A stretch of DNA of 64,000 bases from Methanosarcina sp. DH2 (GTDB lineage: Archaea > Halobacteriota > Methanosarcinia > Methanosarcinales > Methanosarcinaceae): positions 377,509 through 441,508 of the forward strand of contig NZ_WJBI01000001.1 in assembly GCF_020804225.1 (NCBI RefSeq), written 5' to 3'. Shown in pieces: positions 1 through 64,000 of this stretch (positions are counted from its first letter, which is position 1; each line of letters opens with the position of its first letter). A program made the translations under genes and the position numbers. The notes below the pieces were generated by a model, which worked only from the letters and a program-made list of their open reading frames with translations, made no database searches and was not told the DNA's origin.

Positions 1-641
1 GCCTTTGACATCGTCGCGCTTAACTATTTCCAGTACCCATCCACACATTACATTGACCCAATCAACCAGTTTATCCGAGTAACCAGCATCAGCCCAAATT
101 AACTTCAACCGAGAAAATCTTCCAGTAACTTGTTCCATAATAATTTTAGCCCCATCTCGATCCTGAATATTTGCTGCATGAACTATAACCATTAACAGTA
201 ATCCTATTGTATCCACCAGAATGCGGCGTTTTCTCCCTTTTACTTTCTTGGCAGCATGATAGCCGCGTATTCCTGGTGTTTCTGTGGTTTTAACTGACTG
301 GCTATCTAAAATCGCTGCATTTGGCTTTGTTTCTCTTTCATATGCAATTCTCAGTTTAGTTCTCAGTGAAGCATTTATACGTTCCCGGGTTCCTTTAAGT
401 CACCAAAGACGGAAATAGTGGTAGACATTTTCCATGGTGGAAATTCGGGGGGTAACATTCGCCAGGCACAACCAGAACGTAACAAATAAAAGATTGCATT
501 CAATATTTCTCGATAGGAATGAACGCGCTTTCTACCTCGATTCATTCTGGGATTCCGGAAATAAGGCTTAATTAGTTCCTGTCCTTTATCGGATAATTCA
601 CCAGGATAAAGTCTTCTAGATCGTTCTGGCATGACGACCAA
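1..641 (-). pseudogene. IS5-family transposase, frameshifted, with an in-frame stop
   Basis: The first ~75 residues (start at 641) match the N-terminal domain of IS5-type transposases, with the blocks RSGCAWRMLPPEFPPW and RKRVHSYREILNAIFY. Near 427-433 the frame breaks in an AAAA run. A -1 shift restores the family sequence (VYHYFRLW), and the DDE part then continues to the window edge, with the Asp in ILDSQSVKTTE and the Asp in WADAGYSDK; the final Glu is outside. In that second frame a TGA (400-402) follows RLW. Some IS5 subgroups use a programmed -1 shift, so the frame change alone need not be damage, but the extra stop makes an active enzyme unlikely. Confidence 0.75.
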
Positions 642-678
642 TCGGGTTATAAGAATTATTTAATTTTAAGACAGGCTC
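1..678 (-). mobile_element. IS5-type insertion sequence, cut by the window edge
   Basis: The element end is visible at 670-678, which reads GAGCCTGTC on the minus strand, a typical start for IS5-group terminal inverted repeats. The transposase begins just inside it. The other terminal repeat lies outside the window, so the full length cannot be given. The three bases after the end (TAA, 679-681) may be one half of a target duplication. Confidence 0.75.
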
Positions 679-1223
679 TAAGAAATCTAGCAATAGCTTC
701 CTGTATGGTAATCCCTGTAATGCTCTTTTTATTTCCCTTTTATTTTAACTATACTCCGGTTCAGAATAAAAAAGCAGAAAAAAGGCAAATACTGATATGA
801 ACGAAAAATAGTTCCGGGTACAAAAATTAGAGTTAAATACTACCCAAAAAAAGCTTCCTATCAATCTTTTTGGTAACTATTCAGTGTATCTGAAATCAGT
901 CTATAGATGCTGATCTAGAATTGTCTAAACATGTAATGGCCAGTCCGAAAACCTGAAAAAGACAATTAATAGCAATTAGTCAAAGAATCTAAGTTCCCAT
1001 AACCTGTTCATTAAACATTAAATAAGACGGCTAAAGATATTGTTTTACCCTGGTTGAATAGTTACTTTTTTTGTTTCTTTATATTTTTTGGATACATTAC
1101 AATTTGTCTGGCAGCGGTACTTTATAATTTCTGGATTAAATAATTTACAAGAACCAGGGAAAGTTTTCTCCGGCAGGAGTGTTTTTACATAATACTCGTG
1201 TTCGTACGTAATACTCGTGTTAG

Positions 1224-1400
1224 GTGGTATTTAACAGGCTAGATATTGCTTTTTTCTTTAGCGGTCGACTGCAAATTTGTGCGAAGCAGAAAGAAATAAC
1301 CTGGGATGCCGTTCTCGGACATTTTGAAACATCTAATCAATTGACCAGGGATCATCTGAAAACACTTTTCGGAAAAAAAGCCTGTTTTTCAAATAAATAA
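1224..1400 (+). CDS. possible 58-aa ORF or gene remnant
   Basis: A GTG-started frame runs 58 codons to TAA at 1398. The stretch ITWDAVLGHFETSNQL has a balanced composition unlike the noisy AT-rich surroundings, which is the only argument for coding. There is no convincing ribosome site (only GGTGG around the start) and no family is recognised. It may be the tail of a decayed gene. Confidence 0.2.
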   Translation: MVFNRLDIAFFFSGRLQICAKQKEITWDAVLGHFETSNQLTRDHLKTLFGKKACFSNK

Positions 1401-1480
1401 GATTTAAGAAGCTTAAATTTTTATATTTTTCCTGATTCCTTTATTGATTTGTCAAAAATCCTCAAGATTTTGACTTTCAA

Positions 1481-1552
1481 CCGGAATAAATCTCCAGATC
1501 GAATTAACTAAGCTCAGGAGGAACATCATCATATATGGTAGATTTATTCCGG
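1481..1552. repeat. 13-bp perfect inverted repeat, 46-bp spacing
   Basis: CCGGAATAAATCT at 1481-1493 is the exact reverse complement of 1540-1552. A smaller hairpin (GTCAAAA...TTTTGAC, 1451-1474) lies just before it. AGGAGG occurs in the loop at 1516-1521. It could be a structured RNA leader or the end of a decayed mobile element; the sequence does not decide. Confidence 0.45.
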
Positions 1553-1682
1553 CTGAAGTTCTTACTTTTTCACTTTCCCTTCCAAACAATTTCTCTCAGA
1601 TTGGATCACCTGTTGAGCAGGTACTTTGAGACTGTACTATTTCATTGTTCAAAGACCGATCAGTAAACATCTAAACAGGCAC

Positions 1683-1781
1683 TTACCTGTTAAGGACTCC
1701 ATAGCCGCCAATCTGTATTATTTTTAACTGTATTATCTGTATATAGAAAGTTATCTTTGTATAGCTCAAGTAGAAAAACAT
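1683..1781 (-). CDS. small ORF, 32 aa, same leader as the 2.7-3.4 kb array
   Basis: The ATG (1779-1781) is preceded on the minus strand by GTGGAGGGAA with exactly five bases between, the same leader and spacing found at four other ORFs in this spacer. The peptide begins MFFYLSYTKITFYIQ and is rich in aromatic and Ile residues; the first half resembles the 25-residue array peptides, the C-terminal half (GGYGVLNR) does not. A full GGAGG at optimal spacing in otherwise gene-free DNA is the main evidence for translation. It lies ~1 kb from the array and may be a diverged member. Confidence 0.45.
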   Translation of the reverse strand: MFFYLSYTKITFYIQIIQLKIIQIGGYGVLNR

Positions 1782-2650
1782 TATACTTCCCTCCACTCCT
1801 TAATGCTGTTCTTTCTCGTTCAAAGCCATTTTTCCTTAGAAGCTGATCTCAAACCTATCTTATTCTGAAATTATAGTTTTTTCATGATCATTTTTCATTA
1901 TCCGAAACTTGATTGGTTCTCTAAGCTCCTGGTTCAAAGGAACAAATTTGTTTTGAGATTAGCTCTTAACTTACTTCGGGTTGCTCTTAAACTGACATTG
2001 AGTTCAATTTTTTAATATTTCAGTTTATACAACTTCTTTTCGCCAACCCCCTCTCGCGCTTTTATACTCCCAGAACTTTATATTGGAACTATACTAGAAA
2101 CCAAATAATTGCAGAGACATCCAGCTAAAAAACTTAAAGTTTCTAAGGTTTTTAAATTCGATATCTAGGATCTTTGTATGCAGCGAATGAATATATTTAG
2201 ACGCCATCTTCTTTTTGAGGTTGCAAGTTCCACTTTTAATCATTGAAGGAGTATCAATATACAGGTGTATTACGAATTTATATATAATGTAAAGAACAAG
2301 TACTCCTTACAAATAGTAATCTTTAAGTATTTTGATACAGAATATTTCATTAAGTCAAGCAACTGTGCTGTCTATGCGTTCTGTTTTTTTCATTAAATCC
2401 TTTAATTCCTTTAGCATAGTCTCTGTCAGGGAAATATTACCTCTAAAAAATATCCTGTTCCTCTCTGAAATTAATGTTTTTTATGTAATCTCAAATTTGT
2501 GACGGTTACTTCTCTTATATTTCGAAGAGTATATTAAAACAGTAAAAGCCATCTCATAAATTAAAAAAATGCAGTTAAATAAGGCAAATATTTATAATAT
2601 ATGGAAAATGTAAAAAAGTTATACTTAAATACTTACTTCGTAAAGATAAA

Positions 2651-2671
2651 GTTGCCTGAAAAGCAGGCAAC
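2651..2671 (-). terminator. hairpin after the small-ORF array
   Basis: GTTGCCTG and CAGGCAAC form a perfect 8-bp stem with a 5-base loop. Read on the minus strand it follows the 2714-2791 ORF by ~43 bases and is followed by TTTATCTTT, so it may end the array transcript. It could equally be part of an RNA with its own role. Confidence 0.4.
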
Positions 2672-2713
2672 TTAATATGTATATTTTGATTTTTCGTTAG
2701 TATTGCTGCTTAA

Positions 2714-2791
2714 TTAGAAGCAGTAAAACAGCTTGAGGAATGTTGACTCGTAGGTTACTTTGACAGTTTTATAGATAAGGCTGAAGTACAT
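2714..2791 (-). CDS. small ORF of the tandem array, copy 1 (25 aa)
   Basis: The leader GTGGAGGGAA (minus strand of 2797-2806) ends five bases before ATG at 2789-2791. The 25-residue product begins MYFSLIYKTVKVTYES and ends LKLFYCF: aromatic-rich with spaced Lys, possibly amphipathic or membrane-active. It belongs to a set of three frames of identical length in which the ORF carries no insertions or deletions although the flanks do, and several third-position changes are silent. No known family is recognised. Similar gene plans in bacteria (Ldr, Ibs/Sib) are type I toxins, but that parallel is only architectural. Confidence 0.55.
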   Translation of the reverse strand: MYFSLIYKTVKVTYESTFLKLFYCF

Positions 2792-2915
2792 ATCAGTTCC
2801 CTCCACTCTTTTCCTGTATTTTGTTCATACCCCGTTATGCACCTGTCTTCTGCAATGAGCTTATCAGGATCATATACGCTCCCTGTAGCCCAGCAGTTTC
2901 CTCCTTACAGCTCAA

Positions 2916-2993
2916 TTAGAAGCAGTAAACTAACTTGAGGAAAGTTGACTCATAGCTATATGAGATAGTTTTATAGATAAGGCTGAAGTACAT
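2916..2993 (-). CDS. small ORF of the tandem array, copy 2 (25 aa)
   Basis: It has the same leader and five-base spacing as copy 1. The product begins MYFSLIYKTISYSYES and ends LKLVYCF. Compared with copy 1 there are about five amino-acid changes, mostly conservative (V/I, T/S), and silent changes in Thr, Tyr and Leu codons. The frame and the length of 25 residues are kept although the flanking leader differs by several indels. This is what purifying selection on a peptide would look like, but three copies are too few for a test. Confidence 0.55.
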   Translation of the reverse strand: MYFSLIYKTISYSYESTFLKLVYCF

Positions 2994-3126
2994 ATCAGTT
3001 CCCTCCACTCTTTTCCTGTATTTTGTTCGTCCCCCGTTATACACCCGTCTTCTGCAATCGAGCTTATCAGAGTATCATAAATATAAATGCTCCCTGTAGC
3101 CCGGCAGTTTCCTCTTTACAGCTCAA

Positions 3127-3204
3127 TTAGAAGCTGTAAAACAGCTTGAGGAATGTTGACTCGTAGGTTACTTTGACAGTTTTATAGATAAGGCTGAAGT
3201 ACAT
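3127..3204 (-). CDS. small ORF of the tandem array, copy 3 (25 aa)
   Basis: The product is almost identical to copy 1: only the penultimate Cys is Ser (TGC to AGC). The Shine-Dalgarno sequence and spacing are the same. Its upstream leader departs from the other units beyond ~3222, so its promoter must differ or transcription must come from the 3284-3358 ORF upstream. There is a short AGGC/GCCT hairpin at 3260-3272 between the two. Confidence 0.55.
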   Translation of the reverse strand: MYFSLIYKTVKVTYESTFLKLFYSF

Positions 3205-3283
3205 ATCAGTTCCCTCCACTCTATATTTTTGTTCACTTTTCACGGCTAACTATATTTCCAGGCTTTCGGCCTCAGTAGCCTAT

Positions 3284-3358
3284 TTAGAATAACTTAATTG
3301 CAAAGTTGATATTAGTCAGGAATGCAAAGAACTGGCTAAAGTTGAATGTCAGGATCAT
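3284..3358 (-). CDS. small ORF with the array leader, diverged (24 aa)
   Basis: ATG at 3356-3358 follows GTGGAGGGAA with five bases between. The peptide begins MILTFNFSQFFAFLTN and ends in KLF: hydrophobic, Phe-rich, nearly the length of copies 1-3, but without close sequence identity. A possible 45-residue basic ORF (3361-3498, minus, GTG start, no clear ribosome site) ends with its TAA three bases from this ORF's start and runs through its Shine-Dalgarno sequence, so the two could be translationally coupled. No function is known. Confidence 0.45.
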   Translation of the reverse strand: MILTFNFSQFFAFLTNINFAIKLF

Positions 3359-3360
3359 GT

Positions 3361-3498
3361 TTATTCCCTCCACATTTCATTGGAATTTATATTCTTTCCA
3401 CACGGTGCTTGTGTACATGCCTTTGAGTACACTTTTCTGAAACTTTTGTTTGCAGCCTTCTTTACCAAGCCTCCAAAGCTTGTTACTCTTTCAGCCAC
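3361..3498 (-). CDS. possible 45-aa basic ORF upstream of the last array member
   Basis: A GTG directly after a stop codon opens a frame of 45 codons with the Lys/Arg-rich stretch GGLVKKAANKSFRKVYSK. Its stop lies inside the leader of the 3284-3358 ORF. There is no Shine-Dalgarno sequence before the GTG; GGAGG occurs within the frame, four bases before a TTG (codon 11), which would give a 35-residue product. The equivalent region of the other units is not open. I list it only because of the overlap. Confidence 0.2.
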   Translation of the reverse strand: MAERVTSFGGLVKKAANKSFRKVYSKACTQAPCGKNINSNEMWRE

Positions 3499-4236
3499 TT
3501 AGAAAGATTATTAATGGGAATTTCTTTTCTTCTTGGGATCTACAGTTTAAGATTCTAACCGGCAGTGGCTATATCTAGCTATATTTATCAGATTATATAA
3601 ATTGGACAGAATTACATCTCCTTACGAATTATAGTTCTTAATTATTTAGAGGTAAATACCTGTATGACGGAATATATATTTTTAATTCGGTAGATGCCTA
3701 ATGTTTCACTCCGGTTTTAACCTCTATCTAAATGTTTGGATGCTTGCCACGGTTTGATGAATAACTTCTTCGAACAGATTAGTTCAGAGGCTATGTTTTT
3801 CCTATTTTTTCTATTACGTTTATCAGCCGATACATGAGAGAAAGCAGTTTAAAATAAAAAAGTCAGTTCTTAGGATAAAAGCATAAATTTTCTGCTAAAG
3901 CTTTGTGTTTCCTAAAATAATCTCCAACTTTGGTTTATACTGTCCAAATTATGCTTATTTTGTGCATGACAATTTTAGGTAAAAATCGTGTCTGAAGCTT
4001 AAGGGTCTATTCAAGAGTCCAAAACAGTGTAGCTAGTGCTCGCTTTCAAAGTTAAGTTTTAAAAGCCTGCACAGGTAACTATAAATCGACATCAATTGAA
4101 CTTGAAATTCTATAATTAAGAAATAATTTAGAGAGCATAGGTTAAAATGTATTTTCTTACATAAGGGATAAAAACAATTGAGATTATTCAATGTAATTTC
4201 TTCTGATCATGTCTCAGTAAAAATGGGGAGGGGGAT

Positions 4237-4953
4237 ATGAACATTAATAAAGATAGTTTACCTGACAATAGGTTACCTATTGTTGAGGTTTCTAATGTAA
4301 GGAAAAGTTATGTACTTGGAGACATGGAGGTTCCAGTACTCTCAGGTATTAACCTTACAATCGAAATGGGAGAATTCCTGGCGATTATGGGCCCATCAGG
4401 CTCCGGAAAAAGTACTCTTATGAACCTTATAGGCTGCCTTGACCGACCTACGGGGGGGCAGGTCCTTATAAGGGGGAATAATCTGCACAAAATGTCGGAT
4501 GAAGAACTTGCCCGCCTCCGGGGGCTTGAAATAGGTTTCGTTTTTCAGACTTTCAACCTTGTTTCTCGCCTAACCGCTTTTGAGAACGTTTTGCTCCCTA
4601 CTTTCGCCAATTCGAGGAGCACCGATCCACAAAAGCGTGCAAAGGAACTTCTGACACTTATGGGACTGCAGGACCGTATGCATCACAGACCGGGGGAGCT
4701 TTCTGGAGGTCAATCCCAGAGAGTCTCAATTGCACGGGCACTCATTAACGATCCTTCGATCCTCCTTGCTGATGAACCAACTGGAAACTTGGACTCTAAA
4801 ACAGGCTCTGAAATCCTGCGAATATTCATGGATTTGAACAACGAGGGAAGAACAATAGTAATAGTTACACACGACCCTGAGATCGCAAAATATGCTGATA
4901 GGGTTGTCCTGGTAAAAGATGGAGTAATTCAGTATAACTTAGGTGGGGAATGA
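4237..4953 (+). CDS. LolD/MacB-type ABC transporter ATP-binding protein (cassette 1)
   Basis: A 238-residue cytoplasmic ATPase energises the MacB-like permease two genes downstream. Walker A is GPSGSGKST (~52-60), the Q-loop Gln ~104, signature LSGGQ (~155-159), Walker B ILLADE (~175-180), and the D-loop GNLD follows. FVFQTFNL and ADEPTGNLDS are typical of the LolD/FtsE/MacB ATPase branch. ATG 4237 follows GGGGAGGGGG closely. The stop TGA directly abuts the ATG of the next gene (4954), so the two are surely cotranscribed. A near-copy lies at 8262. The substrate cannot be read from the ATPase. Confidence 0.9.
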   Translation: MNINKDSLPDNRLPIVEVSNVRKSYVLGDMEVPVLSGINLTIEMGEFLAIMGPSGSGKSTLMNLIGCLDRPTGGQVLIRGNNLHKMSDEELARLRGLEIGFVFQTFNLVSRLTAFENVLLPTFANSRSTDPQKRAKELLTLMGLQDRMHHRPGELSGGQSQRVSIARALINDPSILLADEPTGNLDSKTGSEILRIFMDLNNEGRTIVIVTHDPEIAKYADRVVLVKDGVIQYNLGGE

Positions 4954-6192
4954 ATGAAATTAATTAAAGAGCGTATTATTGCAGCCTTTTTTTCTTTAAT
5001 TCTGATTGCCTCCGTTTTTGCGTTTCCGGCTTCTGCAGCTGTAGGGAGTGCAAACTTGAAAGTAACGATCGTCGAAACAAATCCTTATCCTGCAAAGATA
5101 GGAGAATATCTGACTCTGAACTTACAGGTGGAAAATATCGGAGGGGACAAAGCCGGTAACGTTGACATCGAAATAGTTCCTAAGTATCCTTTCTCTCTGT
5201 CAGAGGCAAATACTGTACAGAACATCGGAGCTCTTAATCCTGGCAGGACTGCTACAAAGGAGTTCTATCTATATGTTGACAAGGATGCTCAAAAAGGAGT
5301 CCGATCAATTGATATCCGTACAAGAGCCGATAAAAGCAGTCCATGGAGTGAAAAAACTTTCGATATAAGGATAGGTACTGAAACCTTTGACAGCAAAGGC
5401 ACTGTTGAGCTTGCAGAAATAATCTCGTCTCCCGAAGTCTTTATGCCTGGAGATAAGGGTACTGTAACAGTAACTCTTAGAAATACAGCAACAAATCCTA
5501 CTGTTTCTATCGATGGGAAAGATTACGATACCAATGCGAGGATACAAGCTGCTGTTTTGAGGCCTCTATCTAATGGAATAACGGTTCTGGACGCTCCATA
5601 TTATGAAATGGGGCTTCTGGGCCCAGGGGATAGTATCAAATTAACCTTTAATGTTGAGGTTGAAGAGGATGCGAGGGAAGGAGTTCATAATTTTGAGCTT
5701 ACAATCGAGGGAAACTCCTTTGACTACAATAGCCGGAAGAGCATTCCCCTTGAAGTTGATTCTTCGAATATAAAGGTAATTCCTTCAAAACCACTAAGGT
5801 TGGTAGATGGGAAAGCAACCGTAGAATTTGATGTAGCAAATACTCACCCTAATGAGCTCAACTCTGTCAGTATAAAACCTGAAGCTGAAGGTGTAAAGTT
5901 TTATCCTGTCGAATACTTCATCGGACCTATGGATCCTGACGAACTTTTCACAATAGAGTTTGATGCAATGACTGACAATTCCTCGGATGCCGGTAAGGAA
6001 GCTTCGGGATATACAAATATGTCTGTTACTGCAAGCTACAACAATGGGATTAACAGGCATGAAAACGTTGCAGGTAACCTGAATCTTGAAACTGATTCCA
6101 TGCCTTCTGAGACAAACTCTACAGTTGCAATTGCGGGTGTAATTGCTATATTTATCCCTGCAGCCTTCCTACTGTACAGAAGGAAAAAATAA
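4954..6192 (+). CDS. S-layer-like (COG1361-type) extracellular protein, membrane anchored (cassette 1)
   Basis: The 412-residue product has a signal peptide (1 to ~28, ending FPASAA), several Ig-like/CARDB-type beta domains (YPAKIGEYLTLNLQVENIGG; MPGDKGTVTVTLRNTA), and one C-terminal transmembrane helix (~390-407) followed by YRRKK. It should sit outside the cell, anchored by its C-terminus. Placed between the ATPase and permease genes of one operon, it is a likely extracellular partner of the transporter, in the place MacA holds in bacterial MacAB; that role is inference. The paralogue at 9446 shares long identical blocks. Confidence 0.8.
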   Translation: MKLIKERIIAAFFSLILIASVFAFPASAAVGSANLKVTIVETNPYPAKIGEYLTLNLQVENIGGDKAGNVDIEIVPKYPFSLSEANTVQNIGALNPGRTATKEFYLYVDKDAQKGVRSIDIRTRADKSSPWSEKTFDIRIGTETFDSKGTVELAEIISSPEVFMPGDKGTVTVTLRNTATNPTVSIDGKDYDTNARIQAAVLRPLSNGITVLDAPYYEMGLLGPGDSIKLTFNVEVEEDAREGVHNFELTIEGNSFDYNSRKSIPLEVDSSNIKVIPSKPLRLVDGKATVEFDVANTHPNELNSVSIKPEAEGVKFYPVEYFIGPMDPDELFTIEFDAMTDNSSDAGKEASGYTNMSVTASYNNGINRHENVAGNLNLETDSMPSETNSTVAIAGVIAIFIPAAFLLYRRKK

Positions 6193-6239
6193 TGAGTGGA
6201 TAAGGGTTTACTAAATTATCATATTTATGGGGGTAAAAT

Positions 6240-7454
6240 ATGATACAATTTGTGCAAGCAGCCCGTATTGCTTCTGGGAGCATACGCAGTTCCAAGCTTC
6301 GATCTGTGCTCACAACACTGGGAATTGTGATAGGTGTTGCAGCGGTAGTCATAAATGCATCTCTTGGTGCCAGCTTTAACCAGTTTTTTACCGATGAGGT
6401 CACCTCTGTGGGCTCAAATTTTATAATTGCGTATAGTGACCAGCCAAACCTTTTTTATCAAAGTGAGCTTGAAATAATTGAAAATACTCCAGGAATCTCC
6501 GGAGTTTCTCCCAGAAAAACAATATCCGGAGAGATTAGTTATCTTTCAGATACTAAAAGCGTGAGTATCGTAGGTGTGAATGGGGACTTTCAGGAAATCC
6601 AGGGAATTAAGATGGAAGATGGGAGTTTCCTGACTGATAAGGATATTTACTCTGCTGTTCTTGGGTATGACCTTGCAAAAAAGGAATTTGGCAGGAGTAT
6701 TTCGCATAGAAGTACTGTTGATATTGCATTCCGGCAGGAGAATGGTACACTCGTAAGAAAAAGTTTCAAAGTAAAAGGGATTCTGGAGGATTCAAAAGAA
6801 ACCATTGTCGGGGGAGATGGCAGTACAGATATGATAATTTATATTCCTATTTCGACCATGAATGAAATGGCCGGGGAACAGGATTACGGGACTTTCTTCG
6901 CTATGGCAGAAAGTTCTGAGAATATTCGCGATATTTCGGATAATGTGGATAAGCGGCTTGCTCGGAACTTCGGAATCCCTGATAGGGATCTCGATGATGA
7001 AGACGCAAAACCTTATACCGTTTTTAATCAGGCAGATGTTCTTGAAGAGACTGGAGCATTAGGAAAAGCTTTGAGTTCTTTCCTGCTGGTCCTTGCTTTA
7101 GTTTCACTGTTCGTGGGTTCGATAGGAATAATGAATATTATGCTCGTAACAGTTACCGAACGCACAAGGGAAATTGGTATAATGAAGTCTGTAGGTTACA
7201 GCAGTTCTAATATCCAATCCCTTTTTTTACTGGAATCCGTAATGGTCAGCTTCTTAGGAGGTCTGGTGGGTACTGCAATAGGCGGTTTTGGAGCCTACAT
7301 TCTTGAAGAGGCTCTCAAACTTCCCCCAGTATTTCCTTTCATGCTAATTGAAATCGGAATTCTGGTTTCGGTCCTTGTAGGTGTAGGTGCAGGACTGTAT
7401 CCCGCAAGAAAAGCTGCAAGCATGAATCCTGTAGATGCTTTAAGGTATGAGTAA
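6240..7454 (+). CDS. MacB/FtsX-type ABC permease (cassette 1)
   Basis: This is a 404-residue permease. An N-terminal membrane helix (~15-40, LTTLGIVIGVAAVVI) is followed by a large extracellular MacB_PCD-type domain and three C-terminal helices of the FtsX domain, with the hallmark VTERTREIGIMKSVG (~300-315) and the end PARKAASMNPVDALRYE. It follows the S-layer-like gene by 47 bases; GGGGGT lies before ATG 6240. MacB-type permeases act as mechanotransducers rather than classical channels. The paralogue is at 13011. A hairpin terminator directly follows. Confidence 0.9.
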   Translation: MIQFVQAARIASGSIRSSKLRSVLTTLGIVIGVAAVVINASLGASFNQFFTDEVTSVGSNFIIAYSDQPNLFYQSELEIIENTPGISGVSPRKTISGEISYLSDTKSVSIVGVNGDFQEIQGIKMEDGSFLTDKDIYSAVLGYDLAKKEFGRSISHRSTVDIAFRQENGTLVRKSFKVKGILEDSKETIVGGDGSTDMIIYIPISTMNEMAGEQDYGTFFAMAESSENIRDISDNVDKRLARNFGIPDRDLDDEDAKPYTVFNQADVLEETGALGKALSSFLLVLALVSLFVGSIGIMNIMLVTVTERTREIGIMKSVGYSSSNIQSLFLLESVMVSFLGGLVGTAIGGFGAYILEEALKLPPVFPFMLIEIGILVSVLVGVGAGLYPARKAASMNPVDALRYE

Positions 7455-7483
7455 GGGTCTTCAAGTTTAAAGAAACGACCCTT
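7453..7483 (+). terminator. terminator of ABC cassette 1
   Basis: AAGGGTC (7453-7459) and GACCCTT (7477-7483) form a 7-bp stem that starts at the permease stop codon. T-rich sequence (ATTTTTCTTTTTTC) follows. Confidence 0.6.
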
Positions 7484-7650
7484 ATTCTTTAGCATTTTTC
7501 TTTTTTCAGCGTCCTTCAGCTCTTTTCATTCCGCAGTTTTTTCAGTTATCTTTTTTAGCCAGCCCAATTAAGAATTAACGGGTTAGAATAACTTTAAGTA
7601 ACTTCTATTTACATTATTTTTACAAAATACTAAAAGTAGTAAACGATTGA

Positions 7651-8142
7651 ATGATTATGGATCAGATTGATAGGGAGTTCATTAATTTTTATCAACGGGT
7701 TGGCAAAGCCTACGGAATGGACAGCCTCACTTCAACTATAGTTGCCAGGCTTTTTATCGAACCTGGAGAGGTTTCAATTAAAGAACTTGCTGAGGAGACC
7801 GGTTATTCTCTGGCTTCGGTAAGCAACAAGGTCCGTCAGCTTGAGCCCTCAGGCTTTATTGTGAAAAGGACAAAGCCCGGAACAAGGAAAATCTATGTAA
7901 GGGCAGACAAGGATGTATTAAGGGTCGCTATCGGACAATTGATCAGGACACAGGCAGGCGAAATTCAACCTGTAATTACTGAAATCCCTCATATGATCGA
8001 GCACTATCGAAATGAAGACCTCAGTGAGGTTCAGCAGAAAAAAATTGAAATCCTTAAACGGTACCATAAAGATATGCTCAAGCTTGATATCTTACTTGAA
8101 GAAATGATATCTAAACTTGAAAATATGAATCAAGAGAACTAA
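7651..8142 (+). CDS. winged-helix transcriptional regulator, MarR/GbsR-like
   Basis: The 163-residue protein has a winged helix-turn-helix at ~35-90 (VSIKELAEETGYSLASVSNK, then the wing FIVKRTKPGTRKIYV) and a long helical C-terminus (~95-160), probably for dimerisation. The layout fits GbsR/MarR-like repressors. It is the only regulator gene between the two ABC cassettes and so is the natural candidate to control both. No ribosome site precedes either ATG (7651, 7657), so a short leader is possible. Ligand unknown. Confidence 0.75.
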   Translation: MIMDQIDREFINFYQRVGKAYGMDSLTSTIVARLFIEPGEVSIKELAEETGYSLASVSNKVRQLEPSGFIVKRTKPGTRKIYVRADKDVLRVAIGQLIRTQAGEIQPVITEIPHMIEHYRNEDLSEVQQKKIEILKRYHKDMLKLDILLEEMISKLENMNQEN

Positions 8143-8159
8143 TTCTTTTGTGAATTTTT

Positions 8160-8172
8160 CTTATTATATAAT
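8160..8172 (+). promoter_or_regulatory. TATA box for ABC cassette 2
   Basis: TTATTATATAATG is a strong archaeal TATA-like sequence ~90 bases before the cassette-2 ATPase; the start point would be near 8195. Confidence 0.4.
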
Positions 8173-8261
8173 GTAGATGACAAACACTTAAGAGTAAGAA
8201 ATGCTGATATTGTACATCATCTCAATAGGATAATACTTTCAAAGTTTGAACAAATGGCGGA

Positions 8262-9155
8262 GTGGACATGGAGCCCACAATATTTGATCGTAAAATTTCT
8301 TCTCCCGGAGATTCGAACCCGGAAGTAGACAGAAATAGTGGAACTGAAGAAGAGTTATCTCCTGAAGAAAGCCTCTTTGTCTCTGATGAAACTTCAGACG
8401 AAGGGCCCTTTAAATGTGAACTGCCCCATTCCGGTCGCCCGGACAGTGGTATCAGAAAAGAAAATCTGAATAAAGGAGCCCCTGTAATAGAAGTTATCAA
8501 TGTCAAAAAGAGTTACATTCTGGGAGACACGGAAGTCCCTATTCTCAGCGATATCAACCTGACAGTAAGGGAAGGAGAATTTCTTGCTATAATGGGTCCT
8601 TCAGGATCAGGAAAAAGTACACTTATGAACCTCATAGGTTTTCTTGACAGGCCTACAGAAGGGAAGATCATAATTAAAGGACTTGATATCAATAAACTAT
8701 CTGATAAGGAGGTCGCTAGGCTCAGAGGGCTTGAGATCGGCTTTGTTTTCCAGACCTTTAACCTGATTCCAAGGCTTACTGCTCTTGAAAACGTAGAACT
8801 GCCCACCTACGCTAACACAAGAGAAGGTGTGGATACGCGCAAAAGGGCAAAAGACCTTCTTAAAATGGTGGGGCTTGAGGATCGCATGAACCATAAACCC
8901 GGTGAACTTTCTGGAGGGCAATCTCAAAGGGTCGCTATTGCCAGAGCTCTTATCAATGACCCGGCAATCCTCCTTGCGGATGAGCCCACAGGAAATCTGG
9001 ACTCTAAAACAGGTTGTGAAATTCTTGGTATGTTTACCAGGCTTAACGAAGGTGGCAGGACAATCATAATGATTACTCATGATCCTGAGATTGCAAAATA
9101 TGCTGATAGGGTAGTGCTCGTAAAAGACGGAATAGTCCAGAGCAATTCGGAGTAA
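8262..9155 (+). CDS. LolD/MacB-type ABC ATPase with acidic N-terminal extension (cassette 2)
   Basis: The 297-residue paralogue of the 4237 product has Walker A GPSGSGKST, signature LSGGQSQRV and Walker [13 protein letters not shown]. Before the ATPase core it has ~70 extra residues rich in Glu, Ser and Pro (EEELSPEESLFVSDETSDE), absent from the other copy and probably disordered. The start is GTG 8262 or ATG 8268 (GGCGGAG before them); no later start codon precedes the core, so the extension is probably translated. It drives the cassette-2 permease at 13011. The extension could be a regulatory tail; its role is unknown. Confidence 0.85.
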   Translation: MDMEPTIFDRKISSPGDSNPEVDRNSGTEEELSPEESLFVSDETSDEGPFKCELPHSGRPDSGIRKENLNKGAPVIEVINVKKSYILGDTEVPILSDINLTVREGEFLAIMGPSGSGKSTLMNLIGFLDRPTEGKIIIKGLDINKLSDKEVARLRGLEIGFVFQTFNLIPRLTALENVELPTYANTREGVDTRKRAKDLLKMVGLEDRMNHKPGELSGGQSQRVAIARALINDPAILLADEPTGNLDSKTGCEILGMFTRLNEGGRTIIMITHDPEIAKYADRVVLVKDGIVQSNSE

Positions 9156-9189
9156 TCTGGGCTAGTTCTGAACATTCCGTATATAGGAT

Positions 9190-9376
9190 AATCCAATTGT
9201 CTGAACAATCCAATTGTCTGAACAATCCAATTGTCTGAACAATCCAATTGTCTGAACAATCCAATTGTCTGAACAATCCAATTGTCTGAACAATCCAATT
9301 GTCTGAACAATCCAATTGTCTGAACAATCCAATTCTCTAAATAATCCAATACACCGAATAGTCCGGGATACTCTGA
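9190..9376. repeat. 17-bp minisatellite, 8 perfect units plus ~3 degenerate
   Basis: The unit AATCCAATTGTCTGAAC occurs eight times without change from 9190 to 9325, then decays through 9376. Each unit holds a small inverted repeat (ATTGT-CTGA-ACAAT), so the RNA could form a row of hairpins. It lies between the cassette-2 ATPase and S-layer-like genes and is absent from cassette 1. The unit contains no stop in any frame, which creates long false ORFs on the minus strand. Confidence 0.95.
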
Positions 9377-9445
9377 ATAGCCCCGAGTAATCCAGAACAC
9401 CCTTAACAATTAATTTCCAAATTTAGTCAATCAGGATGAGTTAGA

Positions 9446-10702
9446 ATGAAAATACCGGAAACCCCAATTACTTTTGTTGTTATTTTTCTGCTTTTAGTTT
9501 CATCTATTTTTGCGGTACCTGCATCTGCGGCAACTACCAGTGCAAATCTGAAAGTTACAATAGTTGAAACAAACCCTTACCCTGCAAAGATAGGAGAGTA
9601 TCTGGACATGACAGTTCAGGTAGAAAATGTAGGTAGAGACCGGGCAGATAATGTTGACATTGAAATAGTCCCTAACTATCCCTTTTCCCTTGATTCTCAG
9701 ACAAACGCAGTACAGAATATCGGGGCTCTTGCTCCCGACAAATTTGCATCCAAAGAGTTTCACCTTTTCGTGGACAAGAATGCTCAGAAGGGAATAAGGT
9801 CAATTGACATTCGTACAAGGACCGATAAAAACAGCCCATGGAGTGAGAAAACTTTTGATATAAGGATAGGTACTGAAACCTTTGACAGTAAAGGTACTCT
9901 GGAACTCAAAGAGGTAGTCTCTAACCCTGAAGCTTTCATGCCCGGAGATAGAGGTACTGTTACAGTAACTCTCAGCAATACAGCAACTGCGCCTACAGTG
10001 ACTATCGATGGAAAAGACTATGATACCAATGCGAGAATTCAGGCTGCGGTTTTGAGGCCGTTGTCTGATGGAGTAATTGTTCTTGATGCCCCTTACGGAG
10101 AGATGGGGCTACTTGGTCCCGGAGATAGCATTAAACTCACATTTAACGTTATGGTTTCTGAGGATTCAAGTGAAGGGAGTCATAACCTTGAACTTGCAAT
10201 CGAGGGCAATTCTTTTGATTACAACAGCCGGAAGAATATCCCTCTTGAAGTTGATTCCTCGAATGTAAAGGTTATTCCTTCAAAGGCCCTCAGGCTGGTA
10301 AACGGCGAAGCTACACTCGAGTTTGACGTAGCAAATACCCACCCAAATGAACTTAATTCTGTCAGCATAAGACCTGAAGCCGATGGGGTGGAATTTTACC
10401 CTGCCGAATATTTTATCGGGCCCATGGATGCTGATGAGCTTTTCACAATAGAGTTTGATGCTGTGACAGATCCATCTTCAGAAAACATAGGGGAAACCTC
10501 TGAACCGATTAATCTTAGCCTTTCTGCAAATTATGGCAACGGCATAAACAAACACGAAAATCTGGTAAGCAACCTTCGTATTCAACAGGTTGAGGAAAAC
10601 CAGGGGACCAGTTCAGGTCTGATTTTAATTGGCATCCTGCTTGTCGTCCTGGCTGCTACCGGTGCACTGATTTATAGAAAAAAACAGCGGAAAAACAAAT
10701 GA
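9446..10702 (+). CDS. S-layer-like (COG1361-type) extracellular protein, membrane anchored (cassette 2)
   Basis: The 418-residue paralogue of the 4954 product has a signal peptide (1 to ~28, ending VPASAA), the same Ig-like domains in the same order (YPAKIGEYLDMTVQVENVG; MPGDRGTVTVTLSNTA; KDYDTNARIQAAVLRPLSDG) and a C-terminal helix (~393-410) with a Lys/Arg tail. The shared blocks point to a recent duplication. Its spacing from the ATPase (290 bases, filled by the minisatellite) differs from cassette 1, so it may have its own translation control. Inferred role: extracellular partner of the MacB-like permease. Confidence 0.8.
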   Translation: MKIPETPITFVVIFLLLVSSIFAVPASAATTSANLKVTIVETNPYPAKIGEYLDMTVQVENVGRDRADNVDIEIVPNYPFSLDSQTNAVQNIGALAPDKFASKEFHLFVDKNAQKGIRSIDIRTRTDKNSPWSEKTFDIRIGTETFDSKGTLELKEVVSNPEAFMPGDRGTVTVTLSNTATAPTVTIDGKDYDTNARIQAAVLRPLSDGVIVLDAPYGEMGLLGPGDSIKLTFNVMVSEDSSEGSHNLELAIEGNSFDYNSRKNIPLEVDSSNVKVIPSKALRLVNGEATLEFDVANTHPNELNSVSIRPEADGVEFYPAEYFIGPMDADELFTIEFDAVTDPSSENIGETSEPINLSLSANYGNGINKHENLVSNLRIQQVEENQGTSSGLILIGILLVVLAATGALIYRKKQRKNK

Positions 10703-10833
10703 GTATTCCGAAAAGCCTGGAGTAATTCCAAAACCGTGCCTTTTAAGAGCTTTGAATCTCTATAAGTAGGAGTTCAAACAGGCTTTTCTATATTCATTGG
10801 AAGATAGGCAGTAACAGACTTCATACTGCGTTT

Positions 10834-10884
10834 ACAGCCTCTGTAATGAGCCAGAGGCTGTTACAGTAATCCAGCAGCCTCTGG
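10834..10884 (+). terminator. two mutually exclusive hairpins between convergent genes
   Basis: CAGCCTCTG occurs at 10835-10843 and 10875-10883, and its complement CAGAGGCTG lies between them at 10852-10860. The middle arm can pair with either side, about 10 bp each (ACAGCCTCTG with the left, CAGCCTCTGG with the right). The segment follows the cassette-2 S-layer-like gene by ~130 bases and faces the 3' end of the kinase gene. It may be a bidirectional terminator or a small switching RNA. Confidence 0.5.
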
Positions 10885-11157
10885 AGCTTACTGGTTTTCT
10901 TGGTCAGGCATATCCAGCCGGATCTGGCTTCTTTTTGAAAGACTTCTTAACTTTAGTTAGTTCTTAATTTCAGCTTTCTTTTTTAATTTAGTTCCCTTTT
11001 TTAATTTAGTTTCTTTTCAATTTAGTTTCCTTTCTCTGTAGCTGGTTTTCCAGTTTCAGTTTCCTGGTTCAGGTGCAGAGTTAGTTTTCTTGGATCTTTT
11101 TCCTTTAAGAGAAGAGTTTATTTTCTTCATTTTATTTTCTGAGATGGATGGTTTTTC

Positions 11158-12495
11158 CTATTCTAGCGGAAGGGTGAAGGTGAATGTACTTCCTTTTCCT
11201 ACCTCTGAGTCAACCCAGATCTTTCCGCCGTGAAGATCTACGAAATTCCTCACAATATATAAACCAAGGCCGGCTCCACCGTACCCGCGGGCTGCGGAAG
11301 AATCAGCCTGAGTAAAGGGCATAAATATTTTTTCGTAGCTCTCCTTTGAAAGCCCTATTCCATTATCCGAAACCTTAATTTCAAGGTCCCCGTCTTTTTT
11401 GCAGGCACTGATAATTACTTTTCCTCTCGCTGGAGTAAACTTTATGGCGTTGCTGACCAGGTTGTACAGGATCTGCCGGAATTTTGTAATATCAGCCTTA
11501 ACATTCCCTACGGATGAGTCTATGTTCAGTTCAACAGTAATTTTCTTAACCGAAGCAGGTGACAGGAGGCTCACTCTCACCTCTCCTATGAGGCTTGCAA
11601 CGTCCACATCCTCGTACTTGAGGGTCGTTTCACCAGCTTCAAGTCTTGAGATGTCAAGCAGGTTATTAATAATTTCAAGCAGGTTTTTCCCGCTTATCAG
11701 GATATTGTTAACATACTTTGATTGTTTTGTATTCATGGGCCCAAAAGCTCCTTCCATCAACAGGTCAGAGAAGCCTATTACTGAATTAAGGGGAGTTCGA
11801 AGCTCATGGCTCATATTCATTATGAAACTGTTCTTTACCCTGTTTGTGGCTTCAGCATCTTTTTTTGCTTTGAGAAGGGTTGTTTCAAGCTCTTTTTGTC
11901 CATTTACATCGCATGTGTTCACCAGATATTCCCATTTGTCTTTTCTTTTAAAGAGAACGCCCCTTTTCTCCACGAGCTCAAGAAGTGTGCTGCCCGATAA
12001 TCCTCCAAGCGGGAAACTATAGAGAAAAGTGAGGTTTCTTCTACTATCCTGATCAATTTCTTCAAGGTTTTTTTCTAATCTTTCAAGGAAGGGATTGAAG
12101 GAGCTCCCAGCTGTATTAAAATCGAGATTTATTCTGAATCCAGAAAATCCTTCGGAAATAGCTTTTCCACCCCTCCCCTCCATGAGTTCTTTTAATGCTG
12201 ATTCAAACAGGAGGATACTTTCTGAAAGTGTGCCTACCGGCATAATCTCTAATTGAGATGAAGTGATATATTTTCCAACATCCAATCCTGTTTTCTCAAG
12301 TTCACTCTTTGCTCTTTCGGCTGCCAGCGAATCCGGGACGATCCAGATGCAATGCTCTTCCCTGTCAATTCCCTGCTTAAAATAGGCAACAAGTAGTTCT
12401 GTCAGTTCTTCGCTATTGTCGTATACGGCGGAGAGCTGGGAGCTCTGTGGAATGCTTGAAAAGAGTTCGGGGTATTCGTCAGTATTTTTTATCAA
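11158..12495 (-). CDS. MEDS-domain sensor histidine kinase
   Basis: The 445-residue cytoplasmic kinase has an N-terminal MEDS domain (~15-180, with LLVAYFKQGIDREEHCIW), a type of sensor first described in methanogens and methylotrophs. A HisKA domain follows with the phospho-His ~230 in FIMNMSHELRTPLNSV, then HATPase with the N-box LVSNAIKF (~342), DNGIGLS (~384) and GGAGLGLYIV (~411). There is no membrane segment. TTG 12495 is the start, with GGAGGGGG ~8 bases before it. It lies opposite to the ABC cassette-2 genes and splits them. No response regulator is nearby. Confidence 0.9.
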   Translation of the reverse strand: MIKNTDEYPELFSSIPQSSQLSAVYDNSEELTELLVAYFKQGIDREEHCIWIVPDSLAAERAKSELEKTGLDVGKYITSSQLEIMPVGTLSESILLFESALKELMEGRGGKAISEGFSGFRINLDFNTAGSSFNPFLERLEKNLEEIDQDSRRNLTFLYSFPLGGLSGSTLLELVEKRGVLFKRKDKWEYLVNTCDVNGQKELETTLLKAKKDAEATNRVKNSFIMNMSHELRTPLNSVIGFSDLLMEGAFGPMNTKQSKYVNNILISGKNLLEIINNLLDISRLEAGETTLKYEDVDVASLIGEVRVSLLSPASVKKITVELNIDSSVGNVKADITKFRQILYNLVSNAIKFTPARGKVIISACKKDGDLEIKVSDNGIGLSKESYEKIFMPFTQADSSAARGYGGAGLGLYIVRNFVDLHGGKIWVDSEVGKGSTFTFTLPLE

Positions 12496-13010
12496 ATTTT
12501 TCCCCCTCCATGTGTTTACAATAAGCGCATTCTCAGCGCGCAGTCCGGTTTTAATGGGGCATGAAGCAGAGGCTGTGGAGGTATATAGGATAACTTCTAT
12601 TGCTCTGAATCCCGTTTAAAGTGTTTGGGAAATGTTTCTAAATTTCAGGGCAACATTTAATTTCTATCTTTTATTTCTTCTTAACTTTCTACATTTCATA
12701 CTTATGCTTATATTTTCTATCATATAACATCAGCATATATAAGAAATGTGCTAATTTATAATGTTTTAAAGTTAGTTCAGCTTCTACACCTCTATTACAG
12801 CAGAATACCCGAAGGAACCTTCCCATTTCTTGTAATGGTCTATTATATATTTGTAAACCAATATCTATTGGTTTTTATAGAAAATTAATAATCATCGGAT
12901 TGTTTGAAGGTAAAGCCTCCTTAAGAGGTAAAAGAACTTTAACGTTTTCATGCCTGCTTGAAGCTTCAGATAGAGTTTAAGCAGCCCGGATTTTTTGAAT
13001 GGGAGGTCGT
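12496..13010. other. divergent spacer between the kinase and permease genes
   Basis: It holds promoters for both directions: a minus-strand TATA-like stretch (12841-12853) and a plus-strand TTTTTATAG (12872-12880), with a perfect palindrome between. No gene is seen. Confidence 0.5.
12855..12874. promoter_or_regulatory. operator-like palindrome between divergent TATA boxes
   Basis: AAACCAATA-TC-TATTGGTTT is a perfect 9-bp inverted repeat. It overlaps the start of the plus-strand TATA-like sequence, so a bound dimeric regulator would block the permease promoter. The winged-helix protein at 7651 is a candidate; that is a guess. Confidence 0.45.
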
Positions 13011-14225
13011 ATGCTGAAGGTAAGGCAAGCTATCGGTATATCCCTTGGAAGTATCGCGAGTGCAAAGCTCCGCTCAGGTCTGACAACTCTTGGTATTATC
13101 ATAGGGATTGCTGCAGTGGTTGCAAATGTCTCCCTTGGGGAAAGTTTTAATGTTTTTTTTGAAGAAGAAATTAATGCCCAGGGTTCCAACTTTATTATTG
13201 TTTACAGCCAGGAACCTAACCTTTTTTACAACAATGAGCTTCAATTAATAGAAAAAACTCCCGGGATCAGCGGAGTTTCTCCAATAAAACAGCAACTAGG
13301 GGAAGTGACCTACTTCTCTCAAACAAAAAATATTGACATTGCAGGAGTAACCGGGGACTATGAGAATACCGCTAACATTATTATGGAAAGTGGTAGTTTC
13401 ATAAGCGACCAGGATGCTTTTTCCGCAGCCATCGGATCTAAGGTTGCAAATGAGAAATTCGACAGGAACATTTCTTCCCGCAGTTCAATAGACATTACCC
13501 TGCGCCTGGAAGGAGGCAGGACAGTAACCCGAACGTTCAAGGTTAAAGGCATCATTGAAAGCCTGAACACTTCGTTTGTCGGAGGGGGAATCGATAGAGA
13601 CGTGACCATCTTTATCCCTGTTTCAACCATCAACCAGATGCTTGAAGAAGATGATTTTTCAGCCTTTTTTGCCATGTCTGACAACATTGAGGATGTGGTA
13701 GAAACCTCGGACGAAGTGGACAAGCGGCTTGCCCGGAACTTTGGAGTATCTTCAAGGGATCTTGATGATGAGGACTCAAAACCCTACCGCATTTTTAATC
13801 AGGCAGACGTCCTTGAGCAGACAAACCAGCTTGCTGATACTCTGAGGAATTTCCTTGTTGCAGTGGCCCTCATCTCCCTGCTTGTAGGCTCGATAGGAAT
13901 AATGAATATAATGCTTGTTACAGTTACTGAGCGCACTAGGGAAATAGGGATTATGAAGGCACTTGGCTTCTCAAGTACTGATATCCTTATTCTCTTTATT
14001 ATCGAGTCTATTATTCTCAGCCTGTTTGGAGGACTTCTGGGATTAGCGGTTGGAATTGTGGGGGCCTATGCCATCACAACTGCTCTTGATTTGCCATTCC
14101 TGTACCCTCATTATGTTTTCGAGGTCGGGATTCTCGTTGCAGTTATTGTAGGGGTTGCTGCAGGGGTTTATCCGGCAAACAAAGCAGCAAAACTGGCTCC
14201 TGTGGATGCACTGAGGCATGAGTAA
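13011..14225 (+). CDS. MacB/FtsX-type ABC permease (cassette 2)
   Basis: The product is 404 residues from ATG 13011, which has GGGAGG (13001-13006) four bases before it; an upstream in-frame ATG at 12999 overlaps that site and is less likely. The layout matches the 6240 product: N-terminal helix (LTTLGIIIGIAAVVAN), extracellular MacB_PCD-type domain, three FtsX helices, VTERTREIGIMKALG and the end PANKAAKLAPVDALRHE. In cassette 1 the permease follows the S-layer-like gene directly; here 2.3 kb with the opposed kinase intervenes, so it needs its own promoter. Confidence 0.9.
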   Translation: MLKVRQAIGISLGSIASAKLRSGLTTLGIIIGIAAVVANVSLGESFNVFFEEEINAQGSNFIIVYSQEPNLFYNNELQLIEKTPGISGVSPIKQQLGEVTYFSQTKNIDIAGVTGDYENTANIIMESGSFISDQDAFSAAIGSKVANEKFDRNISSRSSIDITLRLEGGRTVTRTFKVKGIIESLNTSFVGGGIDRDVTIFIPVSTINQMLEEDDFSAFFAMSDNIEDVVETSDEVDKRLARNFGVSSRDLDDEDSKPYRIFNQADVLEQTNQLADTLRNFLVAVALISLLVGSIGIMNIMLVTVTERTREIGIMKALGFSSTDILILFIIESIILSLFGGLLGLAVGIVGAYAITTALDLPFLYPHYVFEVGILVAVIVGVAAGVYPANKAAKLAPVDALRHE

Positions 14226-14551
14226 AAAGGAGGGCAGGGAGCTTGAGTTTTTATAGTCCAGAAGTTTTCTTTTTCTTTATTTCTTTCCTCCCATTTTGTC
14301 TTGTTTCAGGGTTAGTATTTTTTCTCAAACCTTTTATGCTCCCATCTACGCAGGCATTTATATTCGGTGCAATTATATCTTAGTCTATATCACAGCAGAA
14401 ACCGGAACGCTAATTAAAGATCGGGGGAATACTTCTACAATAACGGATTTACAATAGCAAATTTCTTAATTTATCCTTCCCGGGTTAGTAGAAAGGACAT
14501 TATGTAATGTAAACCCAGATTTTTGTTTATACAGCATTGTGGAGGTAAAGG

Positions 14552-15160
14552 GTGGAAACCGGAGAAAAAATAGCCATTGGTGCCAGGAATTTCCTTTATC
14601 CTATGCCCACTATTCTTGTGGGTGCCGATGTGAATGGAAAGCCAAACTACCTGACAGTTGCTTTTTGCGGAATTGTGCAGGCAAGTCCTCCAATGATCGC
14701 AGTTACCCTGGGCAAAATGCACTATACAAATGAAGGAATTAAAGAAAACAATTGCTTCAGCGTGAATATTCCTTCTAGAGATATGGTTGAGGCTACGGAT
14801 TACTGCGGCATAGTTTCCGGAAAAAAAGTAGACAAATCCGACATCTTCAAAACTTTCTACGGAAAGCTCGAAAAAGCTCCCATGATCCGGAAGTGCCCTG
14901 TAAACCTTGAGTGCAGGCTCGTGGATACTCTTGATTTCGGAGGGACCAATGAAGTTTTTATTGGCGAGATTGTGGAAAGCTATGCAGAAGAACAATACCT
15001 TTGTAACGGAGTTCCTGATATAGAAAAGGTCAAACCTATCGTTTTTTCAATGTACGACAATAACTACTGGGGAATCGGAGAACATCTGGGTAAAGCATGG
15101 TGTGCGGGAAAAAAATTCCGCGAAAACATTAATGAAGACAGAAACGAAACTGATAGGTAG
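14552..15160 (+). CDS. flavin reductase-like protein (FMN-binding split barrel)
   Basis: The 202-residue protein begins with GTG 14552 after GGAGGT. The opening KIAIGARNFLYPMPTILVGA, the PPMIAVTLGK region (~47-56) and NCFSVNIPSRDMVEATDYCG (~65-85) fit the flavoredoxin/flavin-reductase family, which binds FMN in a dimeric split barrel and passes electrons to flavin or other acceptors. It precedes another flavoprotein gene by ~120 bases; the two may work together. The electron partner cannot be told. A TATA-like CATTTATATTCG lies near 14350. Confidence 0.8.
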   Translation: METGEKIAIGARNFLYPMPTILVGADVNGKPNYLTVAFCGIVQASPPMIAVTLGKMHYTNEGIKENNCFSVNIPSRDMVEATDYCGIVSGKKVDKSDIFKTFYGKLEKAPMIRKCPVNLECRLVDTLDFGGTNEVFIGEIVESYAEEQYLCNGVPDIEKVKPIVFSMYDNNYWGIGEHLGKAWCAGKKFRENINEDRNETDR

Positions 15161-15278
15161 AAGGATGGCTCTCTTTGCAGATGTCGATAAACGGTCTTAG
15201 ACCTGCTTCAGGTTGTTTTGAGCCGTCTTTTCTTCAGCTCATCACATTTAGTTTTCATGGAATACAGGGGGTTGTTGT

Positions 15279-16016
15279 ATGAAAATAACAGTATTCAGCG
15301 GGAGCCATAAAGGCAGGGAAGGAAACACCCTTATTATGGTCGAGGAATTTCTGAAAGGGGCAGAAGAAGCAGGGGCAGAAACTGAAAATATCATTCTTGC
15401 CGAGAAAAATATAAGACGTTGCAGGGGAAAATTTGAGTGCTGGCTCAAGACTCCCGGAATATGTACTATCCGTGACGATATGGATGATTTGCTTCCAATG
15501 TTTATGGCTTCGGATATCGTAGTCTTTGCATGTCCTGTATATTTTGATAACGTTCCTTCCGTAATGAAAAATTTTATAGAGAGGCTTGCTCCATTCCTTC
15601 TCCCTCAATTTGAGGAGGACGGAATGGGCGAGTACAGGCACGTTAAACGTTACGAGACGTATCCGAAATTCGTTGTGGTTTCAAACGCCGGGCTGCCAGG
15701 ACAGACAAATTTCGATGTAGGACGCCTTTTTTTCAGGCGGCTGGCAAGAACTTTTCACACCGAACTGATTGCAGAAATCTACAGGGGAGAAGGGGAAATT
15801 TTCAGGGGCACAAATAATATTATGTTAAAGCCTCTGATCGGAAAATACAAAAAGCTGCTCAGGTCCGCTGGCAAAGAAATCGTCGAAAATCAGGCGCTTT
15901 CAGAAAAAACAATTAAAGACCTTGAGAAACCAATTGTGCCTCCGAGCCTGTACATAAAGTTCGGAAACGAAGAATGGGATCGGCTAATTAAAGAATATCA
16001 AAAAGGAGAAAAATAA
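15279..16016 (+). CDS. NADPH-dependent FMN reductase / flavodoxin-like oxidoreductase
   Basis: The 245-residue protein begins MKITVFSGSHKGREGNTLI, the phosphate-binding loop of the flavodoxin fold, then has a Cys-bearing stretch (CRGKFECWLKTPGICTIRDD, ~47-66) and ASDIVVFACPVYFDNVPS, the usual FMN-contact strand-loop. The Cys spacing is that of WrbA-like/multimeric flavodoxin reductases and does not match the compact Cys motif of iron-sulfur flavoprotein Isf. The C-terminal ~70 residues are helical and basic. It probably forms an operon with the 14552 gene. The substrate is unknown. Confidence 0.8.
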   Translation: MKITVFSGSHKGREGNTLIMVEEFLKGAEEAGAETENIILAEKNIRRCRGKFECWLKTPGICTIRDDMDDLLPMFMASDIVVFACPVYFDNVPSVMKNFIERLAPFLLPQFEEDGMGEYRHVKRYETYPKFVVVSNAGLPGQTNFDVGRLFFRRLARTFHTELIAEIYRGEGEIFRGTNNIMLKPLIGKYKKLLRSAGKEIVENQALSEKTIKDLEKPIVPPSLYIKFGNEEWDRLIKEYQKGEK

Positions 16017-16153
16017 AACGAGTATTCTTTTCCCTCTCCGGATTCTTTAGTAGTCTGCAGTAGCTGAACTCTGCTGGTACTAACTAAACAAAATGCTAAA
16101 ATTAAATAAGAATAAAGAGCCTGGAGCAGACTCTCATGAAACAGACTCTCATA

Positions 16154-17890
16154 TTACTCGTTTTCCAGGCTACCTTCAATGAGGTCTTCCAGGTTGTGTT
16201 CCATGTAAGGTGCATTACTTCTGTTTATCAGTTCCTGGCAGACTTCAACTGGCTTTCCATCCATTACAAGGGCTCCATTTTCTATCAATACAGCCCGATG
16301 GGCAACTTCCCGGACAAAGTCCATGTGGTGGCTCACAAGTACGATGGTAGTGCCGAAACGTTCATTGATCCTTTTTAATGAGTTCGTCACGTCCCTGAGG
16401 GTTACAGGGTCAAGGTCTCCGAAAGGCTCATCAAGCATAAGGTATTCAGGCGAGGTTGCAAGGCTCAGGGCAATAAAAGCTCTGACATGTTCTCCTCCGC
16501 TTATCTGGTAGGGAGTTTTGTCAAGTACTTCCATTGGCAGGTCAAGAGCTTCGAAGACCGGCTTTGCATAAGTCTCTACATCAGTTACCGGAATTGCAGG
16601 GAACAGTTCGAAGTAGATTGTGTCACTGAGGTTCAGCTCCCTGAGTGCGTTAGTCTTTTCCTCTTCAGGCATATCGGGCAAGCGGTAGATAGTATCCAGA
16701 GTTTCATCCGAAAGTCCCATTTCCCTAGCTTTGTTTCTCGCGTATTCAATTGCACCCTGTTTTTTCATGCTCAGCCTGAAGCGTATCTGGTCTCTTACAG
16801 TGGAATTCACGGACATTGAGAATTCCTGGTTCATAACGCTCATAATCCGCCTCAGTTCCATGCGTTTCTTGCTATATTCGGTAACATCCACCCAGTCCCC
16901 ATTGCATAGATACTCAACAGACCCGCTTTTCGGCTTGATCAGTCCTTCAATCAATTTCATAATGGTTGTTTTTCCGGCTCCTGAAGGACCGATAAATGCC
17001 AGAATTTCTCCTTTGTAAACATCCAGAGAGAAGTCTTTAATATTGAGGACTTCCCCCATCCGGATAAGGGAATAACGCTTTGAAATCTCCTTTACTTTAA
17101 TACAGATTTCTTTATTTCCATGTTCTGAGAGTTCTTCTCTGGATTTCATGTCTCTCAGGAAGTTTTTAAGTACCCGGGCAGGTTCTCCATCGGCTGCGAT
17201 TTTTCCGTTTTCGAGGAAGATAAGCCTGTCTGCAAGATATGCGTGGATTTCAGGAAGGTGAGAGACTACTATAATCGGGATATTCAATCTCTCTTTCAGG
17301 CCCTTTATCACATCAAGGACTTCCTGCTTCGTATCCGGTCCCGTCATTGTTACGGGCTCGTCCAGGAGGAGAACTTTCGGTTTTGCAGCAAGCTGTCTTG
17401 CCATTACAACCCTTTGCTTTTCCCCGCCGCTCAGGAGATTGGTGGAGTGAAGGGCTTTGTGTTCCAGACCTACAAGCTTCATGTACTCCATTGCCTCAAC
17501 AAAGAGGTTATCATAATCTTCAGTTTCGTTGTGCGGAATGGCTTCATTGCCTACTCTGAGGTAATTCAGTTTCCTTATGATGTTTTCTATTGCAGGCCCG
17601 TTCCAGAGCCCAAAATTTCGCTGGAGGTGTATCGCGGTTACGCTTTTCAGGAAGTTTTCTCCTTCAATCCCTGAATCAGGGGTTACAGTTTCTCCATCCA
17701 CTTCCACAGTCCCCTCCTCGAAGGGTTCAACTCCACGGATAATCCGTAACAGAGTCGATTTTCCGCTTCCGCTTCTACCTGTAATTCCGAGGATCTCCCC
17801 GTCCTCCACCGTGAGGTCGATATGGTCCAGTACCCTTATTTTTTCGGAATGTACCTCATAATCTTTTACCAGATTGGAAATTCTAATCAT
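16154..17890 (-). CDS. component A2-like double ABC ATPase (AtwA paralogue)
   Basis: The product is 578 residues if begun at ATG 17890 (AGAGGT six bases before); an in-frame start at 17974 lacks a ribosome site. It has two ABC modules in one chain: GRSGSGKST with LSGGEKQRV, then GPSGAGKTT with ISGGEHVRA; there are no membrane segments. The architecture is that of component A2 of the methyl-coenzyme M reductase activation system. The second copy at 54168, beside the mmp genes, is the conventional one and carries a four-Cys insertion in its first module that this protein lacks. It may be an alternative activator or have another target. Confidence 0.8.
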
Positions 17891-17974
17891 AATCATACCT
17901 CTTAGTGTTGATAGCAAATTGACGCTGGGTCCCGAACGGATTTCACATATTCGATGTCTTTCTTCCTGCAGCAT

Positions 17975-18482
17975 TTGCCTGTTCTCAACAGTTGCATCTC
18001 AGATCCGTCCGTATTAGTAGAAGATAATTAAAACAGGAGTCAATTATTACCTCTGAAACTATTTATTACAATCGGCTGCCTGTAAATTGATGCTGTTTTG
18101 TATTCTATAAATTTGAGTATCAGTATAGTTCTAAGTGTGAAAACAGTTTCTGAAATAAAATGTTTCGGTATTTATGGATTACAGTAAAATGAAATCCTGT
18201 ATCGATGATTTGTTCGTAGACTTCCTCTCTTACGTTCATCTGCTGGTTTTGATCTTTATTCAGAAACGCACCCCGGTGTCTGTGGTGGGTCATTTGTTAT
18301 ACCTGATGCACCATGATTGAATTTACGAATATTATCTCCTAATCAGCCAGGAGGACAGAAAATCGATAGAGCTAAAGCTCTTTAAACTGAAACTCTAAAA
18401 ATAAATATAAATAAAATAGTGAAATGAATATTTTTGATTGCTGAAAAGCAGGCAGCACACCTTGAATTCCTTTGTCAGGAGT
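17975..18482. other. AT-rich spacer
   Basis: It presumably holds the promoter of the A2-like gene (minus TATA-like TTTATAG near 18100). I see no gene or structured RNA. Confidence 0.4.
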
Positions 18483-19226
18483 TCATTTTTTTATGGCTAA
18501 TACAATCTCAGCCACTTTTGCAGTAACGTCCTTTACTTCTTCAACAATTGTGCCGGTGACGATCATATCCGCACCTGCAGAAGCACAGAGCTTTGCAGTC
18601 TTTGCATCTCTGATCCCGCCGCCAACAATAAGCTTGTTTTCTCCGAGTACTTTTTTGACAGCCCCTATCATTTCGGGGTTGACAGGTAAATCGGCTCCGG
18701 ATCCTGCTTCCAGGTAAGTATAGTGCATGCCAAGGTATTTGCCTGCAAGGGCATAGACCGCAGCAATTTCAGGTTTCTTCCTGGGGATCAGTTTTGCATC
18801 CCCCACCCAGCCAACAGTGCCGCCGGGTTCGACCACAAGGTATGCCATGGAGATTGGCTCAATCTGGCTTCGGTATACAAGCGGAGCTCCAAGCACCTGG
18901 TTTGTAATCACATATCCTATATCTCTGGAATTCAGGAGGCTCATGAAGAATACTGCATCTGCATATCCGCTGAGTCCGGCTGAACTTCCCGGGAAAAGGA
19001 TGATGGGGACATTTACCTTTTCTTTAATCTTTACTACAGTTTCATCTAATAGGGTTCCCGACGCTCCGGTTGAGCCCCCTATCATGATGGCGTCGGTGCC
19101 TCCTTCAACTGCTGCAAGAGCAATTTCGGCGGCTCGCTCAGGCGTCTGGGACGCCGGGTCGATAAGGGTAAGATGAACTTTTCCGTCCTGTTCAATAATT
19201 TTCTGGAGGTGTGCTTCCACCTGCAA
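18483..19226 (-). CDS. geranylgeranylglyceryl phosphate synthase
   Basis: The 247-residue TIM-barrel prenyltransferase joins geranylgeranyl diphosphate to sn-glycerol-1-phosphate, making the first ether bond of archaeal membrane lipids. Diagnostic stretches: HLTLIDPASQTPE (~18-30), AIMIGGSTGASG (~46-57), YLEAGSGADLPVNPEMI (~170-186) and KLIVGGGIRDAKTA (phosphate site, ~198-211). The start is TTG 19226; GTG 19220 is the alternative. It follows the L40e gene by six bases, so the two are cotranscribed. Confidence 0.95.
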   Translation of the reverse strand: MQVEAHLQKIIEQDGKVHLTLIDPASQTPERAAEIALAAVEGGTDAIMIGGSTGASGTLLDETVVKIKEKVNVPIILFPGSSAGLSGYADAVFFMSLLNSRDIGYVITNQVLGAPLVYRSQIEPISMAYLVVEPGGTVGWVGDAKLIPRKKPEIAAVYALAGKYLGMHYTYLEAGSGADLPVNPEMIGAVKKVLGENKLIVGGGIRDAKTAKLCASAGADMIVTGTIVEEVKDVTAKVAEIVLAIKK

Positions 19227-19232
19227 AAAAGA

Positions 19233-19394
<162 letters not shown>

Positions 19395-19613
19395 CTATTA
19401 TTTTTTATTATCAATACGGTATATAGCCCGCTTAAAGGATGTTAAGGCATATAATGTTTTTCATCAAGAAATTACACTACCTGCTGAGTTTGTAACTCTT
19501 TTTTTCTCATATATCCTGATTTCTTTTCTATCCTGTAGACTCAAAGTTTATTTATTGGTTCTGTTGTTTATTCCGTATCCCAGGCTGAAGTTATCATCTG
19601 CGGAACAGTAGTG

Positions 19614-19663
19614 TTACTCTATTTGACAGGTTACTCTATTTGACAGGTTACTCTATTTGACAG
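19614..19663. repeat. 17-bp tandem repeat, three units
   Basis: TTACTCTATTTGACAGG occurs three times in a row; the last unit lacks the final G. The unit length equals that of the 9190-9376 minisatellite, but the sequence differs. Confidence 0.9.
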
Positions 19664-19789
19664 TAATGATATCATTAATACTGGCAGTTCTGGTAAATGT
19701 ATTAAATGTATATTGCACTGCCGGATAGCAGGCTGATATTGAGGATTTGAAAGTTAATAGTGAAACCGTATAGTGTCAAAAATCATTTC

Positions 19790-19880
19790 GGCTAAGGATA
19801 TTTTAGGCTAAAGGTAATTTAAGTTAAAGGCAATCTAAGCTAAAGAATAATCTTAGTCTAAGAGTAATTTTTGGCAAAAC
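19790..19880. repeat. degenerate 16-18-bp tandem repeat before purB
   Basis: About five diverged units of the form (A/G)GCTAAAGGTAATTTA follow one another. They lie ~95 bases before the purB start, where a leader or promoter would be expected. Confidence 0.6.
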
Positions 19881-19975
19881 ATATTAAATCCAGACTATTA
19901 AAAACTAAGATTGATTTAAGGTTTAAAATAGACCCGGGATTAAATTAAATTCCCGATTCCAGTAAGGTGATTTAT

Positions 19976-21322
19976 GTGGCTATTCATCCTATAGAATACC
20001 GATACGGTACAGCAGAAATGAAACATGTATGGAGTCAGGAAAACAGACTTGCTAAGATCTTACAGACCGAGGCAGCCCTTGCCCGGGCAGAAGCGGATAT
20101 GGGACTTATCCCCGCAGAAGCGGCTGAAGTCATCTCCGAATGTGTTACTTCAGTAAAGGCTGACAGAGTTGATGAAATCGAAGCCGAGATACATCACGAT
20201 ATGATGGCTGTTGTTGTTGCTATTTCTGAGCAGTGCAGAGATGATGCAGGAAAGTGGGTCCATTTCGGAGCCACTTCAAATGATATCCTTGACACGGCAA
20301 CAGCTCTCCAGATAAAGGACGCAATCGATATCCTTGAAGATAAGCTCAAAATCCTGCTCAAGGTTCTGGTAAACCAGGCGGAAGCCCACAAGAACACCGT
20401 TTGCTGCGGAAGGACACATGGGCAGATAGGAGTTCCCACAACCTATGGGCTCCGTTTTGCAATCTGGGCTTCCGAGATTTCAAGACATCTTGACCGCCTT
20501 TACGAGCTGACTCCGAGAGCTACCGTAGGTCAGATGACCGGAGCTGTCGGGACCCAGGCAGCCTTTGGAAAATCCGGAATTCTTATCCAGAAACTTACCA
20601 TGCAGCATCTCGGTATCGGGACTGTGGATGTCTCCAATCAGATAATTCAGAGGGACAGGCACGCCGAGTTTGTTATGTGGATGGCAAATGCGGTCACTAC
20701 TCTGGACAAGATCGGCATCGAAATCAGGACTCTTCAGCGCAGTGAAATTGCTGAGATTGAAGAAAGCTTCGGGAAAAAGCAGGTAGGTTCATCTACCATG
20801 CCTCACAAGCGCAACCCTATAAAGTCCGAGCAGATATGCGGGCTTGCACGAATAGTAAGGGCAATGATTGAACCTGAACTTCTTAATAATACCCTCTGGG
20901 ACGAGCGGGATCTTACAAATTCTTCCTGTGAGAGAGTTGTTTTCCCGGAAGCCTGTGTGCTTACGGACCATATCTTTAAACTTGGGATAAGTGTGCTTGA
21001 AAATCTCAGGTTCTATCCCGAAAATATCCGCAGGAACCTGGATCTATTGAGAGGTCTGAATATGGGTGAAGCTGTAATGATAGAACTTGCAAAAAGAGGC
21101 GTAGGCAGACAGGAAGCTCATGAACTCGTCAGGACTGCAGCGATGAGATCCCATGATACAGGGCAGCATTTCAAACAGGTGCTTCTGGATGCTCCTTCTG
21201 TTTCAAGGTACCTGAGTGCAGAAGATATTGAGAACCTTGTAAACCCTGATAAGTATATCGGAACAGCAGTGGAACAGGTTGAAGCGCTTGTTATAAAACT
21301 TCGTGAAGCTTATTCCCTTTGA
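19976..21322 (+). CDS. purB: adenylosuccinate lyase
   Basis: The enzyme splits fumarate from SAICAR and from adenylosuccinate in purine synthesis. The product is 448 residues if begun at GTG 19976 (AAGGTGA five bases before, giving MAIHPIEYRYGTAEM); an in-frame GTG at 19967 is inside that site. Family marks: the lyase signature GSSTMPHKRNP (~265-275, with the catalytic Ser loop), the His in VHFGATSNDILDTA (~84-97) and CGRTHGQIGVPTTYG (~141-155). Fumarase/aspartase superfamily, homotetramer. It stands alone; a pyrimidine-rich tract follows the stop. Confidence 0.97.
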   Translation: MAIHPIEYRYGTAEMKHVWSQENRLAKILQTEAALARAEADMGLIPAEAAEVISECVTSVKADRVDEIEAEIHHDMMAVVVAISEQCRDDAGKWVHFGATSNDILDTATALQIKDAIDILEDKLKILLKVLVNQAEAHKNTVCCGRTHGQIGVPTTYGLRFAIWASEISRHLDRLYELTPRATVGQMTGAVGTQAAFGKSGILIQKLTMQHLGIGTVDVSNQIIQRDRHAEFVMWMANAVTTLDKIGIEIRTLQRSEIAEIEESFGKKQVGSSTMPHKRNPIKSEQICGLARIVRAMIEPELLNNTLWDERDLTNSSCERVVFPEACVLTDHIFKLGISVLENLRFYPENIRRNLDLLRGLNMGEAVMIELAKRGVGRQEAHELVRTAAMRSHDTGQHFKQVLLDAPSVSRYLSAEDIENLVNPDKYIGTAVEQVEALVIKLREAYSL

Positions 21323-21571
21323 CTTCCTCCTCTTTTTTCTTTTTCCTCTTCTTCTATTTCTTCTGAAAATAAGGTAGTGTACTTGAGGTTTTTCACCTGT
21401 ACTTCCTGGATACTATATCTATAAGATCACTTTCTTTTGTGAACAGTGCAGTATTTACAACCCAAACATACTCTTACGTAAGGGACCTGTAGAAAAAAAC
21501 GTAATCATTTTGTAAGGAATAGAAATGTATTAATTACTTTGTACAATTATAGTCAGGGTTAAATATAAATA

Positions 21572-21733
21572 TTTATATCTGATGAATTCTATCCCTATAA
21601 GAAGACTTTATCAAAGGTTTCATCCAAATTGGGTGATTGAGGCATCTAAAAAATAGGCGTTGCGTAACTTAAATATCTATTTGGGCTAGATGTGGTAGAT
21701 GATTTACGGTGTGAAAGTGGATTAGATGCCTCA
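21572..21733 (+). ncRNA. candidate small RNA, copy A (terminal stem TGAGGCATCTAA)
   Basis: TGAGGCATCTAA (21638-21649) and TTAGATGCCTCA (21722-21733) close a 96-base element in a perfect 12-bp stem. The inside is almost identical to copy B: ATCTATTTGGGCTAGATGTG, then GTAGATGATTTA, then GGTGTGAAAGTGGA. A TATA-like TTTATATC (21572-21579) lies upstream, with TGATGAATTCTATCC after it, also shared with copy B. After the element a short CCT-AGG hairpin and a T/A-rich stretch are shared. Neither strand has a useful ORF. It could also be a MITE, but the shared promoter-like flank favours an RNA gene. The strand is chosen from the TATA position. Confidence 0.5.
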
Positions 21734-22187
21734 TTAACTCCTACGTAGAGGTTGTTTATAAAATTTGTGCTAGTTTTACTTCTTACTCTTTCTAAATGAT
21801 TCGCCCTCCCATTGCCTATTTTTGCCGTCTTCTTTATTTTCTTCAACTAGACTGTGTTTTATTTAAAATATCAGCCTTAAGGTATTATTCAAATTACAGG
21901 CCGTACGGGCCGAACCTGGATATTTTTTTCGGTCTGGCTATTTCCTTCAATTTCCGGTCAGAATCTCTGTATAACTGAATTTAATAGAGAAATGTATAAA
22001 TTGTCTATGAATAATAATGCTTTTGATGCCCTGACCTGAATAAGCTTGAATAAAAAAGATGCACTTTTTCTAGAGTTATTAAAGCTTTTGAACTTTCGGA
22101 AGTTTTAATGCTTTATTCTGTGTGAAATTCACTTCTTCTGAATAAGGTCGCTAATCTAATTTTTATTTTAAAAATTGAATATAAAAG

Positions 22188-22331
22188 TTTATATATGATG
22201 ATTATCTATCCCAGTTAACTTTGTTTTATGTGGTATTGAGGCATCTAAAAAACGGCGTTGCTTAACTTAAATATCTATTTGGGCTAGATGTGGTAGATGA
22301 TTTATGGTGTGAAAGTGGATTAGATGCCTCA
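22188..22331 (+). ncRNA. candidate small RNA, copy B
   Basis: This is the second copy of the element: the perfect 12-bp closing stem is at 22237-22248 / 22320-22331, a total of 95 bases. It differs from copy A at only a few positions in the interior (GGCGTTGC-TTAACT for GGCGTTGC-GTAACT; TTTATGGTG for TTTACGGTG). A TATA-like TTTATATATG begins at 22188. The distance from TATA to stem is ~49 bases here and ~66 in copy A, so the leader has changed while the folded part has not. Confidence 0.5.
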
Positions 22332-22634
22332 ATAATCCTTATGATGAGGTTATTTATATAATTTGTGTTTATTCTGCACACAACCGTCCAAAACTTCCTT
22401 TTTGCTAAAAGTTACTTCTCATTTTTACTTGGATTCCTTAACTGTTTCTTGCTCCGGAAAGTTTCTTAAATCTTTTATGTAAAAACCTGAGTAATGCTGG
22501 ACGCACTTTTAAATATATTGGGACAGACTCGCTCCTCGGCATTACTCTCAATAAGATACATTTGCAGTTTCAGATTGCTGTTTTTTCTTTGTCACAGTCA
22601 CCTGAGTGCCGGTTAAGTAACAATCAGGCTCATT

Positions 22635-24263
22635 TTACTTTTGCGGCTGTGGTGGTTTGAAAACCTCAAGGTTCTCCCAGTTAAATTTGTCGGGCGGACA
22701 GGCTCTTATGCATTTCTGGCAGTGTGCGCCTTCGCAGAGGTCAGTACTTATCATAACCCTGTTTTCCTCGTCAATTGTAATGGCTTCATTGGGGCAGACC
22801 TTTATGCATTTTCTGCATTCAGGGCAATCAACGACCATGGTCATATAGGTCCCGACTCTTTCGAGCACGTACAGGCCTTCTTCGCCAAGCACGGGAATAT
22901 CTCTTTCCACGCGCTTATCCACCACAGGGTTACTTATGGGGTCGTCGAGTGATGGAAGCCCTTTCTTTTTAAGATATTTCTTAAACATCTTAAAGGGCAT
23001 TCCCTCTTCCCAGTATGCAAGCTCAAGGACATAGACGTCCCGGAACTCCGGAGCAGTCGCAAACATTATATGAGTGCCTATTATCTGGTTTGCAATGTCC
23101 TGAAGTTCCCACAGTCTTTCTTCCGAAAGAAGGATTTCCCTTGCAACTGCAAGAGAAGTATTCCCGAGCTGGGCAATTTTTCCTGTAGAGTAAGGGATCA
23201 AGCCAATTTTCTGGGCTTTTTCCGCGTCCATATACGTGCCGGCAGCGCCTGCCATATATGCTGTGTCAATATCTGTCAATTCGATACCTGCAGCTGCACA
23301 GAGAGTAATGTGCCCTGCCCTTATCGCACCAATGGCTTTTCCGGCTTCTTTAAGGTCTCTTTCTGAGAACGTTATTTTGTTCTGGAGATGAATTAGTTCG
23401 TCCGGAGTTTTGATTCTTGGAAGTTCAACCAGGCCGTGCCCCAGAGCTTTTTCTATAAGGGCAATAACTCCTGTGCCTGTAATTCCTTTTGCTTTGATCT
23501 GCCCTTCTTCAAGAATTTCTCCGGTTTTAGGGTCAACAAGATCTCCAGGATCAGGTTTCATTTCTTCGTTCAATACATAATTCCTCAATGCCCCGTCCTC
23601 AAATTCAAAATCCGAAATTGCAAAGGGGGAAGCAAGGGTCCCATGCTTTATCTGCTGCCCTTCAAGAGCCGGTCCTGCAGCTGCCGAGCCTGTATAAATA
23701 ATATCTTTCACTTTGAGCGCCATCTCGGCATTTGTTCCGTAGTCCGTTGCAATCGAAATCTTATCGCTATTAAGCATTCCTGATTTGGTTATAAGAGCAA
23801 GGGCATCGGCTCCTACTTCATGTTTTATTGCAGGAGGGACTACAACTTCGCAGTTAAATTCCTCAAGCCCTGAAATTTCGCTGCTGGATATTATTCTTGC
23901 ATTTCTATTCTGTTCCTGTATATTGTACTTCTTTTTCTTCCGTTCTCCTGCATAAGCCAGATCTTCAATACTGATTCCCTGAAAAATAGATAACTGGATA
24001 GGGTTTCCGCAGATTGAAAGTCTGTCAAGTTCTCCGCTTTGCACATCAAGGGTCTGGAGCAGGTTTTTTACCGCATTTACGGAAAGCCCGTGCGCAAGTT
24101 CCTGCCCGTAGTGAATTGCGAAGTCCATGTGGTCCATCACATTCGCTCCGGGAAGGGGATTTCTCAATGTTATTACTGTCCTTTTGATTTCCTTTGTATC
24201 AAGGTCTACCTTCTGAGCTCGATACCCGCTTGTTCCCAGGTCAATTGCAACTCCATATCTCAT
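22635..24263 (-). CDS. ramA: RamA-like corrinoid-protein reductive activase
   Basis: The product is 542 residues from ATG 24263 (GAGGGGAG before it); an upstream ATG at 24278 is unlikely. RamA uses ATP to reduce inactive Co(II) corrinoid in methylamine methyltransferase systems to Co(I). An ASKHA-type ATPase core comes first (YGVAIDLGTSGYRAQ; IATDYGTNAEMALK ~180; GTGVIALIEKALG ~265; AYMAGAAGTYMDAEK ~340), then two C-terminal 4Fe-4S motifs, CPECRKCIKVCP and CEGAHCQKCIRACP. No methyltransferase or corrinoid gene lies near, and methanosarcinas carry several RamA homologues, so its partner is uncertain. Confidence 0.85.
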   Translation of the reverse strand: MRYGVAIDLGTSGYRAQKVDLDTKEIKRTVITLRNPLPGANVMDHMDFAIHYGQELAHGLSVNAVKNLLQTLDVQSGELDRLSICGNPIQLSIFQGISIEDLAYAGERKKKKYNIQEQNRNARIISSSEISGLEEFNCEVVVPPAIKHEVGADALALITKSGMLNSDKISIATDYGTNAEMALKVKDIIYTGSAAAGPALEGQQIKHGTLASPFAISDFEFEDGALRNYVLNEEMKPDPGDLVDPKTGEILEEGQIKAKGITGTGVIALIEKALGHGLVELPRIKTPDELIHLQNKITFSERDLKEAGKAIGAIRAGHITLCAAAGIELTDIDTAYMAGAAGTYMDAEKAQKIGLIPYSTGKIAQLGNTSLAVAREILLSEERLWELQDIANQIIGTHIMFATAPEFRDVYVLELAYWEEGMPFKMFKKYLKKKGLPSLDDPISNPVVDKRVERDIPVLGEEGLYVLERVGTYMTMVVDCPECRKCIKVCPNEAITIDEENRVMISTDLCEGAHCQKCIRACPPDKFNWENLEVFKPPQPQK

Positions 24264-24644
24264 ATAAACTCCCCTCATTTTTTTATTTTGCCGGGTGTTT
24301 TGACATACTGCAAGCCGTTTGAAATTTCATGTATCTATTTTATGTATTTACTACTTTGAAAAACGACATATAAATAAATAAGGCGTTTTATTCATTGTTA
24401 TATATATTTTGAAGTCTGGTGGATTTCCTCCTCATTCTTTTTCTGGCTCTTAAAACTCATTTTTAATATGGACTTTGTAAAAAAAGTGCTCATTTCTGCT
24501 GGTTTTTCCCGGATGCATAGTCTCAAGGAATATTTCACTGATATTGTTTTTTTCTTCTTTTCGGGCCTATACTGTGTTTTTTGCAGGAGATCTAAAATGC
24601 ACATCGGGAGGGATAGTTTTATAAGTGACAAATGTCTTTGTATA
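24264..24644. other. spacer with the SRP RNA promoter
   Basis: This is the divergent region between the RamA-like gene and the SRP RNA. TTTTATAAG at 24617-24625 lies ~25 bases before the RNA's expected start and is its probable TATA box. Nothing else is seen. Confidence 0.5.
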
Positions 24645-24963
24645 GCTGATGAGCTAGTCCGGGTAGCCCGGCGTTACCTGTAACCCGAAATCGCCGATAT
24701 GCGGGGGACGAAGCCAAAGGAAGATGCGTCAAAGAGATCCCAGCCTGGAATCTCAACTGAGAAGCCCCGTCCTGCTTGGATGGTGCAGGTATGCGGACTT
24801 GCTGGAAAACAGGTTCTCATACCCTAACCGCGGAAACCGGTCGAGGCCCGGAAGGGAGCAGACTTACCGTGGGCAACCGTCGCTTGCGGGGTTGCGGGGT
24901 GGAGAAGAGATACCAGTCTACTGGAGTCTCCGAGATACAACGACCTGCGGTGTGCTCATCACT
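24645..24963 (+). ncRNA. SRP 7S RNA
   Basis: This is the archaeal signal recognition particle RNA, scaffold for SRP19 and SRP54. The conserved SRP54-binding helix 8 is seen as GTCGAGGCCCGGAAGGGAGC (about 24840-24860). The 5' Alu-like domain shows CCCGGCGTTACCTGTAACCC (~24668-24688). The ends pair: TGATGAGC (24647-24654) with GCTCATCA (24954-24961), giving helix 1, and a length near 317 bases, usual for archaea. The exact ends are uncertain by a few bases. Confidence 0.93.
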
Positions 24964-25065
24964 AAGCACATTATTAAATTTCTTTCCAAAACCTGGTTTT
25001 ATATTATAACTGCAATCTTCTGGGCGAATTTCTTTGAAGTTTTTCTCCGGAAAAGGTTAAATATA

Positions 25066-25078
25066 TGAAATGCATTTT
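25066..25078 (+). promoter_or_regulatory. TATA box of tRNA-Ser
   Basis: AAAAGG followed by TTAAATATATG forms a BRE plus TATA box ~30-38 bases before the mature tRNA. Confidence 0.6.
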
Positions 25079-25105
25079 AGGGGACGCGTTTCTAAAGTTC
25101 GATAT

Positions 25106-25190
25106 GACGAGATAGCCAAGCCCGGTATGGCGCGGGATTGCTAATCCCGTGATGCCCTGCATCCCGGGGGTTCGAGTCCCCCTCTCGTCG
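25106..25190 (+). tRNA. tRNA-Ser (GCU)
   Basis: This 85-base class II tRNA has acceptor arms GACGAGA (25106-25112) and TCTCGTC (25183-25189), then discriminator G. The anticodon stem CGGGA/TCCCG holds loop TTGCTAA, so the anticodon is GCU, reading AGC/AGU. The long variable arm (GTGATGCCCTGCAT) fits serine. The T-arm is GGGGGTTCGAGTCCCCC. No CCA is encoded and no intron is present. TTTCTTTTTTT follows as terminator. Confidence 0.97.
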
Positions 25191-25202
25191 TTTCTTTTTT
25201 TC
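25191..25202 (+). terminator. T-run after tRNA-Ser
   Basis: TTTCTTTTTTTC directly follows the tRNA; archaeal RNA polymerase stops at such T-runs. Confidence 0.6.
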
Positions 25203-25371
25203 TAAGATCTTTCTCTTCGTATTATCTTTTGTTTTTATCCCTATTTTTTCATAACTCTTCTGTATGTAAATTTTATATAAGATCTCGTCTTATACCCTGT
25301 AAGTAAAAGTTCCGTTTATGTCTCCTTATCATTCTCATAATTCAAGGGGTTTAGGGCTTTAACGTACAGAA

Positions 25372-26088
25372 ATGAATCGAGTTAGAACAATGAAACGGAT
25401 ATCATCAGGAATACCTGAACTTGACGAAAGGATTGGCGGCGGATACCTGGCAGGCAGAGTTCTTCTTATCACCGGGGACACAGGAACTGGCAAGACTACT
25501 TTTACCATTCATTTTCTGCACAGGGCATGTCTTGATGGAAAAAAATGCGTCCTGGTCGCAACAGAAGAACTTCCAGAGGATATTCTTGATCTATCTGAAA
25601 TGCTTGGCCTCGGGCTTACTAAATATTTTGAAAACGGCCAGCTTGCAATTGAGAGGTCTTTTCAAAGTCGTTCAGAGAAAGTTCAGACTTCCAAATTCGG
25701 GTTTACCCCTGAAGGTCTGGAAATTGAGCTGCCTACACTTTCAGAGTATGTGCCTGAAGGAACCGATATCGTAGTCATTGATAATATCGGAGTTTTTACT
25801 CTCAGGCTTTCTATTCAGGACTTCCGGGATCAGTTTGATGCCCTGAACTTTATCCTGAGTACAAGGGGAGACTGCACAGCAATGTTTGTCATGGACGATA
25901 CCGCGTGCAAGATGACTCATAACCTTGCTGAATACTCAGTGAGCGGCTCCCTTCGGCTTATGGTGGACGAAAATCCGTATACCGGAAATATCGAACGTTA
26001 TATAAGGATTCCTAAAATGCGAAGGACATGCCTCAGTCTGAATCCGATAAGGTTTGAAATAACTTCGTCAGGTATTAAGCTCCTTTAA
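25372..26088 (+). CDS. single-domain KaiC/RadA-like ATPase
   Basis: The 238-residue RecA-fold ATPase has Walker A GDTGTGKTT (~35-43), the paired acidic residues in VATEELPED (~64-72) and Walker B DIVVIDNIG (~131-139). It has one domain only, unlike cyanobacterial KaiC. The plan resembles ArlH/FlaH of the archaellum, and an ArlI-like and an ArlJ-like gene follow in the same direction, but it is separated from them by 524 bases and so may have its own transcript. ATG 25372 or ATG 25390 is the start; neither has a clear ribosome site. Confidence 0.75.
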   Translation: MNRVRTMKRISSGIPELDERIGGGYLAGRVLLITGDTGTGKTTFTIHFLHRACLDGKKCVLVATEELPEDILDLSEMLGLGLTKYFENGQLAIERSFQSRSEKVQTSKFGFTPEGLEIELPTLSEYVPEGTDIVVIDNIGVFTLRLSIQDFRDQFDALNFILSTRGDCTAMFVMDDTACKMTHNLAEYSVSGSLRLMVDENPYTGNIERYIRIPKMRRTCLSLNPIRFEITSSGIKLL

Positions 26089-26612
26089 ACAATCTACATT
26101 TTCTCTAATTTCATTGTTTTTTCCTTTTTTTCTCTTTCACTTTTTTCTGCTTTTTTATCTTTTCTTGTTCATTTTTCACTACTTTTTTTGTCTATTTTTA
26201 TTTTCTCTTATTTCTTTTTCATCATTTTGATTTCCTATCCTTTTTATATATCCATTTTTGTGTTTCAAGCTGTAAACAATTACTAAACAATTACTTATTA
26301 AATCATTTAATTATATTTTCTAATTAATTCATAAAAATAATTTTTACTATATATAACTGATTAATGGAAAGATTAATACTATTGAACTACATTTCTTATT
26401 TGAGTAAAAAATCAATACTCCGGTTATTTACTTTTATTTCTCTAAATTAGGTGAAATAATGCTTTATCGAAATACACAAAAGTATTAGTGATATTACTAT
26501 TAATATTAAAAAGTTATTAACTCTTATACACAAAGATTATAATCAACTTAATTAATTATTTAATACTGATAACTCCTTTGTGAGGGGAAAATCCTTGGTG
26601 GGGTGAGCTTCT
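26089..26612. other. T-rich then A/T-rich spacer
   Basis: 26090-26235 is a very T-rich tract on the plus strand, a probable multi-site terminator for the KaiC-like gene. The rest should hold the promoter of the secretion ATPase. No gene is seen. Confidence 0.5.
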
Positions 26613-29060
26613 ATGGTTTCCAAAAAAGAGAAATCTCCGGATGACTCCGAAAAACCAGACATGAATATGCGTAAAGGTGAGGGAAAGTATGTTCTGGCAG
26701 GGAAATCCTGTCTTCTACAGGTGCCTGTTAAAAGGACTTCTTATGAAGATGCTCAAAATATAGCTAACACTAACAGCCTTGAAGTTGATAACGACAACAG
26801 GGATATAGTAAATATTCTTCAGGAAGCTTCAGGCACTGGTATTACAGGGAATGAAAGTACAGAAAGCGGGGATGCCGGCCTTCCTGACCTGAAAATTAAG
26901 ATTGAAAGCAGGAAAACCAAACCTGTACTCGAAACCGTAAAGTTTACTAGTTTTTCTCCCGAAACTGAGGATGAGGAAGACATGGTAAATAAATGCGTAT
27001 CGGAAACTCCTCTGTTTGTAGACGAATCTGAAATTCAAAAAACCATCTCTCTTGAAACAAGTTCGAGTCTTGAACTGAAAACTTCCGTTTCTGCAGAAGT
27101 TACTCTAGAATCAAAACCCACTATTTCTACAGAAGTGGCTCCTGAAAAGAAAGTTGAACTTATCCTCGAAACTGAAAACAAAGGTATTTTCCCCCCTGCA
27201 GCCGGGTCTAACAGTGAAGAAATTACAGGTCATAAAGATGGAGCTGAAGAACTAAAGGGCTCTCAGAAGACAAAAGAGGATAAAAAAGTAAGAACTTCAG
27301 GTAAAATTAAAAAAGCTCCCCAAAAAGCGAAAATTAAGAAAAAGCCCGGATTCTTAGGCAATATGAAGGATTTGAGTCGCGATATAGCTGGGGTCAAAGA
27401 AGGCGAAAAATTAAGTGACAAGCTTAAAGAGTTCTTCAATGAAGTAAAAACCCCTGAAGGAGCAAAAAAGAAGTTCACAGAAATCGTCCGGAGTCTGAAG
27501 GATGAGGAGATCCGCATTCTTCCCCCCTATGATCCTGAAACCTGTGGTCCTCTTCTTGAGTATGAAATTCCTGCAGGATTCACTGAAATTGAACGTTACT
27601 GGGTAGAAGAGCCTTACGCCTTTATCAGCATAATTGAAAATATGGAGATGAAACATTATTATGCTGTTGAACCGACTCTCACTACTTATGAAAAAGCTGT
27701 TCTTGAGAGGGTCCGGGACAATTTGGAAGATGTCCTTACCCAGGAAGATATTACATCAGGGCAGGAGAAAGACATCATTCTCATTAATAGAGGCATGAGG
27801 CTTTTAGATCAGTATTACAGTACCCTGGAAGTTTCCTCAATTCACAAAATAATGTATTTCCTCAGGAGAAATTTCATCGGGTACGAAAGGATAAACCCGC
27901 TTGTTCTGGATCCGAATATCGAAGATATTTCCTGTTCAGGTATTGAGATTCCTATTTATCTCTACCACAGAAAACACAACAACATCGAGACAAACATTCA
28001 TTTTGGGGAAAAAGAACTGGACTCTCTAGTTGTCAAGCTTTGCCAGAGGAGCGGCAAGCACATCTCTATAGGAGAACCGATTGTAGACGCAACTCTCCCT
28101 GACGGTTCAAGGATGCAGGCAACCTTTGGAAAAGAGATCACAACAAGGGGCAGTTCCTTCACTATCCGTAAATTCAAAGGAGATCCCATAACCCCGATTG
28201 ATCTTATCAGGTATGGGACATGCAGCATCGAGATGATGGCTTACTACTGGATTGCCATTGAAAACAACATCAGTGTACTTTTGGCAGGAGGTACTGCCTC
28301 AGGAAAGACCTCCCTTATGAACTCGATTTCTCTTTTCATTCCAAGGCTGTCAAAGGTAGTGTCCATTGAAGATACCAGGGAAATCATGCTCCATCATGAA
28401 AACTGGATCGCAGGAGCAACCAGGAAATCGTTCACTGTAGGTGGTACCGGAGAGGTGTCAATGTACGAACTCCTGAAAGCAGCCCTCAGGCAACGCCCGG
28501 AATATATCATTGTGGGTGAGGTCCGAGGAAAGGAGGCTCTTACTCTTTTCCAGGCAATGTCAACAGGGCACACTACCTATTCAACAATGCATGCGAGCGA
28601 TGTGCAAACGGTGGTTAACAGGCTTGAAAACGAACCAATCAATGTCCCACACGTAATGATGCAGGCACTTGGAATCATCAGTATCCAGATACAGACCTAT
28701 GTCAATGAGACCAGGGTAAGAAGAACCAATACAATTGTAGAGATTACAGGGCTCGATGCGAGGTCAGGAAGTCTCAGGATCAATGAGTTTTACCGCTGGG
28801 AGCCGGTGCATGACAACTTCAAGCGGGCTGGGGATTCCTATGTGCTCAATGAGATTATGAAGGCCAGGGGATGGAAACCCGATAAGCTCTTTATTGAATT
28901 TAAAAACCGGGAACAGATCCTTGCCTACCTGACAGCAAAACAGATCCGTGATTACGTGAGTGTTTCCCTGATAGTGCATATGTATGCCACAAACCCACAG
29001 CTTGTAATGGAAGCGGTTGGAAACGATACCTTGCGGGATATGGTACTGCATCATAGTTAA
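26613..29060 (+). CDS. type II/IV secretion (archaellum/pilus) ATPase, ArlI/TadA-like
   Basis: This is an 815-residue ATPase. Residues 1 to ~250 are charged, Glu/Lys/Ser-rich and low-complexity, ending in a basic patch (KKAPQKAKIKKKPG, ~230-243). The secretion-ATPase core follows: Walker A LAGGTASGKTS (~560-570), the Asp-box SIEDTREI, GEVRGKEALTLFQAMSTGH (Walker B and His-box, ~634-652) and YSTMHAS. Such hexamers power pilus or archaellum assembly under the membrane. ATG 26613 follows GGTGAGC. Its stop overlaps the first ATG of the next gene. The length well exceeds ArlI (~550), because of the extension. Confidence 0.9.
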   Translation: MVSKKEKSPDDSEKPDMNMRKGEGKYVLAGKSCLLQVPVKRTSYEDAQNIANTNSLEVDNDNRDIVNILQEASGTGITGNESTESGDAGLPDLKIKIESRKTKPVLETVKFTSFSPETEDEEDMVNKCVSETPLFVDESEIQKTISLETSSSLELKTSVSAEVTLESKPTISTEVAPEKKVELILETENKGIFPPAAGSNSEEITGHKDGAEELKGSQKTKEDKKVRTSGKIKKAPQKAKIKKKPGFLGNMKDLSRDIAGVKEGEKLSDKLKEFFNEVKTPEGAKKKFTEIVRSLKDEEIRILPPYDPETCGPLLEYEIPAGFTEIERYWVEEPYAFISIIENMEMKHYYAVEPTLTTYEKAVLERVRDNLEDVLTQEDITSGQEKDIILINRGMRLLDQYYSTLEVSSIHKIMYFLRRNFIGYERINPLVLDPNIEDISCSGIEIPIYLYHRKHNNIETNIHFGEKELDSLVVKLCQRSGKHISIGEPIVDATLPDGSRMQATFGKEITTRGSSFTIRKFKGDPITPIDLIRYGTCSIEMMAYYWIAIENNISVLLAGGTASGKTSLMNSISLFIPRLSKVVSIEDTREIMLHHENWIAGATRKSFTVGGTGEVSMYELLKAALRQRPEYIIVGEVRGKEALTLFQAMSTGHTTYSTMHASDVQTVVNRLENEPINVPHVMMQALGIISIQIQTYVNETRVRRTNTIVEITGLDARSGSLRINEFYRWEPVHDNFKRAGDSYVLNEIMKARGWKPDKLFIEFKNREQILAYLTAKQIRDYVSVSLIVHMYATNPQLVMEAVGNDTLRDMVLHHS

Positions 29061-29071
29061 TGGGGGTATCC

Positions 29072-31021
29072 ATGAACGCTATAAATACCCTGGCATTCAG
29101 GATTTTCGGAGAAAAAATCCTTGAGAAAGAGGAACGTTTTTCCCTGTTAAAGATAAAGCTTCGCCAGGCTCATATTCCATTGCCTGTGGAACAGTATGTC
29201 TCAACTGCAATATTATTTTCTTTGCTTGTAGGAGTCTTTGGCGGACTTGCAGGTTTACTTATAGGGGGGAGGATTTTCAGGGGTATCACCCCGGAAAGTA
29301 TTGTCTCGACATTTGGCATTTCTTACAGAGTAACCAGGGTAGTTGAGACCCCTACATTTATTGAAGCGCACCTTTCCTTTATTCTTACAGCTATAGGGGG
29401 TCTCCTCTTTTTCTCGATGATCGGTGCTCTCACTTACGGGCTTATTATGACATACCCCCCCATGAAAGCTGATAGCAGGAAACGGGCTATCAATGCAGCA
29501 ATGCCCCATGCAACAGCTTTTCTCTATGTTATGCAAAGGGGCGGGGGCATGACTATCTTTGATAACATGAAGTCGCTTTCGAAGTATTCTCACCTCTACG
29601 GGACTGCCTCAAGGGAGTTCGGAAACATTATAAGGGATATAGAATATTTCGGAAAAGACCTTAAGGATGCCCTATGGGATGCAGCCGACAGAACGCCTTC
29701 CGAACAGTTCAAAGATCTTGTAGACGGCTTGATTTCAATAGTCTCAAGCGGAGGAGACGTTACTCTTTACCTGAAAAATAAGACTGACGTCTATAAAGCC
29801 AATGCCAATAAGGAACAAAAGCGTTTCCTCGAGACTCTCGGGCTTCTGGCAGAGGTTTATATTACTGTATTCGTTGTGGGCCCTCTGTTCCTTATGGTTA
29901 TCCTCGTGGTCATGAATATGATCGATAATGGGGGACCCACCCAGCTCTATATCCTTGTATACGGAGCAATTCCCTTCGGGACAATGATCTTCCTTGTTTT
30001 CCTGGATATGCTTACAGGAGATGCGGAAAAGATGCCTGAGGAGCAAATCTCCGGAATCAAGAAGGATTCTTTCAGTGATGTCAGGGTAAAACCAGTAACA
30101 GAAAAAGACGAGGAACTGCTTCAGAAGATGGAGTTCTTTGAAAAGATATCCAGGGTCAAAAGGGTGCTCCTGCACCCTATAAGGACTATGCTTGACAGGC
30201 CAGCATATGCTTTTGTAATAAGCGCTCCAGTTGCGCTTGGGTACTTTGTTTCTGCTTTCCTGGAACACAGACCGTACTATGGAGGGTTTGTTGACACGGC
30301 ATCTACCCTTGATGACTATATCTATGTAACCCTTCTTGTCCTTTTCATCCCTTACATCATCTTCCACGAACTCGAAGTTCGGAGGGTCAGGCAGATTGAG
30401 GATCAGGTCCCGGAGTTTCTAAAAAGGCTTGCAAGTATCAACGGGACAGGAATTCTGCTTGCCGATGCTATTGCTATCACAGCCCAGTCAAATATGGGTA
30501 GACTGAAATCCGAAATAAAATGTACGGTTGCGGACATCCGATGGAACTCAAACCTGGTAGAAGCCCTGAAACGTTTTGAAGCCAGGGTACAGACCAACAT
30601 GACCCGGCGCAGCCTGAGCCTTATAGCCAAAGCAAGCGAATCCACAGGGGATATTAACCAGATTATCAGCACAGTTGCGGATGATGCAGATATTGAGAAA
30701 TACCTTAAAAAAGAGCGCTCTGCAGAGATGTTTATCTATGTCTTTATCATCTTCGTGACCTTCGGCGTCTTCCTGATCATAGTATATGTGCTTGCTGCGT
30801 TCTTCCTTCCTGCACTTGATGGTTCCAGCAACCCGGCAATGTCCATGGGAGGCTTCGACCTGAAGGAATATACCCTCCTCTTCTTCCATGCAGCTCTTCT
30901 GCAGGGCTTCGGCTCAGGGATGGTTGCAGGAAAAATGGGTTCGGGAAGTATAGCTTCAGGACTCAAGCAATCCCTTGCAATGATGACGATGTCCTACGTG
31001 TTGTTCGTCGTGTTTATCTGA
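29072..31021 (+). CDS. archaellum/type IV pilus membrane platform protein, ArlJ/TadC-like
   Basis: The product is 649 residues from ATG 29072 (GGGGGT six bases before); ATG 29060 overlaps the preceding stop. It is polytopic: a helix pair near 45-110, two T2SSF-type cytoplasmic domains (MPHATAFLYVMQRGGG; VPEFLKRLASINGTGILLADA), each followed by membrane helices (ITVFVVGPLFLMVILVVMN; MFIYVFIIFVTFGVFLIIVY). It forms the inner-membrane base on which the ATPase of the previous gene turns or pushes. No pilin or archaellin gene follows in the window, so the filament must be encoded elsewhere. Confidence 0.9.
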   Translation: MNAINTLAFRIFGEKILEKEERFSLLKIKLRQAHIPLPVEQYVSTAILFSLLVGVFGGLAGLLIGGRIFRGITPESIVSTFGISYRVTRVVETPTFIEAHLSFILTAIGGLLFFSMIGALTYGLIMTYPPMKADSRKRAINAAMPHATAFLYVMQRGGGMTIFDNMKSLSKYSHLYGTASREFGNIIRDIEYFGKDLKDALWDAADRTPSEQFKDLVDGLISIVSSGGDVTLYLKNKTDVYKANANKEQKRFLETLGLLAEVYITVFVVGPLFLMVILVVMNMIDNGGPTQLYILVYGAIPFGTMIFLVFLDMLTGDAEKMPEEQISGIKKDSFSDVRVKPVTEKDEELLQKMEFFEKISRVKRVLLHPIRTMLDRPAYAFVISAPVALGYFVSAFLEHRPYYGGFVDTASTLDDYIYVTLLVLFIPYIIFHELEVRRVRQIEDQVPEFLKRLASINGTGILLADAIAITAQSNMGRLKSEIKCTVADIRWNSNLVEALKRFEARVQTNMTRRSLSLIAKASESTGDINQIISTVADDADIEKYLKKERSAEMFIYVFIIFVTFGVFLIIVYVLAAFFLPALDGSSNPAMSMGGFDLKEYTLLFFHAALLQGFGSGMVAGKMGSGSIASGLKQSLAMMTMSYVLFVVFI

Positions 31022-31229
31022 ATTTCGGGATTCCAGGCTATCCGTCAGGAAATTTCAAATCTGGAATTCCCATTTCCTTTTTTAACACGATTTTCCGTAC
31101 TTCTCATTTTAAGGCTCTGGTTCCCTCTATTAGCCGAATTCTCATTTGAAGACTTTATCTCCCTGTGTAAACCCAGAATTCCCGCCAATACAGTTTCTTT
31201 TTAAAGATAAACATCTAATTTTGAGGAAG

Positions 31230-31847
31230 ATGGCAGAAAACACAGCAATGAAGAAAATCTCCCTTTGCGTGCTCATCCTTGCGGTTGTCCTTTCTTCCTT
31301 TTATGTCCTGGACTTTAAGGCGGCGCAGAGTGAGACCCGAACTAATTCCGTGATAAGTGCCTACTCCACAGGCGACCCCCAAATTGACTTCCCGGGCAGG
31401 ATCTACCTCTATGTAGAAAGTGAAGATCCTGTCTCGAAATCCCTCCGGGAAAGCCTTGGAGCTGAACTGGAAAAAGCAGGCATGGAAGTATTAGTTACAG
31501 ATGCGGTCGAGGAAAAGTATGATTCTCAAGTCCTCTTCGTGAATATCAGTAAACACGGAGGGATCTATACGCCTGTTTACGCCTCTTCGGACCTGAATAT
31601 CCTGTTCTTCTATACCTCCACGGGAGAAGACACAAAATATTTTGAACAATTCAAAGAAGGAAATGTAACTGTGGTCTTTGAAAACGCGGGCTCCCAGAAA
31701 GGGGAAAAGCTGATACGCGGGGATATGGAATTGCAGGATTCCACAAAAGGGATTGTGTCTTTAAAAGCTTATAGAGAGCATCTGGCTGAAGAAGCTGCGA
31801 AGAAAACCGTAGAGCAGCTTCAACAGCAAATCAGCATTTTTCCTTAA
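31230..31847 (+). CDS. exported or anchored protein of unknown function next to the pilus genes
   Basis: From ATG 31230 (GAGGA just before) the product is 205 residues; ATG 31248 would give 199, and a longer frame from 31146 has no ribosome site. An N-terminal hydrophobic segment (ISLCVLILAVVLSSFYVL) is a signal anchor. The rest is soluble, mixed alpha/beta (RIYLYVESEDPVSKSLRESL; DSQVLFVNIS), ending in a helix with EEAAKKTVEQLQQQI. No family is recognised. Its position 209 bases after the ArlJ-like gene suggests, but does not show, a role with the filament. Confidence 0.6.
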   Translation: MAENTAMKKISLCVLILAVVLSSFYVLDFKAAQSETRTNSVISAYSTGDPQIDFPGRIYLYVESEDPVSKSLRESLGAELEKAGMEVLVTDAVEEKYDSQVLFVNISKHGGIYTPVYASSDLNILFFYTSTGEDTKYFEQFKEGNVTVVFENAGSQKGEKLIRGDMELQDSTKGIVSLKAYREHLAEEAAKKTVEQLQQQISIFP

Positions 31848-31957
31848 GTCCGATTTTAGCTCGGTTTCTAGTAAGGGAGAGTTACTAATCATATCTGAAA
31901 AACGGACACATTTGTCCTGTTTGGTCAGATATTTATTCTTTTATTTTTCAGGGGCAT

Positions 31958-32926
31958 TCATTTCAGCATCTTGCACCAGATATTCATATCCTCAAACCCT
32001 CTTCCTATCCTGCAGTTATTCACGAGCCTGCCTGTGTAAGCATAACCCAGGGAGGCAAAGGCTGTGTTTATGCCGTAAGATGAAGCCCTGCAGAGAGTAT
32101 AGGCGCTCAAGAAATTTCTGGCTGAAAGTTCTTTTTCCAGAGCTACGATAAGCTCTTTTATAAGACCTTTTCCCCTTTCTGAAGGAACTGTCAGGCAGTC
32201 GGTTATTTCAGCACTCCCGTTTTCAGAATCCATTTCTGCCGAGGCAAGACTCACGATTTTCCCTTGCTTTTCCACAAGGAGATAAAGGACATTGGAATAC
32301 ATGGTTTTGAGCAGGTAGCTTTCCATGTGAAGGGGAGTGGGGTAAAATTGAAATCCCTGACAGTAAATGCTTGCCATTGCAGAGGCGTCAGCCTGGACTG
32401 CGGGCCTGAGCGTGTAATCTTCTGGAAATGGGATTTTCTCTTTCTGTTTTTTCCAGCTTCCATTTCTCCTGGAATCCACCGGTTTTTGTGGGAGTTTTCC
32501 GGCCTTTCTGTCCTTTCTCAGGCAATTTTTGACTATCTGTTCTTCTTTTTCCTCATGGAAGGAAATCCTCCTGGAGTTTTGAGGGTAACATGAGAAAACA
32601 GGATAACTTGAGAAAATATGGCAGTCTTTTCTGGTGTAATATCCTCTTATGATCCCTTCTTCCATATATCCGCAGGTTTCAGGCCCATGCCTTTTTTCCG
32701 GCGGGGTATATACGATTATTTTTCCCAATTCTTCTGCTTTGGCAAGGGCTTCGAGGGTTCCGGAGATTTCTTCAAAAGGCCCGGTAAAATCCATGACTCT
32801 TATTCTTCTATTGTAATAATCAAATACAATTTCAGCCCTTGATTCAAGTACCTTCAGCTCTACTTTTTTCCAGTAGTCCGGGAGTTCTTCTTTAGTTTCA
32901 AGCGTTAAGGGACTGTTTTTTTCCGT
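31958..32926 (-). CDS. ablB: beta-lysine N6-acetyltransferase, start codon not canonical
   Basis: AblB acetylates beta-lysine to N-epsilon-acetyl-beta-lysine, the high-salt compatible solute of methanosarcinas. The GNAT core covers the C-terminal half, with SERGKGLIKELIVALE as the acetyl-CoA loop. The first ATG in frame is 32794 (MDFTGPFEE, 278 residues), yet coding sequence that reads like the family N-terminus (LETKEELPDYWKKVELKVL, then AEIVFDYYNRRIRV) continues upstream to ~32926 with no ATG, GTG or TTG. AAGGAGAGG (32932-32940) stands eight bases before an ACG (32924-32926), which I take as the likely start (322 residues). It follows ablA on the same strand. Confidence 0.85.
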   Translation of the reverse strand, partial: TEKNSPLTLETKEELPDYWKKVELKVLESRAEIVFDYYNRRIRVMDFTGPFEEISGTLEALAKAEELGKIIVYTPPEKRHGPETCGYMEEGIIRGYYTRKDCHIFSSYPVFSCYPQNSRRISFHEEKEEQIVKNCLRKDRKAGKLPQKPVDSRRNGSWKKQKEKIPFPEDYTLRPAVQADASAMASIYCQGFQFYPTPLHMESYLLKTMYSNVLYLLVEKQGKIVSLASAEMDSENGSAEITDCLTVPSERGKGLIKELIVALEKELSARNFLSAYTLCRASSYGINTAFASLGYAYTGRLVNNCRIGRGFEDMNIWCKMLK

Positions 32927-32995
32927 AGCGACCTCTCCTTAAAGTTTTAAATTTGTTTTTATTTCCAGAACACCGGTTTTTTCTGGCTTTTGCCT

Positions 32996-34255
32996 TCAGA
33001 AACGCTGTTTTCTTTCCAGGTTTTCAGGTTCGAGGGATATGATCTCGTTTTCTTCGTCATAGAGTTTTGCAAGGCCTGTATCACTTTTAAGCCCGGGATG
33101 TTTATCGCAGATTGAACAATTTTGCTGGCATTTCCCGGAGTACTCTGCAGGCTCGGGGTAAAAGCAGATTACCCCTTCGTAGTTCCTGAGGGTAACTCCT
33201 GTATCCGAATTTGAGATCAGGTAATTGGGTCCTACAGGGATTTTTCCTCCCCCACCGGGGGCATCGACAACAAAGGTAGGGACAGCAAGCCCCGAGGTAT
33301 GCCCTCTGAGCATCTCTATGATCTCTATGCCCCTTGCAACCGAGGTTCTGAAATGTTCCAGCCCGAAGGAAAGGTCGCACTGGTAGAGATAGTAGGGCTT
33401 GGTCCTTATTCTGAGGAGCTCGTGGCAGAGGTTTTTGATTACCGTTGGGCAGTCGTTTACTCCCCTGAGGAGTACGGACTGGTTGCCCAGAGGAATTCCG
33501 GTACGGGAAAGCATATCCATTGCCTTTTTAGCTTCGGTGGTGATCTCTTTTGGGTGGTTAAAGTGGGTATTGAGCCAGACCGAAGGGTATTTTCCAAGGA
33601 TTTCGCACAGTTCCGGGGTTATGCGCTGGGGCAGGGTGACAGGCGCTCTTGTACCTAACCTTACAATCTCTACGTGAGGAATGCTAAAAAGTTCCCCTAA
33701 AAGCCAGTCCAGCCTTTCATCCGATACAAGAAGGGCATCTCCTCCCGAAAGCAGGACATCCCTTACTTCAGGACGCGTCCTGACATACTCGATCCCTTCC
33801 CTGATTGCTTTTTCAGAATAGTCATATTCTCTGTTGCCAACCCTGCGCTTGCGGGTGCAGTGCCTGCAGTACATTCCGCAGCGGTTTGAAATAAGGAAAA
33901 GAACCCTGTCCGGGTACCTGTGCGTTATACAGCTTTCTTCCGATGGTGAATCCTGGTCCTCACAGAGAGGGTCTTCAAGTTCCCATGAAGACGTTTGAAG
34001 CTCGACTGACTGCGGCACAGCTTGCAGCCGGATAGGGCACTCCGGGTCTTCCGGGTCAATAAGAGAAGCATAATAAGGAGAGATAGCCATCGGAAAAACT
34101 TCAAGCGCTTTCTTTATATCCTTCTTTTCCGAGTTCGAAAGCGGAATCAGTTTCTCGAGTTCTTCAACAGTGGTGATTCTATTTCTATACTGCCACTTCC
34201 AGTCTGAAAATTCTTCATCAGATTCATTAAAACAGCTTCTTATCTTGGATCTCAC
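32996..34255 (-). CDS. ablA: lysine 2,3-aminomutase
   Basis: This 419-residue radical-SAM, PLP-dependent enzyme turns L-lysine into beta-lysine, the first step to N-epsilon-acetyl-beta-lysine. The cluster motif is CGMYCRHC (~131-138). Further on are [16 protein letters not shown] (~170-185), the PLP-Lys region [14 protein letters not shown] (~336-349) and a C-terminal Cys set ([13 protein letters not shown], ~380-392). GTG 34255 has GAGGT six bases before it. ablB follows after ~70 bases. Transcription of this pair is salt-induced in methanosarcinas (family knowledge). Confidence 0.96.
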
Positions 34256-34797
34256 GTTTAAACCTCGTGAAAGCTGGAAGAAAAGTTAAGGATAAATGAC
34301 CAGAATACAGGATATCCAGAATGTAAGAAAAATTGGATTCTGTTCAGTGAATTAAATTCTACCCTTTCCAGCTCATTTGAAGAAAATACGTCTTTAATTG
34401 GTCAATGTTAAGATTAAATGCATTTGATAAATACTTTTTTGCCTAAAGGAGCTATAATATTTCTTTTATTGTGTAATAATGCTCCAAAAATACTCCTTTA
34501 AATCCAGTTTTTTCAGTTTTAACCCTGTCTGATTCCTTTATTCTTTTATAATGTCTCTGAGTTCAGATAATTCCTTATTTAGTCATTTCTGAACATTGTA
34601 GGTCTGGAAAAAAAGATTTTAATTCTTTTAATTCTATTTCTGAGCCTTTAAAATAGATATAATTAAAATATGGGGTGAACATCAATTTCATAATTAGAGA
34701 AAAATCTTTCTATGAGACTTTAAATAAACCTTCTTTTTCAGTCAGTTTCTCAGCGTTTCGATTTTTCAGTATTTCGATAACAGATTGTATAATGAAA
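34256..34797. other. AT-rich divergent spacer
   Basis: It lies between ablA and the antiporter gene and must hold the ablA promoter. I see no gene or clear repeat. Confidence 0.4.
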
Positions 34798-34805
34798 TTT
34801 ATATC
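34798..34805 (+). promoter_or_regulatory. TATA box placing the antiporter mRNA start at its ATG
   Basis: TTTATATC begins 31 bases before ATG 34829, and no Shine-Dalgarno sequence precedes that ATG, so a leaderless or near-leaderless transcript is expected. Confidence 0.4.
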
Positions 34806-34828
34806 ATTTGAAAGTTAAATATATATTG

Positions 34829-36823
34829 ATGGCAACAGACCTTTTAACCGACCTTCTAATCATTTTCGCGCTTTCCATTCCTGTAGTTTTTACTTTTTCA
34901 AAGATGAAGATAGCGCCGCTGGTAGGTTTTTTGCTTGCAGGCATCCTTGCCGGCCCTTTCGGATTGAGATTGATTCACGATATGCATAATATCGAAATAC
35001 TGGCCGAAATAGGAGTCGTGCTCCTGCTCTTTACTATCGGAATAGAATTTTCCCTGCGGGAACTCCTCCAGCTTCGCAGGATCGTACTCTTTGGGGGAGG
35101 GCTACAGCTTTCTATAACCACTCTAGCTGTTGCTTTTATTTTCCTCTTTCTTGGAAGTTCCAGGGAAACTGCGATTTTCATCGGGCTTCTGGTTGCTTTG
35201 AGCAGCACCGCAATTGTCCTTAAATTACTGCAGGAAAAAGGGGAGATTTACAGCCTTCACGGGCGTACTTCCCTCGGGATACTGATTTTTCAGGACGTCG
35301 CCGCAGTAGTGATAATTCTATTAATCCCTCTTCTCGCAGGAACTCCGGGGACGGAAAAATCCTTTTTAGAGCTTTTACTGCAGGGACTTGGGCTCGTACT
35401 GTTTACCATCCTTAGCGCCAGGTATGCAGTTCCTTTTATCATGTTTCAGGTAGCAAAGACACGTAATAATGAGCTTTTTCTCCTGAGCGTTGTAGCAATA
35501 GGGCTCTCAGTTGCTTGGCTGACTTCTATTGTCGGTCTTTCTCTGGCTCTCGGGGCTTTTCTTGCCGGCCTGATCATCTCAGAGTCCGAATATTCAATCC
35601 AGGCTCTTGGAAACTTAATTCCCTTCAGGGATATGTTCATGAGCATTTTTTTTATTTCAATAGGTATGATGCTCGATCTGAATTTCTTAAAAGACCATCT
35701 TCCTCTGATCCTGACTGCTACTCTGGCGGTACTGGTCCTGAAGACTGCGGCAAACTCCCTGAGTACTTTCCTTATAGGTTTTCCTATGCATACAATGATT
35801 CTGGTTGGCCTTTCCCTGTCTCAAATCGGGGAATTCTCTCTTATTCTTGCAAAAGTAGGTCTTACAAACGGGTTGATATCTTCGGAAATCTATCAGGAAT
35901 TCCTTGATGTAGCTGTGCTTTCCATGGCACTTACCCCTTTCATAATAGGTATGGGACACCGGACTACAACTTTTGCCCAGGCGCTCCCCTTCCCTTCAAT
36001 ATTAAAAGCCGGATGGTACAGAAGTTTTAAGGAACACTCATCATCTCAAGAAATGCTTGAAAACCATGTGATTATCATAGGTTTCGGAGTAAATGGAAGA
36101 AATGTCGCGGCAGCTGCAAAGTCATCCTCAATTCCCTACCAGATAATTGAAATCAATCCTGAGACTGTCAGGCAGGAAAAACAGAACGGAGAACATATCT
36201 TCTATGGAGATGCTGCTCAGAAATCTGTGCTTGAACATGCAGGTCTCCTGACCGCAAAATCAGTTGTTGTGACCGCAGGAGACCCTGCCAGCGCCAGAAG
36301 AATTATTGAAGCTGCCCGGAGGCTGAACCCGGAAGTTCATATCATTGCCAGAACACATTTCTTGAGTGAACTGGATAAGTTTTATGCTGCCGGAGCGGAT
36401 GAGGTTATTTCGGATGAGTTTGAAAGCTCAATAGAGCTTTTCACAAGAGTACTCCACAAGTATCTGGTTCCCAGCAGTGAAATCAATTACCTGGGTTCTA
36501 CCCTGCGCTCCGACCATTACAGGATGCTCCGCAGCCCTGATATTCCGCGGAAAAAGTTCTGTGACCTTGCACTTGATTTTGCAGATGTAGAAATCAGGAG
36601 TATCCGAGTTGGTAAGCTTTCCAGAGGAACAGGAAAAACAATTGGAGAGCTAAATATTCGAAAAAAATACGGAGTTTCCATACTTGCAATCTCCAGGCAT
36701 CATAAACTGATTTCCGGGCTGCAGGCTGAAACCGAGATACTTGCGGATGATATCCTGCTTGTAATAAGCCCACCGGAAAAGCTTGACGAAGTTAAAAGGC
36801 TTTTTGAAGACGAAGTGGGATAA
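34829..36823 (+). CDS. CPA2-type cation/proton antiporter with RCK domains (KefB-like)
   Basis: The product is 664 residues from ATG 34829; an in-frame TTG seven codons upstream is less likely. About 12 membrane helices (1 to ~390) form a Na+/H+ exchanger domain (LVGFLLAGILAGPFGLRLIH; SSTAIVLKLLQEKGE; SIVGLSLALGAFLAG). An RCK-N nucleotide-binding domain follows (~415-540, HVIIIGFGVNGRN with the GxGxxG turn), then RCK-C (~575-660). Such proteins exchange K+ or Na+ for protons under control of a bound nucleotide. Placed next to the osmolyte genes ablA/ablB, though divergent. Confidence 0.9.
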   Translation: MATDLLTDLLIIFALSIPVVFTFSKMKIAPLVGFLLAGILAGPFGLRLIHDMHNIEILAEIGVVLLLFTIGIEFSLRELLQLRRIVLFGGGLQLSITTLAVAFIFLFLGSSRETAIFIGLLVALSSTAIVLKLLQEKGEIYSLHGRTSLGILIFQDVAAVVIILLIPLLAGTPGTEKSFLELLLQGLGLVLFTILSARYAVPFIMFQVAKTRNNELFLLSVVAIGLSVAWLTSIVGLSLALGAFLAGLIISESEYSIQALGNLIPFRDMFMSIFFISIGMMLDLNFLKDHLPLILTATLAVLVLKTAANSLSTFLIGFPMHTMILVGLSLSQIGEFSLILAKVGLTNGLISSEIYQEFLDVAVLSMALTPFIIGMGHRTTTFAQALPFPSILKAGWYRSFKEHSSSQEMLENHVIIIGFGVNGRNVAAAAKSSSIPYQIIEINPETVRQEKQNGEHIFYGDAAQKSVLEHAGLLTAKSVVVTAGDPASARRIIEAARRLNPEVHIIARTHFLSELDKFYAAGADEVISDEFESSIELFTRVLHKYLVPSSEINYLGSTLRSDHYRMLRSPDIPRKKFCDLALDFADVEIRSIRVGKLSRGTGKTIGELNIRKKYGVSILAISRHHKLISGLQAETEILADDILLVISPPEKLDEVKRLFEDEVG

Positions 36824-37338
36824 ACTTTTCCTCTTTATATTTTTTTAATTTCAAAAGAGGCTTCCCTTCGCTAATTCTTAAAAATTAAGGGTGTAGAGTA
36901 ATGAAAGGGTGTGTAGTGATGAGTATTTCAGGCTATTATGCTTGATTCTGTACTTCCTGTATGTAAACCTTAATACATTACTCATTCTTTAGCTATCTAT
37001 CAATACTACCAATAAAAATACCTATATAATATTATTTCGAATAGGATAATATTAATCTCAGATATACATTTGACAAAATGAGACTTTTTACCGGATATTA
37101 TTAAAAAATAAACAATTTTAGTGAAATACTTAAAACTTCAAATTCATGAATATTTACTTATAATATGTAAAATTATTAATATTTTATATTTCATGAATTT
37201 GCTGGGCTATAAACTGAAATTTTCAATGCACATTTGGGCAGATAAGGTTTCGATTATGTCTTGTTGGAAATTACTTTTAAATAACTTTAATGGTACTGTG
37301 AGTGATATCTCGCATTATCCATCTGGTGGAAAACTCTT
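36824..37338. other. AT-rich spacer before the DUF1538 operon
   Basis: It contains an 11-bp inverted repeat (37140-37150 / 37190-37200). A 73-codon frame from 37121 covers that repeat and is not credible as a gene. Confidence 0.4.
37140..37200. repeat. 11-bp inverted repeat upstream of the DUF1538-PII genes
   Basis: AAATTCATGAA (37140-37150) and TTCATGAATTT (37190-37200) are exact reverse complements, 39 bases apart. Each arm also contains the palindrome TTCATGAA, so each may bind a dimer by itself. They lie 140-200 bases before the operon start. Confidence 0.5.
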
Positions 37339-38034
37339 ATGATGAGGGATTTTAAAGAAATCTTTCTTGAAGTTATTCAGGCGGTATTGCCTTTAACACT
37401 GGCAGTGGTAGTAATCATGCTGGTATTTGTCGGTTCAAATCTGGGCCATTTCACATCCTTTTTGACCGGCACAGTAATGGTCATAGTGGGAATGACTTTT
37501 TTCCTTATGGGTGTCAAACTGGGGATGCTGCCAATAGGCGAGGCAATTGGAGCTAATTTGCCAAAACACGGTTCGCTGATGTTTATTGCAGCAATAGCAT
37601 TTTTACTCTCTTTTCTTACAACCGTTGCGGAACCTGATGTAAGAGTTCTGAGCAGCATGATTGATTCAGTTTCAGAGGACAGCATAGACCGCAATTTACT
37701 CATCATATCAATAGCTTTTGGAGTGGGGTTCTTTGTGACTTTTTCCATTCTCAGGATAATCTACGGAGTCCCGATAAAGTATCTGTTTGCAATAAGTTAT
37801 CTAATTATAATCGTGCTGTCATTTTTTACACCTCGGGAATACCTTGCTATTTCCTTTGATGCCGGGGGTGTGACCACCGGGCCTATGACAGTGCCTGTAA
37901 TTATGGCCCTCGGGATCGGGACAGCTTCAGTATTGCAGGATAGGTCTCAACTTTCAGAAGGTTTCGGGCTCATAGGTTTCGCCTCGATAGGTCCCATAAT
38001 CAGTATAATGTTACTGGGGGTACTGTCCTCATGA
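37339..38034 (+). CDS. DUF1538 membrane protein, first half
   Basis: This 231-residue membrane protein with ~6-7 helices carries the DUF1538 marks TTVAEPDVRVLS (~90-101) and FDAGGVTTGPMTVPVIMALG (~173-192). The next gene encodes a homologue with the same marks (TFAEPAVRVL; FDSGGVATGPMAV). In many bacteria the two halves are one fused protein; here they are separate, overlapping by 4 bases, and probably form a pseudo-symmetric dimer. Function is unproven; transport is presumed. ATG 37339 or 37342, with GGTGGA upstream. Confidence 0.85.
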   Translation: MMRDFKEIFLEVIQAVLPLTLAVVVIMLVFVGSNLGHFTSFLTGTVMVIVGMTFFLMGVKLGMLPIGEAIGANLPKHGSLMFIAAIAFLLSFLTTVAEPDVRVLSSMIDSVSEDSIDRNLLIISIAFGVGFFVTFSILRIIYGVPIKYLFAISYLIIIVLSFFTPREYLAISFDAGGVTTGPMTVPVIMALGIGTASVLQDRSQLSEGFGLIGFASIGPIISIMLLGVLSS

Positions 38035-38765
38035 GCTCGGGGAGTACAGGGGGGATATTGCTTGTATCTCTCGAGGTTATCCAGGCACTTGTCCCTCTGG
38101 TGTTATTTTTTATCATATTCCAGCGTTTGTATCTGAAGTTGCCCTCATCACAGTTGATTAAGCTCTTTACAGGAATGCTTTTTACTGCAATCGGAATGAT
38201 CTTATTTCTACACGGGGTTTATAATGGCTTTTTCCCTGTGGGAAGGGAAATAGGCGAATTTTTTGGTAGCTCTGACAAAAAAAGCCTGTTAATCCCGATA
38301 GGTTTTGTCCTTGGGTTTCTTGCTACCTTCGCAGAACCCGCCGTAAGAGTATTGTGCTACCAGATTGAAGAGTCTTCGAGCGGTTATATCAGTTCGAAAC
38401 TTATGCTCTACACACTTTCTTCCGGAGTTGCTGTATTTGTCTCTATTGCGATGGCGAAACTTGTTTATGGAATTCCTTTCCATTATGTAATAGTTCCCGG
38501 TTATCTGTTTGTCCTTGTTTTGTTATGGTTTTGCGACAAGGACTTTATAGCGATTGCATTTGATTCCGGAGGAGTTGCAACAGGCCCCATGGCTGTGACA
38601 TTTCTCATGTCAATGGCTGTCGGAGTGGCCTCGGTGCAGGAAGGCGGAAATCCTATTGTAGATGGTTTCGGCCTGATCGCAATGATAGCACTTGCACCTA
38701 TTATCTTTGTTATGCTTCTGGGTGTCTATATAAGATTTAATGGAGGTAGAAATAATGTCAAATGA
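38031..38765 (+). CDS. DUF1538 membrane protein, second half
   Basis: The 244-residue homologue of the preceding gene product has ~7 helices, TFAEPAVRVLCYQIEES (~99-115) and FDSGGVATGPMAVTFLMSMA (~180-199). The ATG overlaps the previous stop (ATGA), so translation is coupled. The gene end overlaps the start of the PII-like gene by 11 bases. The paired acidic AEP and the glycine-rich GG-TGP loops, once in each half, suggest a substrate path between the halves (inference). Confidence 0.85.
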   Translation: MSSGSTGGILLVSLEVIQALVPLVLFFIIFQRLYLKLPSSQLIKLFTGMLFTAIGMILFLHGVYNGFFPVGREIGEFFGSSDKKSLLIPIGFVLGFLATFAEPAVRVLCYQIEESSSGYISSKLMLYTLSSGVAVFVSIAMAKLVYGIPFHYVIVPGYLFVLVLLWFCDKDFIAIAFDSGGVATGPMAVTFLMSMAVGVASVQEGGNPIVDGFGLIAMIALAPIIFVMLLGVYIRFNGGRNNVK

Positions 38766-39117
38766 AGGAGATTTTGTACTAATAGTAACAATTGTAAAAA
38801 AAGGGTGGGGCGATGATGTCATTAAGGCTTCCAGAAAGGCTGGTGCCCAGGGAGGAACAATTTTATTTGGGCGCGGTACAGGTATACATGAAAATAAGAG
38901 TATCCTTGGCTTGATGATCGAACCTGAGAAAGAAATCGTGTTTACTATCGTCGAATCAAGAATAGCAGACTCTGTCCTGAATTCCGTTACCGAGGCGGTA
39001 AAACTTGATGAGCCTGGAACAGGTGTAGGATTTGTGGTTCCTATAGAGAAAGTGTTTGGTATTTCTCGCTATTTCTGTGAAATCCAGAACATGTCACAGA
39101 AGAATCTTGAGTCATAA
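38755..39117 (+). CDS. PII-like signalling protein coupled to DUF1538
   Basis: The 120-residue protein, begun at ATG 38755 (GGAGG nine bases before), has the PII ferredoxin-like fold: the first strand FVLIVTIVKKGWGDDVIKAS, the T-loop region GGTILFGRGTGIHENKSI (~31-48), then EKEIVFTIVE (~58-67) and a C-terminal GTGVGFVVPIEKVFGI (~92-107). It lacks the Tyr-bearing uridylylation site of GlnB/GlnK. Like GlnK next to AmtB, it overlaps the gene of the membrane protein it presumably gates; the ligand is unknown. Confidence 0.8.
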   Translation: MSNEGDFVLIVTIVKKGWGDDVIKASRKAGAQGGTILFGRGTGIHENKSILGLMIEPEKEIVFTIVESRIADSVLNSVTEAVKLDEPGTGVGFVVPIEKVFGISRYFCEIQNMSQKNLES

Positions 39118-39296
39118 GCCCGACATTCATAGATAATGTGATATCTTTCTGTCATCATGCGTTTGTTGCAAACATCGGGAAAATAGATTTTCAGATATTC
39201 ATGTCTTATGAGTCTAGTTTCAAATATGTATTTTTTGGCGGACTTTTAATAGTAATTCATACAATAATCTAATAAGTATAAGACACGGTGATTCTC

Positions 39297-39482
39297 ATGA
39301 GTAGAGAGAACATTGAGAACAGGCTCCTTGAAGAACTTAACTTTATCAAAAAACAACTTGGAGAAATAAAGGAACATATGGTAGATATAGATACCCTACT
39401 CACCGCAGAAGAAAAAGAGATCGTTTCTAAGAGCTTTGAGAACGAGAAGAATGGAAAGCTCATAAAATTTAAAGACTTCTAA
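39297..39482 (+). CDS. small antitoxin-like protein of a RelE-type pair
   Basis: The protein is 61 residues from ATG 39297 (GGTGA five bases before; GTG 39288 is the alternative). It is helical and charged (ENIENRLLEELNFIKKQLGE; EKEIVSKSFENEKNGKLIKF), ending in the basic/aromatic KFKDF. It precedes the RelE-like toxin gene by 36 bases. Position, size and composition make it the antitoxin; there is no clear DNA-binding motif, so autoregulation is not evident. Confidence 0.65.
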   Translation: MSRENIENRLLEELNFIKKQLGEIKEHMVDIDTLLTAEEKEIVSKSFENEKNGKLIKFKDF

Positions 39483-39518
39483 TAGTTTTTAATAATTTTT
39501 ACTAACTGAGGCTCTAAA

Positions 39519-39776
39519 ATGTTTGAAGTTTCTCTTGATACTCAATCTCAAGATTTTTTGAGATCTGCAGATGAAATTACTCATTCACGGGCCAGGGAAA
39601 TCTTTGAAGAGCTTGCCCTTGATCCTATCCCTCGGGGAGCAAAAAGAGTAATTGAAAGTCAGGAAAAACTTTTCAGGTTGCGATCCAGGCATTTAAGATT
39701 GCTTTATAGAGTTGATTACGAAAAAAAAACCATTGTAATTATAATAATCGAGCCTTTAAGCCGTATGTACCGCTGA
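39519..39776 (+). CDS. RelE/ParE-superfamily toxin
   Basis: The 85-residue protein starts with a beta strand (MFEVSLDTQSQDFLRSA), then a helix (THSRAREIFEELALDP), the turn PIPRGAKRVI and the C-terminal sheet FRLRSRHLRLLYRVDYEKKTIVIIIIEPL, ending RMYR: the RelE fold with basic residues on the sheet. RelE toxins cleave mRNA in the ribosome; ParE relatives hit gyrase. The final Arg-x-Tyr-Arg and LRLLYRVDY favour the RelE side. It forms a pair with the 39297 gene. Confidence 0.8.
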   Translation: MFEVSLDTQSQDFLRSADEITHSRAREIFEELALDPIPRGAKRVIESQEKLFRLRSRHLRLLYRVDYEKKTIVIIIIEPLSRMYR

Positions 39777-40500
39777 ATAAAAATTAAGCAGGAAAAAAAT
39801 AGGATCCGAATATTGAATATCAGGAATGTACCTAGAGGATGTCGAGCCTCATGGGAGGGAAATGTGAAAAGTCCTGTATTTTTATACAGGCTGCTGACAG
39901 CAGGAAAGCAAAATAATTATAACGAGGCAAATACAAAATATAATTTCAACATTTCTTAAAAAACGATCTGCCATAATATTAATAGTGTCTCTCTCATATA
40001 TAAATTATTTTACACAGTTCTTATTAGAATTTTTATCTTTTATACTTTGAACATTTTATTCTTGAGTCTCTTGCTTCAACATTTCTTATCAGGTTCTATC
40101 TGTCTTGTGATTTTATGTGTTGTTTTTAAAGCTATATCAGTAAGATATGAAATATCTAAAACTTTTTTAGTTAATTACTTCTTTAACGCCTATTTTTTGA
40201 CCTTACTTTGTATTTTTATTTAATATATCGTGCCTATTTTTATTTCATTTGTTTCTCTTCGGAAAACTGAATGTCCCAATTAACCGTATTTCAAATTATA
40301 TTTTTTAAATGCTTTTTATTTTTCTCTTCTCATTCCGACATCTATAAATAATGTATATGATATTCTACTTAATGTAAAAAAGTAATTACATTTTGTATGA
40401 TATTGGTGACTATGTGTCTTTAAAAGCATACTTGAGCTGAAGTTTGAGGGATGAAATTGATGATGATTAAGACCGAAAAAATATGTAGGAAGATTCTCAG
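39777..40500. other. spacer with a possible small ORF and paired hairpins
   Basis: Besides the 39864-39959 segment it is AT-rich. TTTATTTAATATATC and similar stretches are TATA-like, but no single promoter stands out. Confidence 0.4.
39864..39959 (+). CDS. possible 31-aa ORF overlapping two hairpins
   Basis: GGGAGGG (39853-39859) stands four bases before GTG 39864, which opens 31 codons (MKSPVFLYRLLTAGKQ...). An ATG overlapping it (39862) is followed at once by TGA. The first third of the frame consists of two perfect hairpins: CCTGTAT-TTTT-ATACAGG and CTGCT-GAC-AGCAG (about 39873-39904), which suggests an RNA structure as much as a peptide. No family is known. Confidence 0.3.
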   Translation: MKSPVFLYRLLTAGKQNNYNEANTKYNFNIS

Positions 40501-40884
40501 ATGAAACAGAAACAGTTTAGAATTATTTCTCTGCTGATTACAGTGGTCATGGGGGCTGTCGTAGGTTTTTCAGTCTCTATAGGAAATCCGGCGCTTGCAG
40601 TAGGTGTCGTACTTGCAGGTATGGCAGCTATGTACAATCTAAAAAGCAGGCTGGAAGGCGTAGTCGAAGATGAAAGGATTCACCAGGTTAGTCAGAAGGC
40701 TTCGCGCATTACTCTCCAGATAGTTGCGCTTGGGCTTGCCCTTGGGGGAGCATTCCTGATAGCAATGAGAGATGCCTATCCCGGATACATTGATCTTGGT
40801 TTCTTCATGGCATATGCAAGCTGCGGGGTTCTTGTGCTTTACTCCCTGTTTTACAAATATTATAACAGGGAATATGGTGGCTGA
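40501..40884 (+). CDS. DUF2178-like small membrane protein
   Basis: The 127-residue protein has four membrane helices: ~10-25, ~28-44, ~68-88 and ~95-117 (GFFMAYASCGVLVLYSLFYKYY). The loop EDERIHQVSQKASRITLQIV between helices 2 and 3 is the hallmark of DUF2178 proteins, which regularly precede a small Xre-type regulator gene, as here. Function unknown. Confidence 0.75.
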   Translation: MKQKQFRIISLLITVVMGAVVGFSVSIGNPALAVGVVLAGMAAMYNLKSRLEGVVEDERIHQVSQKASRITLQIVALGLALGGAFLIAMRDAYPGYIDLGFFMAYASCGVLVLYSLFYKYYNREYGG

Positions 40885-40885
40885 A

Positions 40886-41089
40886 ATGAAAAACAATATT
40901 AAAGTTTACAGGGCAATGCATGACCTTACCCAGGAAAGCTTGGCTGAGAAGGTAGGGGTAACAAGGCAGACAATAAACGCTATTGAGAAAGGAAAGTATG
41001 ATCCCTCTCTTGACCTTGCGTTCAAGATTGCCAGACTTTTTAATGTAAGCATTGAAAATATCTTTCTCTATGAGGACGGGGGGAATTGA
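40886..41089 (+). CDS. Xre-family helix-turn-helix regulator
   Basis: The 67-residue protein is almost only a DNA-binding domain: KVYRAMHDLTQESLAEKVGV (~6-25), then TRQTINAIEKGKYDPS with the recognition helix, and LDLAFKIARLFNVSIENIF. ATG 40886 lies one base after the stop of the DUF2178 gene, with GGTGG upstream, so the two are translated together; ATG 40874 is a less likely start. Its target is probably its own operon. Confidence 0.88.
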   Translation: MKNNIKVYRAMHDLTQESLAEKVGVTRQTINAIEKGKYDPSLDLAFKIARLFNVSIENIFLYEDGGN

Positions 41090-41643
41090 GAGCTGCCCTG
41101 AAAAAATCTAATCATTTAATTTCTTTACTATATAATGAAATATTTCATTATTATAACAAAATCAAATAACCGATGTCGAATACTGTTTAATGAAAAATAA
41201 CTCCTCTGACGTTTGATGTGGGAATAAAATCATATGTGGCTTTTATTTCACTCGAATACTCCGCTGCAAGCAACGGGGTGCGCCAGCGCAATTTTGATTC
41301 CGAGTTTGGAATGCTGGTTTCTTAAAGGGGTAGTAAAAAATATTTTCTCAGGAATTGCTTGAATTCTTGTTCTTTTTTGCATAAAAGCAGACTTCAAAAT
41401 ATTTCTTCCAGATAAACTTAGCTTTCCCTGGCTCTCCCGCGCAAATAAACCTGAAGTAAAAGATCATCTAATTATGATTTTATTTCCAGTAAAACCACTA
41501 TCTGGTAAAGGAGTGTGATTTCAGCGTGTAAGCTAATTTTCTTATTTGGTACTTAAAGCCACTGCATCAGGAAAATCAATATCTGTTTTTAAATAAATTT
41601 ATAAGGAATAAGCAGGTAGTTAAACATAGATGTCTGTTTCTAA
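41090..41643. other. AT-rich spacer
   Basis: No ORF with a ribosome site and no clear repeat is seen. Confidence 0.4.
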
Positions 41644-41674
41644 TATACCGGTTTGAAAACCGGTATATATAAAG
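41644..41674 (+). promoter_or_regulatory. palindromic operator on a TATA box
   Basis: TATACCGGTTT-GA-AAACCGGTATA is a perfect 11-bp inverted repeat (41644-41654 / 41657-41667). Its right arm runs into TATATATAAAG (41664-41674), a strong TATA box for the gene at 41747 (predicted start ~41695, leader ~50 bases). A dimeric protein bound here would cover the BRE and TATA box. Confidence 0.6.
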
Positions 41675-41746
41675 AAATAATAGACAGGTAATAGGCAACA
41701 AACAAAAATAGCTACCAGAACCAAGAAGACCAGCAGGAGCAAAAAT

Positions 41747-41926
41747 ATGATGCAATCTTTTATAGTGGAACATTACCTTAACAGTGCCGTAGATGTTTAC
41801 TGTGGCGGACCGGATATTTTCAGGGGAATCGTAAAAGCCTGTGCAGATAACGTACTCACTCTCGATAATGAAGGAAAACTTACACATATAGCCATCGATA
41901 AGATTATAGCTATGTGGGCTCAGTAA
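41747..41926 (+). CDS. 59-aa conserved small protein, paralogue 1
   Basis: The start is ATG 41747 (AGGAG seven bases before) or the next ATG 41750. It shares more than half its residues with the 42260 product: SFIVEHYLNSAVDVYCGGPD, then ACADNVLTL and IDKIIAMW. The pattern (V-x-VYCGGPDIFRGIVKA, Asp-Asn, hydrophobic pairs, IDKIIA) recalls the small Sm/LSm barrel, with the strand-turn G-x-V-x-x-C-x-D-N of the Sm1 motif; this is only a resemblance. It has its own regulated promoter. Confidence 0.75.
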   Translation: MMQSFIVEHYLNSAVDVYCGGPDIFRGIVKACADNVLTLDNEGKLTHIAIDKIIAMWAQ

Positions 41927-42114
41927 ACCCAGATTTTATGTTTTAAAATCATTACATTAACGGGGGAATCTGGAGGTGGAGAAGGGCATTACTGATCCTT
42001 TCCCAAGCCCTGTCACACTGGACAAGTCTCTGGACTGGGGATAAGTTTAAACTTTTATTCTCACACAGAGGACAAAAGCTGACCCTTACTCAGCAGAATG
42101 AAATTTGATTATAA

Positions 42115-42232
42115 TAGGACTTACGCACTTGAGATCCGAAATCAAACACAATAGGCATTGTAGTTAACTCCAGTTTTTAGACAGTTAAAGGTTTAAAGCT
42201 ATTGATTTCTCGTTTCAACCGCGTAAGTCCTA
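42115..42232. mobile_element. MITE, 118 bp, flanked by TA
   Basis: TAGGACTTACGC (42115-42126) and GCGTAAGTCCTA (42221-42232) are perfect inverted ends; further in, GAAATCAA and TTGATTTC match as well. If the outer TA on each side is the target duplication, the element is GGACTTACGC...GCGTAAGTCC, as expected for IS630/Tc1-mariner-type mobilisation. It has no ORF. It sits between the two small paralogues, 28 bases before the second. Confidence 0.8.
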
Positions 42233-42259
42233 TATAAAAAACACCCAAAAGGGCAAGAA

Positions 42260-42436
42260 ATGCAGCCTTTTATAGTGGAACATCAGCTCGGCGAAGTTAT
42301 AGACGTTTACTGCGGGGGTCCTGACATTTTTAGCGGAAAGGTGGAAGCCTGCGCAGACAATGTACTCACTCTTGGAAAGGACGGAAAATACACACACATT
42401 TCAATTGATAAAATAATAGCTATCTGGCGAGTGTGA
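42260..42436 (+). CDS. 58-aa conserved small protein, paralogue 2
   Basis: Begins MQPFIVEHQLGEVIDVYCGG and ends IDKIIAIWRV. Clearly homologous to the 41747 product over the full length, without gaps beyond the first residue; differences are mainly at charged surface-type positions (e.g. EVIDVY for SAVDVY, GKDGKYTHIS for NEGKLTHIA). GGGCAAG before ATG is a weak ribosome site, and the MITE lies immediately upstream, so its promoter may have been replaced by the insertion. Function unknown; an Sm-like barrel is possible. Confidence 0.75.
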   Translation: MQPFIVEHQLGEVIDVYCGGPDIFSGKVEACADNVLTLGKDGKYTHISIDKIIAIWRV

Positions 42437-42507
42437 TCAGAACTAAAAGAGTGTAATCGAATAAGATATTTTTTGAACAAAGAACTTTTATAAAGTAGTA
42501 GAATAAT

Positions 42508-42551
42508 GGAAAGCCCGAAGTGGGAACTTCGCCTTTCCCATCAATTTTTTA
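42508..42551 (+). terminator. strong hairpin with T-run
   Basis: GGAAAG-CC-CGAAGT-GGGA-ACTTCG-C-CTTTCC folds into a 12-bp stem with a small bulge and GGGA loop (42508-42538), followed by AATTTTTT. It ends the 42260 transcript and may insulate it from the convergent agmatinase gene. Confidence 0.65.
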
Positions 42552-42689
42552 TAAAAAGCTGAAACTGCTTTATCAGCAACAACCGCCCGTAAAGTTTTGC
42601 ATATCTAAATATCTCTATTTTAATGGCTTACATTTTATGGTAAATACTTTCTCTGCACCTGTGCTTTATATCTCATGCTCTTTTTGCAC

Positions 42690-43565
42690 TTACGTTTTAA
42701 CGCAGCTTTTTGCATTAGATGCAATGAACTCTCTCATAAGTTTTGCCCCGAGCATGGCTGTCTGTCCTGAATCATATTCAGGGGCAATTTCCATAATGTC
42801 GAAAGCTATTGAGAAAGGAGCAAGAGTCCTTATTGCAGTTCTGACATCCCTGGCGCTGAGGCCGAAAGGTTCTGGTGTGCCGAGACCTGGGGCGTAAGCC
42901 GGGTCTATGGCATCCATGTCCAGAGAAAGATACAGCTGGCTGCAGTCCAGCCATTCAATGACTTCTTTGAGGACTTCGACCATACCTATGGATTCGACAT
43001 CATCTGCCGTATAGTATTTCAGGTTATTTTCCCTGGCAAAAACCCATTCTTCTTCCGGGCCGCTTCTTATACCTATAGAAACCAGATTCTTTGTGACACT
43101 ATTAAGAATATTCCTGGATACGCAGGCATGGTTATGCTTGAATCCCCTGTACTCCTGCCTGAGGTCGAAATGGGCATCAAGGACAAGGACTCCGAAATCA
43201 TCTCCTGCAAACTCGGCACATGCCTTAACCGTAGAATAAGTCAGGGAGTGTTCGCCTCCAAGCATGATAGGAAACTTTCCATCGTTCAATAATCCCTTTA
43301 CCTCTTCGTAGAGATCCTTCAGAGTCTCATCAACCGAGGCTGATGTTTCAAGGTTCCCTGCATCATAAATCGGAAGGTCCACAAGGTCGATGTCGAAAGT
43401 CGGGTTATAACTCTCAAAATTTGCAGAAACCTGCCTCATAGCATCCGGAGCCCAGCGACTACCTGCGCGGTACGAGGAGGTGTTATCAAAGGGTACGCCG
43501 AAAATAACATAGCGTGCAGATTCATAGTCTGCGAGAGCATCTATAAAGGAATTGGGTAAAAACAT
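42690..43565 (-). CDS. speB: agmatinase (arginase/ureohydrolase family)
   Basis: The 291-residue Mn-dependent enzyme splits agmatine into putrescine and urea. Metal ligands are in GGEHSLTYS (~102-110), DAHFDLR (~125-131) and SLDMDAIDPAYAPGLGTPEP (~208-227). The aIF5A gene lies 79 bases upstream on the same strand, and the two are probably cotranscribed; agmatine/polyamine supply feeds the modification of aIF5A. Family members with other guanidino substrates exist, so agmatine is likely rather than proven. Confidence 0.9.
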   Translation of the reverse strand: MFLPNSFIDALADYESARYVIFGVPFDNTSSYRAGSRWAPDAMRQVSANFESYNPTFDIDLVDLPIYDAGNLETSASVDETLKDLYEEVKGLLNDGKFPIMLGGEHSLTYSTVKACAEFAGDDFGVLVLDAHFDLRQEYRGFKHNHACVSRNILNSVTKNLVSIGIRSGPEEEWVFARENNLKYYTADDVESIGMVEVLKEVIEWLDCSQLYLSLDMDAIDPAYAPGLGTPEPFGLSARDVRTAIRTLAPFSIAFDIMEIAPEYDSGQTAMLGAKLMREFIASNAKSCVKT

Positions 43566-43644
43566 ATTCTTACCTATGTAAATTATTTACTTAAAAAAGA
43601 GAACTCAGGCTGCATTAACCTGAGTTTTTGCCTGCTTTTTAAGA

Positions 43645-44031
43645 TCATGTCCTGATGTCAAGTTTTACCTTTCCGAGGGCTGTAATATAAGCTACCTCTT
43701 CACCTTCTTTTACCCTGTCCTTGTATTCCTCAGGGATTACAATCTCAAAGGTTGAGAAGTCTCCCATGTCCATAAGCTGGGCAATGTTTCCGGTAATTGA
43801 AATTATCTGCGCATTCTTTCTTTCCACGATCGGGATATATACTTTGTTTGCAACAGAACCAATGTAGGAGCGCTTCTGGCCGTCAAAGAGACCAATTACG
43901 TCTATTCTTGCCTTTGCAGATCCATGCTTCCCTGGTTTGGATTTTGTAATGCTTTTTATGATGCATGCTTCGTCGTCAACGATCATGTACTTTCCTTCTT
44001 TGAGCTCCTTAACTTCAACCTGCTGTTTCAT
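43645..44031 (-). CDS. translation initiation factor aIF5A
   Basis: The 128-residue factor is the archaeal homologue of eIF5A/EF-P and helps peptide bond formation at difficult sequences. The hypusine loop SKPGKHGSAKAR (~31-42) carries the Lys that is modified. The OB-fold C-terminal domain follows (~70-128, ERKNAQIISITGNIAQLMDM). It is the first gene of the likely operon with agmatinase. The stretch 44032-44482 upstream should contain its promoter. Confidence 0.97.
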   Translation of the reverse strand: MKQQVEVKELKEGKYMIVDDEACIIKSITKSKPGKHGSAKARIDVIGLFDGQKRSYIGSVANKVYIPIVERKNAQIISITGNIAQLMDMGDFSTFEIVIPEEYKDRVKEGEEVAYITALGKVKLDIRT

Positions 44032-44482
44032 AATAATTCTCCCTTACGTTTAGATATGTGTATCAATAAGTTGTAAGCGTCATACCGGATTTGCTGGAAA
44101 ATTTTCCATTGCCAATCTTGGTGAAGTGGTATAAGATGGCTTTTCTAATTTTTAAGCCTGTCTACCTTTTATCCATACTTTGCTTAATTGCTCTGTATAG
44201 AAAAGCTGGAACGTAATTACTACCTGAATACATGCACAATATCACAGGTAGAGAACTAATACGGTTAATTATCCTAGAGTATATAACGCTTATGCGAGAT
44301 TTTGTTTTCCCGGGCGTTATTTTTGAGAAAACCTTCTGAAATAATGGGATAATCTCTTAAATTTAAATGAAATATTCGGGATCAAAGAGCAAATCTGGCT
44401 ATTCAAAATAATTCCATCTTAATTCTATTTCTGTTGAGCTTGCAATACATGTAAAAATCTCTGTGCATTCCTTGATTCTTCT
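44032..44482. other. spacer upstream of aIF5A
   Basis: A 14-bp perfect palindrome, TGGAAAATTTTCCA (44095-44108), lies ~65 bases before the aIF5A start and may be an operator. Nothing else is recognised. Confidence 0.4.
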
Positions 44483-46201
44483 TTAAAAGCTGAGTCCAGA
44501 TTCTCTCAGTTTTCCCTGAAGGGGCACTCCCTCTTTATCCCAGCCACGATAACGGTAATACTCTTGGAGAGCAGCCTCAAACTCCTGCCTGGAAATTCCG
44601 TCTCCTTTTTCTTTGTTGGCGGCTTTAAACAGCCTTCCCGGAAGCATATCGTCTTCCCATGTGAAACCTGCCTTCAGATTGTAAATTCTCTCCAGGTTCC
44701 AGATTCTTTCTCCGGCTTTCAGGAGTTCTGCAGGTGATATTTCCATCCCGGTTCCGGAATGTAAGAGGGCAGAACAGAGTTCTTCACTGACTGCAAAAAC
44801 CGAAAATGGACAGAGCACAAGTGAATCCAGCACAGCAGTCAGGTTTTCAAAGACCTGCAGAATTCCAGCTTTCCCGTTGAGGCTGAAACGGTTAAGGAGA
44901 AGAGGTTTTCCAAGCACTTCGGGTCCGACCATAAAGGCTGTAAGGTAATCCCCGCCGTGACAGGAGGTTGCGTAAGCAAGAGCCTGTCCTTTTATTTTCC
45001 TCGGGTCAAAACCTGAAAGCTCAAGACCTTTTACATCCATACTGAGATCTTCCCTCTTCCGGGCTGAAAAATATTTTCTGGCTCCTTTTCCGGGTTCACT
45101 CCCTTTACCCATTTCTTCAAGCAGGGTTTCAAGTTCTCTGGATTCGATTTTTCCAGATTTAAGTTCCACACAGGCTCCGAATACAGAACCTGCAGAGATA
45201 GGGTCAAGCCCGTAATCTTTGCAAATTCTGTCTGCCAGGAGCACGGACTGAAAGTCGGGGTTTTCAAGGTTAAACCCAAAAGCCCACAGAGAATCATAGT
45301 CCGGAAGGATCTGGCCTGTTTTCTTTATCCTCCGTTTGCATCCCAGGGGGCAGGTGGGGCAGCTTTCCTTTTCAAGATCGAAGCTGGCTTTTATATACTC
45401 CCCTGAGAACAGGTCTGCGAAAGGAGTTCCCCTTCCTGAAAAGTTTTTGCAGGGAATGAGATCCATGTAATCCAGAAGTTTTACAAATGCAGGCGTACCG
45501 TAGTTCGTAAGCCCCTTGGAGAGCACGGGGTTTGCTTCAAAAAGCTTCAGCATCTTTGTTTCAAGCTCTTTGAACTCTTCAGGGCTGGCTGGTAAAAGCT
45601 CTTTTTCCCCTTTTACAACCACTGCTTTTAACATCTTTGAGCCGGCCACCGCTCCCAGGCCCCCCCTTCCGCTATGAATGGAATCAACCACAATAGAAGA
45701 GATGAGGACCTGCTTTTCTCCTGCCCTGCCTATGCAGGCTACACTTCCTTTATTTTTGAGGGCTTTTGTACATTCTTCTGTGTTTTTTCCCCAGAGCCCT
45801 TCTGCAGGCACAATTTCAGCGTTTTCTTCTCTAATTTCCACGTAAAAAGGTCTTTTTGCCTTTCCGGTAATGACCAGAGCATCAATACCGGCTTTTTTCA
45901 GTTCTCTCCCAAAGCCTCCGCCCGCGTTCCAGCTGAACACTGTGCCTGTGAGGGGGGACTTTGATGTGACGACTGCTCCTGCGGACATGGGCACAAGACC
46001 TGTAAGCGGTCCGGATGTAAAGATGAGGTGGTTTTCGGGGCCAAGAGGGTCAATATCAGGTCCTACAAGCTCGGAAAGTAGTTTTACCCCAAGACCTCTG
46101 CCGCCTATATACTTGCGAATTAACTCTTTATCGGTACTCTTAACAGTAACTGATTCGGAGCTAAGATTTACATATACTGTTTTTTCTGTCCAGCCAACCA
46201 T
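44483..46201 (-). CDS. aldehyde ferredoxin oxidoreductase (tungsten-type)
   Basis: The 572-residue enzyme oxidises aldehydes to acids with ferredoxin. The N-terminal domain has the pterin-binding YIGGRGLGVKLL (~31-42) and SAGAVVTSKSPLTGTVFSWN (~73-92). The 4Fe-4S ligands are in CPTCPLGCKR (~281-290), with a fourth Cys in LVLCPFSVF (~468-476). DYDSLWAFGFNLEN (~300-313) and CHGGDYLTAF (~415-424) also fit the family. The protein is slightly shorter than the well-studied Pyrococcus enzyme (~605). The physiological aldehyde is unknown; it stands alone. Confidence 0.93.
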   Translation of the reverse strand: MVGWTEKTVYVNLSSESVTVKSTDKELIRKYIGGRGLGVKLLSELVGPDIDPLGPENHLIFTSGPLTGLVPMSAGAVVTSKSPLTGTVFSWNAGGGFGRELKKAGIDALVITGKAKRPFYVEIREENAEIVPAEGLWGKNTEECTKALKNKGSVACIGRAGEKQVLISSIVVDSIHSGRGGLGAVAGSKMLKAVVVKGEKELLPASPEEFKELETKMLKLFEANPVLSKGLTNYGTPAFVKLLDYMDLIPCKNFSGRGTPFADLFSGEYIKASFDLEKESCPTCPLGCKRRIKKTGQILPDYDSLWAFGFNLENPDFQSVLLADRICKDYGLDPISAGSVFGACVELKSGKIESRELETLLEEMGKGSEPGKGARKYFSARKREDLSMDVKGLELSGFDPRKIKGQALAYATSCHGGDYLTAFMVGPEVLGKPLLLNRFSLNGKAGILQVFENLTAVLDSLVLCPFSVFAVSEELCSALLHSGTGMEISPAELLKAGERIWNLERIYNLKAGFTWEDDMLPGRLFKAANKEKGDGISRQEFEAALQEYYRYRGWDKEGVPLQGKLRESGLSF

Positions 46202-46466
46202 ATCAATCCCTTTTTCTACCTTTTTTTTCTACCTCTTTTCAGACTTATTTTGATGTTTGAACAAGTTTTAAGTTCGAATCTTTTTCTTTCCTTCTTCATT
46301 TTCCTTAGTTTGTCTTTTTCCCTTCAGTCTTCATTCACTCTTTGTAATTATTTTTCGTGAAATTTACCGTTAAATCTCCGGTTGATACTATTTTTAATAA
46401 GGACTTGTACCGTGAAAATCTTGAAAGAGCCAGACTTTAAGACAGAGAAATCTTAGATAATATTAC

Positions 46467-46904
46467 ATGAATCTGGAGAAATCTTACATTATTTCAGTAT
46501 ATGCCATTCTCCGGAATGAGAAAGGTGAATTCCTGCTGCTCAGGCGCTCGGAAAACTCTCGTACCAATCCTGGGAAATGGGATCTCCCGGGCGGGAAGGT
46601 GAACCCGGAAGAGTCGCTTAAAGAGGCAGTTATACGTGAGGTCTGGGAGGAAACGGGAATTTCAATCATTCCAGGGGAAATTGCAGGGGAGGTAAACTTT
46701 GAGCTTCCTGAAAAAAAAGTCATTGCTGTTGTATTTGATGGGGGATATGTTATAGCTGACATTAAATTAAGCTATGAACACATGGACTATGCCTGGTTTT
46801 CCCTTGAACATATTCTCAATATGGATACGCTCCCTGTTTATTTCAGGATTTTTTTCGGAAGGTTTTCACTCGAAAACAAAAAACCTTACGAACCTCCGAT
46901 TTGA
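46467..46904 (+). CDS. NUDIX hydrolase
   Basis: The 145-residue protein has a full Nudix box (~38-60), GGKVNPEESLKEAVIREV followed by WEETGI, with the REVWEE catalytic helix. ILRNEKGEFLLLRRSENS precedes it as the first strands. Nudix enzymes cleave nucleoside diphosphates linked to another moiety; the WDLPGG opening is common in 8-oxo-dGTP-type and ADP-sugar-type members, so the substrate cannot be fixed. It stands alone. Confidence 0.92.
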   Translation: MNLEKSYIISVYAILRNEKGEFLLLRRSENSRTNPGKWDLPGGKVNPEESLKEAVIREVWEETGISIIPGEIAGEVNFELPEKKVIAVVFDGGYVIADIKLSYEHMDYAWFSLEHILNMDTLPVYFRIFFGRFSLENKKPYEPPI

Positions 46905-46931
46905 TTCGGAAATCTGTTTATTTGTCCTTTC

Positions 46932-47657
46932 TCATTTGAAACATTCATCTTTGAAACACTCATCTTCAAGTTTTTTTCTTTTTTTCCGGCTGTATTGCCA
47001 GCTTACGCCAAGGAACAGGAGAACTGCAAGAGCTATAAAACCTGCCGCACGAAGCACGGCTCCATACTTGCTCAGCAATATTGGATTTACATTATCCCTC
47101 AGTTCGTACTCGGGGTACATTATATCTCCCCGGTCATTGCTGTGCCCGAGACCAAGGGCATGCCCCAGTTCATGCTTTGAAATGGTAAGCATTGTTGCAT
47201 CTCCGTACTGGCGCCAACCCCTGCCCTGGTAGTTCCCAACCTCGAGGACTATATCCACTTCAACGAAACGGTCTCCGGATATCCTGGGTTTTGCATAACC
47301 TGCCACTCCTGAAGGAGCACCTTCAACGCTTTCCAGATTTTCTACCCATCTTATTCTTATATCAGCTTCTTCGGAATCAACAATCTCAAAAACAGGACTG
47401 TATGCGAGGTTACCGTTTCCTCCGTCTTCCCAGTATTCGAGAGCCTTTTCTATCTGTTCGTAGTAGGTGGGGCTGTAATGGACAGGTGTATTTTTGTCGT
47501 CTATATACACCGTAATAGGAGAATGGCTCCAGGGGTTATCAAGAATCTTCTCTGCCTCTGCCCCGGATACTGTGGAAACGGTGGGTAAAGAAAATACTAT
47601 TAGCAATAAAACGAAGGATATAATTATTACATGCTTATTTTTTTGATTAATGCAAAT
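46932..47657 (-). CDS. matrixin-like zinc metalloprotease, exported; start unclear
   Basis: The catalytic motif HELGHALGLGH (~150-160) with the downstream Met-turn DIMYPEYE marks a metzincin-type protease. The first standard start is TTG 47606 (224 residues), but that cuts into a good signal peptide: the frame stays open upstream with KHVIIISFVLLLIVFSLPT, preceded by INQKNK and no ATG, GTG or TTG, up to a stop at 47676. I extend it to an ATT (47655-47657). A C-terminal helix (AAGFIALAVLLFLGVSWQY) and Lys/Arg tail anchor it, so the protease domain is outside the cell. Confidence 0.8.
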   Translation of the reverse strand: MCINQKNKHVIIISFVLLLIVFSLPTVSTVSGAEAEKILDNPWSHSPITVYIDDKNTPVHYSPTYYEQIEKALEYWEDGGNGNLAYSPVFEIVDSEEADIRIRWVENLESVEGAPSGVAGYAKPRISGDRFVEVDIVLEVGNYQGRGWRQYGDATMLTISKHELGHALGLGHSNDRGDIMYPEYELRDNVNPILLSKYGAVLRAAGFIALAVLLFLGVSWQYSRKKRKKLEDECFKDECFK

Positions 47658-47982
47658 GAGCCCCCGTATCAGTAATTAATTTCCTTTAAGCTATTATTTA
47701 TATCAGGTAGACCTGCTGTACACGCGTACCCTTTAAGTTCTGCTTGATTTTTTATAACGTCTATAGACAGGTTAATTTAAAACCAAAAATATCTGTCTAA
47801 AAATAGGTTTTAAGGTTATAAGAACCTTAACTCAGAAATCCCTTTTTTAATAGATTATCCGGAGTTTATTTACAAACTGATTTTTAATTCACAAACCAGA
47901 AGTATATTTGAAAATTAAGTCTTTTAAATTTGACTTTTATAACGGGCATGCAGGCATTCAATTTCCAGGGCTTTGTTTCTAC

Positions 47983-48474
47983 TTACTTTATATTTGCCCC
48001 GGCGATATTACAGACCTCGCAATCAGGATCACAGCAATGTTCCTTTTCTTCGCTTTCCTCTTTTTTATTTTTCTCGTTTTCATCAGGGAATTCGGAGGCA
48101 AGAGCCCTTGTACTTTCTGCAAGTACTGCTGCATTCGACAGGGATGCTCCTATCATAATTGCTGAAAATATTTTTTCTTTTGTGATTCCTTTTCTTTTTG
48201 CTATCCTTAAATGCATTTTCAGACAGTGCTCGCAGCGAAGGGCAGAAGCCACACCGATGGAAATAAGTTCCACGGTTTCCTGATCGAGATTTTTGAACTC
48301 TCGCATTATGGAGTTGTCATACAGGGTCTTCGGGATGAAGATCTCAGGGAGATCCTTCATAAAATTCATAATGTAAGGGACTTCTCCATACTGCTTCCGG
48401 ACATCATCCAGGAGCTCCGGGATGACTTTCTCGGGGTCGCTTTTTAAAATTTCCACAATATCCTCAAGTTCCAT
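47983..48474 (-). CDS. carboxymuconolactone decarboxylase/AhpD-like protein
   Basis: The 163-residue protein carries the AhpD-type redox motif CEHCLKMHLRIAKRKG (~78-93), preceded by ELISIGVASALR and followed by EKIFSAIMIGASLSNAAVLAE. The CxxC-x2-H set is the peroxidase/disulfide centre of AhpD. The last ~30 residues include a charged stretch and CCDPDCEVC, an additional Cys cluster near the C-terminus that could bind metal. Probably antioxidant; the partner is unknown. Confidence 0.82.
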   Translation of the reverse strand: MELEDIVEILKSDPEKVIPELLDDVRKQYGEVPYIMNFMKDLPEIFIPKTLYDNSIMREFKNLDQETVELISIGVASALRCEHCLKMHLRIAKRKGITKEKIFSAIMIGASLSNAAVLAESTRALASEFPDENEKNKKEESEEKEHCCDPDCEVCNIAGANIK

Positions 48475-48617
48475 AAGAAACCACCAGCATACATTAACGT
48501 GGAAACCGGGTTAGACACCGTTTTCCGGGTTGGGCTTTACAGTTTTAAGGATAAGTGAAAAGGCACAAACCCAGTAAAAATGTAAAGTGGATAAATTTTA
48601 ACTCAACAGAATCCGGG

Positions 48618-49553
48618 TCAAATTGCAAAACCAACGTCAGACTTAGATTTGATTTTTATCAATATATAATTTTTCATTTTTGATCGGAAAATATTTGCGA
48701 GCTCGGAAAGGTTTACTCCTTCATCAAACTCCATCTTTTCAATTTTTTCATGGAATTCATCGTATGGCAGTTTGACCCTGATCCCATCAAGTTGGAGGGT
48801 TAGAGGAGCAGGAGAGAGTACCCTGTGGATTTCAGGGACCTGATTTTCGATCTCCTTCATGGCTCGCGCAGGAAGCACTGCAAGAGGATCTTTTGCTTGC
48901 TGTTTGCGTATATTATCCGCAATCTTCGAAACCCCTTCGTTGAGTCTGTCAAGTGCGTTAATTTCCTCTGTTCTTCTTAACCTGTGAGAAACTCTTCCGA
49001 TATTTCCGATGTAAAGGTCTGCTCCGGGAATCTCTTCTGTTTTCAGGTCAACAGGTCCTCCGGTAACTACAATGGGTACCTCGATGCCTTCAAAAAGCTT
49101 CGGTTTCTTTCTTGTAATGCAGTCGCTGAAAGACCCGAAAGTGAAAACTGCAATATCGTGTTCGTTAATCAGTCTCCTTTCATAGTCCATGGACAGGGAT
49201 ACCCTTCGTCCCATTCCTCTTGCAAGCCCTATCATATTTGTGTTGGCGCCGGGGTGGCGGAGATATTCTGCTACATCACAGGCTGAGTGAGGAAGATGAT
49301 GAGAGGCAAGAGTAGGCGAGACAACTGCAATTTCCACACCTGTAAGGGGCGCTTCTATCAGAACACCGAGCAACTCGTCTGAGAGCTGTTTTACAATATG
49401 AATATCTTTTTCGGGGACAAGCATTATAAGATTGACTTCGGTCCCTGTAACTACTTTCTGGATTATGTAGCCTCCAAGGTCTTCCATCAGTTCGATTAAA
49501 AGCCCATGCTTATGGACCCCGCCGGTGTATAGATAAGGTCGGAGTACGGCCAT
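48618..49553 (-). CDS. mmp7: methanogenesis marker protein 7
   Basis: The 311-residue protein is recognised by order in the cluster and by stretches such as YTGGVHKHGLLIELMEDLGG (~8-27), HHLPHSACDVAEYLRHPGAN and FTFGSFSDCITRKKPKLFEG. It is the last gene of the mmp/atwA run, one base after mmp17. As I recall, published structural work places Mmp7 with McrC, Mmp3, Mmp17 and component A2 in the ATP-driven complex that activates methyl-coenzyme M reductase. Cys in HSACD and FSDCI are candidates for cluster ligands. Confidence 0.85.
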   Translation of the reverse strand: MAVLRPYLYTGGVHKHGLLIELMEDLGGYIIQKVVTGTEVNLIMLVPEKDIHIVKQLSDELLGVLIEAPLTGVEIAVVSPTLASHHLPHSACDVAEYLRHPGANTNMIGLARGMGRRVSLSMDYERRLINEHDIAVFTFGSFSDCITRKKPKLFEGIEVPIVVTGGPVDLKTEEIPGADLYIGNIGRVSHRLRRTEEINALDRLNEGVSKIADNIRKQQAKDPLAVLPARAMKEIENQVPEIHRVLSPAPLTLQLDGIRVKLPYDEFHEKIEKMEFDEGVNLSELANIFRSKMKNYILIKIKSKSDVGFAI

Positions 49554-49554
49554 C

Positions 49555-50154
49555 TTATTTTTTCCCTCCTTCCGTCAGTTCGTCGAGCATTACTCCTGCT
49601 TCTTCGATCCACTCGTGTTTCAACGCTTCCTCAGATGCTACAAAAACAAAGCGATTATCTTTATATAGATGATATCGGACCCTGAAACCTTCGGGAGTAG
49701 CCCGGATTGCGAAATCCACGAGGTTTTCGTGAAGCCTGTGTCTGGGATCCGCAACCATCATCTCTCTAATAAAAGCAGCTTCTTCTGCTGGTTTATCCGT
49801 GATTATGGCTACAGTCCAGCGGTCCGGCTGGCTGATGTTCGCTTTTCCGTAGCGTTCCCATAGTTTTCCGAGCAGTTCCGGAATATACTGCTCTTTTTTG
49901 ATCGAGATCATTACTTCACCGGCGACAGGTTTTGCTTCCACATCAGCAATATCGATTGTCGTAACCCTGGTGCCAACATCTCTGAGAATGATTACCATCT
50001 GGAAGAGAGAATCTTCCGGTCTCAACACTACCTTGATCCGTCCTACTGCAGGGGCAAGCTTGAGACTTGCAAGGTTGTCCTCGATAATCTTCCTGTAAAA
50101 CTCCTGCTCCGAATCAATTGCTGACTCGACAACAAAGGTCTCAAGCGAATCCAT
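49555..50154 (-). CDS. mmp17: methanogenesis marker protein 17
   Basis: From ATG 50154 (GAGGT four bases before) the product is 199 residues, beginning MDSLETFVVESAID; a start at 50187 inside mmp15 is unlikely. It has an alpha/beta pattern with EFYRKIIEDNLASLKLAPAV (~18-37) and DPRHRLHENLVDFAIRATPE (~135-154). It starts eight bases after the mmp15 stop and ends one base before mmp7. It belongs to the set linked to MCR activation. Confidence 0.85.
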   Translation of the reverse strand: MDSLETFVVESAIDSEQEFYRKIIEDNLASLKLAPAVGRIKVVLRPEDSLFQMVIILRDVGTRVTTIDIADVEAKPVAGEVMISIKKEQYIPELLGKLWERYGKANISQPDRWTVAIITDKPAEEAAFIREMMVADPRHRLHENLVDFAIRATPEGFRVRYHLYKDNRFVFVASEEALKHEWIEEAGVMLDELTEGGKK

Positions 50155-50161
50155 TTTGACC

Positions 50162-51409
50162 TCACTCCTCCACGTAGCCGGAAGCAAGAAGCGCTGCCCC
50201 TACTGCTCCTATCAAATGGGAATTTTCAGGTACAAGGACGTCGATCTTAAGAAGCTTTCCGAGAGCTTTTGGGACCCCCTCGATAAGAGAAGACCCACCT
50301 ACAAGGATTAGAGGCTCTTTTACGTCCACTTCCTGCAACTGCTGCTCGTAGATCTGTTCTACCACACTGTAACAGGCTGCAGCTGCGACATCTTCCGGAG
50401 TGGCTCCTTTGGCAAGGGAGTTTACAAGGGACTGAATCCCGAAGACTATACAGTAGCTGTTCATGGATACGTTTTCCTGCATGCCTTTTACTGCCAGAGC
50501 TCCGAGTTCCGTAATATCCACACCGAGGCGCTTTGAGATCATTTCAAAGAAACGTCCCGAAGCTCCAGCACAGATCCCTCCCATTGTGAACATGCCAGGA
50601 ATCCCATCTTCTACTGAGATCGCCTTGTTGTCCATGCCTCCGATATCAATAACCGTTGCAGAGCCTTTTTGCCTGCCTGCAAGGTAGACAGCTCCTTTTG
50701 AGTTGACGGTAATCTCTTCCTGGATAAGTTGGGCATTAAAGTGGTTTCCTATAAGGAAACGTCCGTATCCTGTAGTTCCAAGAGCCTGAATTTCTTCTCT
50801 GTTTACTCCGGCTTCTTTAAGAGCTTGGGAGTATGCTTCTTCAGCGCTTTCAAGGACTTTTGTTGTGGGCACCCAGCCTTTGCCTATGATTTTGTTATCT
50901 CTCATAACCACAGCTTTTGTGGTTGTAGACCCCGAATCGATTCCTGCAGTCAGTCCGGTCTGAACCTCTCTGGCAAGGAGATGCCTGCGCCTGGCAATTG
51001 TGGTCAGGGCTTCAAGACGGGTAAGCAGTGTGCCTGCGCTTGTCCGTTCGGTAAATGAATAGCTGATCACAGGAATCTCGGAATGCTTATGAATGTACCT
51101 TCTGACCTCGTTTCGAACAATAGCTCCTTCTGCACAGCGGAAGCAGGTCGTAATAAAGACCCCATCTACATGTGTTGTACCTTCAACAACAGCTTTTGCC
51201 CGTGCCATCATGAGCCTGAGGTCTCCGCTTGCAACTTCAAGTCCGAAGTCCCTGCCGATTGTATCAATAGATGCGATGTCAATTTCAGGATAAACGAATT
51301 TCGCATTCACTTTGGCTGCAGCAGCTTCAAACTCTGGTTGAACCCCGGAATATTCAGATCCGCAGGATACAAGAGCAATCTTGACAATTCCAGATTCTTC
51401 GGCACTCAT
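50162..51409 (-). CDS. mmp15: methanogenesis marker protein 15 (BcrA/D-like ATPase fold)
   Basis: The 415-residue protein has a 2-hydroxyacyl-CoA dehydratase activase-like ASKHA core: [16 protein letters not shown] (~150-165), [28 protein letters not shown] (~248-259), [20 protein letters not shown] (~272-291, the Cys matching the 4Fe-4S ligand of the activase family) and [15 protein letters not shown]. The first ~140 residues ([28 protein letters not shown]) carry more Cys. Such proteins couple ATP use to low-potential electron transfer, fitting MCR activation. The start overlaps the mmp5 stop by 4 bases. Confidence 0.88.
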
Positions 51410-51918
51410 TTTTCGTCCTCCTTTTCTGCCGGTTCTTTTTCTTCTCCCTTTTCGTTTTCTTCCGACTTTTCTTCAGGTAATGATTCCAGAAATGCTGCGA
51501 TTCTGTTTACGAAATCCCGGGCTTCCTCGTCAGTTTCCGGATACTTTACCTCCAGAACCGGGACCCCTTTCGAGCGGATCAGGTACTTCATCAGTTCGTT
51601 TGTTCTGTTACAGCCCACGCAGCCGAAGTTTGTAGGTGGGTTTTCAACTATGATTGCAGCTTCGGTTTCTTCGATAAGGGGACCTATAAGAGCCATCCTG
51701 CCTCTTACTCCGGCAGGTACTTCAACTGCGGCATAGCGAAGCCCCAGTTTTGGGTCTTCGGGAGTAATGTTGATTGGAGGAGAATCCAGGCTGATATTTG
51801 TAACTTTTTCTCGTATCTGGTTCATCATAGTAAGTGGTTTGTGCCCGAAACGCTCCACAAGGTCAGCCAGAATAAGACTGTTTACAGGGTAAATGAAAAC
51901 CTTTGCCAAAAAATTCAC
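51406..51918 (-). CDS. mmp5: methanogenesis marker protein 5
   Basis: The 170-residue protein has the block [20 protein letters not shown] (~97-116) with a Cys-x2-Cys; the N-terminus is [20 protein letters not shown]. The last ~25 residues are an acidic Glu/Lys tail ([18 protein letters not shown]), common in this genus and likely disordered. It overlaps mmp6 (start) and mmp15 (end) by 4 bases each, which implies coupled translation. Exact role unproven. Confidence 0.85.
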
Positions 51919-52358
51919 CTCGAAAGTTCCGCCTCAATAATTTTCTCCAGATCCGAAACTTTAAGCCTGCATTTTTCCCCTTGCTTCTTTTTTACAGACT
52001 CATTTGCTTCAAGTTCGTCAAGTGCAGCCCCTATGGCAGGAAGCATCTGCACTTCTTCCCTCAGGAAATGGAACCCCGGTCTCGGACCTCCTCCCCGGCT
52101 CGCCCGGCAGCGCCTTTCATCGCCTGCAGGGAATCCCCTATCTTTTACAAAAATATGGTTTTTATCCAGCTGCCGGATATTTTCGACCACTGCCGTGACA
52201 TCCTCTTTCGGTCCTGTTACAATCAGTCCAAAGCAGGTCTCCTTTACCGTAACCGGAAACTCTGATTCATAAATTTTCATGGCTGCATCTGCAGGCAGCA
52301 CCTTATCCGAACTGATTACAATGTATTTTGTAATCTCTTCTTTTTTTATTTCTGTCAT
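51915..52358 (-). CDS. mmp6: methanogenesis marker protein 6
   Basis: From ATG 52358 (AAGGAG nine bases before) the product is 147 residues, beginning MTEIKKEEITKYIVISSDKV; the longer frame from 52433 lacks a ribosome site. A ferredoxin-like alpha/beta domain (VTVKETCFGLIVTGPKEDV) is followed by the Arg/Gly-rich GDERRCRASRGGGPRPGFHF (~78-97) and a charged helical tail. It follows mmp3 by 184 bases, the widest gap in the cluster, so an internal promoter is possible. Confidence 0.82.
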   Translation of the reverse strand: MTEIKKEEITKYIVISSDKVLPADAAMKIYESEFPVTVKETCFGLIVTGPKEDVTAVVENIRQLDKNHIFVKDRGFPAGDERRCRASRGGGPRPGFHFLREEVQMLPAIGAALDELEANESVKKKQGEKCRLKVSDLEKIIEAELSR

Positions 52359-52542
52359 TTTCTGTCTCTCCTTAGCCTCGGGAGACTTCACCTTCAATAA
52401 ATTCAATATGTGAATCCGCTCAAGCATTACCAAGCATCATTATCAAGCATAAAATACTTACTTCGCTTATGTATTATTTTATTATTGCATTACTTATTTA
52501 ATTTATCCTATTTTTTTTATATTTTAATAATTATCAATTCCC

Positions 52543-54126
52543 TTATTCTTGGTTCTCCTGGTCATCAATTCTCCTGCGTGCAGCTTCAATGATATATATC
52601 GAATCTCCTTCTTTGATTTCCTTGAGCCTCTCAGGCTCGACTATCCTGCCGATAATATTCGTTGAAGATAACTTTTCTCCGGTGGGACCGAAAAGGTCGT
52701 CATCTACAAGTCTCACTCCTATGGTCCCCATCCTTTTTGCTGCCTGATTTGTGATCCCTATTTCCCCTGCCAGTACCTTACCAGTTGGCGTGTTTTCAGG
52801 AAGAACCTCTTTGTACTTTACTACCTTCTCTTCTGTTTTGAAAAGGTAAGTGTCATCATATATCATATGGACAGGGAGTTTTCCGACGGTTTTTGTTTTG
52901 AGTTCAAGAGAGTGGCGGAAAAAATCTACAGATTTTGGAGCTCTCTCAGGGTAAAGCTCAACCTCAATGAGTTTTGCCCTGGACACTGCATAGGCAGTTA
53001 CCTTTGCTTCTCCAAGAATTTCCAGGGTTGTAGGAGGGTCTTGCCTGACAATCACTGAATCTTTTCCTGTGTACCCGTCTCTTATCAGTTCAACACCTAT
53101 GGAAGAAAGTACTGGCTCGGCCTCTTCAAAGCTGTGCCCAAGCAAAATAATCTGAGGAGGAAGGCTCTCTACTGACAGTTTCTGTCCCTTCTCCGCAAGT
53201 TTGATAAGTTCAAGGCCTTTTGTTACCTGCCCTACGACCGAATGCACCAGGCTTGAGGGCCTTTCCTCTCTGGAGATGTAGGTTCTGCCTGTCCCATATC
53301 CGACTGTCCTCATCGAAATGGTACCTTCTCTTCTTGCCTCAAAATTTTCATAAGGAACAGGCACTTCTCTCAGGATGTCGTCCGAAATAAAAGAGCTGGT
53401 AACCACATCTACATTAAAAGTTCCTTCACGGGTAAGGGCATAGAAGTGTTCTGCCCCTACGGGGGCATTTCTGGAAAGTTCCACCTCAAAATAAGTGAAT
53501 ATACTGTCCTCATCTTCGAGTGGAACCGAAAGGTCAGTGGTGCACGTTTTCTCTGCAAGCTGTTCCCATTCTATGACCGGGTCTATGCTCAGGATGGAAT
53601 CTTCTCTCGAAAGTTTGAAGATGATTTTTCTCCCGGTTACAACTGCTGCAAAAACCCCCTCTGCGGGAGCTCCATATTCCGCAGTATGCCTTCTTCTTGA
53701 CAGGATAAGATGAGTGTTATGGGAGTCAAATCCTCCTGCCCCGAACAGGACATCAAAAGCTTCAAAACTCCCTGTTTCACGTGAAGGTTTTATGTCGGCT
53801 TCAAAGGGACCGAAAGCCACAGCTTCAGGACTCGCCCAGTGAATACTTTTTCCTTCGTACTCTTTATAATGTTCAGCCCATAGTTTTCCAGAGGATGATT
53901 CAGGGTCTTTGATTTCTATCCTCAGCTCCCCTTTGGGTGTATTGATAGCGTATTCGGTGACTTCTTCTGTCCTCTTCTCAGCAGCTTTTTTAAGAATTCC
54001 AACTGCTGCACCGGCTATGTAGGGGGCTCTGGAAACTTTAAGGGCGTCTCCAAGGGTAGAGCCTGCAGGCAGAATGTAACCCTGCCCGTTCACCTCTACG
54101 CTGATCTCATTACTCGTAATCGGCAC
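52543..54126 (-). CDS. mmp3: methanogenesis marker protein 3
   Basis: The 527-residue protein opens with a small ubiquitin-like domain (ISVEVNGQGYILPAGSTLGD) and contains a cyclophilin-like peptidyl-prolyl isomerase-type middle region (GTISMRTVGYGTGRTYISRE; SSLVHSVVGQVTKGLELI, ~290-310). The C-terminal part holds IGITNQAAKRMGTIGVRLVD and FGPTGEKLSSTNIIGRI. It is one of the proteins I recall from the published MCR activation complex. It follows atwA by 41 bases. Confidence 0.88.
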   Translation of the reverse strand: MPITSNEISVEVNGQGYILPAGSTLGDALKVSRAPYIAGAAVGILKKAAEKRTEEVTEYAINTPKGELRIEIKDPESSSGKLWAEHYKEYEGKSIHWASPEAVAFGPFEADIKPSRETGSFEAFDVLFGAGGFDSHNTHLILSRRRHTAEYGAPAEGVFAAVVTGRKIIFKLSREDSILSIDPVIEWEQLAEKTCTTDLSVPLEDEDSIFTYFEVELSRNAPVGAEHFYALTREGTFNVDVVTSSFISDDILREVPVPYENFEARREGTISMRTVGYGTGRTYISREERPSSLVHSVVGQVTKGLELIKLAEKGQKLSVESLPPQIILLGHSFEEAEPVLSSIGVELIRDGYTGKDSVIVRQDPPTTLEILGEAKVTAYAVSRAKLIEVELYPERAPKSVDFFRHSLELKTKTVGKLPVHMIYDDTYLFKTEEKVVKYKEVLPENTPTGKVLAGEIGITNQAAKRMGTIGVRLVDDDLFGPTGEKLSSTNIIGRIVEPERLKEIKEGDSIYIIEAARRRIDDQENQE

Positions 54127-54167
54127 CTCATTTTAGTATTTTTCGATACTAAGAGGTGGCAGCATAT

Positions 54168-55781
54168 TTATATTTCTTCTGCAGCTTTGATCTTCTCTTC
54201 TTCTGTAAGATGAACAAGTACGTTCTTCGGCTCACCTATATCTACAATCTTTCCGTCACGCATAAGCACAACACGGTCGCAGATCTCATTCACAAAATCC
54301 ATGTCGTGGGAGACAATAACAAAGGTCTCTCCTATCTCTTCTCTGGCTTTGAGGATGGAATTTGTTACCGAGATTTTTGTGATAGGGTCCATAGTCCCTG
54401 TTGGTTCGTCCATGATGACAATTCTCGGTTCTTTGATCAGAACCTGCGCGAGTGCAATTCTATGCCGCTCCCCTTCACTCATTTCATCAGTCATTTTGGG
54501 TAAAATAGCTTTTGCCTTGTTCTCTTCAAACCCTGCAGCTTTGAGCGTTATTATGGCTTTTCTAACCCCAAGTTCGAATGGAAGGTCCAGGCTGATGGAT
54601 TCTGTAAGGTTGTCTATTACTGAGCTGTGGGTATAAAGCCCGTATTCCTGGTGCAGGAATCCCATATATTTCGTTGCCCTGCCTTTGTTTTCAACCCCTA
54701 ATTTCGTCATATCAATCCACTCGTCTCCGATGCGGACTTCGACTTCTCCCGAGGTTGGTGGTAAAATCCCCATGAGGATTTTTGAGGTTGTAGTCTTGCC
54801 TGCTCCGCTTACCCCGACAAGTCCGAAGATTTCTCCTTCCTTTACGTCAAAAGAGATTTTGTCCACAGCTCTTACCACGCCCCTGTCTACTGAGATATAT
54901 CTCTTTGACAGGTCCCTTACACGGATAATAGGCTCCCCTACCAGAGCGTTCTTTTCCTGCCTGACCATGGATGCACTTTGCATAAAGATTGCAGAAACCT
55001 CAAGTGGATTTCCTTCCTGGACAACCTCTCCGTTTTCAAGCAGTATTGCCTTATCCGCCAGTTTTTCAATTACTTCAGGCCAGTGAGAGGTAAGAACCAT
55101 GCTCATGTTGTAGCTTTTAACAGCCTTTATAACAGCTTCGTGAACCAGTTTTGCAGTCATGGGGTCAAGGGTACCAGTAGGCTCGTCAGCTAACAGGAGG
55201 AGGGGGTTTCTTACAAGCTGCCTTGCAAGCACAACTCTCTGTTTTTCTCCACCGGAAAGTTCCCTTGCCACATGCATCATACGGTGACTCAGGTTTACTT
55301 CTTCGAGGAGTTCAACCGCTTTCTTCATGGCATCTTCTCCCTTATACCCGATTTCATTCAGGGAGTTTATGACGTTTACCAGAACTCTTTCGTCCCCATA
55401 GAGGGCAAAGGTTCTCTGGAGCATGATTGCAATACGTTTAGCTATGTCCTTCCTTACCGGGTCGTAAAGAGAAAGTTTTATAAAATCAGCCTCGAACGCC
55501 TCGAGGTTCTCGCCGCATACCGGGCATTTCTGACCTATCCTGCTTGGACGTTCTATATATCCGCATTTCTCGCAACGGGCCAGATGATAGATTACTTCTC
55601 CTGAGATATTCTCAAAAGATTCGGTCCCGCGCAACACATGCATAAGGATTGTTTTACCGGATCCGCTTTTTCCCAGAATTCCAACGACTTCCCCTTCGTT
55701 GATACTTAAATTTACATTTTTCAGGGCCTTGAGACCGTCGAAGTCGACAGTTAGGTTTTTAATTTCTATAAATACTGGCAT
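54168..55781 (-). CDS. atwA: methyl-coenzyme M reductase activation component A2
   Basis: The product is 537 residues from ATG 55781 (GGAGG six bases before; a frame from 55811 runs through that site). It has two ABC modules in one chain: GKSGSGKT (~36-43) with LSGGEKQRV (~192) and [12 protein letters not shown]; then GVSGAGKTT (~326) with MSEGERHRI and [12 protein letters not shown]. In the first module an insertion carries [20 protein letters not shown] (~76-95), a zinc-ribbon-like four-Cys set. A2 supplies the ATP-dependent step in reductive activation of Ni-F430 in MCR. It heads the mmp gene run. Confidence 0.95.
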
Positions 55782-56030
55782 GCATTTTCCTCCGCAAATT
55801 ATGAGCTGCAAATTAATTCTGGTGGCTTTCTTGCGCCTTCCTGGATGTATCGCTCAAGAGTGAAAAGTAATCACTTCAAAGTGGAATCTTGAATTAACAT
55901 AATCAATAAATTTCACACATATGGGCAACAACTAGATAAGAGTAAACATTACATAAACATAACGCATTATTTTGTCACTGTTAACATCAATAAACAGCAT
56001 CAGTTGGCAAATTCACTGGATTTTTGCTCG

Positions 56031-56831
56031 TTATAATCCTTTTACCACATCCACAACTTTTATTATATCATCGAGCACCACATCTGCTGCTTCCCTGAGT
56101 TCTTCGGGCCTTTCATCCCCCTGCTGGATTGTCATTATACCTATATCTGCTGCCCTGAGCGCCAGGATATCGTTAATTCCATCCCCTACCATAATTACTT
56201 TCTCATACTTGCTTTTGAGTTCAAGCACCACTTTCTCCTTCATAAAGGGATCCGCAATTGCAAAGACTCTTTCCAGGGGAATATTTATGAGCTGCGCAAG
56301 TTGTGCGAGGGCGGGCATTCTATCCCCGGATGCTATATATATATCAATCTCCATGGCCTGGAGTAGCTGGATGGTCTGCAGCGTCTTACCAAATACCTGC
56401 CCTCCCGTGCTGAGCACATAGGGTATTTTCCTTGCCTCTGAGTCCACTATCAGACCTGCCGCAAGATAAATGCTGTCAGGGCAGCGGGATGTAACTGCTT
56501 CGAGCACATCATGCATATCCCCCATGAGTGGAGAAGCCCCTCTTATGATCTCACATGCAACATCCGGGGTAAACTGTCCTTTTGAACAGCTTATACCTAT
56601 TGAAACTCTGTATTCCCTTATAAACTCAAATAAAGACATATCCCTTCTTGAGCACATGATTACTTCTTTCTCGGTATTGAGGGCTACAAGGCCGCAACCG
56701 TTTTTCTTCGCGACAATGGCAGTGCTCTCTATATTTTCAAGAATATTTCCAGTACTGGATTCTTTTGCAACTCTGTACATATGAAGAAGAGTTCCGGCAC
56801 TGTCAAAGACCACTGCAATTCGTTTGGCCAT
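56031..56831 (-). CDS. HAD-superfamily protein, soluble P-type-ATPase-like
   Basis: The 266-residue cytoplasmic protein begins VVFDSAGTLLHMYRVAK: motif I is D-S-A-G-T rather than DxDGT, so the second Asp, usually the acid/base, is replaced by Ala. Motif III/IV is intact: KYEKVIMVGDGINDILALRA (~205-224), as in P-type ATPases. No membrane helices. It lies 250 bases upstream of atwA on the same strand and is often near these genes in methanogens, which makes a link to MCR activation thinkable but unproven. Confidence 0.8.
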   Translation of the reverse strand: MAKRIAVVFDSAGTLLHMYRVAKESSTGNILENIESTAIVAKKNGCGLVALNTEKEVIMCSRRDMSLFEFIREYRVSIGISCSKGQFTPDVACEIIRGASPLMGDMHDVLEAVTSRCPDSIYLAAGLIVDSEARKIPYVLSTGGQVFGKTLQTIQLLQAMEIDIYIASGDRMPALAQLAQLINIPLERVFAIADPFMKEKVVLELKSKYEKVIMVGDGINDILALRAADIGIMTIQQGDERPEELREAADVVLDDIIKVVDVVKGL

Positions 56832-56951
56832 GTCAATTGATTAATCTATAAAATAAAAAAATCTTTGTGAAAGCCCGGAAAAATAGCCAAGAAACGAATA
56901 TTTATAAAAATAAATGAAGTAGGAAAGTTAAACTTCTGTTTACATTTCCTC

Positions 56952-57845
56952 TCATAGGATTGATACTCCCGAAAGCAGGACTCCGGCAAAAAACCCGAGA
57001 ATTGCTCCGGAATTCAGGAAGGGCAGCCCTGCCTGGGGTTTTCCTCTCATTACTAGGATAGACAGAAATACATGCCCTGCAAGAGTCCCCAGCATTGCCC
57101 CGAGTACAGGGTATGAAAATCCTCCATTTTCCATGAATACATTTGCGGAAACTACCAGCAGAGTGGGCATGACTGCATCTCCAAGACCCATAAAAAAGGC
57201 TTCACGTTTTTCCCCTTCTTTAAAACTTTCTTTAACAAATGAATAACCGGGATGTTTTGGGATTATGAAAAGAATGGGAAGTTTAAGGTCCATGACACCT
57301 TCTGCCATGGTTATCATATGTTTTGTCTTATATACCGAGATAGCATCATAGACTGCAAGCAGTATCAGAAGGACTACAACAGGGATAACGGAAAGGGAAA
57401 TTCCTATCAGGGCACTGACTCCACCTGCTATGCAGACTCCCAGAATATCGATTACGTACCATTCCGGGTATTTGTAAAGCAGTACTGTCAATCCTGCAGA
57501 AATCAGGAGTGAGGCTGGATTCTCAAAGCCTGCGAAGGAGGGGATCAGGGTGAAAAGTGCGAAAAATACATAGTAAAGAGTACTGACTATAGCGAGATAT
57601 ATGAGTAAGCTGATAATCCATTTCATGTTTTTCTTTATCGCTATCAGGACAAAAAGCGTAAAAACCAGGATCATCCCGAGATAATAAATCGAATTGGAAA
57701 CCTGTGTAGGGTCTTCAAAAGCCTGCATTTCATTAATTTCCATTGGCATTGAAAGAAGTAGGGCAAGAACCTGTACTATCAGGATTAACCCTGCCATGGA
57801 AAGAATCGGTAAATAATCTTTAAGTGAATGTTCGCTGGAACTCAA
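56952..57845 (-). CDS. presenilin/signal-peptide-peptidase-like membrane protease (A22)
   Basis: The 297-residue protein has nine predicted membrane helices. The two catalytic Asp stand in AVYDAISVY (YD motif, ~164-172) and FFMGLGDAVMP (GxGD motif, ~217-227); the third element, usually PAL, appears as GLPFLNSG (~273-280). It resembles the archaeal PSH enzymes used as models for human presenilin. It would cleave transmembrane peptides such as signal remnants. No substrate gene is evident nearby. Confidence 0.92.
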   Translation of the reverse strand: MSSSEHSLKDYLPILSMAGLILIVQVLALLLSMPMEINEMQAFEDPTQVSNSIYYLGMILVFTLFVLIAIKKNMKWIISLLIYLAIVSTLYYVFFALFTLIPSFAGFENPASLLISAGLTVLLYKYPEWYVIDILGVCIAGGVSALIGISLSVIPVVVLLILLAVYDAISVYKTKHMITMAEGVMDLKLPILFIIPKHPGYSFVKESFKEGEKREAFFMGLGDAVMPTLLVVSANVFMENGGFSYPVLGAMLGTLAGHVFLSILVMRGKPQAGLPFLNSGAILGFFAGVLLSGVSIL

Positions 57846-58398
57846 GTACTAAACTCCTTATTTCTTGACACTATGCCTTTTCTACTCCTTTATATATTTA
57901 CTCTACCCTCTGTCTCAATTTTTATGTCCCTTAATATATAATCTATTTCGCCAATTGTTTACCTTACCCATACTTTTTCACCAATTGTTTACTTTACCCA
58001 TACTTTTTCTGTAATTTTAGCCTGGATTTTTCAATTTTTACTGAATTTTTATGTTGCAACACTTCCTCAGATTCTGTTAGTTTATCTGACCAGAGTCCTG
58101 GTAATTCCTTTTTATGTGTTGTTTGGCTTTTTAATAGGGATATAGGAAAATACAAATTCGGGATAAAAGATACATAAATAGTTTATGCAAAAAATTATAT
58201 AGAATAACTGTATAAAAAATAAGCAGGTATCGGATAATAACAAATATGGAAATGCAGTAAAAATAGAAAAACAGTAAATACTTTAATGGAATTATCTCCA
58301 CCTAATAATTTTCATCCCGGTATTAAGGAATTTGTGTTTTTACACTAGATTTGTGACTGCATAAGGAGAAATTTCCATAACTAAGTTAGAGGTATACA
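57846..58398. other. spacer with a 30-bp direct repeat
   Basis: It is the divergent promoter region of the presenilin-like gene and the 58399 gene. Apart from the tandem repeat at 57951-58010 I see nothing. Confidence 0.5.
57951..58010. repeat. 30-bp tandem direct repeat, two units
   Basis: CCAATTGTTTACCTTACCCA and ten further bases recur at 57981 with two changes (C to T within, A to T at the end). It lies ~110-165 bases before the presenilin-like gene's start on the opposite strand. Confidence 0.9.
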
Positions 58399-58734
58399 AT
58401 GGAGACCAGAGATACAGTATTCCTTGTTGTGATGGTTCTGTCCTCTTTCCTTCTATCCTTTGAATGGCTTAGAAGGTTCACATACAAGCCCACAAACCCT
58501 TTCATTGACCCTTTAATTATCCTATCTATAATGATTCTGGCAGGGACGTTATCTCTCATGCTCATCTCTATTAACAACAAGCTTCAGGATTTTGAAGACA
58601 AGATAGAGGCAAGGGATCGTGCCCTCCGGGTTAATATGGAAAGTTCGGATACGAAAATTGAAGAACGGATGAATGAGCTATCAAGTAAAGTTGATAATGC
58701 AGTATATGAGTTTAACCGCAGAAAATATCATTGA
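58399..58734 (+). CDS. small membrane protein with coiled-coil tail
   Basis: The 111-residue protein starts at ATG 58399 (AGAGGT six bases before). Two membrane helices (~6-22; ~37-57, PLIILSIMILAGTLSLMLIS) are followed by a charged helix (~62-105, LQDFEDKIEARDRALRVNME) with a heptad-like pattern, likely a coiled coil on the cytoplasmic side. No family recognised. It stands alone between AT-rich spacers. Confidence 0.65.
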   Translation: METRDTVFLVVMVLSSFLLSFEWLRRFTYKPTNPFIDPLIILSIMILAGTLSLMLISINNKLQDFEDKIEARDRALRVNMESSDTKIEERMNELSSKVDNAVYEFNRRKYH

Positions 58735-59570
58735 TTTCTGCTCGTAAACTTATTTTTCTTTAAGGGATAAATACGTTTAGTCTTCTTTTGACGTCTGTAA
58801 TTTGTTTTTGCTAAATGATCTATTTTTTCATCTTTCCTGCCGGTATATTGTTGTCTTTTTAAGGGTAAATTTAACTTTTACCGTATCCTTTTTCTATTTT
58901 CCCAGATCTTTTCAATTTATCTTGCAGATTTTCCTTTTCTATGTTTCTTAAATTTGCTTTCCTCTGTAAAACCTTTTTTCTTTTTTATCCTGCTTTTTCT
59001 TTTCACAGTATTTTCTTTGACTTTCCTCAGAGCATCTTTTTTCTTCCTGTGCTTTATCTTCAAATTATCTTTTCTTCATGTTCTCTTCTTTTTTCACGAA
59101 TGTTTTTTCTGTTTATCGTTAATCAACGATTTTTTGTAAATTTTTAATTGTTTTTGTTTTTGAATCTCTGTTAAAGCTGGACAATATGCATTACATATGT
59201 AGTTATTTTGGCATGTTGGGCAAATCTTTATCTGAACATATATCATTTAAAAGAAAAGTTCATATACAGGTTTTGTGAAAGAGATTCTAACTTATATTCC
59301 AGTCAAATTAAATTTTTTATTACTATCTAATACATATTTAATAACTTATGTTATTTTGTTTCTACCTATTGTTATCTATCCTGTCATTTTCGGGCGCAAG
59401 CTCTACAATTTGGCAAAGTATATATACCCGATGTTCTGTAGTAAAGGGGAATATCTGGAATCCAGACATTTATAAATATATTCAAATTGATATAGTGTAT
59501 CGTAAGTTATTATTACTCAGAGTTAGTATATTGATTACCTTGTGTAAACAGGTAAAGAAGGAAAGCTAAT
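58735..59570. other. T-rich spacer
   Basis: Very T-rich on the plus strand (58850-59160), giving several chance ORFs of Phe/Leu-rich composition. A 66-codon GTG frame at 59275 could encode a membrane peptide but has no ribosome site. No RNA gene is recognised. Confidence 0.4.
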
Positions 59571-59873
59571 ATGCACCTCAATCTGGAACCGATTGGCATT
59601 ATCAAAAAGGTTGCAAATAAGTCGGAAATTTTGATCTATTCTGATTTTGAGCAGGTCATACGAAATATCGTGTCCAAAATAGGAGAAGGAGCTGAGATGG
59701 GCCAGAAGCTTCTGGTTATCCATAAGAATAATAACAAAAAACAAATCGATGGTCACCAGGTCCAGGTCACAAAGGCGACGCTTCTGGAAAGAAAAGGAAA
59801 TCTGTTGACAATATCTAAGATAGAAGCAAATGAAGATTCTGTTATTGACGTCCGACTTGATCTTACAGCCTGA
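59571..59873 (+). CDS. conserved-looking 100-aa protein of unknown function
   Basis: ATG 59571 has AAGGAAAG eight bases before it. The product is a soluble alpha/beta protein: LEPIGIIKKVANKSEILIYS (~4-23), a helix FEQVIRNIVSKIGEGAEMGQ, then three strands (KLLVIHKNNN; QVQVTKATLL; NLLTISKIEA) ending DVRLDLTA. The first ten residues recall TrmO/TsaA-type proteins (L-x-PIG-x-I) but the rest is too short for that family, so it may be a separate small family. No neighbour helps. Confidence 0.6.
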   Translation: MHLNLEPIGIIKKVANKSEILIYSDFEQVIRNIVSKIGEGAEMGQKLLVIHKNNNKKQIDGHQVQVTKATLLERKGNLLTISKIEANEDSVIDVRLDLTA

Positions 59874-60650
59874 CATCTTCAGACTTCGACATATGCCGAC
59901 AAAACTCTTAGGTTTTTGAATATTCCCCTTTTCTCCTGAATAGCTTGGACTGGCATTCAGAGCGAGCTGAATTTGGGTGTAAATTCCATAAAACTGGATT
60001 TAACGTAATTCTTCTTATCGCAGCTCTTTTTTGCTTCTGGCCAGAGTTCGCCTAAAAGAAATTACAGATTTTGAAAAGCCCGGCCGTTGGCTGAAATAGA
60101 AAGCGAACATTCTGCCTGATCTGATGTAAAGTTTTGCCCTGAGGTCCAGAGACTAATTTTCGGAACTTGCAGTTAGTCTGATTCCCCTTGTAAATTTCCG
60201 GAGAATTTTTTTAGTCTAGTCAGGGCAGGATCAGGCCCGGTGTACTTAATACGTGAAAATATCTCACGTGAAAATATCTTACGTGGAAATATCTGGAAAA
60301 GCAACCTTCCGTTTGCGACTCTCTGCCTATAGGGATTTATAGCATTCTAAGCGGAGGATTTTCGCCTTAACTTCAATATGAGCGAACCTGCGAAGGTTAT
60401 CATGAGTAACTTCCTGATAACTTCTTTTCTTCCCTCCACTTCAAAAGCGCGTTAATCTGGGAGAGTAAGCGTAAAACTTCAGTATACATAAAGCCTATTG
60501 TCCAGTAATAGAGATATTTGTAGCAAAGGGCATCTCCGGACAGACTTACCTGGAGACGGTGATTATCTGGGCGATAAAAAGATTAAAGATAAAAGAAAAA
60601 AAGTCGAAAATCACTGAGGCTTAAAAGGATTCCATTACCTGAGGGAAAAT
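59874..60650. other. spacer before fen with a short tandem repeat
   Basis: No ORF is convincing. ACGTG-repeats lie at 60251-60295, and TTCCCTCCAC, the array-leader complement, occurs at 60430-60439 but with no ATG at the right distance. Confidence 0.45.
60251..60295. repeat. 15-bp tandem repeat, three units
   Basis: ACGTGAAAATATCT plus one base occurs three times (the third as ACGTGGAAATATCT). Each unit junction forms CACGTG or TACGTG palindromes. It lies ~360 bases before fen. Confidence 0.85.
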
Positions 60651-61667
60651 ATGGGTACAGATATAGGAGATTTGCTCCAGAAAAGAAAAATAGAGCTTTC
60701 TGACCTCACAAACCGGGTGGTTGCAGTTGATGCATTTAACACTCTTCACCAGTTTTTGAGCATTATCCGCCAGAGGGATGGAAGCCCTCTGGTTAATTCC
60801 AGCGGGAAAGTTACCTCCCACCTATCTGGTCTGCTTTACCGGACAGCAAGTCTGGTTGAAGCTGGCATCAAACCTGTTTTCGTTTTTGATGGCAAGCCCC
60901 CTGACCTGAAATCCGGAACCCTGAACCGAAGAAAAGAAGTTAGAGAATCTTCACGGGAAAAATGGGAAAATGCAAAGGTAGAAGGAAATCTCGAGGCCGC
61001 TTATAAGTATGCTCAGGCTTCTTCAAAGGTTGACCAGGATATTGTTGAAGATTCCAAATACCTCCTCAGTATAATGGGCATTCCCTGGATACAGGCTCCA
61101 TGTGAAGGGGAGGCGCAGGCTGCTCATATGGTCCTTAAAAAGGATGCCGATTGCGTTGCTTCCCAGGACTATGATTCTTTCCTTTTCGGAGCTCCGAGCG
61201 TCGTCCGCAACATGACTGTTACAGGAAAACGTAAGCTTCCCGGAAAGAATACGTATGTTGATGTTGAACTTGAGATAATTGAGCTGGATGAAACCCTCAG
61301 GGCTCTGGGAATCAACAGGGACCAGCTTATCGATGTCGCAATCTGCGTGGGTACGGATTATAACAAAGGACTGGAAAAAGTGGGTCCAAAAACAGCCCTT
61401 AAACTGATTAAAAAGCATGGGGATATCCATACCGTCCTCAGGGAAAAAGGGGTTGAAATCGAAGGACTGGACAGTATAAAAGGACTTTTTACCCATCCTG
61501 ATGTCACGGATGACTACGAGATTAAATGGGGCAAGCCTGATCCAGAAAAACTCATAAAATTCCTTTGCGAGGAAAACGATTTCTCTGTAGAGAGGGTGGA
61601 AAAAGCTGCAGAACGCCTTAAAGCGGCTTCAGGTGCCAGGCAGAAGACCCTTGACCAATGGTTCTAA
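60651..61667 (+). CDS. fen: flap endonuclease 1
   Basis: This 338-residue structure-specific nuclease removes 5' flaps in Okazaki fragment maturation and repair. The N-terminal XPG domain has [15 protein letters not shown] (first metal Asp, ~25-39) and [19 protein letters not shown] (~79-97). The I-domain follows: [19 protein letters not shown] (~143-161), [19 protein letters not shown] (~169-187) and [21 protein letters not shown] (~227-247, helix-hairpin-helix). The C-terminus ends in the PCNA-binding QKTLDQWF. Confidence 0.97.
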
Positions 61668-61780
61668 AGGATTTTAAGGGTTCGGGAATTATTCCCATTT
61701 AAAAGATCCTTTCTTTAATTTTTTCTTTATATGGAGTCCGTCCCCTCTGAAAGTCCCTCGCAGGAGATGTACAGGCAGGT

Positions 61781-62809
61781 ATGAGGCTGACAAAGACTGA
61801 ACCGGATCATTCAGGAGAAGAACGATTATATTCTCATGTTCACGGAACTGTAGACCCTGAACTCCTTTCCACGAATAGAGGGCTCCATGCTGTCAAATGG
61901 TCTTTTATCTGCCTGATGATAACTGCGCTTTTTCAAATTCTTGTCGTATGGGTTTCGGGAAGTGTAGCCCTTCTTGCCGATACCATTCACAACTTCGGGG
62001 ATGCCGCAACTGCAATTCCCCTGGGTTTTGCTTTCCTGCTCTCCAGAAAAAAACCCAGTAAGAGTTTTACTTACGGCTATGGCAGGGCAGAAGACCTTGC
62101 AGGTCTATTGATTGTTTTCCTTATTTTTCTCAGTGCTGCAGTTGCAGCTTATGAATCGGTTTCCAGGCTTCTCTCACCACAGCCTGTTGATTTTTTATGG
62201 GCTGTAGCTGCAGCTTCAATTATTGGCTTTCTCGGGAATGAGTTTGTGGCAAAGTTCAGGATCAGAGTCGGGAAAGAAATAGGAAGTGCTGCCCTCGTTG
62301 CTGATGGATACCATGCACGTGCGGATGGGTTCACTAGCCTTGCCGTACTCTTCGGAGCCCTTGGTGTCTGGCTAGGTTACCCTCTTGCAGACCCGATAAT
62401 CGGGCTTTTTATCACAGTTGCAATTCTCCACATAGTATGGGATGCAGGCAAATCCGTTTTTTCCCGCATGCTGGACGGGGTTGACCCTCAAATTGTTGAC
62501 GATATCCGGCAGGTAGTCAACCAGGTAAGTGATGTAAAGGATATTACAGAGGTAAGAGTACGCTGGTTAGGGCACCGGCTTTATGCTGAAGTGAATATAG
62601 CAGTAGATTCCGGGCTCTCTGTTAAGGAGGGGCATGAGATCGCGGTAAACGTAAGGCACAGCATGCTGCACGGCCTGACTTACCTGTCAAATGCAGTTGT
62701 GCATGTAGACCCTCTGGGAGCGTCCGGAGAGATTTTCCATCGGCTTCCTGAACACGAACCCGATTTTCCTCCTTCTGATTCCACTGAGCTGGAGTTTTTC
62801 AATACTTAA
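61781..62809 (+). CDS. cation diffusion facilitator (CDF) metal transporter
   Basis: The 342-residue protein has six membrane helices (~40-250). Metal-site residues lie in LLADTIHNFGDAATAIPLGF (H-x3-D in helix 2) and ADGYHARADGFTSLAVLFGA (H-x3-D in helix 5), giving a site with two His and two Asp, typical for Zn2+ (possibly Fe2+/Co2+). The cytoplasmic C-terminal ferredoxin-like domain (~255-325) has GHRLYAEVNIAVDSGLSVKE and HVDP. CDF pumps export metal for protons. It follows fen by ~110 bases; no functional link. Confidence 0.93.
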   Translation: MRLTKTEPDHSGEERLYSHVHGTVDPELLSTNRGLHAVKWSFICLMITALFQILVVWVSGSVALLADTIHNFGDAATAIPLGFAFLLSRKKPSKSFTYGYGRAEDLAGLLIVFLIFLSAAVAAYESVSRLLSPQPVDFLWAVAAASIIGFLGNEFVAKFRIRVGKEIGSAALVADGYHARADGFTSLAVLFGALGVWLGYPLADPIIGLFITVAILHIVWDAGKSVFSRMLDGVDPQIVDDIRQVVNQVSDVKDITEVRVRWLGHRLYAEVNIAVDSGLSVKEGHEIAVNVRHSMLHGLTYLSNAVVHVDPLGASGEIFHRLPEHEPDFPPSDSTELEFFNT

Positions 62810-62829
62810 ATACATCAAAATTCTCTCAT

Positions 62830-63386
62830 TTATCTCGTAAGGCGAGAAGACCCCCTCCTCAGAAGATCCGGTTTACCGGATCGAACAGGTGGGGGATGGA
62901 AGCCGTCAACTTTCTGAAATCCTGCCGATAGTAAATCTGTTAATCTTAACATATTTTCAAAACATATATAATGCTAATGAAACGAGGAAACCGATACAGG
63001 ATTTACCCTAACAAAGAACAAAAAGTTCTTATGGAAAAACACTTCGGTAGTACTCGTTTCGTCTATAACAGACTTCTAAATATTAAATCTACATTATATA
63101 AAAAGTGTAGAATAAGTATTTCTGAATTTGATCTTAATAATCACTTGTTAGTTCTAAAAGAAATATATCCCTGGCTAAAAGAGATTAATGCCGGGGCACT
63201 TCAGCAAGCAAGCCGAAATCTAAATAAAGCTTTCACAAACTTTTTCAATTTCGGATTCGGTTACCCTCAAAGAAAAAGCAAAAAGGATCACCATTTTTCT
63301 TTCCAGCTTCCTGGAGAATGAAGCAGGAAGCACCTCCCTCAAAAGCTTGAGCCATCAGGCCAGAGCTTTAGGGAGGGGTAGTTCAC
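62830..63386 (+). mobile_element. IS200/IS605-family (IS1341-like) element, internally deleted
   Basis: The left end shows a small hairpin (CTCG-TAAGG-CGAG, 62834-62846), then a larger stem-loop with the perfect core GATCCGG-TTTA-CCGGATC (62864-62882). The right end shows CTCCCT...AGGGAG and AAAGCT...AGCTTT in one stem (63340-63376), then GTAGTTCAC. Between them is only the first third of tnpB. No tnpA. Such shortened copies with both ends can be moved by a TnpA elsewhere in the genome. Confidence 0.75.
62971..63321 (+). pseudogene. tnpB: tnpB (RNA-guided nuclease family), truncated after ~116 codons
   Basis: Only the N-terminal part of TnpB is left: RGNRYRIYPNKEQKVLMEKH (~4-23), FGSTRFVYNRLLNIK, then KEINAGALQQASRNLNKAFTNFF (in pieces ~70-92) and the block ending FSFQLP. 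The complete family has ~370-400 residues with a RuvC-like nuclease and a zinc finger; both are missing. The frame ends LPGE directly at the element's right-end structure, so a clean internal deletion removed ~270 codons. Start ATG 62971 or 62977, after a TATA-like CATATATAATG. Confidence 0.85.
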
Positions 63387-63404
63387 ACTTTAGATTCCTT
63401 GCAC

Positions 63405-64000
63405 TCAGGTTTTAGATACCTCTGCTCCGCTATTTTTGGCTCGAATCATCATTGTGACTCCGCCCACCGATTCGTCAAGCATTTTCTGGACTTCTGTTTG
63501 AAGCTGCCTGCCTTCTTCTCTGTTATCCACAAAAGCATAAACTACGGGCCCAAATGAACTTACTCCGGCTCCGTAACTCCGGCTGCGCATCAAAGAGGCA
63601 ATGTTCTTCACGAAGCCGGGCCAGATCGTACTCTCCCTTTTGTTAAAACCCACCGTCTGGACATGGTTTACTGCAGCTCCGAAGCTTTCGATATCTCCTT
63701 CTATCACTGCAGGCATCATTTTCATGAGTACCATGTGTGCAACTTCCCTAACCTCTTCTATCGGAAGGGGGCAGAATTCCTTAAACACATCGATTTCTTC
63801 CTGGTCGTGCATGCCTTTCTCATTTGGGATTGCAATGACTATATCCCAGTCAGGAAAATCTTCCCTGAAAAGTACAGGTCCGGGCGGCACCCTGCTGGCA
63901 GCCGATGGCATAAAACCACCTTTATCTTTGAATTTGTGCCCTCCGTCAACTATAAATCCTCCTTTCTCAAAAGCAGTTACCCCTATGCCTGAAGTTCCTC
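63405..64000 (-). CDS. mptG: beta-ribofuranosylaminobenzene 5'-phosphate synthase, C-terminal part
   Basis: The reading frame enters from beyond the window (5' end missing) and gives ~198 residues. It has GHMP-kinase-like sequence: GTSGIGVTAFEKGGFIVDGG, then PSAASRVPPGPVLFREDFPD, NEKGMHDQEEI, NHVQTVGFNKRES and SRSYGAGVSSFGPVVYAFVD. RFAP synthase condenses p-hydroxybenzoate (or pABA) with PRPP, releasing CO2 and pyrophosphate, the first committed step to methanopterin. An internal ATG at 63911 is not the start, as the family sequence continues past it. Confidence 0.88.
   Translation of the reverse strand, partial: GTSGIGVTAFEKGGFIVDGGHKFKDKGGFMPSAASRVPPGPVLFREDFPDWDIVIAIPNEKGMHDQEEIDVFKEFCPLPIEEVREVAHMVLMKMMPAVIEGDIESFGAAVNHVQTVGFNKRESTIWPGFVKNIASLMRSRSYGAGVSSFGPVVYAFVDNREEGRQLQTEVQKMLDESVGGVTMMIRAKNSGAEVSKT

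What the first reader, a model, noticed from the sequence alone, without database searches (positions are those of the whole stretch)
1683..3358. Family of tiny ORFs with an identical strong leader in a gene-free spacer
Seen: five minus-strand ORFs (32, 25, 25, 25 and 24 codons) each have GTGGAGGGAA, then exactly five bases, then ATG. Three are in a tandem ~205-bp repeat whose flanks vary by indels while the ORFs keep frame and length, with conservative and silent changes. Known: tandem, tiny, hydrophobic ORFs with strong ribosome sites in bacteria are often type I toxins (Ldr, Ibs/Sib); methanosarcinas also express functional peptides of 20-30 residues. Inference: a peptide family, possibly toxin-like or membrane-active, perhaps with antisense RNAs on the plus strand, which would carry CCCTCC anti-Shine-Dalgarno loops.
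Basis: partly seen in the sequence, partly recalled or inferred. Interest (0 to 1): 0.82.

Follow-up and report, generated by a model that had tools for sequence, protein, structure and literature searches.

The report
Genus-wide micro-peptide gene cassette in Methanosarcina
A stretch of archaeal DNA that looks empty holds a real cassette of three families of 24-44-residue peptides, one of them in tandem arrays of up to seven copies, conserved across most of the methane-making genus Methanosarcina with its own promoter sequence and RNA signals, and matching no described protein or RNA family.

Summary
GTGGAGGGAA-N5-ATG occurs five times in the 4.6-Mb genome, all five here. The ORFs are genes: profile searches find 95 A-type (25-28 aa), 29 B-type (24-32 aa) and 23 C-type (32-44 aa) copies in Methanosarcina, ordered B(1-3), A(1-7), C on one strand with few exceptions. 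No A hit carries a stop, and changes favour silent ones (dN/dS 0.38-0.57).

The cassette has two transcription units: a B-A operon with TATA promoter and terminator, and C. Both share an upstream element whose exact copies lie only at this locus genus-wide. Most A cistrons after the first are preceded by a hairpin plus GUAUAACGG, seen almost only at these loci and a second related peptide locus. Nothing matches Pfam, NCBIfam, PHROGs, PADLOC or Rfam.

The toxin and antisense idea is not supported: 0 of 95 A copies have an exact antisense TATA box, against 19 of 22 B promoters in sense.

Most likely this is a co-regulated, membrane-associated multi-peptide system, with A arrayed for dosage. Coding and co-regulation are strongly supported; membrane action is inferred; the cellular role is unknown.

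The parts
3609..3634 (-). Promoter-upstream element of the B-A operon (CTATAATTCGTAAGGAGATGTAATTC)
   Evidence: Genus search for CTATNATTTGTAAGGA: every exact match lies at this locus (this window copy has one mismatch). It travelled with the relocated cassette in G012.
3593..3601 (-). TATA box TTTATATAA of the B-A operon
   Evidence: Read. Exact TATA in 19 of 22 B promoters, shuffled mean 1.8.
3356..3373 (-). Shine-Dalgarno block and start of B
   Evidence: Exact match.
3284..3358 (-). B-type peptide gene, 24 codons, MILTFNFSQFFAFLTNINFAIKLF
   Evidence: B profile E=2.8e-8. 29 copies in the examined loci.
3127..3204 (-). A-type peptide gene, first copy in the transcript, MYFSLIYKTVKVTYESTFLKLFYSF
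   Evidence: A profile E=7.8e-11; SD 3202-3219.
2991..3112 (-). Intercistronic RNA element (hairpin plus GUAUAACGGGGGACGAACAA, then SD) before the second A copy
   Evidence: Covariance model R1, 46.5 bits, E=2.2e-8.
2916..2993 (-). A-type peptide gene, second copy, MYFSLIYKTISYSYESTFLKLVYCF
   Evidence: A profile E=3.1e-10; SD 2991-3008.
2789..2872 (-). Intercistronic RNA element before the third A copy
   Evidence: Covariance model R1, 41 bits, E=4.9e-7.
2714..2791 (-). A-type peptide gene, third copy, MYFSLIYKTVKVTYESTFLKLFYCF
   Evidence: A profile E=7.8e-12; SD 2789-2806.
2642..2673 (-). Terminator-like hairpin plus T-run ending the B-A operon (AAGTTGCCTG-CTTTT-CAGGCAACTTTATCTTT)
   Evidence: Folds as a 10-bp hairpin. 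A near-identical GTTGCCTG..CAGGCAAC sequence follows the last A copy in L042, L127 and several other genomes.
2276..2317 (-). Promoter of C: upstream element ACTATTTGTAAGGAGTA plus TTATATATAAATT
   Evidence: C leaders of 14 genomes keep both with small variation.
2043..2255 (-). C leader: 5' arm GATACTCC (2248-2255) can pair with GGGAGTAT (2064-2071), followed by GGGGGTTGG (2043-2051)
   Evidence: GAGTATA..GGGGGTTG precedes a tiny ORF in all 13 distinct matches in the examined loci. The long-range pairing was read and not tested statistically.
1779..1796 (-). Shine-Dalgarno block and start of C
   Evidence: Exact match.
1683..1781 (-). C-type peptide gene, 32 codons, MFFYLSYTKITFYIQIIQLKIIQIGGYGVLNR
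   Evidence: C profile E=6.0e-20. Single-copy in 23 of 31 Methanosarcina genomes.
1477..1556 (-). Long hairpin downstream of C (GCCGGAATAAATC...GATTTATTCCGG), probable 3' end or transcript terminator
   Evidence: Fold z-score -3.85; arms at 1541-1553 and 1480-1492; also present in L042 and L127.

Best explanation
This is a self-contained cassette of three co-regulated micro-peptide families. One transcript runs from a TATA promoter and a dedicated upstream element through one to three B genes and up to seven A genes to a terminator. A second transcript, from a promoter with the same upstream element, carries a long structured leader and makes one C peptide. Most A cistrons after the first carry their own hairpin plus GUAUAACGG element and a strong Shine-Dalgarno sequence, so each is initiated (or the mRNA is processed) independently, and the tandem copies raise the dose of A relative to B and C. 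The peptides have no recognisable signal sequence, are rich in Phe and Tyr, and probably sit in or on the membrane. They most likely act together as a membrane-associated assembly with A as the major component. Shown here: genes under purifying selection, near-fixed order, shared promoter element, RNA elements. Inferred: translation in vivo, membrane location, joint action, dosage as the reason for arrays. Unknown: the physiological role.
For: C-type in 23 of 31 Methanosarcina genomes, down to E=7.6e-22. A hits carry no internal stop although stops are read through. A precedes C on the same strand in 22 of 23 C-bearing loci, and B precedes A in all but one of those. dN/dS: C 0.38, A 0.57 between genomes and 0.48 within, B 0.52. 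In disjoint pairs, amino-acid changes are fewer than random placement gives: A 148 against 195, C 31 against 50, none of 2000 simulations as low. Promoter element exact only at this locus; TATA in 19 of 22 B promoters and no exact one in 61 A-A linkers. RNA element before A copies and almost nowhere else in whole genomes, with covariation. Cassette relocated in G012. Interface-partition sums -4.5 to -7.5 kcal/mol and 22-34% aromatic residues. C predicted as helix 2-24 with pLDDT up to about 90.
Against: No transcription or translation data were available. A peptides are only moderately hydrophobic (GRAVY 0.5) and contain Lys and Glu. No helical amphipathic moment rises above shuffled sequence, so membrane insertion is uncertain. 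Folding energies of the two window RNA elements do not beat shuffles (z about 0); the structure rests on covariation mainly in relatives, and the larger alignment was fitted to the model. Coding evidence for B alone is weak (32 of 2000 simulations as low). Joint action of A, B and C is inferred from co-location and shared promoter only.
Confidence: 0.6

Rival explanations
1. Type I toxin family: each tiny ORF is a membrane toxin held in check by an antisense RNA from the plus strand.
For: Small, hydrophobic, tandemly duplicated ORFs with strong Shine-Dalgarno sequences; interface-active composition.
Against: No exact antisense TATA box in 95 A copies and no excess with one mismatch. The largest arrays have 67-69-nt linkers with little room for a conserved second promoter. 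C is a single-copy syntenic gene across the genus, unlike a mobile addiction module. No literature hit for such a system in Methanosarcina.
Confidence: 0.1
2. Secreted, leaderless multi-peptide antimicrobial or lytic peptides, exported or resisted by the two flanking ABC exporters (MacB/FtsX type and DrrA/ABC-2 type).
For: Several related leaderless peptides of 24-44 aa in one operon, next to a MacB-type ABC operon in 22 of 23 loci, with many loci also near an ABC-2 exporter. The organisation resembles multi-peptide leaderless bacteriocins (PMC6131525).
Against: In G012 the cassette sits elsewhere with no ABC exporter gene identified beside it, while the ABC operon remains without it. A and B are not cationic (mean charges +0.5 and -0.8). 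Vertical, genus-wide conservation is unusual for bacteriocins.
Confidence: 0.15
3. Regulatory RNA locus: the ORFs are incidental or serve as translated sensors, and the structured RNAs carry the function.
For: Conserved hairpin plus GUAUAACGG element and structured leaders. Many M. mazei sRNAs carry small ORFs (PMC11456600).
Against: Codon-level selection on the peptides; amino-acid patterns conserved while the DNA differs; no long ORF close downstream on the same strand that the leaders could control; hairpins are replaced or lost in the short-linker arrays while the ORFs stay.
Confidence: 0.12
4. Small subunits or modulators of a large Methanosarcina membrane enzyme, like the small proteins found on the Mtr complex, with arrays to match its abundance.
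For: Small stand-alone proteins bind the Mtr complex in M. mazei (PMC12774963, PMC13370731). The family is genus-restricted and C looks like a single membrane-length helix.
Against: No partner is indicated by gene neighbourhood. About a quarter of the genomes searched have no C hit, some of them nearly complete.
Confidence: 0.25

Closest known systems
Ldr and Ibs/Sib type I toxin-antitoxin loci of enterobacteria
   Same: Tandem copies of tiny ORFs with strong ribosome-binding sites, hydrophobic products.
   Different: No antisense promoter found; three peptide types in near-fixed order in two transcription units; syntenic and vertically inherited; most A copies have a sense-strand structured element; archaeal.
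Multi-peptide leaderless bacteriocins and similar leaderless peptide operons
   Same: Several related leaderless peptides of 20-45 aa from one polycistronic mRNA, ABC exporters nearby in most genomes.
   Different: A and B are near-neutral or acidic; the exporter link is not obligatory (G012); conserved across a genus at one locus.
Small proteins of Methanosarcina mazei found by Ribo-seq and peptidomics (PMC11456600), such as sP36, MtrR and MtrI
   Same: Short stand-alone ORFs in intergenic regions of the same genus, several membrane-associated.
   Different: No tandem array family is described in the main text. MtrR has 49 aa and no transmembrane segment; sP36 is hydrophilic and broadly distributed. 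The supplementary ORF tables could not be read, so some members may be listed there.
Structured leader RNAs catalogued in Rfam
   Same: Conserved hairpin plus invariant single-stranded motif just upstream of a start codon.
   Different: No Rfam family matches these elements in any of the loci scanned; repeated before most cistrons of a tandem array.

Membership tests
Type I toxin-antitoxin (Ldr, Ibs/Sib) | Short hydrophobic peptide with a membrane-spanning stretch | tested here: inconclusive
   GRAVY A 0.5, B 1.1, C 0.5; C predicted helix 2-24; no amphipathic moment above shuffles.
Type I toxin-antitoxin (Ldr, Ibs/Sib) | Antisense RNA with its own promoter over the toxin mRNA | tested here: not met
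   0 of 95 A copies with an exact antisense TATA box, 2.5 expected; one-mismatch count at chance. Only the promoter was tested, not RNA.
Type I toxin-antitoxin (Ldr, Ibs/Sib) | Growth arrest on over-expression | not testable with these tools
   Needs an experiment.
Leaderless multi-peptide bacteriocin | Several related leaderless peptides encoded together | tested here: met
   Arrays of A plus B in one operon, C adjacent.
Leaderless multi-peptide bacteriocin | Cationic peptides | tested here: not met
   Mean net charge A +0.5, B -0.8; only C +3.3.
Leaderless multi-peptide bacteriocin | Dedicated export or immunity ABC transporter | tested here: inconclusive
   MacB-type operon adjacent in 22 of 23 loci but not in G012, where cassette and transporter are separate.
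Leaderless multi-peptide bacteriocin | Antimicrobial activity | not testable with these tools
   Needs an experiment.
Any curated protein family (Pfam, NCBIfam, PHROGs, PADLOC) | Significant profile match | tested here: not met
   No significant match; no credible solved relative.
Any Rfam RNA family | Match above or near gathering score for the intercistronic or leader RNA | tested here: not met
   no match to these elements.
Translated small ORFs of Methanosarcina | Ribosome footprints or peptide detected | not testable with these tools

The most novel reading that the evidence does not exclude
A new kind of archaeal micro-peptide system: several dedicated peptide families at two loci (A/B/C here; A-like, Gly/Cys/Trp-rich and Phe-rich peptides near the valyl-tRNA synthetase gene), tied together by shared leader motifs and by a repeated intercistronic RNA element. 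The element controls or processes each cistron of a tandem array, and the peptides build a Methanosarcina-specific membrane or surface structure.
Probability: 0.3. Interest if true: 0.9.

Novelty: new variant of a known kind. Interest (0 to 1): 0.77.

Why it matters
Gene finders skip ORFs of 24-44 codons, so a conserved cassette with up to 11 genes went unnoticed at one syntenic place in most species of a major methane-producing genus. It joins a micro-peptide family to a dedicated promoter element and a repeated structured RNA element, so it offers a compact, genetically tractable test of how archaea regulate tandem cistrons and what very small membrane-associated proteins do.

Tried and rejected
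Antisense promoters: scanned, none conserved. Type I toxin: see the membership test. RNA-only locus: rejected on codon-level selection. Mobile origin: one plasmid search and one viral-contig scan for C gave nothing. Whether the C-leader inverted repeat is a dispersed element: the tested 16-mer occurs once in the genome, so not supported. ABC transporter as obligate partner: rejected by G012. Literature search for the peptide strings and for described systems: nothing relevant. A wider 'GAGTATA..GGGGGTTG' regulon: most extra genus-wide matches that were opened lie inside long ORFs and are chance. AlphaFold of B: confidence too low to use. A first automatic RNA alignment gave no consensus structure and had to be trimmed to the core.

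Full report
Check of the observation. The five minus-strand sites GTGGAGGGAA-N5-ATG are exact and are the only five in the genome, with none for the reversed pattern. The ORF lengths and the tandem repeat are as described. The window belongs to a Methanosarcina-like genome: the relatives returned by the one genome-contig scan are all titled Methanosarcina. The M. acetivorans identity of G001 rests on its length of 5,751,492 bases, which I know from memory.

It is a genus-wide gene family. The same 18-base pattern is found in 13 of 31 genomes of the genus, and most copies cluster. Neighbouring sequence showed three peptide types. Profile searches of whole genomes found C in 24 of 112 family genomes (23 of them in this genus; the other is a weak hit with a stop inside); A in 23 of 186 order genomes (20 of them this genus, the other three weak and partial); and B in 12 of 112. 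One C hit in this genus (G025, E=0.0098) was weak but scored well with the refined profile, in whose alignment it was itself included. With refined profiles the examined loci hold 95 A, 29 B and 23 C copies, and 103 of 147 have GGAGG upstream of the start. A precedes C on the same strand in 22 of 23 C-bearing loci. The exception is G012, where C is divergent from the B-A part. B lies ahead of A in all but G025, where no B was found; in G010 B and A alternate. A and C share the pattern M-F-F-x-x-x-Y-[ST]-x-[IV] at the start, so they may be distant paralogues; this is by eye and was not tested.

It is coding. A copies have no internal stops although the search reads through stops. dN/dS is 0.38 for C, 0.57 and 0.48 for A (between and within genomes) and 0.52 for B. 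With disjoint pairs and substitutions dealt out at random with the same transition count, observed amino-acid changes were below all 2000 simulations for A and C; B was weaker, with 32 of 2000 as low. The stop count is biased because those copies were chosen as open frames; the unbiased statement is that.

Anatomy. The first B is preceded in 19 of 22 loci by an exact TATA box, against 1.8 in shuffles, and no exact TATA box lies in 61 A-A linkers, so B and A most likely form one operon. It ends in a GTTGCCTG...CAGGCAAC hairpin with a T-run. C has its own promoter about 500 nt upstream. Both promoters carry CTATNATTTGTAAGGAG or a close variant. Genus-wide, all exact matches of CTATNATTTGTAAGGA lie at this locus, and in G012, where the cassette sits elsewhere, the element (with one mismatch) moved with it.

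RNA elements. Linkers between A copies contain a hairpin GGUYUCUGCA...UGCAGAARRCC with a conserved bulge, then GGUAUAACGGGGRAYGAACAA, then the Shine-Dalgarno sequence. A covariance model finds it before most A copies (83 matches at E up to 1). In whole genomes it finds, apart from two weak matches, only these loci and a second peptide locus. On the independent MAFFT alignment 88% of cells pair, against 27-57% when slid, with four pairs changed on both sides. On the model-fitted alignment all 15 pairs have double changes (118 cells against 27 shuffled), but that alignment leans towards the structure. Folding energies of the window copies are no better than shuffled. In the large arrays of G008 and G023 the hairpin is replaced by one formed across the preceding stop codon while GUAUAACGG stays. 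A second leader motif, GAGTATA..GGGGGTTG, precedes tiny ORFs in all 13 distinct matches in the examined loci, including C in the window.

Second locus. Downstream of the valyl-tRNA synthetase gene many of the same genomes carry A-like peptides, Gly/Cys/Tyr/Trp-rich peptides and Phe-rich peptides. Several leaders carry the same motif, and some carry the same RNA element.

Mechanism. The peptides lack recognisable signal sequences, are 22-34% aromatic and favour the membrane interface. AlphaFold gives C a helix over residues 2-24 (mean pLDDT 79.5) and is uninformative for B. I commit to a co-regulated, membrane-associated multi-peptide assembly with A arrayed for dose. My weights: coding 0.95; co-regulated cassette 0.85; membrane association 0.6; joint assembly 0.4. 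Type I toxins are defined by a toxic protein and an antisense RNA (PMC8309996); the antisense promoter test failed here. Leaderless bacteriocins (PMC6131525) resemble the operon layout but differ in charge and in conservation.

Novelty. Nothing matches Pfam, NCBIfam, PHROGs, PADLOC, solved structures or Rfam. The main text of the M. mazei small-proteome paper does not describe it in the passages searched, but its supplementary ORF lists could not be read, so single members may be listed there.

Noticed in passing
L138:9474-9860 and L139:7064-7293 (locus 2 of G000 and G001); L033:6344; L034:2072: Tandem or single Gly/Cys/Trp/Tyr-rich mini-proteins of 30-54 aa (for example MCGWFGGCGWGGGWGWRRCWRRCGGWYGWGGGCGC) downstream of the valyl-tRNA synthetase gene, some with the same leader motif as C. 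Composition suggests metal-binding, structural or condensate-forming peptides.
   Followed up: partly
L263:5688-5874: In G011 the second locus holds a different tandem pair, MFDQFFINFLCQYFNQYFNF and MFDQFFINFLCQYFDQYFNFW, instead of the usual A-like peptides.
   Followed up: no
L034:6822-7323: Another tandem pair of about 40-aa ORFs with strong Shine-Dalgarno sequences (MALIDMPIDIGIANQF..., MAFIYIPININILNQF...) in G005, possibly a further family.
   Followed up: no
window 375-641 (minus): IS4/IS5-type transposase fragment (DUF4096) between the cassette and its usual downstream neighbour.
   Followed up: partly
L137:2207-2306: Strong match to the pyrrolysine insertion element PYLIS_5, about 6 kb from the cassette of G030.
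   Followed up: no
L038:9362-9648: One A-A linker in G011 is 287 nt, with an inserted inverted repeat resembling the one in the C leader; possibly a mobile hairpin element.
   Followed up: partly
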